Shown here: piece after piece, positions 1 to 33,524 of the stretch
Numbering within the stretch: the first letter of the stretch is position 1
How the letters are laid out: every line of letters begins with the position of its first letter
Assembly: GCA_900315395.1 (NCBI GenBank)
Contig: OMZC01000072.1
Coordinates: forward strand, 1 to 33,524
From: an uncultured Gammaproteobacteria bacterium
GTDB taxonomy: Bacteria; Pseudomonadota; Gammaproteobacteria; Enterobacterales; Succinivibrionaceae
DNA: 33,524 nt
Direction: 5' to 3'
Position numbers and translations under genes: made by a program
The notes under the pieces: model-generated
Told to the model about the DNA's origin: nothing
Seen by the model: only the letters and a program-made list of their open reading frames with translations
Database searches by the model: none

Positions 1-3000
1 TGTTAGACTCTGAGGACACCTCATCTGATGATGAAACAGATGATGGTGAGGATTTTCGACTCAACATTCCTGTAAAAATCTTTATTAACAAGTTAAAACT
101 TAAAGATTTTGCTTATTTGTCATCTGTTGTAGACGTTTTAGTTAAAAAAGCTGATTTGTCACTGCAAACTTATAAAGACTATGCTGCAGTTGATAAAGGT
201 GAAATCTACAATCCTACAGTTCACTTAAAGTACGAGTCAGAGGATGACACTCCTAATAACTTACCTGAGATCTTAACCTTTGATAATGGCAATGGCGCCA
301 TCGAAAAAATCCATGACATCTTTTTACCACTAGATGCAGCACTGCATAACTTAAAGTTAAAGAATGCTCGCTACTACATGGATGGCTATGATACTGGTAA
401 TTTCAATGCCTTTGTCGATGTCTTCTGGTCTCAATCTTTACTAAAAGTAAAAGCCATCGACATTGAGCATCAATTAGGCAAAGCCTCTTTAAAAGGCTCA
501 ATGGATTTTATTGACTATTACAATCTAAACTTCAAATTAACAGGTGAGGGCGCAAAGTCTGAATATAACCTCGATCACTATGACGGTTCTTTATATGGTC
601 TAAAAGGTGGTTTCTCACTTACAGGTGATCTCGTTAATATGAATGTGGATATGTCAATTGACAGTCCTTATAAGGTCAAGGTAATAGGCAGATTAAACCC
701 TTTATCAAATGAGTTGCCTTGTTATCTATCAATACAATCAGACAAGCTACTATATCCACTACAGGATACACAGTCACTAAAGAATAAGACTAAAGAGTTC
801 TCTTTATCTGAACTCTCCGATGCCTTTAGCTTAGTAGAAAAAGCATTATCTCCTAATCTTGAGAAAGAGGATTTATTAAAAGACAGAATTAAAGCTACAA
901 ACACTAAGCTTCTACTTACAGGTGCTGTCTTTAAAGAGATGAAGTTAAACTTTGACTCAGAAATTTCAGGTCATGGTTTTAGTGACTTAAAAGCTAATGT
1001 TGATGCTTTAGTTACTTTAGATAAAGCTCACTTTAATAATTTCTCTTTAGACGGCCTTTTAGGCAAGAGAAAGTTCTCATCTAAGATTGAAGGTGATCTT
1101 ATCTTTACAGATGGACCTAGCTATCAGGGTAACATTAAGATCAAAGCAGACGATGCCTCTGGTTTACATGAGAAGTTAAAAGGTGAATTCTCATTAAATT
1201 CTGATCTTTCTATTGGCTACGATCTTGATAAAGAAGAGGTTATCTTTGATGTAGCTACCTTAAAATCAGACTTTTACTTTAACTCTCATAAAGCAGCTTT
1301 AGAGGTTGAGAACTTCTTAGGCTCAGTTGAAGACGGTTTCTCTGTAGATGTCTTTAAGTTATCTCAGGATGACAACTATGTAGTGCTAAAAGGTGATGTC
1401 TCAGAGGATTCTTATCTTGAAGGATGGGTATCAGTTTCTGATCTTTCAAAGCTTGATCCTAAAGCAAAAGGTGCAGTTGCAGGAAAACTGTTAATTGAAG
1501 GCGCTTTAGACGAGCCTAATGTCATTGTTTCAGGTAAGAGTGAAAAGATAAATTATGGTGAGCTTTTAGTAAACAAACTTGTTTTTGACAGCAATGTAAA
1601 TGTATCAGCAGGTACCGTTAATTTATCAGTTATCTCTAACACCATACGTCTTGCTAAAGACATTAAAGCTTACAAAAAGTGCTCTTTAGATGTCGAAGGT
1701 ACACTTGAAAAGCACAGTCTTACTTTATCATGTGGTTCTGATTCAGGAAGCTACCTAGCTGCAAACGGTGGCTATAATAAAAAGAATAAGGTGTATTCAG
1801 GAACAGTCTCTAACCTTATTGTAGTAAGCAATGTTATTGATCCTATATCCATTGCTGATCCTGTAGAGCTTACTTATAACAATGCAACTCACACTGGCTC
1901 TGTAAGTACGATTAAACTTACAGACGGTAATGCTAATTTAGATATCTCAGAGATTAAGCTCTCTAAAAATTCAGTATCTGCCATTGTTGATTTAAACAAA
2001 TTTCAGTTAAAGCTACTTAAAAAGTACTTACCAAAAGACAGTTTTGTATCAGGACTTTTATCATTACATTCTGAAATCAGTGTTAACGGCAGGGTGCCTT
2101 TAATCAATGCTAAAGTAAAAGCTCAAGACGGTGTGGTGGTTTACAAGTCATCTATCTTCCCATATGACACTGTAAACTTTGATTTGAATGCAAACTCAAA
2201 TTTACTTACAACCGATCTTACAGCCAACCTTAAAAAAGAGAATGGTCTGCTCTCAGTCCATGCAGATATAGCTGATCCTTACAATAAGAAAAACTTATCA
2301 GGCAAAGTAAAGTTAAAGGATCTGTCTTTAGAGTTGTTTACAGCATCTACTAATTCACTAAATTCCTTAAAGGGAAAAGCTAATATTGAAGGCTCTTTAG
2401 ATGGTACTTTAGCTAATCCTTTATTCTTTGGCAAAGTCTATGTTAAAGGCAGTGCAAATCCTAGCTATAACGTAGGTACTGTGGATGATTTTGATATCAC
2501 GGTTAATGCTAATGGTTCAACCGGTATCTTAAATGGTGATCTGTCTTTGAACGGTTCAAAGGTAAGTTTAAATGGAAATTTAAACTGGGAGAATGAAGCT
2601 TTAGGACAGCTTAATGTTGATGCTGACAATCTGCCAATCTTTTTATTAAGCTATGGTGAAGCTCAGGCTAATGTCCATACTAAGGTTACCTTAGACAAAA
2701 TTCTAAAAGTCACCGGCAATGTAGAAATTCCAAAAGGACTAATTAAGTTCAAGTCCATTGAGAACAGTGCTATTGCTCCATCTAAAGATGAGATCTTTGT
2801 TGATGATGAGAATAATCTAAAAGGAGTGATCACCAAACTCAATGAAAAGGGCATTAACAATGACATGTCTATTGATGTAGATGTAAATCTTGGAAATGAC
2901 GTTAAAGTTGATGCTATGGGATTAAAGGCAGATGTCTTAGGTGGTGTAAAAATCCACAAGGCAACCGACAGTAATACTGTAAGAGGCAGTGGTTTAGTTT

Positions 3001-3587
3001 ATTTAGAGCATGGCAGAGCAGAGCTCTATGGTCATAAATTCATTGTAAACAATGCTGAGGCTAACTTTAAAGGCAACCTCTTTACACCTTTAATCAATTC
3101 AGAGGTGGTAGTTGATCCTTCTTCAATTGAAGATGATGTAGTGGCAGGTGTAAGAGTAAAGGGTAGAACAGACGATTTAAATATCACCTTATTCTCAATG
3201 CCTGCAATGAGTCAGAATGAGATCTTATCCTACCTCTTATACGGTCATGGACTTGAAAAGACTACGGTTACTGGAAACTCTGATAACACTAGTGCTCAGC
3301 TTTTAATGACATTAGGTTTAGGTACCACTACAGGTATATTAAATTCAGTTGTAGGTATCTTTGGTATGGATGGTGTGCAGTTAGGCTCATCAGGTACAGG
3401 CGATGATACTCAGCTTGAAGTACAAACCTATATTAGTAACAGGATCAGATTATCCTATGGTTATGGTGTATTTAATTCTGTAAACGAATTTAAGTTACGT
3501 TATGAGATAATGCGCAGACTTTATGCTGAATTTATCTCATCACTTGATCAGTCTGTAGACTTGATTTACAGCTTTGATGTCGATTAA
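1..3587 (+). CDS. tamB: TamB translocation/assembly module protein, 5' end cut by window edge
   Basis: The reading frame is open from base 3 (first full codon) to the TAA at 3585-3587, giving about 1194 residues with no start; the gene begins outside the window. TamB is a long inner-membrane-anchored periplasmic protein that works with the outer-membrane protein TamA in envelope biogenesis and phospholipid transport. The body is made of repetitive beta-strand segments (alternating polar and hydrophobic residues, frequent G-x-L and N-G turns), as expected for the AsmA-like/TamB groove. The last 200 or so residues carry the family C-terminal domain: VRVKGRTDDLNITLFS, NEILSYLLYG and a terminal RIRLSYGYG...EFKLRYEI segment. 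E. coli TamB is about 1259 residues, so little is missing. A Ser/Asp/Glu-rich stretch is encoded at 6-56. The next gene, lonH, is 62 bases downstream on the same strand. Confidence 0.93.
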   Translation, partial: LDSEDTSSDDETDDGEDFRLNIPVKIFINKLKLKDFAYLSSVVDVLVKKADLSLQTYKDYAAVDKGEIYNPTVHLKYESEDDTPNNLPEILTFDNGNGAIEKIHDIFLPLDAALHNLKLKNARYYMDGYDTGNFNAFVDVFWSQSLLKVKAIDIEHQLGKASLKGSMDFIDYYNLNFKLTGEGAKSEYNLDHYDGSLYGLKGGFSLTGDLVNMNVDMSIDSPYKVKVIGRLNPLSNELPCYLSIQSDKLLYPLQDTQSLKNKTKEFSLSELSDAFSLVEKALSPNLEKEDLLKDRIKATNTKLLLTGAVFKEMKLNFDSEISGHGFSDLKANVDALVTLDKAHFNNFSLDGLLGKRKFSSKIEGDLIFTDGPSYQGNIKIKADDASGLHEKLKGEFSLNSDLSIGYDLDKEEVIFDVATLKSDFYFNSHKAALEVENFLGSVEDGFSVDVFKLSQDDNYVVLKGDVSEDSYLEGWVSVSDLSKLDPKAKGAVAGKLLIEGALDEPNVIVSGKSEKINYGELLVNKLVFDSNVNVSAGTVNLSVISNTIRLAKDIKAYKKCSLDVEGTLEKHSLTLSCGSDSGSYLAANGGYNKKNKVYSGTVSNLIVVSNVIDPISIADPVELTYNNATHTGSVSTIKLTDGNANLDISEIKLSKNSVSAIVDLNKFQLKLLKKYLPKDSFVSGLLSLHSEISVNGRVPLINAKVKAQDGVVVYKSSIFPYDTVNFDLNANSNLLTTDLTANLKKENGLLSVHADIADPYNKKNLSGKVKLKDLSLELFTASTNSLNSLKGKANIEGSLDGTLANPLFFGKVYVKGSANPSYNVGTVDDFDITVNANGSTGILNGDLSLNGSKVSLNGNLNWENEALGQLNVDADNLPIFLLSYGEAQANVHTKVTLDKILKVTGNVEIPKGLIKFKSIENSAIAPSKDEIFVDDENNLKGVITKLNEKGINNDMSIDVDVNLGNDVKVDAMGLKADVLGGVKIHKATDSNTVRGSGLVYLEHGRAELYGHKFIVNNAEANFKGNLFTPLINSEVVVDPSSIEDDVVAGVRVKGRTDDLNITLFSMPAMSQNEILSYLLYGHGLEKTTVTGNSDNTSAQLLMTLGLGTTTGILNSVVGIFGMDGVQLGSSGTGDDTQLEVQTYISNRIRLSYGYGVFNSVNEFKLRYEIMRRLYAEFISSLDQSVDLIYSFDVD

Positions 3588-3619
3588 CAAACTGTAGATC
3601 TTTACAAAGAATTAAAGAA

Positions 3620-3638
3620 TAAAGTTTTAAAAACTTTA
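3620..3638. promoter_or_regulatory. Inverted repeat just upstream of the lonH ribosome binding site
   Basis: TAAAGTTTT-A-AAAACTTTA is a perfect 9+1+9 dyad in the 62-base gap between tamB and lonH. It ends one base before the likely Shine-Dalgarno (TAGGTG region, about 3637-3642) of the TTG-initiated lonH. It could be an operator or an RNA hairpin limiting access to the ribosome binding site. It is AT-only except for one G and one C, so chance is possible. Confidence 0.35.
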
Positions 3639-3649
3639 GGTGAACTATA

Positions 3650-5245
3650 TTGAAATACGTTTTTACTGACAATACGACAGAAGCTCAGAACGCTGAGGAT
3701 GCAGTTTTAGAGCTTGAATATAATGATCTCTTAACAAATCTTGGGGAATACTCTTTTAAGACCACCAAAGAGCTTACTCCACGTTCATTTTCTAAATTAC
3801 AGTTAAGAGCTCGTAATGCTTTAAAGTCTCTTTTAAATAACCCCTTATCAAAAGTAATGCTCTTATGTGGAAGCACCAGTGTCGATACTATTGATATTGC
3901 CTGTGATCTTTTCAAAGATGTAGCATCAATTACACCTACTATAGCGATTGCTCCTACTAAATTTGAGCTCTTCGGTTCAGATAAAGTAAGTGGAGTTCTA
4001 ACAGAGCCAGGGTACGTGGTTATGCCATGTTCTCACTTTATAGATCATCCTAAGTGGTTGGGTATGGCTGACGCCTGCATTGCGATGAATGAAGGCTTAA
4101 AGCTTGTTCTGTGTGGTGATGCAACAGACTGCGCTACCTTAAATATGATGTGGCAGACCTTAGATAATGCTGTGCGAGCTGATATTGTCCTCGAGTACCC
4201 AATATTAGGTGCTATGACCTTAATGGGCTCATTAGTAGCTTCATATAGTGAAAAATATCAAGTCAATGCTTTTGATGAAAAAGCAATACGTCTTTTATGT
4301 ATTTGGTCATGCAGACAAAGTGGTGACAGACGCTATTTGGGTATTCCTGAGGCAAAGCTACTCTCATTGGTCATTGAAGCTAATAGATATGCATCAGTAA
4401 GAGCTCATGGCTCTGACGATTTTATAGTTACAGAACATGATGTGCTAAAAGCTATTGGTGCTGCTGATTTTAGAGTAAATTCACTAGCTGAATCTGAACT
4501 TAGAAATCATCGAGATAATCAGATCATTTTAGAGACCAAAGGTGAGGTTACAGGTCAGATCAATGGCTTGAGCGTCATTGAAACAGCCGGTACCTCTTAT
4601 GAGTACGGTGAGCCTGTAAGAATTACCGCTACACTGCGAGCAGGCGGTGACGGTGATGTTATCGATATTGAAAGAAAAGCAGAGCTGGCAGGTCAAATCC
4701 ATGCCAAAGCGATGATGATCATAAATGGCTTTTTAGCTACAGAGTTTGGAGCAGAGCAACCACTACCAGTATCAGCAAGCTTAGTATTTGAGCAGTCCTA
4801 CAGTGAAATTGATGGTGATTCAGCATCTTTAACCGGTCTGTGCGCTGTAATTTCAAGTTTATCTGACCTGCCTATAAGACAAGATCTTGCAGTAACTGGT
4901 GCTGTCGATCAGTTTGGTGATGTTCAGCCTGTAGGTGGCGTTAACGAAAAAATTGAAGGCTTCTTTAAGATTTGTCGTTTACATGGTCTTACAGGAACAC
5001 AGGGCGTAATCATCCCTTATTCATGTATCCATCAGTTAGTGTTACGTCCTTCTGTAATTAAAGCTGTAAAAGAAGGTCGTTTCCATATCTATGTAGTAGG
5101 TCATGTAACAGGAGCGGCTAAAGTCCTCATGAAGACTAACTGGGGCGAGCCTGATGATAATGAGTCAATCTGTGGCAAGATCTGCTCAAGATTAGACGAT
5201 ATCAGTGCTGTCAAAGCCTCAAAGCCATGGTGGCATTTGTGGTAA
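3650..5245 (+). CDS. lonH: LonH/YcbZ-type Lon-family (S16) protease
   Basis: This is a 531-residue homologue of E. coli YcbZ (LonH, 586 residues), a Lon-related protein with a degenerate ATPase-like N-terminal half and a C-terminal S16 serine-lysine protease domain. The catalytic Ser391 lies in DGDSAS and the catalytic Lys434 in NEKIEGFF; the 43-residue spacing equals that of Lon S679/K722. The region from about residue 300 to 470 (GQINGLSVIE, DIERKAELAGQIHAK, FEQSYSEIDGDSAS, GAVDQFGDVQPVGGVNEKI) is closely YcbZ-like. No GxxGxGK[ST] Walker A is visible in the N-terminal half, as I recall for YcbZ, so ATP-driven unfolding is doubtful. The start is TTG at 3650, chosen because TAGGTG lies 8-9 bases upstream and the sequence then reads MKYVF. 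It probably shares a transcript with tamB. Confidence 0.92.
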   Translation: MKYVFTDNTTEAQNAEDAVLELEYNDLLTNLGEYSFKTTKELTPRSFSKLQLRARNALKSLLNNPLSKVMLLCGSTSVDTIDIACDLFKDVASITPTIAIAPTKFELFGSDKVSGVLTEPGYVVMPCSHFIDHPKWLGMADACIAMNEGLKLVLCGDATDCATLNMMWQTLDNAVRADIVLEYPILGAMTLMGSLVASYSEKYQVNAFDEKAIRLLCIWSCRQSGDRRYLGIPEAKLLSLVIEANRYASVRAHGSDDFIVTEHDVLKAIGAADFRVNSLAESELRNHRDNQIILETKGEVTGQINGLSVIETAGTSYEYGEPVRITATLRAGGDGDVIDIERKAELAGQIHAKAMMIINGFLATEFGAEQPLPVSASLVFEQSYSEIDGDSASLTGLCAVISSLSDLPIRQDLAVTGAVDQFGDVQPVGGVNEKIEGFFKICRLHGLTGTQGVIIPYSCIHQLVLRPSVIKAVKEGRFHIYVVGHVTGAAKVLMKTNWGEPDDNESICGKICSRLDDISAVKASKPWWHLW

Positions 5246-5602
5246 GTCTTTTTACCCAATAAGAGCTCCTATATAGCAGTGTGTCTGCAGACAGTGCTTT
5301 GCAGACACATTCAAAACCAGTCAAACTTATCAGACTCATACCTTCAAGAAAAACTGCTACGCTCAAGTCAAAGACAAGCAATTACACTATCAAGCAAATC
5401 TCACTATTTTTACATCTCCTTACACAAATTTAAATTCTGTATTTTAAGCGCCACTAAAAGGCATATCTATCTGATTTGCTTGCACTTATTAGTTTCTGAT
5501 TTAGTGAAAAATCTGTACAAAATACTAAACACTAAGTTATTTCTAAGAATAACTAATTATTCTTTAAGACATAAAGAATGAATAACTTCACAAGGAGTTC
5601 AT
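5246..5602. other. Intergenic region, 357 bases, without a credible gene
   Basis: A 100-codon frame at 5279-5581 exists, but it has no Shine-Dalgarno, is poor in Gly and Ala, is rich in Leu, Ser and Lys as expected of random AT-rich DNA, and matches nothing I recognise. The region holds the GTGTCTGC hairpin at 5281-5308. It ends with a good Shine-Dalgarno (AAGGAG, 5592-5597) for the next gene. No promoter with both hexamers convinced me, though one for the small secreted protein should lie in the last 150 bases. Confidence 0.6.
5281..5308. repeat. Inverted repeat GTGTCTGC-N12-GCAGACAC with an embedded palindrome
   Basis: The 8-base arms are at 5281-5288 and 5301-5308. The left arm is also part of a 12-base perfect palindrome, TGTCTGCAGACA (5282-5293), so the element holds three copies of the half-site GTCTGC/GCAGAC. 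It lies 35 bases after the lonH stop and is more GC-rich than its surroundings. No T-run follows, so a rho-independent terminator is unlikely. A protein-binding site or an RNA processing hairpin fits better. Confidence 0.45.
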
Positions 5603-5860
5603 ATGAAAATTAGAAACTGTTTAGCTGCAATCTGTTTATTAGGCTGCGTTTCCGTAGCTTCAGCTCATGGAAGCTATGGTTTCTTTTACGACGATGGAGA
5701 TACCAGTATCTCTGTAGGTAAATCAGGTGCCCGTTCTGCACCTATGGCACCAGCTCCACGTTTTGAGCCTGGTCACGAAGGTCCTGAGCATCGTTTTGCT
5801 CCACCTCCTCCACGCAGATTTGGTCACGATTTTAGACCTCGTTTTGAGGATCGCTATTAG
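5603..5860 (+). CDS. Small secreted proline/arginine-rich protein (paralogue A)
   Basis: This is an 85-residue protein I do not recognise. It has a clear Sec signal peptide (MKIRNC, a hydrophobic core, then SVASA-HG), so the mature form is about 63 residues and periplasmic or secreted. The mature N-terminus carries SYGFFYDDGDTSISVG, then a Pro/Arg/His/Phe-rich tail with RFAPPPPRRFGHDF. A related protein is encoded at 5999-6304; both share a G-F-aromatic-aromatic-DD-x-x-TS-x-S motif followed by FAPPPP. A strong Shine-Dalgarno (AAGGAG) sits 5 bases before the ATG. A His-rich metal-binding protein or an envelope-stress protein is possible but unproven. The real coding status is well supported by the signal peptide, ribosome site and paralogue. 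Confidence 0.8.
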   Translation: MKIRNCLAAICLLGCVSVASAHGSYGFFYDDGDTSISVGKSGARSAPMAPAPRFEPGHEGPEHRFAPPPPRRFGHDFRPRFEDRY

Positions 5861-5917
5861 AGCAAGAATTAAGTTTAGTAAGAATTAAGTTAAGACAAAA
5901 GTTACGTAGCATAAACA

Positions 5918-5939
5918 TAAGTCTTAACCACAAGACTTA
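5918..5939. repeat. Hairpin TAAGTCTT-N6-AAGACTTA between the small-protein genes
   Basis: An 8-base perfect inverted repeat with loop AACCAC lies in the 138-base gap. No poly-T tract follows, so it is either a weak terminator, a processing stem or an operator. Just upstream, the 11-mer AGAATTAAGTT occurs twice, 15 bases apart, at about 5866 and 5881. Confidence 0.35.
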
Positions 5940-5998
5940 GACACTTAAGTAACAAAAGACACAGGATCACTTCTAATTTATTAGTAAGGTTAATTTAT

Positions 5999-6304
5999 AT
6001 GAAGTTAAAGATTGGCTTATTAGTACTCATCATGGCAGGTATGATCTCACAGGCATACGCTGGTATGGGATTCTACTTTGATGATGACAATACTTCATTT
6101 TCAATAAGTTCAGGTCGTGGTCACCGTATGCCACCACCTCCACCACAGACTGTAGTTGTAATGCCTCCAGCACCAGCTCCTCAGTTTGCTCCACCTCCTC
6201 CTCCAGGCCCAAGAGAGTTCGGTCCTGGTCCATGGGATGGTCCAAGAGGCTTTGCTCCTCCACCTCCTCCAGGTCCACATGGTCATCATAGACATTTCCG
6301 CTAA
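5999..6304 (+). CDS. Small secreted proline-rich, His-tailed protein (paralogue B)
   Basis: This 101-residue protein has a signal peptide (MKLKIGLLVLIMAG...QAYA-GMG), leaving about 79 mature residues. The mature start is GMGFYFDDDNTSFSISSGRG, clearly related to the neighbour at 5603-5860 (GFFYDDGDTSISVG). The tail is low-complexity: MPPPPP, MPPAPAP, then two copies of FAPPPPPGP separated by REFGPGPWDGPRG, ending GPHGHHRHFR. The in-protein duplication (units near 6187 and 6250) points to slippage or unequal exchange. The His-rich end could bind metal; this is inference. A rho-independent terminator follows directly, so the pair probably forms one short transcription unit. The family is unknown to me. 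Confidence 0.8.
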   Translation: MKLKIGLLVLIMAGMISQAYAGMGFYFDDDNTSFSISSGRGHRMPPPPPQTVVVMPPAPAPQFAPPPPPGPREFGPGPWDGPRGFAPPPPPGPHGHHRHFR

Positions 6305-6311
6305 CCTTAAT

Positions 6312-6343
6312 AAAGAGAGTCTTAATCGGCTCTCTTATTTTTT
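6312..6343 (+). terminator. Rho-independent terminator after paralogue B
   Basis: AAGAGAG (6313-6319), a 10-base loop, CTCTCTT (6330-6336), then ATTTTTT to 6343. Placed 8 bases after the stop codon. Confidence 0.85.
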
Positions 6344-6499
6344 GTGCACTAATCAATTCCTAAATTTAATGACATAAACTAGAGCAGCTTCTTTTACTCA
6401 TGCACTCTTTATAAGCAAATTAAGCTCTTTTATATAAATTGAGGACAATTTTTCTGTAAAGCTCCATAATATTGACATTATCTTTTATGGAGAAATCTC

Positions 6500-7249
6500 A
6501 TGTCAGTAAAATCAAAATTATGTGGCGCAGTATTAGGCGCTGTTGTTTCTATGTATTCTCTTACCTCCTATGCACAGGAAACCATTCATGTAGGAACAGA
6601 GCCTACCTTTGCTCCATTTGGTTTTGTTGATGATAAAACTTCAGAGATTGTAGGTTTTGATATCGATGTTATCAACGCTATCGGTAAAGCTGAAGGTATC
6701 AATGTTGTCATTGATTCAATGCAGTTTGACGGTATTATCCCTTCAATCCTATCAAACTCAATTGATGCTGCAATCTCTGGTATGACCAAGAACCCTGAGC
6801 GCGAAAAGATGGTTTTATTCTCAGATCCTTACTATGTAGCAGGTCAGGATTTAATGGTAAGAAAAGATTCTGAAGGCAAGTACAAAAACATGGAATCTTT
6901 AGAGGGTAAAGGTGTTTGCGTACAGTTAGGCTCAGTAGGTGCAATTGTAGCTGATGGTATTAAAGATGCTAAAGTAAAGAGCTTTAATACTGTAACTGAA
7001 GCTTATATGGAGCTTAAAAAGCACGGTTGTGAAGCTGTAATCACCGGTACTCCTGTAAACCAGTTCTATTTAGTACAAACAGGCGATAAAGAGTTAGTTC
7101 ATGTACCAGAGAGTGTGGTTCGTGCAGCTGACTTAGGTATTGTAACTAATAAGAACAATACCGCTTTAATGGATAAGATTAACGCTGGTCTTAAAAAGAT
7201 CAAAGAAGATGGTACTTACGATAAGATCTACAACAAGTGGTTCAAGTAA
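6500..7249 (+). CDS. ABC-type amino-acid periplasmic substrate-binding protein (SBP family 3)
   Basis: This 249-residue protein has a signal peptide (MSVKSKLCGAVLGAVVSMYSLTSYA-QE). It shows the family-3 solute-binding pattern: HVGTEPTFAPFGFVDDK, GFDIDVINAIGKAEG, the D-x-x-IPSILSNSIDAAISGMTKNPER hinge region, VQLGSVGA, and a C-terminal KINAGLKKIKEDGTYDKIYNKWF. It resembles GlnH/HisJ/FliY-type proteins that deliver polar amino acids to an inner-membrane ABC permease. The exact ligand cannot be read from sequence. No permease or ATPase gene is beside it, so the gene is an orphan here, with its own terminator. TATGGAG precedes the ATG. Confidence 0.92.
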   Translation: MSVKSKLCGAVLGAVVSMYSLTSYAQETIHVGTEPTFAPFGFVDDKTSEIVGFDIDVINAIGKAEGINVVIDSMQFDGIIPSILSNSIDAAISGMTKNPEREKMVLFSDPYYVAGQDLMVRKDSEGKYKNMESLEGKGVCVQLGSVGAIVADGIKDAKVKSFNTVTEAYMELKKHGCEAVITGTPVNQFYLVQTGDKELVHVPESVVRAADLGIVTNKNNTALMDKINAGLKKIKEDGTYDKIYNKWFK

Positions 7250-7279
7250 GGTAATCTAAACGATTTATTGAATGAAGAG

Positions 7280-7303
7280 GGGAGGCTTAAGCCTCCCTTT
7301 TTT
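7280..7303 (+). terminator. Rho-independent terminator after the binding-protein gene
   Basis: GGGAGGCTTAAGCCTCCC is a perfect 18-base palindrome (7280-7297) followed by TTTTTT (7298-7303). A second perfect hairpin, CAGATCAT-A-ATGATCTG (7309-7325), lies between it and the convergent yajL-like gene. Confidence 0.93.
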
Positions 7304-7341
7304 ATGAACAGATCATAATGATCTGATTTAGACAATTAAGC

Positions 7342-7896
7342 TTATTCGTTAAATAAAATACCGTCAGCTACTTCTTTAGCCTTAGCTTCACCCTCTAGTG
7401 CTTTTAATAGCTCTAAAGCAAATGGAATAGCATAGTTAGGACCACGACCTGTAATAATGTTTTCTTCAGGATTTACACTTACAGGCTTGTCACTGAATTT
7501 AGCACCACACTCACAGCCAGGATAGGTAGATGCTTTTTCTGTATTCTTTAAAATTCCGCATGAATAGAGAATAAAACCAGGAGCAGCACAGATTGCACCA
7601 ATCAGACCTTTCTTTTCTTTCTGAGCCTTTAACATGTCAATTAACTTTTGACAGCCTGAATAACTCTTAGTACCAGGACCGCCAGGAACGACAATCAGAT
7701 CAAAGTCCTCGTTAACGTCTTCGATATTCTGCTGACACAGAATAGTAGTGCCATGAGCTAGGTTTACTAAACGTGAACCATCAGCACTTACAGATGCGGT
7801 TACGACGTTAACTCCGCCTCTTTTTAAGATATCTAAAACAGCAGTAGACTCGATGTCTTCTGTTCCCTGTGTATATACAATTAAAGCTTTTGACAT
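7342..7896 (-). CDS. yajL: DJ-1/PfpI family protein, YajL-like
   Basis: At 184 residues this is typical of the DJ-1/YajL group (E. coli YajL 196). The nucleophile-elbow cysteine is Cys103 in GAICAAPGF, and the conserved acidic partner is Glu16 in GTEDIE. The family signature LIVVPGGPGTKSY is at 67-79. YajL/DJ-1 proteins are cytoplasmic and have been linked to oxidative-stress chaperone, glyoxalase and deglycase activities, some of which are disputed. The start is supported by AAGGAG 7 bases upstream and a plausible promoter at 7926-7953. It is monocistronic, between a + terminator and the tRNA terminator. The symbol is by similarity; another DJ-1 subfamily member is possible. Confidence 0.88.
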   Translation of the reverse strand: MSKALIVYTQGTEDIESTAVLDILKRGGVNVVTASVSADGSRLVNLAHGTTILCQQNIEDVNEDFDLIVVPGGPGTKSYSGCQKLIDMLKAQKEKKGLIGAICAAPGFILYSCGILKNTEKASTYPGCECGAKFSDKPVSVNPEENIITGRGPNYAIPFALELLKALEGEAKAKEVADGILFNE

Positions 7897-7925
7897 TGGG
7901 TATCTCCTTATCTAATACAATAAAT

Positions 7926-7953
7926 ATCATATAAATTTCATTAGAAATTTCAA
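7926..7953 (-). promoter_or_regulatory. Sigma-70-type promoter of the yajL-like gene, with a dyad in the spacer
   Basis: On the - strand TTGAAA (7953-7948) is followed after 16 bases by TATGAT (7931-7926). The spacer contains an inverted repeat, AAATTTC-ATTA-GAAATTT (7933-7950 on +), overlapping the -35 edge: a candidate repressor site. Confidence 0.5.
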
Positions 7954-7987
7954 TAAGAAGATTGTAAAAATGCGAGATAGAAGGGAT

Positions 7988-8010
7988 AAAAAAAGCAACC
8001 ATTTGGTTGC
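7988..8010 (-). terminator. Rho-independent terminator of the tRNA-Asn unit
   Basis: On the - strand GCAACC-AAAT-GGTTGC is followed by seven T. It starts 10 bases beyond the 3' CCA of the distal tRNA. Confidence 0.9.
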
Positions 8011-8020
8011 CTAGAGTTTT

Positions 8021-8096
8021 TGGCTCCTCCTGCGGGACTTGAACCTGCGACATACGGATTAACAGTCCGCCGTTCTACCGACTGAACTAAGGAGGA
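8021..8096 (-). tRNA. tRNA-Asn(GTT), distal copy
   Basis: This is a 76-base cloverleaf including encoded CCA. The acceptor stem TCCTCCT pairs perfectly with AGGAGGA; the discriminator is G; the D arm is GTTCAGTCGGTAGAAC; the anticodon loop CTGTTAA gives GTT; the T loop is TTCAAGT. The T stem GCAGG/CCCGC has one A-C mismatch (51-63). It is identical to the copy at 8124-8199. Confidence 0.97.
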
Positions 8097-8123
8097 ACTC
8101 CAAAAATAGATTTTCGTTTTTCA

Positions 8124-8199
8124 TGGCTCCTCCTGCGGGACTTGAACCTGCGACATACGGATTAACAGTCCGCCGTTCTACCGACTGAACTAAGGAGGA
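8124..8199 (-). tRNA. tRNA-Asn(GTT), promoter-proximal copy
   Basis: Same 76-base sequence as the 8021-8096 copy, with encoded CCA and anticodon GTT; the copies are separated by 27 bases. It carries the same A51-C63 mismatch in the T stem. Both copies are transcribed leftward from the promoter at 8220-8248. Confidence 0.97.
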
Positions 8200-8219
8200 A
8201 CACCGTGAAAACGCAGATG

Positions 8220-8272
8220 ATTATAAAGACAAAGTGTAATGGTGTCAACACTTTTTGGTAAAAAATTTTTTA
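8220..8272 (-). promoter_or_regulatory. Consensus promoter with UP element for the tRNA-Asn genes
   Basis: On the - strand TTGACA (8248-8243), a 17-base spacer and TATAAT (8225-8220) match the sigma-70 consensus exactly. Immediately upstream, 8272-8251 reads TA, A5, T6, ACC, A5, G. This satisfies every defined position of the alpha-CTD UP-element consensus (NNAAAWWTWTTTTNNNAAANNN). Such promoters drive stable-RNA genes. Confidence 0.92.
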
Positions 8273-8327
8273 TAAAACAATCATCAAAACGTTTTTTAGC
8301 CTACAAAAGCGATATAAATGCCTTCTG

Positions 8328-9992
8328 TTACTTTATGTATTTTTCCCAATGCTCGCCTTTTAACTTATAGAAATCCTGATGCTGGAAATTCATATAGTAA
8401 GCATTAGTAGATTCAGCTATAAAAGCTGTTTGTGGTAAATCGTAAAAGACATCTGCAATCTTATCTGTCTTGCTGTCTTCTTCGTTTTTAGCAAAGACAT
8501 TGTCTTCAATTGAACGCTTTACAATCTCGGAAATAGCCAAATAGCTATAGAATCCTTTGATCCTCTGAGTCTTGTGAGCCTTAGCAGTACCCCCCCCTAC
8601 AGCATTTCTCTGTGCACCTAAGAAGCTTACGCCTACAGGAATTCTAGTGATCTTATCAGTAGGAATTTCTCTTAGTTTTGCAATCTGCATCTTATCGCCA
8701 CGGATAGCAGCACCATGCTCTGGCACCATGATAAAGAGGGTATTTCTGTTTGAATCTCTAATATCTTTAATAAAATCCTCAAGATTGTCTAACAGGAGCT
8801 TTAAACGAGGAGCATAGCTCTGTGATTTCTTTTCACCAGCTAATCTGTTACCGTCGTGTAAAGATAAGAGGTTCATAAAAGTAATGTTGTTAACATTGCC
8901 GTTTCTTGCAATGTTGTTTACATAGGCTTTAAATAAGTCTGAGTCACTTCTAATAGCACTTCCATCAAATGCGTTGTACTTTACAGCAAGTTTTGACAGA
9001 TCATGGATATTCTCGTTTAAACCACCTAAATCATGTAAGGTCTTTAGATAGTCACCGTATTTACCGTTGTGGTCAAAGTAAACTTCACTTTGATAACCTA
9101 ATTGTTCAACAGAGGTAATCAGCTCACATTCAGATCTTCTTTCCTTATACATCTGAGCTTCAGTCATCTGACCGCAGTTAGAACGTAATAATCTTAAAGA
9201 TGATGGAGTTGAATATGAGGATACAGAGTTAAAGGTATCGAAGCTGAAATCAAAGGTTCTAAACAAAGGATGCTTTAACAGATTTGAAGCTTCAATATCA
9301 TCTGTTGCCATAGAACAGATATTCACAATTACTATATCAAATGGTGTGAAGTTCTCTGGCAATGTAGAAGGCATGGTTACAATACGCTGCCTTTCTAACT
9401 CCAAAAAAGTTTGTAAGTAGTTCTCAACACCCTGACTGTCAGCTGTTCCTATCTGTGGAGGAATATCAGCACTATCTGCAACTACATTTTCTACAGACTG
9501 TGATTTGCTCTCTTTAGCCACACTTAAAGCTGAAATATTAAGGCAAGCTACAGTTATAAAGCAGATAACAACAATAGTTGTAACTTTTAAAAAGTCATTG
9601 ATAAAGAAGACTGCAATAAATAACAGTACAAAGATACCTAAGTAGCTAAAATCAAAGTAATCTGAAACAAAGGTTGAGAGTAACTCAAAGACGCCTGCTA
9701 TACCTTTCTCATCATAAACTACCTGAGGTGAGAGCATTGGCAGGTAACTGTCGTGATAGATCAGAACAAGACCAAAGATGATTAGAATAGTCTTATAAAC
9801 CTTATTTAAAGGCTTTACTCTAATAGAGAATAGGCAGAGTAAAAACAGCACTAAATTCAATGCAAAATCAAATCCAGACAAATTCATGAAATAGAGTCCG
9901 AATTTGAACAGGAAATATGTTCCAACTAGACTGCTTATTCTTAATGAAAAAGATAGCTTAGTTTTGATAATTTCTTTTAATGCCTTAAACAT
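8328..9992 (-). CDS. bcsG: BcsG, cellulose phosphoethanolamine transferase (catalytically intact copy)
   Basis: This 554-residue inner-membrane protein (E. coli BcsG 559) has an N-terminal membrane domain of about five segments (residues 20-160) and a periplasmic alkaline-phosphatase-superfamily domain. BcsG transfers phosphoethanolamine from phosphatidylethanolamine to cellulose. All key residues of E. coli BcsG are present at a constant offset of 17: zinc ligand Cys226 (NICSMATDD; C243), nucleophile Ser261 (SYSTPS; S278), His379 (SLHDGN; H396), and Glu425-His426 (VPEHGAA; E442/H443). It is the last gene of the bcs operon, 116 bases after the degenerate copy. That gap holds an 18-base direct repeat. 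Its ribosome site is weak (AGGCAG). No clear terminator follows. Confidence 0.93.
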   Translation of the reverse strand: MFKALKEIIKTKLSFSLRISSLVGTYFLFKFGLYFMNLSGFDFALNLVLFLLCLFSIRVKPLNKVYKTILIIFGLVLIYHDSYLPMLSPQVVYDEKGIAGVFELLSTFVSDYFDFSYLGIFVLLFIAVFFINDFLKVTTIVVICFITVACLNISALSVAKESKSQSVENVVADSADIPPQIGTADSQGVENYLQTFLELERQRIVTMPSTLPENFTPFDIVIVNICSMATDDIEASNLLKHPLFRTFDFSFDTFNSVSSYSTPSSLRLLRSNCGQMTEAQMYKERRSECELITSVEQLGYQSEVYFDHNGKYGDYLKTLHDLGGLNENIHDLSKLAVKYNAFDGSAIRSDSDLFKAYVNNIARNGNVNNITFMNLLSLHDGNRLAGEKKSQSYAPRLKLLLDNLEDFIKDIRDSNRNTLFIMVPEHGAAIRGDKMQIAKLREIPTDKITRIPVGVSFLGAQRNAVGGGTAKAHKTQRIKGFYSYLAISEIVKRSIEDNVFAKNEEDSKTDKIADVFYDLPQTAFIAESTNAYYMNFQHQDFYKLKGEHWEKYIK

Positions 9993-10020
9993 ACTGCCTA
10001 ATCTCTTACTTTGTTTATCT

Positions 10021-10071
10021 TTATGTTTGTTGATTGTTATTTTTTGTTAATCGTTATGTTTGTTGATTGTT
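10021..10071. repeat. 18-base direct repeat between the two bcsG genes
   Basis: TTATGTTTGTTGATTGTT occurs exactly at 10021-10038 and 10054-10071, period 33. A third, weaker run (TTTGTT) flanks each copy. It lies in the only sizeable gap (116 bases) inside the operon, upstream of the intact bcsG on the - strand. It could be a local duplication, a regulator site or a leader element for the last gene. Confidence 0.6.
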
Positions 10072-10108
10072 GTATTTATTTTTTAGTTAACTTCTCTACG
10101 ACAGCTTA

Positions 10109-11701
10109 CTACTCTGTGTATTGTGTCCAATCATCAGATGCTGTCTTGTAGAAGAATTTGTCTTTAAACTGTAAGAACACTGCATTCTCATTTTCATCAA
10201 CAGGGGAGGTTTGAGACAGATCTTCAGTTAAAGCTAAATTAGACATCACATTATCTTCATAGAAGATGTTGCCATCGATAGCTCTCTTGATTAAATGAGC
10301 AACACTCATATAGCTAGTAGGAGAGGTTACATTGATAGCAGATGCTCTTTGCTTGTGACTTATAAATTTAATCATAGCAGTTACATTTGTAAGAGTATGT
10401 GATGGAATATCCTTTACACCCTTTAACTGTGTTCTATCACCTTGTAGGGCAGAACCATCAGATGGTAAGAGCACAAATAAGGTGTCGTTTGGTAGACCTG
10501 ATAAGTAATCTACAAACTTGTCCAAATTTAATAAGAAGTCTTTTAAGACCATATCATATTCAGTCTCGCCCTTTACGTTGTCAGCAAGTGACATACGTAA
10601 GAATGAGAACATCTGATTATTATGATCCTGTCTTTGAGCTTCAATATACTCAGACATTACATCAATATGATTTAATGTAGTCAGTAACTGATTTGGTTTT
10701 GCCTTATTCTCAATCATTTGAGATGGGAACTCAGTTCTTTCCTGTAAGAATTTGGCAATCTTAAAGTTGTCATCTTTTCTGTCAAACAGGAATTGACCCT
10801 GATAACCTAATCTTTCTAATGATCTGAACAGTGAGCAACTCTTGTTGTCTTTTAAGAGTTCTTCACGTGATTTCTGACCACAAATAGAATCAAACAGACG
10901 TAAAGTTGCTTCTTTTTTATCAGTAGTAACAGAGTTAAAGTCACTTAAATAAATATCAAATCTCTTTAAAACAGCATGCTCTTTAGCATTGTGCACATAA
11001 AGATCTTTGTTAGACATGCCACTTACCTGTAAAACTACAATATTAAATGGCTTGAAGTTCTTTCTTAAGTGACCTGGATAATCTATCTTTCTGTCAGCTT
11101 CTTTTTCATAGAAGGTCTCAAGATAACGCTGCAGATTGGATTTTGTAAAATTACCTCTCTTCTCAACTAAGTCCTTGTTGGTCTTAGTAGCAATAAAGCT
11201 GTCATTTACTGTAATTCTGTCATCGTTATCGATGATATTCTTTAAGAATTCGGTAGGAACTACTACTGTAGCAAAGATAAGTAAATAGGTGATGGTAATT
11301 ACTCTTACAAAGCGGGCAGCAAAATATAAAACTGCAATAGCTAAGATAAAAGCAAAGATCATCTTTAAGTTTACAAAGCCTTCAATAAACTCAACGATGT
11401 AGCCTAAAGAGAAGTCTGTAAGGTTATTTCTCTGGGCAATCATCTGCTCGACAGATGGCAGATAACTGTCATGGTAGAACAAGGCAAAGGTAGCAATAAC
11501 TACAATTGTTCTGTAGAACTTGTTGAAATACTTATTTCCAAAATAAAGACAAATAGCTGTAAAGCCTAAAAGATTTAGCAACAGTGAAAAGTCGATAAAT
11601 CCTGTTAGGTACAGACCTACTTTGAAAATATATAAAGAGGAGAAAAATAAAGATCCTCTAAAACTTACTTTAGGTTTTAATGCGTTAAGTTCAGTATTCA
11701 T
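10109..11701 (-). CDS. BcsG paralogue lacking all catalytic and zinc residues (predicted pseudoenzyme)
   Basis: This 530-residue protein is colinear with the intact BcsG at 8328-9992: the same membrane segments (the FYHDSYLPS loop matches IYHDSYLPM), the same PFNIVVLQ...FNSV...LRLF-x-x-ICGQ core, and the same tail (FKDKFFYKTASDDWTQYTE against FQHQDFYKLKGEHWEKYIK). Each active-site position differs: zinc Cys becomes Ser227, nucleophile Ser becomes Lys262, His becomes Ala373, and Glu-His becomes Ser414-Asp415. The frame is intact and the protein near full length, so it looks maintained rather than decaying. It follows bcsF by 5 bases, the normal bcsG position. A phosphoethanolamine transferase role is excluded by the residues; a scaffold or regulatory role in the Bcs complex is inference. 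Confidence 0.88.
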   Translation of the reverse strand: MNTELNALKPKVSFRGSLFFSSLYIFKVGLYLTGFIDFSLLLNLLGFTAICLYFGNKYFNKFYRTIVVIATFALFYHDSYLPSVEQMIAQRNNLTDFSLGYIVEFIEGFVNLKMIFAFILAIAVLYFAARFVRVITITYLLIFATVVVPTEFLKNIIDNDDRITVNDSFIATKTNKDLVEKRGNFTKSNLQRYLETFYEKEADRKIDYPGHLRKNFKPFNIVVLQVSGMSNKDLYVHNAKEHAVLKRFDIYLSDFNSVTTDKKEATLRLFDSICGQKSREELLKDNKSCSLFRSLERLGYQGQFLFDRKDDNFKIAKFLQERTEFPSQMIENKAKPNQLLTTLNHIDVMSEYIEAQRQDHNNQMFSFLRMSLADNVKGETEYDMVLKDFLLNLDKFVDYLSGLPNDTLFVLLPSDGSALQGDRTQLKGVKDIPSHTLTNVTAMIKFISHKQRASAINVTSPTSYMSVAHLIKRAIDGNIFYEDNVMSNLALTEDLSQTSPVDENENAVFLQFKDKFFYKTASDDWTQYTE

Positions 11702-11706
11702 GCTTA

Positions 11707-11892
11707 TTATTTCTTTATGAAGTCTTTAAATGCACCTTTGTCTTTCAGTTTTGAGCGAAATTTGGTTGATAATCTGAAAATAACGCGATATTTATCAAAA
11801 GTCTTTCTTAAAAAGAATCCTACTGGAATAAATAATATTCCACATAACGCAACTAGTTCTACGATATCAACTAATGGCAGAGTATCAAGCAT
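11707..11892 (-). CDS. bcsF: BcsF, small membrane protein of the cellulose complex
   Basis: I assign 61 residues (E. coli BcsF 63) starting MLDTLPLVDIVELVALCGILF. There is one transmembrane helix (about residues 9-26, ending IPVGFFLRK) followed by a basic cytoplasmic tail, the BcsF pattern. BcsF recruits BcsE to the membrane and belongs to the BcsEFG module. An ATG at 11892 is preferred over upstream in-frame ATGs (11901, 11916) because GGAAGGA ends 8 bases before it. It overlaps the bcsE stop by 8 bases, implying translational coupling. Confidence 0.85.
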   Translation of the reverse strand: MLDTLPLVDIVELVALCGILFIPVGFFLRKTFDKYRVIFRLSTKFRSKLKDKGAFKDFIKK

Positions 11893-13486
11893 CTTGTTCA
11901 TCCTTCCATAGTTCATTCATGGATACAGGCACTGCTGTTACAAGCTTAGTATCTGCCAAATCATAGATACTCTTAGCTTTCTTCTTCATCAATTCTTCTT
12001 GTCTTTGTTTTGTAATGATTTCATGCATGATGTTTACATCTTCAAAGGAATCAAACTCAGTAGATCCAAGATCTTTAATCTCAGATACAATTCCTTGATA
12101 GGTATATACAGCAGAGCAGGTCTTAAATAATGTAGTTGGTTTAGTATTAAATGTGTGTTCAAGAGTAATCGCTAACTCACCTTCACGGCAGCTTGGTAAG
12201 TAGAGAATAATGTAGCCGTGCATAACGGTACAGTAGTCACCACCACGCTTAGGTTTGAACTGGCTTACACACATTTTCTCGGTAAGACCATCTTTAACCG
12301 TAAGTTTAGCTAAAGTTCCTCTTAAATTAGATTCTTCTAGATTATGTGAAATTAAATTCTGCACTTTAACAATAAAGTCTTTTGGCATTAAGAAGCCTTT
12401 GCCTTCATTATCAATTAAGTGGTAGTTGTCTTTAATTTCATTAAAACTCTTACTGATGTTCTTTTGGAAAACAAGAGTTTTTAGTGTTGGTAACATCGCA
12501 TTGATGTAGGTGCCTTTTGCATCTGTTTCAAAGATGAAGTTAGCACCGCAGGTAATTAAAAATTGCTCAGAATTTGCTCTGATGCCTCTTACCTTCTCAA
12601 TAACAATGATCTTTAAGTTACTACCTCTAGTAGTTCTTAGCTTATAAACATATTCAGCTGTTTCATCAATAGAGTCTCGAGAGGTAACAGTTAAGAATAC
12701 AGATGCTGCTGTTGCATTCTCAATAGCATCTTCAAACAGCTCTTTATTAGAATAGAATCTCTTAACATTGTTATATACAGCACTGTCAGGAGTGAAAGTG
12801 TTGTCTGTAATATAACAGGTGTTCTCATCAATAGAAGCTAAAAGATTAGTATCAGCAACAACTAATTCAATGCCGTTTTCATCAATCTTAATTTGGTTGT
12901 TTGACTGAATAAAATGACCATCAGGCTCTCTCCAGAACAGGGTATTCATCAAAATACCGTTAGGTCTGTCTGTAAATGATACTAGGCCTGAATAATGGGT
13001 ACTCTCTCTTAACAGTCTCTTTACAAGAGCATCCTCATAAAGACCGTGAGTAATAACTACAACTGATAAAGAAGACTCAATGGCATATTCTTCTAAAGAA
13101 GCTAAAGTGTTCTGTAACTGCTTTTCAGATAACTTATTTAAAAGTGTATCCTGCAATAAAACTACAACTAATGAGTTTTCATCTGTTACTTTTTGTAATG
13201 AAAGATCTCTTGTAATACTGGTAACGTCTAAAGTGTTCTCATCATACTCATAAACGTGAGCTTTGATAGAATCTACAATATCCTTGTTATCAAGATAAGA
13301 GATCATCTTATCAGGCTCAATACCACCTACAACTAAGAATCTTAAATAGTCTTCTTTACTGTTGCGATATAAACAGTTTAATGCCAGATTTACAGCAATC
13401 TGTTTGCTTGAGGTTGTCAAAAGATACAAACAGCCCTGCTGCAATTCCTGTAACTGGGATATAAGATTATTAATGCCTAAATCCAT
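11885..13486 (-). CDS. bcsE: BcsE, c-di-GMP-binding cellulose regulator
   Basis: This 533-residue protein (E. coli 523) is the cytoplasmic c-di-GMP sensor that boosts cellulose output with BcsF and the BcsRQ pair. The N-terminal region is NTPase/REC-like (HGLYEDALVKRLLRESTHYSGLVSF near 147-171). The C-terminal GIL domain carries the c-di-GMP I-site-like RxGD motif as RGGD at 414-417, almost the same position as in E. coli (R415). The ATG is 6 bases after the bcsC stop. In E. coli bcsEFG is transcribed divergently from bcsRQABZC; here it is co-directional and continuous with it. Confidence 0.92.
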   Translation of the reverse strand: MDLGINNLISQLQELQQGCLYLLTTSSKQIAVNLALNCLYRNSKEDYLRFLVVGGIEPDKMISYLDNKDIVDSIKAHVYEYDENTLDVTSITRDLSLQKVTDENSLVVVLLQDTLLNKLSEKQLQNTLASLEEYAIESSLSVVVITHGLYEDALVKRLLRESTHYSGLVSFTDRPNGILMNTLFWREPDGHFIQSNNQIKIDENGIELVVADTNLLASIDENTCYITDNTFTPDSAVYNNVKRFYSNKELFEDAIENATAASVFLTVTSRDSIDETAEYVYKLRTTRGSNLKIIVIEKVRGIRANSEQFLITCGANFIFETDAKGTYINAMLPTLKTLVFQKNISKSFNEIKDNYHLIDNEGKGFLMPKDFIVKVQNLISHNLEESNLRGTLAKLTVKDGLTEKMCVSQFKPKRGGDYCTVMHGYIILYLPSCREGELAITLEHTFNTKPTTLFKTCSAVYTYQGIVSEIKDLGSTEFDSFEDVNIMHEIITKQRQEELMKKKAKSIYDLADTKLVTAVPVSMNELWKDEQDA

Positions 13487-13492
13487 TCTTTC

Positions 13493-16400
13493 TTACCACT
13501 CCACGTAAGGTGTAGGTCCTGAAGGAGGCATTGGTAAATCTCCCTTCCAGGCATCCATATAGTATCTGAAGTACAGAGTTCCGTTTAAAGGTGAGTAGTC
13601 ATCTGACTTAATAGCTCTAATCTGAGCGCCAACTACGAAATGGCTGCCAAAGCGTTTTTCAGCTGAAGCGGTGATACCACCACCAATGGTAGTAGATGAA
13701 CTCTTAGTAGTTACAGCATCATAATCAGATGATAGATAGTATTTTGATTTTAATGGATAACGGTCAATACTATCTGTAGTTGCATGGCTCAATGACAATG
13801 AAGCTTCAATTGCATAAGAGAAGTCGTCATATCTTCTCATGTAAGCCAATGACAGAGAGGTTGAATAGTACTGCTGAGGTGAATAGTAACCACCCTGTGA
13901 GAAGGTATAACCTGACAGATCCTTGTCATAGTGCATGTACATAGCGCTAGGGGAGAGAGTTAATCTCTCATTAGGTCTGTTGATTAAGTGATAGTAATAT
14001 CCACCCATGAATGAAAGCTTGGTGTTTGAAGCAACATCTGTTCCTTTTAGAACTTCTACTCCGCCTTTCATCCAGAAACCTGAGTACTCATTGATATAGT
14101 TACTTACAGTTAAAGAAGCACCTGTCTTCTTAACTGCACCCCATAACTTGCCATCAGCTGGATCTCTATCACCAAAGTATGAGAGTAGAGAATTGTCTAA
14201 AGCACGATGGTAGAAGTATGGTGTAAATGACCAGTCTTTGTAATCAATATAGGTTCTAAAGCCGCCAACGATAGCGTTAGACTTAACCTGATTACCTGAA
14301 ATCTTTGGTGCTGTACCAATATCAGCATGGAAGACTTCATTATCATAAGATAAAGCATAAGTATTGATGCTTCTCTTATGAGCAGAGGTATCGTTACAGC
14401 CTGTTGCAAAGCATGAACCGAACATATCGTTATACTCGCCACCTGTTAGAGTACCTGCATCGGTTACAGTTCTGTCAGTCTGGAAGGCAACTCTACCGCT
14501 TAACATATGGAAAGAGATGTTTAGTACATTGATAAAGCCTTTGTTATCAGAGTAACCGCCATGACCTGAATCTCTGATAAATCTAATAGAATCAGTAATT
14601 ACAGTATTGTGCTCCTGGTAGTACTCAGCACCACGAGATGCAATTGACTGGCGTAACCAGTCCTGTGGCTCATCAGGGGTTCTTAAAGCTTTGGTATAAA
14701 GCTCATCATCACTGTAAAGGCCAATCTTGTCATCATAAATTGCCAGAGCTTTTCTGTAATCGTCTAAAGCTTTAGTGTCATTTTTGTACTGCTCGCCTTC
14801 AATTACAGCAATGTTTCTTTGCATCCAAGCTTTAGTCATTCTCTTTTCACTTTCAGACACTTCAAGATCTTGTGTCTGATAGTTATTAGGACGAGCATTT
14901 AAATCTGAGACTAAAACTACGCCATCATCGTCAGTTTTAGCACTTTCGTTATTCTTACCGTCATCAGCAAGGCCTGATTCATAGACAGCAATGGCATCGT
15001 CAAATCTATTAAGATCAGAGAATAATTCACCTAAAGCTCTTTGATTATCTAAAGACAGGCTCTTTGAGTTAGCTTTTAGTGACAGTGCAACTTCAGATGC
15101 CTTCTCGTCATCGCCTAACTCATGATAAATCTGAGCTAAACGTAACTTTGAATAGGTCTGAGTGTCATCCTTGGCTATCGCATCTTTTAATACAGCTACA
15201 GCTCTCTTTAAATCACCTGCTTCATACAAGTATTGAGCTAAAGTAGCTTCTACGTATGGAGTCTTGTATTTTTCAATTGATCTGATAGCGCCTTTTAAAT
15301 CACCTTTAGCATAAAGCTTGTTTGCTTTTTCAATGGCTAAAGATTCTTCAAAACGAGCGATGTTCTCATCAATACTCTGACTGGTGCCCTTATATGGCTT
15401 TAAGACCTTAAGTGCTTTTTTAGTATTGCCTGACTTATCTAAGATTAGAGCATGAGCAAAAGCATACTCTGAGGTCTTTTTAACAGTAGGGGATACATTC
15501 TCAATGGTCTTAAGCGCAGCATAGCTATCACCTTTTTCTAATAAAAGGTTTGATAAAGCATAGGCATTCCATACAGAGGTGTTGTCTATCTTTAAAGCTT
15601 TCATGTACCAGAAGATAGCATTATCTCTGTCGCCTTTTTGCTGATAATCATCAGCAATGTTGGCATAGAGATCGCCCTTTAAAGAGATCATTGATTGAGC
15701 AATTCTCTTTCTCTCATCAGCTGATTCTTTCTTTGAATTTTCAACAGCTAAAGTTGAGTATTTATCAAAAAGAGGTTCGTTCTTTTCTAAAACAGCGCAT
15801 CTAGCTAGTCCCACATAAGCATAAGGACTGTCTTTCATGATGTCAGTTGCTTTTAAATATAGAGCTGCAGCTTCTTTTACTTTTCCTGCATCTAATAACT
15901 TATCAGCTTCATCAATCATTCTGTAGTAGGTACTGTAGTTTAGAATTTCCTGCCAGTAAGCTGCATCAGGATTGTCAGGATCAGTCTTAAGAGCTTTCTT
16001 TAAGTTATTTTGAGCAGTAGTAGCCTGCTTAGGATCATCGATGACTTTAATTGCACGATTAGCAAGTAACTGAGCCTTAAAGGTATTGATATCCTTCATA
16101 ACCTCAAATTTGAAGTTACTGTCAGTAGGATCTTCATTTACGATTGACTCTAAGCCACCGATAGCTTCACTCTCACGGCCTTCAATATTACCCATCATTA
16201 CAAAGTAGCGATGTCTTAATGAATGCTCAAGAGGAATACCCATAAGTTCATCCATGTCCTTTACCGCAGCTTCATAGTCACGGTTGTTTTCATGCATGTT
16301 AAATGACTGAAGTTTGATTTTCATCTGAGGGGATGAAATATCATAAAGAGCCTTACCCTGAATGCACTCATAGGAATACTTTCCCATTTTGCACAGTTTC

Positions 16401-16747
16401 TCGATAGCCTCTTTAGCTTCTTCTCTTGCCTTACCGCCTTGATTTACCTTAAAGCGTACATAAGCAATTAGGTATTCTTTTGAAGAACGGCCTGAAACAA
16501 GGGCAAGCTTTTCAAGAGCATTTAACTCTAATGTAGGGTTATAGTTTTTCTTAGCATAGTCTTGGCTCTTTCTGAGCTTTTTGACCTGCTCTAAAAACTC
16601 ACTGCTCTTGATTGCAGGCAGATTAGGCTGCTCCATTTTGATTTGCAAATCGTCTTTTTTTAGCGTCAAGCTCTCACTTGCATGAGCGTTAAACAACGCT
16701 GTGCATGAGATAACGTAAGCTAAAAAGAATAATCGCAAAAACTTCAT
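13493..16747 (-). CDS. bcsC: BcsC, outer-membrane cellulose export porin with periplasmic TPR scaffold
   Basis: This 1084-residue protein (E. coli 1157) begins with a signal peptide (MKFLRLFFLAYVISCTALFNAHA-SE). Residues about 40-640 are tandem TPR-like helices (for example GDRDNAIFWYMKALKIDNTSVWNAYALSNLLLEKGD). From about residue 730 there is the BcsC C-terminal barrel domain, with SGHGGYSDNKG, many Tyr/Ser amphipathic strands and a final aromatic strand ending in Trp. It exports the glucan across the outer membrane and its TPRs bridge the peptidoglycan. Asp/Asn-rich linkers are common. It follows bcsZ by 32 bases. Confidence 0.95.
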   Translation of the reverse strand: MKFLRLFFLAYVISCTALFNAHASESLTLKKDDLQIKMEQPNLPAIKSSEFLEQVKKLRKSQDYAKKNYNPTLELNALEKLALVSGRSSKEYLIAYVRFKVNQGGKAREEAKEAIEKLCKMGKYSYECIQGKALYDISSPQMKIKLQSFNMHENNRDYEAAVKDMDELMGIPLEHSLRHRYFVMMGNIEGRESEAIGGLESIVNEDPTDSNFKFEVMKDINTFKAQLLANRAIKVIDDPKQATTAQNNLKKALKTDPDNPDAAYWQEILNYSTYYRMIDEADKLLDAGKVKEAAALYLKATDIMKDSPYAYVGLARCAVLEKNEPLFDKYSTLAVENSKKESADERKRIAQSMISLKGDLYANIADDYQQKGDRDNAIFWYMKALKIDNTSVWNAYALSNLLLEKGDSYAALKTIENVSPTVKKTSEYAFAHALILDKSGNTKKALKVLKPYKGTSQSIDENIARFEESLAIEKANKLYAKGDLKGAIRSIEKYKTPYVEATLAQYLYEAGDLKRAVAVLKDAIAKDDTQTYSKLRLAQIYHELGDDEKASEVALSLKANSKSLSLDNQRALGELFSDLNRFDDAIAVYESGLADDGKNNESAKTDDDGVVLVSDLNARPNNYQTQDLEVSESEKRMTKAWMQRNIAVIEGEQYKNDTKALDDYRKALAIYDDKIGLYSDDELYTKALRTPDEPQDWLRQSIASRGAEYYQEHNTVITDSIRFIRDSGHGGYSDNKGFINVLNISFHMLSGRVAFQTDRTVTDAGTLTGGEYNDMFGSCFATGCNDTSAHKRSINTYALSYDNEVFHADIGTAPKISGNQVKSNAIVGGFRTYIDYKDWSFTPYFYHRALDNSLLSYFGDRDPADGKLWGAVKKTGASLTVSNYINEYSGFWMKGGVEVLKGTDVASNTKLSFMGGYYYHLINRPNERLTLSPSAMYMHYDKDLSGYTFSQGGYYSPQQYYSTSLSLAYMRRYDDFSYAIEASLSLSHATTDSIDRYPLKSKYYLSSDYDAVTTKSSSTTIGGGITASAEKRFGSHFVVGAQIRAIKSDDYSPLNGTLYFRYYMDAWKGDLPMPPSGPTPYVEW

Positions 16748-16779
16748 AATAACTACTACTTTAATAACTACTTCAAGGC

Positions 16780-17820
16780 CTACTTATTCAGGATAATTTT
16801 GCCATTAGGTGCTAAAGAGAATAAATGCTTGTCATAGCCTAATGAGAATAGAGCTAATGTATGAGCATAAAAATCTTTTTGCTTAAAGACATAACTGTTA
16901 AGTTCAGTTCTCAAATAATCTTTAATTTTACCTTTAGCGTCTGGCAGTAAAGCTGCTGAATAGGCAATAGTGCCTTCACCTTTTTCAACTCTATCAAAGA
17001 AATTGTACTCTAATGGAGCCTTTAGATCCTTGTTAATTGACTTCTCCATATTGTCATACAGAGGTTTTAATAATCTAAAGTTAGCATCAGCCTTTGAGCT
17101 TATGTTTAAGAATAGGTAGAACTTTAAAGCATCAGCAGCGCCAATGGTGTTCTTTTTAATGACGAGGTTACCATCAGCGTTAAACTGTAATTCATCAGCT
17201 ACAAAGCCATCACCAGCACCCTTTACAATAGCTACATATGAGTTATGCAGAGCTTTTTTCAGATCAGCATCGTGTGCAGATAATCTCTGCACAACAAATA
17301 ATGGAAAATCTGATGGCTTTACGGTGAAGTTCTGGTTCTTATCAACAGATGAAACGATAAGTTCACCTAAAACTTCATTGTTAACAGTAAACCTAGTCTT
17401 GATGCATTTAATGATCTTTTCAGCTTTTTCTTTGTACTCAGGTACAGAGAACTGCTCAGATGCCTCTAAAAGAGTATAAGCAGTGAAAAGTGCTGCACCT
17501 ACATCAAGAGAGTCACTGGTTTTACCTAAAGTAGAGCTCTTGTTTGGAATATATAAATCCACAGAGCCTAGGCACAGATTACTCTCAAGATTGTGCAGTA
17601 AGGTTGCAAATAACTCTTTGTTTGAGTCAACAATTGCAAAAAAGAGGTTATATGCCTGATATTTTGCATAGATGGTGTCATCTGCCTTAGCGTTCTCAGT
17701 AATTCTACCTTGACCGTAGTGGTAAGTTAGGTATTTGTCATAACCGTACAAATTGCCTGCATTAGCACCTGCAACGCAAGTACAGAGAATTAAAGATAAA
17801 AGAGTTTTCTTAAATTTCAT
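16780..17820 (-). CDS. bcsZ: BcsZ-like GH8 fold protein with degenerate active site
   Basis: This 346-residue protein starts at the ATG at 17820 (AAGGAG upstream; signal peptide MKFKKTLLSLILCTCVAGANA). It sits in the bcsZ slot, 11 bases after bcsB. BcsZ is the periplasmic endo-beta-1,4-glucanase (GH8). Homology is clear in YNLFFAIVDSNKELFATLL, TAYTLLEA, GAADALKFYLF, TIAYSAALLP and LALFSLGYDKH. Aligned by eye to E. coli BcsZ, the catalytic acid (Glu55, in SEGQSYGMFFAL) is Lys53 here, and the ASDGD motif is replaced by DVGAA. The base Asp is kept as Asp230. There is not one Trp in the protein, although GH8 cellulose clefts depend on aromatic stacking. It probably does not hydrolyse cellulose. 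Confidence 0.88.
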   Translation of the reverse strand: MKFKKTLLSLILCTCVAGANAGNLYGYDKYLTYHYGQGRITENAKADDTIYAKYQAYNLFFAIVDSNKELFATLLHNLESNLCLGSVDLYIPNKSSTLGKTSDSLDVGAALFTAYTLLEASEQFSVPEYKEKAEKIIKCIKTRFTVNNEVLGELIVSSVDKNQNFTVKPSDFPLFVVQRLSAHDADLKKALHNSYVAIVKGAGDGFVADELQFNADGNLVIKKNTIGAADALKFYLFLNISSKADANFRLLKPLYDNMEKSINKDLKAPLEYNFFDRVEKGEGTIAYSAALLPDAKGKIKDYLRTELNSYVFKQKDFYAHTLALFSLGYDKHLFSLAPNGKIILNK

Positions 17821-17831
17821 TTCTGTACTCC

Positions 17832-20126
17832 TTACTGTGCCTTCTTCTGAGATTTCTTGAGCAATCTTGCTTTCTGAATTCTCTTTAGAACCTTGTAGCA
17901 GATAATGCAGAATACTAATGAGCTGAATAATGACAGTAACATTAACATCCATGGGTTATCTAACATTACGTAGTAAACACGCTGATACCAAGGTAAGTCA
18001 CCTACGTAATAGCTCTCGCCCACATCAAAGCTTCTGCTTCTATCTTCTTTGTATAAGGTGATAGAACCACGTGCTTCACTAGATGAGGCATTTAAGATAA
18101 GGTTCTCGTTTACAATTTCCATTCCAGATGGACTGTCAGACAGAATTGCAACAACAGTCTTATCTTTGTTAAGAGGTGATCTGAATGAAATAATTGCGCC
18201 TAAACCTTCAGAGCTTTGAGCTGTCATCTTCTGAGTAACATCTCTCTTATCGCTAGAGAAGCTGTTTGGCATCTGATTGTTAAATGAGGTTGAAATTGCC
18301 TGACGTGTCTTGTTTAACACTAAAGTAGCATTCTCATCTGTCTTTAAGAAATCAGGTACCTGACCTACTACTAAGATATCCTTGTAGGTAAGTCTGTCTT
18401 CAGCTTTTTCAGAAGCATCGGTCACAATCTCAATATTAGTTGAGCTGTAACCTAACTGAGCACCAATTCTTCCTAAAGTATTGAACAGGGCACATAAATC
18501 GCTAGTATCAGCAGGATTGGTGATAACAGCAGCTGTTTCCTGTAAATCAGCATAGATTGAGAATGGGTAACCACTCTTCCAGAACAACTCTAGGTTTGGC
18601 ATCAGGGTAAAGTGATATAAACCAGAGAAGTCGATGGTTGATGCTGGATCAATTTCTACACGATTTGGAATAGGTAACTGAGTGGTACACTCATTAACCT
18701 TTGAGGTGTAAACCATTGAGTAGTTAAAGTCAAAGGTAAGTTTGTTCATTGGTTTTAAGAATGAAGTTTCAACTTTTGACTTTGTAAATAAGTTTAATGT
18801 ACCTAATAAAGGCATATTCTCAGTGATTACATCAGACTCATTCTCAGGCTTTAATGGATATGATCTTAATAAATGATCATTAACTAAGAATCTTAACTGA
18901 GACATTCCTAATGGAGATGGTTTTGAGTACTTGTATAAAAGGTTCATATCAATTCTTGAACCGTTAACAAAGTACAGATCTGGTGGTAAGTTCAGATCTA
19001 AGTTAATAGGTACAGGTTTAAAGCCTTGTGAACTTAACTGAGCATCAAAAGTAGCTAAAGAGCCAAATGTTACCTTCTTGGTAGTATCAATCCAGTTAGG
19101 AGCATCATAAGGCTTTCTCTTTTCGATTTCTTTATACTCTAAAACCTTGCTCAATGGACCGTTGAAAAGCACGTTACCCATTGCTAAAGCTTTAGCAGCA
19201 GTTACTAAGCCTTCTGAATCAGGAGCTGAAACAATCAGCATCTTACCTGTAAGTGTTGATGGAATATCAGCCATTTCAACTGTAGGAACATCAGTCTTTG
19301 GATAATCCTGCAAGAAGTATGGGCGATTGTCATTAGTGATAAAGACAATGGCATTACCATCATCAGGTAAGCTGTTAATGAAAACAGGGTAATCAATACC
19401 TCTCCATTTAGTTAACACACCACCAAATGAGCTTACGATTGAAGCTGCTTTAATAGTTGCTTCATCAGGTACTGTAGCAAACACAACTGGTAGCACAGTC
19501 TTATCTGATGTAGTTACATTAAAGAAATGTACAGGGAAGTTAGCCAAATCATTAGCAATATGTAACTTCTGCTTTGTAAGTCTTAAGTTTGAAGCTGCAC
19601 CAATGTTTAACCATAAGGTTGAATCAACTGGGTTTTCGCAGATATCGGTATAGTGACCGATAAACTCAAACTCAATGATATTGTCATCACCTAGAGCGCG
19701 AGGATCGAGTTTAACCTCGTTCTCTACTTTATTACCTAGATCCTCTTTCTGAATAGGAATAGTCTTAACTAGAAGACCATTTAGATAAACGTTTAACTGT
19801 GATCTTACAGGAATTAAAGATGGTGATGGAGTGTAGTATAAGAACAGAGTTGAATCAGAGATTAACTCATCTTTCTTAATAGAAAAATGCACACTCTTTT
19901 TAGGAGTTACACCAGAAAGACCTAAACCACCACTAGGCTCTACCCAATCAAGACTTGACATAGGGTAGTTCATTACGGTGTTAGGAATAGATTCCACTCT
20001 TACAGGTGATACTTTTTCAACTGCAGGTGTTTCCTCTTTTTTAACTTTTTCTGCAGCAAAGGCACTAGTAGTTGCATATGTTGCAAGTAAAAGTGCAGTT
20101 ACTAACTTACAGGATTTAGAAAGCAT
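17832..20126 (-). CDS. bcsB: BcsB, periplasmic cellulose synthase subunit
   Basis: This 764-residue protein (E. coli 779) has an N-terminal signal (MLSKSCKLVTALLLATYATTSAFA-AE). Repeated carbohydrate-binding and flavodoxin-like domains follow, with motifs FSIKKDELISDSTLFLYYTPSP, FEFIGHYTDICENP (paired Cys) and NECTTQLPIPNRVEID. A single C-terminal transmembrane helix spans about 726-744 and is followed by a basic tail. BcsB anchors to BcsA, activates it and guides the emerging glucan through the periplasm. The ATG lies 10 bases after the bcsA stop, indicating tight coupling. Confidence 0.95.
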   Translation of the reverse strand: MLSKSCKLVTALLLATYATTSAFAAEKVKKEETPAVEKVSPVRVESIPNTVMNYPMSSLDWVEPSGGLGLSGVTPKKSVHFSIKKDELISDSTLFLYYTPSPSLIPVRSQLNVYLNGLLVKTIPIQKEDLGNKVENEVKLDPRALGDDNIIEFEFIGHYTDICENPVDSTLWLNIGAASNLRLTKQKLHIANDLANFPVHFFNVTTSDKTVLPVVFATVPDEATIKAASIVSSFGGVLTKWRGIDYPVFINSLPDDGNAIVFITNDNRPYFLQDYPKTDVPTVEMADIPSTLTGKMLIVSAPDSEGLVTAAKALAMGNVLFNGPLSKVLEYKEIEKRKPYDAPNWIDTTKKVTFGSLATFDAQLSSQGFKPVPINLDLNLPPDLYFVNGSRIDMNLLYKYSKPSPLGMSQLRFLVNDHLLRSYPLKPENESDVITENMPLLGTLNLFTKSKVETSFLKPMNKLTFDFNYSMVYTSKVNECTTQLPIPNRVEIDPASTIDFSGLYHFTLMPNLELFWKSGYPFSIYADLQETAAVITNPADTSDLCALFNTLGRIGAQLGYSSTNIEIVTDASEKAEDRLTYKDILVVGQVPDFLKTDENATLVLNKTRQAISTSFNNQMPNSFSSDKRDVTQKMTAQSSEGLGAIISFRSPLNKDKTVVAILSDSPSGMEIVNENLILNASSSEARGSITLYKEDRSRSFDVGESYYVGDLPWYQRVYYVMLDNPWMLMLLSLFSSLVFCIICYKVLKRIQKARLLKKSQKKAQ

Positions 20127-20136
20127 AAGTACTCCG

Positions 20137-22767
20137 TTAACACTCTGTCTTGTTAAGCTGTCTGTTCAATGGAAGATCTTTTGTCAGATCGAGTGGCTGT
20201 GGAAGCAGACTGAAGACAAAAAGCATTGAGCGCACAATCACAAACAGTACCTCTCTGAAAACAGGAGGGGCATTTTTTATCATTTTTAAATAGCCGTTAA
20301 GGCCAAATTTAACCAAAGTATGGATACCGTGAAGTAATCCATCCTGATGTAAATTCTCAAAGCTGTGTGACCATCTGTCACCACAGGCAAAGGTTGTTCT
20401 GATGTATTCGATATTCTCTTTTAAGCCGTTTAAATGCAGCTTTAGACCTAATTTTGATTTATTAAAGAAACGAACAGTTCCCTTAAAGCGATATCTGATA
20501 CCAGCATTAGCAATAGTGATATATAAAGGCATATCCTGGTATAGAAGATCAGCTACTGATTTACCGTCTAAATTAGGAGTTGGTAATCTGATACCAAGAC
20601 CTTCTTTTGAGAAATCAGTGATTACAACAGAAATTGAGTTCTCATTTTTAAGCTCTAACTGAGCTCTGATATTACAAGCAACACGAGGGGAGCTTCTTAC
20701 CTGTTTACGCTCTAGAGCAGCAGCTGAAGCTGCACCTAAAACTAGGAGGTTATAGCATACCCAAGCAATGTTAATGAGAATGATCCAAACCTCAGCAAAA
20801 GGATCGGTAGCAATTCTGTAGAAACCGTAAATAAGTCCTAAGAAGTTTAAGATGATCAAAAAGATATAAGACTTTGATACGGTCCAGTCAAAATAGGTTT
20901 CTTCGTTAGATTCACCTTTAGCGGTAACGTTGAACTTACCGTGCTTAGGGGAAATTAAAGCTACTAAGGTAGGTACAGTGATGTACCAGGACAAAATAGT
21001 TTCGTAGATAACACCCCAGAAATAGAATCTCTTGTTATCCTGAATCTTTTGGTTAGTAATTGTCGAGTGAACCATATGAGGTAGCACATAGGCAAAGATC
21101 ATAAGACCTGATGCGAAAATTACGTACACATTAAAGAACAGGAATGGTAATGGTGCTAACAGGAAGATAATACGAGGCAGACCATGCAAGAAGTGGATCA
21201 TCGCATTAGCAAAGCAGATACGCTGAGGAATTGTTAGTCCCTTACCAAATAGAGGGTTATCAATTCTAAAGATCTGCACCATACCACGAGCCCATCTAAT
21301 ACGCTGATTGATGTGGTCAGCTAGTGACTCGGTTGCAAGACCAGCTGCCAGTGGCATACTAATAAATGCTGATGAATAACCTTTTCTGTTTAATCTTAAA
21401 GAGGTGTGAGCATCTTCTGTAACAGTCTCAACTGCAATACCACCAATCTCTTCTAGTGGCTTACGTCTGATGATGGCGCAAGAACCACAGAACATGGTTG
21501 CGTTCCAGGTATCATTACCTTTTTGAATGAAGTCATGGAACAGTGAGTTTTCTGCAGGAACTTCACCTTTAATATCAAGGTTCTTTTCAAATGGATCATC
21601 TGAATAGAAGTGATGTGGAGTCTGTACTAGAGCAATCTTCTGATCATGTACCATCCAGCCTACAGTCATCTGTAAGAAAGCTCTTGTAGGTACGTGGTCA
21701 CAGTCAAAGATAGCAATGATTTCACCATTAGTTACTGTTAAAGCGTGATTGATGTTACCTGCTTTAGCATGGTTATGCTCTTTTCTAATAATGTAGTTAA
21801 CACCAATTTCTTTACAGTAGTTCTCAAAATCCTTTCTAGTGCCATCATCTAGCATATGCACTTTTAATTTGTCCTGAGGCCAGTCAAGATCAAGTGCTGC
21901 TAAAAGACATGGCTTTACAACTTCAAGTGGCTCATTGTAACTTGGAATAAAGATATCAACTGTAGGCCATAAACTTGTGTCTTTTGGTAGAGGGTAAGGT
22001 TTTCTGTCTAATACCCAGCAAACCTGGAAATAAGATAAAACTAAGACTACATAAGCATAAATTTCAGCTGCTAACAGTAAAAGTGCGCAAATTGCAGTTA
22101 CAGGATCTGTAAGCAGAATAGTCTTGGTAATACGCCAGTAAATGTAACGTGTTGAGATGATGATTGAAATAAAAATAAGTAACATCAGGGCAACATGATT
22201 TTTTACAGGCTTTAAAAGGATAGCTAAAAGCCACATCAACCCCACGAAGATTAACTGGTAGGTAAAATCAAAAGGCTGTGTTACTGCAAGAATACAGCTC
22301 AATAATGAGCCTACAAGCAGAATTCTTAAGATGATGTAATTTCTGTCTTTTAACAGTACGCTCTTTTTAGCAGTAGCTCTGTCACCTACGTTTACAGTGA
22401 ACTTAGTTACTTTCTTTAATACAGGAATACTTACGTACTTTTTAAATAATTCTACGATAGTATTTACTGTTTCAGCACTGCGCTGACCCTTTTTAGGATC
22501 AAATCTTACAATGAGTAAAAAGAGAGTCTGTATAACTACTCTTAAAGGATCTAAGAACTTAGGATTATTTCTTTGAATTTGTGGATAAAAGAAATAAAAA
22601 TGCTGTCTTAGATTTTTGTAGTATCTGTTCTCAACAGGCAAAACCGCTAGCACTATTGATAAAAAGAACAGATTTACCAAACAGGTGATTTTAGATGCGC
22701 CGTTTAGTCGCCAGTTATCATATAAATCGAGAGGATTTATAGCCTCTACACTACCTCTTTGCAACAT
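20137..22767 (-). CDS. bcsA: BcsA, c-di-GMP-activated cellulose synthase catalytic subunit
   Basis: This 876-residue inner-membrane GT2 enzyme (E. coli 872) polymerises UDP-glucose into beta-1,4-glucan. The GT motifs are complete: FIPSYNEP (273-280), HMLDDGT (304-310), DCD (355-357), FCGSCA (426-431), the general-base TED (450-452) and QRIRW (488-492). The C-terminal PilZ domain has RxxxR (Arg687-Arg691) and DxSxxG (Asp718-Gly723), so c-di-GMP activation should be retained. Hydrophobic segments flank the GT domain at about 145-250 and 520-680. The ATG overlaps the bcsQ stop (TAATG). Confidence 0.97.
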   Translation of the reverse strand: MLQRGSVEAINPLDLYDNWRLNGASKITCLVNLFFLSIVLAVLPVENRYYKNLRQHFYFFYPQIQRNNPKFLDPLRVVIQTLFLLIVRFDPKKGQRSAETVNTIVELFKKYVSIPVLKKVTKFTVNVGDRATAKKSVLLKDRNYIILRILLVGSLLSCILAVTQPFDFTYQLIFVGLMWLLAILLKPVKNHVALMLLIFISIIISTRYIYWRITKTILLTDPVTAICALLLLAAEIYAYVVLVLSYFQVCWVLDRKPYPLPKDTSLWPTVDIFIPSYNEPLEVVKPCLLAALDLDWPQDKLKVHMLDDGTRKDFENYCKEIGVNYIIRKEHNHAKAGNINHALTVTNGEIIAIFDCDHVPTRAFLQMTVGWMVHDQKIALVQTPHHFYSDDPFEKNLDIKGEVPAENSLFHDFIQKGNDTWNATMFCGSCAIIRRKPLEEIGGIAVETVTEDAHTSLRLNRKGYSSAFISMPLAAGLATESLADHINQRIRWARGMVQIFRIDNPLFGKGLTIPQRICFANAMIHFLHGLPRIIFLLAPLPFLFFNVYVIFASGLMIFAYVLPHMVHSTITNQKIQDNKRFYFWGVIYETILSWYITVPTLVALISPKHGKFNVTAKGESNEETYFDWTVSKSYIFLIILNFLGLIYGFYRIATDPFAEVWIILINIAWVCYNLLVLGAASAAALERKQVRSSPRVACNIRAQLELKNENSISVVITDFSKEGLGIRLPTPNLDGKSVADLLYQDMPLYITIANAGIRYRFKGTVRFFNKSKLGLKLHLNGLKENIEYIRTTFACGDRWSHSFENLHQDGLLHGIHTLVKFGLNGYLKMIKNAPPVFREVLFVIVRSMLFVFSLLPQPLDLTKDLPLNRQLNKTEC

Positions 22768-23516
22768 TATTCATCTGCTCCTACTTTTTTACAGATAAGA
22801 ATGATGTCAAAAAGGATCCTTTCTAGAGCATTAGTTGAGGCACTGATTGGCAAGAACTTTGAGAATGGTTCCTGATGCATGTTTGCATCAATTACTGATT
22901 CATCAAATTCTATTGCAGAGTTAAGAATGCAATTACCTACTTTGCTCTTTTTCATCAGCATGAACACATCGTTCATGATCTTACTTGAGGCTACCATTTT
23001 GTTGACGAGGAAGTATTCATTGGCCTGAACATCAATACTGTTAAGTCTTACTAAAGAGTTCTGCTCAGGTTCAATGATGGTAATGGTCATAGTAGAAACA
23101 GATGATAGAGCTTTAGCAAATTGTGATTCTCTGTTACCAGCATCGATGATGACAAAGTCGATAGCTTTAAAAGCATCTAAGCTCTTTACTAAAGCATTAG
23201 CTGTATAAGCACAGTTTTCTTCAGTGCTGATAAGCTCGTGAGCACTACCAAATGGAATGAAGTAAGCGTTCTGACTGTATTTAAACAGAAGATTCTGATT
23301 GTCTCTATTGAAAGTATTGTCTTTTAAAGCGTCTAAAAAACCATAATTCTGTCTTTCAAGACCGAATAAAAGAGATGAACTTACGGAATTTTTACTGTTG
23401 TCAGCATCAATACATACAGTCTTGAATCCCTGCAATGACAGAGAATAAGTCATAGCAGCGACTAATGAACTAACTCCAGTAAAGTGATTTAATCCTTGTA
23501 AAATGATTGTATACAT
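22767..23516 (-). CDS. bcsQ: BcsQ, MinD/ParA-like ATPase with atypical P-loop
   Basis: This 249-residue SIMIBI-family protein (E. coli BcsQ 250) pairs with BcsR for cellulose-synthase assembly and polar localisation. Fold landmarks are TVCIDADNSKNS (33-44), AYFIPFGSAHE, and DFVIIDAGNRES (Walker B/switch region). The P-loop is eroded. Where enterobacterial BcsQ has GVRGGVGTTT, this protein has GLNHFTGVSS (8-17), losing the GG pair and the classic first Thr but keeping Gly14 and Ser16-Ser17. ATP-dependent dimerisation with BcsR may be altered. AGGA precedes the ATG. The gene starts 9 bases after the bcsR stop. Confidence 0.87.
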   Translation of the reverse strand: MYTIILQGLNHFTGVSSLVAAMTYSLSLQGFKTVCIDADNSKNSVSSSLLFGLERQNYGFLDALKDNTFNRDNQNLLFKYSQNAYFIPFGSAHELISTEENCAYTANALVKSLDAFKAIDFVIIDAGNRESQFAKALSSVSTMTITIIEPEQNSLVRLNSIDVQANEYFLVNKMVASSKIMNDVFMLMKKSKVGNCILNSAIEFDESVIDANMHQEPFSKFLPISASTNALERILFDIILICKKVGADE

Positions 23517-23525
23517 GTGTCCTGA

Positions 23526-23795
23526 CTAAAACAATTTTCCTAACGATGAAAGCAAAGGCCCATAATGCCCTTTAGCATTATCAACCTTGGTTGAACCGTG
23601 AAAATCGACATAGTCAGAAATAATACAATCATTAGAGACAGACAGAGCTGCAATGTCCCCTGGCAGGGAACACAGTTTGTCAAATGAGCCTAAAAGCTCA
23701 GGTTTGGTCTTTTCTCTTAAGGAGAACTCGTCCTCAAGAGTTTGAGAGCCTGCAAGTTTTGTCTTTATTTCTAAATGACGTTCTAGTGTATTCAT
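23526..23795 (-). CDS. bcsR: BcsR-like short cellulose-complex protein, first gene of the operon
   Basis: This is an 89-residue protein if it starts at the ATG at 23795 (MNTLERHLEIK); a TTG at 23834 would give 102. E. coli BcsR is 62. The C-terminal half fits the BcsR pattern: LPGDIAALS, then SDYVDFHGSTKVDNAKGHYGPLLSSL, comparable to the D-Y-x-D...A-x-x-x-x-PLL core of BcsR. The first 40 or so residues are extra and charged. BcsR stabilises BcsQ and supports BcsE. Neither candidate start has a recognisable Shine-Dalgarno. Position directly before bcsQ strongly supports the assignment; the sequence match alone is modest. Confidence 0.7.
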   Translation of the reverse strand: MNTLERHLEIKTKLAGSQTLEDEFSLREKTKPELLGSFDKLCSLPGDIAALSVSNDCIISDYVDFHGSTKVDNAKGHYGPLLSSLGKLF

Positions 23796-23840
23796 TAGAT
23801 AGTTATATGTTTTTTTATATTTATAAGTGAGCAATTTTAG

Positions 23841-23905
23841 GTAAATTTACTTTTATATTGTTTTGATTTTTATGAATTTTTACATTGTTTTTGTTATTGC
23901 AATGT
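23841..23905. promoter_or_regulatory. Candidate operator dyads upstream of the bcs operon
   Basis: GTAAATTTAC (23841-23850) is a perfect 10-base palindrome just before the possible bcsR TTG start. ACATTG-N12-CAATGT (23882-23905) is a second inverted repeat about 90 bases upstream of the bcsR ATG. Both are placed where a regulator of the operon would bind, but their AT richness makes chance dyads likely. Confidence 0.3.
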
Positions 23906-24239
23906 GAAAATAGCACAATTTACGCACAATATTAAACGGAGTAAATCTCCTCATCGCTCTGACTTAATAATCTACTATAAAATTCCACTAAAGATCACAC
24001 TAATTTTGTTTAGTCTATTAAATAATGTGATTTGTATCTCAATGAATACGTTTACATGCATTAATGTATTTTTAATTTTGACCGATAAACTAGTGTTGAG
24101 CCTTATATTAATCGACTACATCCCCGTAAACCTATCTCTATCAACAGGTTTACTTATAGTATAGGTCCTGCGTGAAGATTGTTATTAAATTTTACTGACG
24201 ATTTTTCTTAAGTGTGATTGAAAGTGAATTTCCTTTTGC

Positions 24240-24264
24240 TAACATGGTAGGTAATAGCATGTTA
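24240..24264. promoter_or_regulatory. Dyad TAACATG-N11-CATGTTA upstream of uvrB
   Basis: Perfect 7-base arms with an 11-base spacer, ending 30 bases before the uvrB ATG. It lies in the promoter region and could be the binding site of a LexA-like or other regulator. It does not match the E. coli SOS box. Confidence 0.4.
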
Positions 24265-24294
24265 ATTATTGGCAGATAATTTTGTTTTCAAAAA

Positions 24295-26334
24295 ATGAAT
24301 TTCAAACTACATTCTCAATACAAGCCTACAGGTGATCAGCCAGAAGCTATTGAATCTTTAGTTAAAGGATTCAATGCAGGCGATAAATTTCAAACCCTAT
24401 TAGGTGTAACCGGTTCTGGTAAGACCTTTACTATGGCTAATGTCATAGCCAAGCTCAACAAGCCTACTATGATCCTCTCTCACAATAAGACCTTAGCAGC
24501 TCAGCTATACGGTGAGATGAAAGAGTTCTTTCCTGAGAATGCGGTTGAATACTTTGTCTCTTACTATGACTATTACCAGCCTGAAGCTTATGTGCCATCA
24601 TCTGATACCTTTATTGAGAAGGATGCCAAAGTAAACGATCATATCGATCAGATGAGACTGTCTGCAACTAAAGCTCTGATGGAACGTAAAGATGTGATTG
24701 TGGTGTGCTCAGTATCTGCAATCTACGGCTTAGGTGAACCTGAAACCTACTTAAAGATGATGTTACATGTTTCAGTAGGTGAACAGATAACTCAAGAGCA
24801 AATCACGAAAAGGCTGTCTGATCTTCAGTACACTAGAAATGATCTAGGCTTTGCCCGTTCTACTTTCAGAGTAAGGGGAGATGTCATTGATATCTATCCA
24901 TCTGATTCTGACGGTTATGCTGTAAGACTTGAACTTTTTGATGACGAGATTGAGTCTATTAAGACCTTTGATCCTTTAACAGGTGAGACTTTTCAAAAGT
25001 TAGCAAGAACCACTATCTTCCCAAAGACTCACTATGTAACTCCAAAGAACATTCTTGATCATGCTGTAGAGCAGATCAAAGATGAGTTAAATGACAGATG
25101 CCAGTACTTTTTAGAGAATAATAAGTTATTAGAAGAGCAGCGTATCCGTGAGAGAACTTCATATGATATTGAAATGATCAATGAGTTAGGTTACTGCTCA
25201 GGTATTGAGAACTATTCAAGATATTTAACCGGCAGAAAAGAAGGTGATCCGCCACCATGTTTATTTGACTATCTGCCAAAAGATGGTCTTTTAATCATTG
25301 ATGAGTCACATGTAACTGTGCCACAAATCGGCGCTATGTATAAAGGCGACCATTCAAGAAAAGAAAGCCTTGTAAACTTTGGCTTTAGATTACCATCAGC
25401 TTATGACAATCGTCCTTTAAAGTTTGAAGAGTTCAAAGCACTGCAGCCTAGAACTTTATATGTATCAGCAACTCCTGCAGAGCTTGAGATAAAAGAATCA
25501 AGTCAGGTTGTAGAGCAGATCATAAGACCTACAGGTTTAATTGATCCTATTATCGAAGTTCGCCCAGTAGCTACTCAGGTAGATGATGTCATGAGTGAGA
25601 TTAGAGCTTGTGCTAAACGCAATGAAAGAGTTTTAATCACCACTCTTACCAAAAAGATGGCCGAAGAGCTTACTGCCTATTTGAGTGAGCACGATATTAG
25701 AGTAAGGTACTTGCACTCTGATATTGATGCTGTAGAAAGAATGGATATTATCCGTGATCTTAGATTAGGTGAGTTTGATGCTCTAGTAGGTATTAACCTC
25801 TTAAGAGAAGGTCTGGATATGCCAGAGGTGTCTTTAGTTGCAATTTTAGATGCAGATAAAGAAGGCTTTTTGCGTTCAGCTCGCTCTTTAATTCAGACCG
25901 TAGGTCGCGCTGCTCGTAACGTCAACGGTAAAGCTATCTTCTATGCTGACAAGATAACTGACTCTATGAAAGAGACTATCGAGGTCACCGCTAAAAGACG
26001 TGAGTTACAGGAAAAATACAATAAAGAACACGACATCACTCCAAAGCAAATCAAGAAAAAGATTGTCGACATTATGGAAGTTGCCTTACGTGATACTGAT
26101 TCATTTAAAGTACCTGATGAACCACGTAAGAAGCCTATTTCTCGTAAGGAATGGGAAAAGAAGAATAATGTATCTCACATGAGTGCTAAAGAAATCACCA
26201 AGAGAATTGATGAGCTTACAGCTTCTATGACTAAGTACGCTCGAGAGCTTAAGTTTGAAGAGGCCGCCTCTGTTCGTGATGAGATCAATGACTTAAAGCA
26301 GGCTTTGCTTTTAATGCCTGGTATTGAGGAATAG
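24295..26334 (+). CDS. uvrB: UvrB, excinuclease ABC subunit B
   Basis: This 679-residue protein (E. coli 673) is the damage-verification helicase subunit of nucleotide excision repair, loaded by UvrA and partnered by UvrC. It starts [19 protein letters not shown], matching the conserved UvrB N-terminus. Walker A is GVTGSGKT (37-44). The beta-hairpin region [26 protein letters not shown], helicase motif VSATPAE and motif [11 protein letters not shown] are present. A C-terminal UVR motif ([18 protein letters not shown]) mediates the UvrC/UvrA contact. No clear Shine-Dalgarno precedes the ATG (TTTTCAAAAA), yet the start is fixed by homology. Confidence 0.98.
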
Positions 26335-26346
26335 TAAAAACACACA

Positions 26347-26379
26347 ATTGAAAAGAGCCTCATTGAGGCTCTTTTCAAT
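26347..26379. terminator. Bidirectional terminator between uvrB and ygfB
   Basis: Perfect 15-base arms (26347-26361 and 26365-26379) with a 3-base loop. The core GAGCCTC/GAGGCTC is followed by TTTTC on both strands, so it can serve uvrB (+) and ygfB (-). Confidence 0.92.
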
Positions 26380-26402
26380 ATATAGTGAATGATCAGTTGA
26401 GT

Positions 26403-26933
26403 TTATTCTTTTGAGTGGATCTGGTAGTTCTTGGTAGCTACATCAATCATAAACTCAAGCACATTATCAAGATCGTCTTCATCAAGTTCTGCTTCAACAT
26501 CAACTTTAGCAACTTCTGAAATGGTGTTGAGATCACCTAAAACTTCACGATCAGTGATTTTCTCTAAAGAGCCATCTTTAGCATTTACAGTAAGACCTAA
26601 GCTTAGACCATAAGATAAGTCAGCTAATGTCTTTAATCTGTCTTGCTTTTCATAAGAATCATCAGGCATTGCAAATAAATCCTGATCAGCATTTTCTAAC
26701 TTCTCTTTAGTGTCCATCGCAAGATTAGTCAGAGTAGCAACTAAAGCACCAGGTAAAGGCTGACCATCATTTAAAAGGTTTGAGAAGACACTGATAAAGA
26801 TCCTGCTACCAGGTTCAACACCTTTAGCAAGCACACCAATCATTAAAGAAAACCATGAGAATTGATTCTCAGTAACGCCTGCTTTTGTTAAATCATCTAA
26901 TACTTTCTTGTAATTTCCGTTCTTTACAGTCAT
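26403..26933 (-). CDS. ygfB: UPF0149 family protein YgfB
   Basis: At 176 residues it is close to E. coli YgfB (192). The family pattern is visible: an N-terminal helix pair (MIGVLAKG), the central DRLKTLADLSYGLSLGLTV and the acidic DLNTISEVAKVDVEAELDEDDLDNVLEFM. It is a small cytoplasmic all-helical protein. In Pseudomonas, YgfB has been described as a modulator of gene expression, including AmpDh3; its role here is unknown. Usual neighbours such as pepP and ubiH are absent on both sides. AGGA precedes the ATG. It is monocistronic, convergent with uvrB. Confidence 0.88.
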   Translation of the reverse strand: MTVKNGNYKKVLDDLTKAGVTENQFSWFSLMIGVLAKGVEPGSRIFISVFSNLLNDGQPLPGALVATLTNLAMDTKEKLENADQDLFAMPDDSYEKQDRLKTLADLSYGLSLGLTVNAKDGSLEKITDREVLGDLNTISEVAKVDVEAELDEDDLDNVLEFMIDVATKNYQIHSKE

Positions 26934-27249
26934 CTTTTATCCTGTGATTTTTTAATTCTACTTGGGTAATTTTATCTGAATTTCTAAGTTCAGTATTGCA
27001 CAGATAAATGAAATCAAAATCCCATCCATTCTGCTCTTACAATTTTACGTTCTTATAAGTAACTGTGTTTATAAGTCTGCTCATTATACATTAAAGTTAC
27101 GGTATCGCTTTTTTTAAAGATTTGAAAATAGTCTTACAAGAATGCATAAATTTCGCATTTTTATATTATAATGCTCTCAAATTTTTTCAGACATCCGAGT
27201 GTATGAGACACTTCGCGATGCAATGCTTTTTGACAAATGGAATTTAAAG
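26934..27249. other. Divergent intergenic region between ygfB and suhB
   Basis: Non-coding. The suhB side has a good -10, TATAAT (27167-27172), without a matching -35, about 80 bases before the assigned ATG, leaving a leader of about 70 bases. The palindrome CTTATAAG and the short dyad CTGAA-N8-TTCAG (26976-26993) lie on the ygfB side. The leader has in-frame codons from a GTG at 27199, but homology starts at 27250. Confidence 0.55.
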
Positions 27250-28053
27250 ATGCATCCAATGCTTAATATCGCAGCCCGCGCTGCACGTTCTGCCGGTAAT
27301 TTAATTGCTCGTAACTTAGGTCAGCAAGGTTCTTTTGAAGTTGAAGAGAAGAACAAGGACGACTTAGTTACAACTATTGATAAACAGTGTGAGAAAGTAA
27401 TCATCGACACATTGTTAAAGTCATATCGCGATCACAGTGTATTAGCTGAGGAATCTGGTGTAGTTGGTAATCCTGATTCAGAGTATCAGTGGGTAATCGA
27501 TCCTATCGATGGTACTACTAACTTTGTTAAGGGTATTGCTCATTGCGCAGTATCAATTGCATTACGTCACAATGGTAAAACCGAAGTTGGCGTTGTATTT
27601 GATCCAATGTTAAATGAGATGTTTACCGCAGCAAGAGGTGAAGGTGCATTTTTAAATGGCCACAGGATCCGTGTTTCTCCTCGTGATTCATTAGACGGTG
27701 CTATTATCGGTACCGCTTTCCCTACAAGATATCGTGACAGAATGCCTGCATATCTTGATCTATTCTCAAGACTAATCGCAAATTGTGCTGACGTACGTCG
27801 TATGGGCAGTGCAAGCCTTGATTTATGCTATGTAGCATGTGGTCGTTTTGATGGTTACCTAGAGCAGGGTTTAAAGCCATGGGATTTTGCTGCAGGTGAC
27901 TTAATCCTACGTGAAGCAGGCGGTATCGTATCAGACTTCATGGGTGAGACTGGTTACGTTAAGAGCGGTAACTTAGTATCAGGTAACCCTAAGATGTTAC
28001 GTGCATTATTAAAGATCTGCGACGTTCAGAACTTACCTGCAATCTTAAAATAA
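27250..28053 (+). CDS. suhB: SuhB, inositol-1-monophosphatase family / transcription antitermination partner
   Basis: The protein is 267 residues, exactly the E. coli length, starting MHPMLNIAARAARSAGNLIARN, so the ATG at 27250 is chosen over the upstream in-frame GTG at 27199. The Mg-binding motifs of the FIG/IMPase superfamily are complete: EESG (67-70), DPIDGTTNF (84-92) and PWDFAAGDL near residue 217. In E. coli SuhB joins the Nus antitermination complex on rRNA operons as well as having phosphatase activity. A GC-rich hairpin follows the gene. It is monocistronic. Confidence 0.97.
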   Translation: MHPMLNIAARAARSAGNLIARNLGQQGSFEVEEKNKDDLVTTIDKQCEKVIIDTLLKSYRDHSVLAEESGVVGNPDSEYQWVIDPIDGTTNFVKGIAHCAVSIALRHNGKTEVGVVFDPMLNEMFTAARGEGAFLNGHRIRVSPRDSLDGAIIGTAFPTRYRDRMPAYLDLFSRLIANCADVRRMGSASLDLCYVACGRFDGYLEQGLKPWDFAAGDLILREAGGIVSDFMGETGYVKSGNLVSGNPKMLRALLKICDVQNLPAILK

Positions 28054-28073
28054 TACTTTTTAGAACACAAAAG

Positions 28074-28094
28074 AGGGCGCCACAGGCGCCCTTT
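28074..28094. terminator. Bidirectional terminator between suhB and the exonuclease gene
   Basis: AGGGCGCC-ACA-GGCGCCCT followed by TT on +, and by CTTTT on -, between convergent genes. Unusually GC-rich for the window. Confidence 0.88.
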
Positions 28095-28144
28095 GCTTAT
28101 CTAGACTCTCATTTACATCTAGACTTTTTCATCAATACACTTAT

Positions 28145-28849
28145 TTACAACGATCTTTTATACAAAGGCAGTAAATAAGGTCTTTTATTTTTAAAGACAT
28201 CCTTTTCTTGAGCTAAGAACACTTCAGCTGTAGCAAGACTGTCTACTAGTGCATTATGAGCTTCATAGGCAGGAAAGCCTCTTCTTTCTCTGATAGCAGA
28301 TAATCTTACATCCTCAACTGAGGAGAGATCATGATGGAGCTTTCTTTCAATTGCCATAGTATCTAAAGAGATAAATGGTAGGGGATCTTTTTTTCTAAGA
28401 CCTAAAGTGCTTTTAATAAAGTTAGTTTCAATGTACATACAGTGCATTAAAACTAAACCACCTGAGATCTTATCTAAAAGCTCAATCATAGCTGTAACTG
28501 GTTCTTTACCTTGCTCTAGCTGTTCTGGAGTGATTTGGTTAATTACAGCAGAATCTTTTTTGATGAATTTTGAGTTATTTACATAGTAATGAAATGAGGT
28601 CGTAAAATCGATTATACCTTTTCTCAAACAGATGCCTCCAATAGAAAGAACATAGTCCTTACTAGGATCGATACCTGTTGTTTCAAAGTCAATTGAAGTA
28701 AAACGACACTCATCAATAAAGCTGTTGGCGTTTGGTAATTCTCTTTGATAAAAAGCCTTTAAATACTCAGGGCAGTTTTTAGAATTGGAGAACTTTAAAC
28801 AGCGTCTTCTATGAATCTCAATTGGTGTAAATCTTGAGAAGAGGCTCAT
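28145..28849 (-). CDS. DEDDh 3'-5' exonuclease (DnaQ/epsilon-like)
   Basis: This 234-residue protein is of the DnaQ superfamily. Exo I is SIDFETTG (Asp54, Glu56) and Exo III is HNALVDSLATAE (His198, Asp203), giving the DEDDh type. At Exo II, where many relatives have H-N-x-x-F-D, this protein has HCMYIE, with Glu141 in the acidic position; related stand-alone exonucleases also carry Glu there. An unusual N-terminal extension of about 50 basic residues precedes the fold. The start codon directly abuts the stop of the upstream cNMP/CBS/DUF294 gene (28849/28850), so the two are co-translated and probably work together. The substrate is unknown; RNA or DNA ends are both possible. Confidence 0.88.
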   Translation of the reverse strand: MSLFSRFTPIEIHRRRCLKFSNSKNCPEYLKAFYQRELPNANSFIDECRFTSIDFETTGIDPSKDYVLSIGGICLRKGIIDFTTSFHYYVNNSKFIKKDSAVINQITPEQLEQGKEPVTAMIELLDKISGGLVLMHCMYIETNFIKSTLGLRKKDPLPFISLDTMAIERKLHHDLSSVEDVRLSAIRERRGFPAYEAHNALVDSLATAEVFLAQEKDVFKNKRPYLLPLYKRSL

Positions 28850-30724
28850 TTATAGTACACCTCTGCCTGAAGCAAATCTAAAGGAAGCTGCCTTTTGATG
28901 TTTTGCAATAATTCTAAAGGCATCTCTTAAATGATTTCTTTCAAACTGAGATAACTCATCAGGATTTAAGTTATTTGATAGTTTTTCATGATGCTCAATA
29001 GCTCTTAACTGATGCTTAAATCTTACATGGTTTAAGAAGGTATAAGCTTCTTTTAACTCCTGATAATCGTCTTCTTTTATAAGCTCTTCTTTTACAGCAG
29101 CTTTCATTCTCTCGTAGGTATCGGTACTGTCTGATTTAGCTGCAATTCCGTACACACGGGCAATCTCAATGATGAGATTAATAGCCTGTTTCTTGATATT
29201 AAGATAAGGTTTGTTGTCACCATCTTTAGTTAACACAAACTGTCTGAAGGTACCTAATGGAGGAGCTACAGCAGTTGAGATACTGATTAGCGTTGCTAAG
29301 AATCTACTGTTGTCGTTGGCTTTTTCAATTAAGTGCTGTCTTAATTGCTTTACTAATGAAGTGTTACCGTACAGGCATCTCATATCTAAGAATACGGAGC
29401 TGCATAAGATAGCATCTTCAGTAGTATTTAAAACCCAGTCACTGTAGTACTCTTTCCATTTATCCAAACTTGCAAGCCAGCGTGGGTTATTAGCCATGAA
29501 ATGACCTTCACAAAGTGAATAGCCACATTTTGCCAGATTCTGATTTACGTAGTCAGCTAATTTTGCAAAGTACTCATGTTCTTCATCTGTAAGTTCACGC
29601 TTGGTGATAATGCAGTTATCCTGATCTGATAGGAACTGAACCTCAGAACGCGCTTGAGAGCCTGCTGCAACAAAGGCAAAATCAACAGGTGCAATACCAA
29701 ACTTCTCTTCACCCATCTTTACAAAAGCTCTGCAGAAAGTATCAGCAATATGGCTCATCACTTTCTGAATGGTATGAGGCTTTACGTTAGTCTGTACCAG
29801 TGTCTGAAAGATTTCCTGTTTCTGACTAGATAGCTCAATGATCTTCTCTTCAGTATGAGCTCTTGCAATTTCCTGACACAGGTAAACTGCCTGTAACTGA
29901 GAATTCTGTAACAAGCTTGTAGTAGATACCGTACCAAAGACTTTACCGTCTTTTAATACAGGTAAGTTTTTGATGTTGTACATCACCATGATCTCAAGAG
30001 CATCAAAGATGGTCTTATCAGCATCAATGGTCATGACATTAGAGGTCATAATGTTGGATATAGGCGCATTGATATCCATGCATTTAGCTACAGCTTTTAA
30101 GGTAATGTCTGATTTGGTTACGATACCTAAAAGGTTATCTCCATCCATTACCATCGCAAGATCAGTATTATTCTCGCCTAATTTAATTGCTGTATGACAG
30201 ATCGTGGTATCAGCAGTGACAATAGCTAAATCATGAGAACAGACTTTTTCGATGCTCTTATTGGATGAGCCCTTTTCATCAGCTGTAACTTCATCAGCAT
30301 AGTTGTGTGAAGATGACAGTCTTACCCATTCTTTAGCATTGAAGTATTCACCAACTTCTTTGTTCTTTTCAATTAAAAAGTGCAGAACGTTCTTAGGTAA
30401 TAAGTAGAGCAGGGTATTCTCCAAGAATACTACCTTATAGTCACTTTCACCTTCTTTATCAATCTGAGTAAAACCAAAGGTGTCACCTGCGCCAAATTTA
30501 GCGCGCAATGAACCATCTGGCTTATTGCGTTCTTCTACTACACCAGTACGGATCATGAAAAGGCCAGCACCTGCTAGAGTTTCATTATCAAGCTCTTCAC
30601 CTGGAGTGTGGTAGGTGATCTGAATTTTGGTGGCAGTTGCGTCTTTTTCTAGATCGTTTAATTGAGAGAAAGGGTAGGTATGTGAAATGAATTCGTATAT
30701 GTTCGGAAGTAATGATTTATCCAT
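28850..30724 (-). CDS. cNMP-binding / CBS-pair / DUF294 nucleotidyltransferase
   Basis: This 624-residue protein is counted from the ATG at 30724, preferred because TGAGG lies 6 bases upstream; an in-frame ATG at 30736 overlaps that site. The domain order is: a cyclic-nucleotide-binding-like domain (about 10-130), a CBS pair (about 165-275; GIVTKSDI and a second PVLKDGKVFGTVS), a GlnD-like nucleotidyltransferase DUF294 with GSQARSE (355-361) and DQD (367-369), and a helical DUF294 C-terminal domain to the end. It resembles a sensor-controlled nucleotidyl- or uridylyltransferase whose target is unknown. The pair with a DEDDh exonuclease recurs in gammaproteobacteria, often near acs; here the neighbours are rne and suhB. 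Confidence 0.9.
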   Translation of the reverse strand: MDKSLLPNIYEFISHTYPFSQLNDLEKDATATKIQITYHTPGEELDNETLAGAGLFMIRTGVVEERNKPDGSLRAKFGAGDTFGFTQIDKEGESDYKVVFLENTLLYLLPKNVLHFLIEKNKEVGEYFNAKEWVRLSSSHNYADEVTADEKGSSNKSIEKVCSHDLAIVTADTTICHTAIKLGENNTDLAMVMDGDNLLGIVTKSDITLKAVAKCMDINAPISNIMTSNVMTIDADKTIFDALEIMVMYNIKNLPVLKDGKVFGTVSTTSLLQNSQLQAVYLCQEIARAHTEEKIIELSSQKQEIFQTLVQTNVKPHTIQKVMSHIADTFCRAFVKMGEEKFGIAPVDFAFVAAGSQARSEVQFLSDQDNCIITKRELTDEEHEYFAKLADYVNQNLAKCGYSLCEGHFMANNPRWLASLDKWKEYYSDWVLNTTEDAILCSSVFLDMRCLYGNTSLVKQLRQHLIEKANDNSRFLATLISISTAVAPPLGTFRQFVLTKDGDNKPYLNIKKQAINLIIEIARVYGIAAKSDSTDTYERMKAAVKEELIKEDDYQELKEAYTFLNHVRFKHQLRAIEHHEKLSNNLNPDELSQFERNHLRDAFRIIAKHQKAASFRFASGRGVL

Positions 30725-30866
30725 GACTGACCTCATTATCCTGCGGTGTAAAATAAAACATCGCTTTTCATAAAGATGTATTTTGTTATATTTTTATAAT
30801 CTTTAAGTATATGAAAATTGGGCTAATGTTAATGAGACAGACTTTTAAATTTTTGATGATAGTCAT

Positions 30867-30900
30867 AAAAAAATACACCATCAATTTAGTTGATGGTGTA
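30867..30900 (-). terminator. Rho-independent terminator of rne
   Basis: On the - strand TACACCATCAA, a 5-base loop and TTGATGGTGTA form an 11-base stem followed by seven T. It begins 45 bases after the rne stop codon. Confidence 0.93.
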
Positions 30901-30945
30901 TTGAAAAACATTCAAAGATTTTGAACTATTTAATTGACGATTTTA

Positions 30946-33489
30946 TTAGTCAATAAATGGATCTGAATCTCTCTGAGTGTCGATTGATTTAGTTGCAGCA
31001 GTTGCTGTTCTCTGAGCAAAACCGCCAGCTCTCTCACTCTTCTCAAAAGGCTTAGCTTCATCATCGTTGCGGCCTGATGGAACATTTGAGTAATCAACTG
31101 GTTCTACATTTGGCTCTGAGATGCCTTCGATACCTGCTAAGGTAACATCACGAAGACCGCCTGCCTTTGAAGAATGCTCTACAGAGATTGAATCCTCATT
31201 CTTTGATGATGGAACATTTGAGAAGTCTACGTTGTAGTCTTCACCCTGACCCATCTCTTGCTCTGTATAAACTCTTTCAACAGGAGTGTAAGGTTTTACC
31301 TCAACAATCTTGCTCTTTGGAGCTACAGGCTTTGGAGGAGTGCTGATCCTTCTTGGCTTTACAGGTGCAGTTGTCTGCTCTGGAGCAGCCTGAGTCTGTG
31401 CCTGAGCATTTTCCTTGTTCTGACGACGTGTACGAGGCTCTTTTACCTGCTGTGACTCTTCAGCATTTCTCTTCTGGCGAGACTGCTTAGGAGCACGCTG
31501 TGGCTTTGAGTTCTCACGCTCTGCTTCGTTACGAGTGTTACGCTCTTGCTTTTCAGACTTTTCAGCTCTTTCCTGTCTCTCAGGACGCTCAGTCTTAGCT
31601 GGACGTGGTTTACGAGCAGGACGATTCTTCTGACCCTCAGTAGTACGAGGACCTCTTGAAGAGTTCTTTCTCTGTCCCTGTCTGCTGTTCTTCTTAGGAG
31701 GCTCTTTCTTCTCATTTGAACCGAAGATAGTGCCAAAGAATGACTTGATAGAATCAATTAAAGAAGGCTCGTTGTTCTTAGCCTGCTTACGCTGTGGCTT
31801 AGACTCTTTCTTAGGAGCAACCTTAGGAGTTGACATGGTTGATGAGAGAATATCTGCATTGATAGCAGGGGTATCATTAGTATTCTGAGTGATACCTGAG
31901 TTCTCTACAACTTTCTTTAAGAAAGGATTCTCTAAGAAGTTTTCTGCCTTTTTACGGTTCTCTTTATCAAGATCGCGTAATACTTCTAAGCTGTTGATGT
32001 TGCTTTCTTTGCTAGTTGGAGTCTGAATGCAACGGTTTACAGTGTATTCCTGAGGCATGTAAGTCTTTTCAGGAACAATAGTAATACGAGTCTTAGTTCT
32101 CTCTTCAATTGCAGCTAATGCAGCTCTCTTCTCATTTAGAATAAAGGTTGCAACTTCAACTGAAGCAATAGCAAATACGTCACCTGCGTTCTCTTTGTGA
32201 GCCTCTTCTTCAATCAGTCTTAAGATTGATAGAGCTAATGATGAGGTATCACGGCAAGTGCCCTGTCCGTTACACATTGGACATACGTGAGAGCTACTCT
32301 CCTCTAATGAAGGACGCAGTCTCTGTCTTGACATCTCTAAAAGACCGAAACGAGACAATCTGCTAAACTGAATACGAGCTCTATCCTGACGAACAGCCTC
32401 ACGCATTCTGTTTTCGATTTCACGCTGGTTCTTTAATGGGCTCATATCGATAAAGTCGATAACAACCAAGCCACCAACGTCACGTAATCTTAACTGACGG
32501 GCAATTTCTTCAGCAGCTTCGATGTTGGTCTGAAGAGCAGTCTCTTCAATATCACCACCACGAGTAGCTTTAGCTGAGTTAACGTCGATTGAGGTTAATG
32601 CCTCAGTAGGATCGATCACAATAGCGCCACCTGAAGGAAGTCTTACTTCTCTCTTGTAAGCTGTGTCGATCTGGCTTTCAATCTGGAACTTGCTGAATAA
32701 AGGAATATCACCATTGTAGAGGTGAACCTTTGAAGCAAACTCTGGACGAACTAACTCAATATAGTGAAGGATCTGCTTGTAAGCATCAGTGCTATCAACC
32801 AGAATTTCACCGATATCAGGACGTAAGTAATCACGAATTGCTCTTAAAGCAATGTTTGATTCCTGATGAATTAAGAATGGAGCAGGACGAGTTGCAGCAG
32901 CCTGCTTAATCATACCCCATAGCTTAGTTAAAATTGATAAATCCCACTCAAGCTCTTCAGCACTCTTACCAACACCAGCAGTACGTACGATAACGCCCAT
33001 GCCATCAGGTACAGTAAGACCTTTTAAAGCAGCCTTTAATTCAGTCCTATCCTCACCTTCAATACGGCGTGAAATACCACCAGCACGAGGGTTATTTGGC
33101 ATTAAAACTAAATAGCTACCAGCTAAAGAAACGAAAGTAGTAAGAGCTGCACCCTTAAGACCACGCTCTTCTTTTTCGATCTGAACAATAACTTCCTGAC
33201 CTTCTTTTAAGGCAGAACGAACTTGTGCATGATCGCTAAAGTTAGTGCCTGCTGGGTAATACTCTTTAGCAATTTCTTTTAGAGGAAGAAAGCCGTGTCT
33301 TTCAACACCGTAGTCAACGAAAGCAGCTTCAAGACTAGGCTCGATGCGGGTAATGGTACCTTTGTAGATATTAGCTTTCTTGTTTGCATGCTGTGGGGAT
33401 TCAATGTCGAGATCATACAGCTTCTGACCATCGACTAGGGCAACGCGAACCTCTTCAAGTTGGGTCGCATTTATAAGCATTCTCTTCAC
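30946..33489 (-). CDS. rne: Ribonuclease E
   Basis: This 847-residue protein is shorter than E. coli RNase E (1061). The catalytic half is nearly colinear with it: [10 protein letters not shown] start, S1 domain [18 protein letters not shown], catalytic Asp302 and Asp345 (E. coli D303/D346) and the Zn-link CPMC (Cys403, Cys406). The non-catalytic half is disordered. It has a membrane-targeting-like amphipathic segment ([15 protein letters not shown], 576-590), an Arg/Lys/Pro-rich RNA-binding stretch (600-725), and two imperfect repeats near the end (754-786 and 798-831). RNase E is the essential endonuclease for mRNA decay and tRNA/rRNA maturation, and the degradosome scaffold. The ATG is fixed by homology. 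Only 35 bases of upstream leader are in the window. Confidence 0.98.
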
Positions 33490-33524
33490 GAGAAAAATTC
33501 CTTTTTTAAGTTCTGTCAGGCAAT

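Follow-up and report, generated by a model that had tools for sequence, protein, structure and literature searches.

The cellulose operon of an uncultured Succinivibrionaceae bacterium carries two adjacent bcsG genes that, by sequence comparison across the genus, show complementary loss. The upstream copy has lost the catalytic and zinc residues of the family, whereas the downstream copy keeps them and is degenerate in another part of the protein: the membrane stretch that spans the TM3/4 linker through the TM4/5 loop (positions 87–141). We put the probability at about 0.55 that the two products form a hetero-oligomeric BcsG array with divided labour, in which the inactive copy would provide docking and the lipid corral and the active copy catalysis. 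Evolution appears here to have parted docking and lipid presentation from catalysis, and two proteins may share the job of the single E. coli BcsG. Whether array protomers differ in their duties thereby becomes testable, with residues indicated for each duty.

Two bcsG genes in one type II operon

The window—the whole stretch of DNA analyzed, 33,524 nucleotides—is contig 111 of a fragmented assembly (2.48 Mb, 125 contigs). Its minus strand encodes a type II cellulose operon, with probable bcsR followed by bcsQ, A, B, Z, C, E, F and two bcsG genes. Pfam matches to BcsE, BcsG, BcsB, BcsC, BcsQ, BcsF, GH8, and a GT2–PilZ BcsA place it in this class, which a passage of PMC11470070 describes as bcsE and bcsG together with the bcs synthase operon. 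The genes are as follows.

23526..23834, minus strand: probable bcsR, assigned by its place ahead of bcsQ and by 53% and 34% identity to the same-place ORF in genomes G012 and G011; the Pfam search gave no match for it
22767..23516, minus strand: bcsQ; PF06564, 74.6 bits
20137..22767, minus strand: bcsA with N-terminal extension and PilZ; GT2 and PilZ matches, with DDG, FDCDH, TED, and QRIRW, which we take to be BcsA motifs
17832..20126, minus strand: bcsB; PF03170, 559.8 bits
16780..17952, minus strand: bcsZ (GH8), with Lys in the column of the putative catalytic Glu and its true start probably within the ORF; PF01270, 36.4 bits
13493..16747, minus strand: bcsC; PF05420, 252.4 bits, plus TPR matches
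11885..13486, minus strand: bcsE; PF10995, 236.3 bits
11707..11916, minus strand: bcsF; PF11120, 23.2 bits (cut-off 23)
10109..11701, minus strand: bcsG-like pseudoenzyme (BcsG-psi), 530 aa, full length; PF11658, 281.9 bits; catalytic columns S227, K262, A373, S414, D415
8328..9992, minus strand: bcsG, catalytic copy, 554 aa; PF11658, 433.2 bits; C226, S261, H379, E425, H426 present

The pseudoenzyme starts 5 nt past the bcsF stop and the active bcsG 116 nt beyond the pseudoenzyme, with no terminator-like site between the two bcsG genes on the coding strand. The 116-nt spacer (9993–10108) is A-rich and near-repetitive; the corresponding genes are 3 nt apart in G015 and 9 nt apart in G011, and overlap by 1 nt in G012. 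Around its P-loop, bcsQ reads GLNHFTGVSS, unlike a standard Walker A motif, and the other BcsQs of the family that were aligned deviate as well. Elsewhere in the window, an ORF at 3650–5245 (531 aa) gives weak matches to the Lon-protease C-terminal domain (30.6 bits) and the LonB lid (22.9 bits).

Both bcsG ORFs match PF11658 (CBP_BcsG; cut-off 24.8 bits) along almost the entire profile, the pseudoenzyme over positions 5–516 of 516, and they share 27% identity over 555 columns (BLASTP, E 2e-63). The original prediction of a full-length BcsG paralogue beside an intact BcsG is thus borne out, as is its reading of the catalytic columns. In the active copy the five residues each lie 17 positions before E. 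coli C243, S278, H396, E442, and H443. In the pseudoenzyme, alignments place a different residue in every one of these columns.

11021..11023, minus strand: Ser227 for zinc ligand Cys243
10916..10918, minus strand: Lys262 for nucleophile Ser278
10583..10585, minus strand: Ala373 for His396
10457..10462, minus strand: Ser414-Asp415 for Glu442-His443

One MAFFT run put the neighbouring Asp374, not Ala373, in the His396 column; none of the alignments made put a His there. The flanking stretches FNSV, ICGQ, TLFVLLP, and DIPS align, as had been proposed, with similar stretches of the active copy (BLASTP). In E. coli numbering, residues 277 and 458 of the window pseudoenzyme are D and K, and among the five inactive copies described below Tyr277 is lost in all five and Arg458 in four. 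A passage of PMC10525099 reports that E. coli BcsG no longer sustains the pellicle phenotype when Ala replaces C243, E442, H443, S278, H396, or Y277; the same source indicates that Arg458 matters in Salmonella. Judged by this set of residues (C243, S278, H396, E442, and H443, with Y277 and R458), the window pseudoenzyme does not classify as an active BcsG. All other E. coli-like numbers used here are those of L026, a 559-aa BcsG in which the catalytic residues carry the same numbers as in E. coli.

Conservation of the pair within the genus

Nineteen genomes of the genus, some of them incomplete, were searched; seven have bcsG and five carry the active–inactive pair, and we take the genomes with the pair to be those of uncultured rumen bacteria. 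Gene order is constant across the five: the inactive copy is always upstream, adjoining bcsF, and the active copy lies directly behind it. The four paired genomes with a readable bcsA also have a BcsA N-terminal extension that is alignable among them. Read in the order C, S, H, E, H, the catalytic columns of the inactive copies are SKASD, EKISR, DATGE, DENSH, and DPATC, so that at most one of the five residues is kept, and only in G011, which has His at 443. The active partners read CSHEH in the four complete copies and likewise in the fifth, across two fragments.

The inactive copies form a single clade (support 100/100) and are open frames throughout, the other four being 34–44% identical to the window copy over their full length. 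A pairwise codon model rejected omega = 1 for all four inactive pairs against the window copy (2dlnL 168.8, 138.1, 121.4, and 97.7), and one inactive pair split by domain gave rejection in both the catalytic (2dlnL 112.1) and membrane (33.3) parts. Since dS is saturated, and since the fits for one inactive pair and for one active pair grew to unbounded length, we rely only on the rejection of omega = 1 and quote no omega. By this comparison of codons, the pseudoenzyme is under purifying selection, its catalytic domain included. Such selection argues that the inactive catalytic domain does more than ride along and probably serves a structural or binding function in its own right. The idea of a retained pseudoenzyme therefore held up under the proposed check of collecting bcs loci with two bcsG genes and testing selection on the inactive copy: the copy is present in five genomes, its frames are intact in relatives, and neutral evolution is rejected.

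The pair was sought more widely in three samples. The order sample (394 genomes) gave 54 genomes with a match. Of these, only G000 and G012 have two genes; the pair of fragments in G042 is counted as a single broken gene. No inactive copy was found outside the family among the 31 proteins read, all CSHEH, from 47 matching order-sample genomes, the remaining 16 being only counted. In the class sample, where matches were counted only, five of 369 genomes matched, with two genes only in G000. The phylum sample, searched with the pseudoenzyme as query and likewise only counted, gave matches in 19 of 398 genomes; G1057 showed two match pieces within one open frame. A scan of named genomes by two short peptide patterns returned 12 loci: G015, G011, G012, G004, G013, and seven others (L074–L080), each of the seven with one bcsG-like ORF at the locus, reading CSHEH. 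L069–L073 were dropped as duplicates.

The tree placed the pseudoenzymes outside a group of the active copies with G006 and G013 (support 91/85); a tree pairing the pseudoenzymes with the active copies was unrejected (p-AU 0.303). Another tandem pair, in G039 of the same family but a different genus (L060:13405–16637), likewise has two adjacent bcsG genes past bcsF. It is a separate duplication on the tree (100/99), and it differs from the pair described here in that CSHEH, F101, and R137 are intact in each copy; positions 94 and 105 are N and F. Broken or partial bcsG genes occur in other genera of the family, with in-frame stops in G042 (L066) and G019 (L068); G054 (L065) has two separate bcsG ORFs and no other ORF resembling the window Bcs proteins within 19.7 kb. 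The broken genes of G042, G054, and G019 perhaps reflect repeated loss.

Full-text search of the open-licence literature found no report of an active and inactive BcsG pair, and none of a Succinivibrionaceae with cellulose synthase. Excerpts of PMC10333796 and PMC12654831 describe truncated or synonymously changed bcsG, and bcsG is absent from the queries in the excerpt of PMC7112194.

Complementary loss between the two copies

The comparison set for the two copies comprised 44 further full-length BcsGs, of which 38 come from outside the family and two are the G039 copies; all 44 read CSHEH. Conservation counts throughout exclude the fragments G054N, G054C, G042, G045N, and G019. The contrast centers on one membrane stretch, located in the two window genes as follows.

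11291..11455, minus strand: pseudoenzyme, TM3/4 linker to TM4/5 loop (E. coli-like 87–141), conserved; Q94, F101, Y105, R137 kept
9573..9737, minus strand: active copy, same TM3/4 linker–TM4/5 loop stretch, degenerate; R137 is K, and the alignments give either a gap or G for F101

Arg137, which follows TM4, is present in 44/44 comparison proteins and in all five inactive copies, whereas the five active partners have K, K, N, Y, and H. Phe101 of the TM3/4 linker (42/44) and Gln94 (40/44, with Asn in the other four) are likewise kept in every inactive copy and lost in every active partner. Tyr105 (40/44, with Phe in four) is likewise intact in every inactive copy; among the active partners only that of G011 retains it. 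The active copy of G004, split over two contigs, is shown separately in this residue tally.

Six sites of the stretch reach at least 75% conservation; of these, the complete active partners (n = 4) retain 8% and the inactive copies (n = 5) 77%. The N-terminal fragment of the G004 active copy was displayed but uncounted. The catalytic domain shows the reverse over 99 sites, with 80% kept in active and 47–48% in inactive copies. Permutation of column labels gave 0/20000 outcomes as extreme in each of four alignments. The stretch had been picked with the alignment in view, so 436 windows were also scanned blind; the lowest window again starts at 87, and 3/5000 shuffles contained a window as low.

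Profile similarity over positions 85–115 followed the same division: 0.36–0.59 in active copies (n = 4), 0.84–0.98 in inactive copies (n = 5), and 0.85–1.04 in other BcsGs of the family (n = 6), these last six belonging to the profile on which they are scored. The two window copies stand at 0.88 (pseudoenzyme) and 0.36 (active). On a fixed tree, stem and tip branch lengths in 87–141 were 0.34/0.60 for inactive and 0.93/1.18 for active copies; in the catalytic domain they were 0.84/1.14 and 0.36/0.40. The G004 active copy is absent from the profile-similarity, tree, and branch-length counts. Single-copy G006 and G013, of the same genus, keep both halves. At the level of sequence, complementary loss between the paired copies is thus shown, the active partners being degenerate where the pseudoenzymes are conserved.

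Several results weaken the contrast. It is small when the membrane domain is taken as a whole, where 11 sites reach 90% conservation: at these, active copies keep 31/55 cells and inactive copies 38/55, with G004 active-copy residues counted by column. TM1–3 drifted alike in both copies (0.53–0.61 vs 0.59–0.66), the last 90 residues are about equally conserved in active and inactive copies, and the inactive copies have themselves lost Tyr27 (5/5) and Phe28 (4/5), both kept by the active ones. The single-copy control G013 also has a long branch in 87–141 (0.72, against 0.13 for G006, on the fixed tree). The membrane half of the test rests on six sites, although the sequence difference is plain by eye, and the copies within each group share ancestry, so sites and rows in the conservation tests are non-independent. 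Given the modest whole-membrane contrast, the TM1–3 drift, and the equal C terminus, the claim of reciprocal loss is limited to the one stretch.

Proposed division of labour and its alternatives

Gene duplication can leave enzyme–pseudoenzyme pairs in which an inactive paralogue is kept beside the active one; we know of no such pair within the phosphoethanolamine transferases. The E. coli and Salmonella BcsGs resemble the present proteins in family, length, and a similar operon place past bcsF, and the window active copy likewise has all five catalytic and zinc residues. The difference from E. coli lies in composition: three copies of one protein there, and two paralogues with complementary losses here. 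The 2024 cryo-EM structures place three identical E. coli BcsGs beside BcsA, with their TM4/5 loops on the BcsA N-terminal domain (PMC11470070, PMC11379886). Neighbouring BcsGs touch via TM4 and TM2/TM5, and the interface helices of TM3/4 enclose a corral to which lipid head groups have access (PMC11379886). Likely independent action of the three copies is the proposal of PMC11470070, and a passage of PMC11379886 calls it possible. BcsE and BcsF make no direct contact with BcsG in the structure (PMC11470070); an in vivo BcsF–BcsG interaction is cited elsewhere (PMC11379886). On the original suggestion that the pseudoenzyme might serve BcsF/BcsE, the first source speaks against it and the second, for BcsF, in its favour.

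The BcsA-binding loop of BcsG is given as residues 123–125 (PMC11379886), whereas the conserved Arg lies at 137 in our alignment, past the hydrophobic TM4 stretch. Arg137 is a putative member of the TM4/5 loop, and the TM3/4 linker features and the Arg after TM4 may define BcsA docking.

On these grounds, bcsG was probably duplicated in this Succinivibrionaceae genus, after which the copies underwent complementary loss. The upstream copy became a pseudoenzyme retaining the TM3/4 linker–TM4/5 loop stretch, and the downstream copy retained the catalytic domain while losing the conserved residues of 87–141. The two would most likely sit together in an array beside BcsA, where the pseudoenzyme could occupy the BcsA docking position or positions and present lipid or hold the array, and the active copy could pack against it and transfer phosphoethanolamine to cellulose. 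Complementary losses in adjacent genes of one complex make divided labour the simplest account, and since BcsG forms an array, a mixed array is a natural way of combining both copies; the binding, array composition, transfer activity, and product we infer. The original prediction had offered, among other roles, a partner or scaffold of the active transferase. That part we favour, and the reciprocal loss seen in the active partner makes it more specific. A transferase split in trans—with the docking and lipid module on the polypeptide whose catalytic domain is dead, catalysis on the second, and neither modifying cellulose alone—we advance only tentatively, at clearly less than even odds.

A regulatory decoy would account for part of the evidence. 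The pseudoenzyme might compete for BcsA docking sites or for cellulose, thinning or patterning the decoration; its dead catalytic site and retained docking features fit this, as do adjacent genes without a terminator-like site between them on the coding strand. The decoy leaves the loss of membrane features in the active partner unexplained, however, and we regard it as unlikely. Similarly unlikely as the main explanation, though compatible with divided labour, is a new role for the inactive catalytic domain—for example in binding glycans or in contacting BcsB or BcsC—kept by selection. Purifying selection on that domain when taken by itself, in the one pair so split (2dlnL 112), the location there of 7/8 pseudoenzyme-specific invariant sites, and a pair of Cys that align with positions 290 and 306 and are kept 5/5 all point toward it. 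Among the five copies, however, the old catalytic columns hold unlike residues; they show no new site in common and offer no shared candidate for a new metal site.

Alternatively, the active copy may have left the cellulose synthase to modify something else, leaving the pseudoenzyme alone as a structural Bcs subunit. It has indeed lost conserved membrane features that serve the Bcs complex in E. coli. Yet it still lies directly behind the pseudoenzyme in 5/5 genomes, and its four complete copies keep 206/232 cells at the 58 sites of the catalytic domain that other BcsGs conserve, which makes such a departure improbable. A decaying pseudogene or assembly artefact, suggested by the lost catalytic residues and fragmented assemblies, can be set aside almost entirely given open frames of 530–542 aa in five genome assemblies at 34–44% identity and rejection of the neutral model.

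The bcsZ of the same operon has an unusual residue of its own. We take the Glu of TSEGQSY to be the catalytic Glu of GH8. Opposite this Glu of PDB 4q2b the window bcsZ has Lys, in a region where the alignment is weak. A passage of PMC11379886 states that cellulase activity is critical for secretion in E. coli, so a second dead enzyme in the operon would be notable. The same column, read from the weak alignment, is K in G012, D in G004, E in G011, and I in G013, with Glu in G039, G033, and G006.
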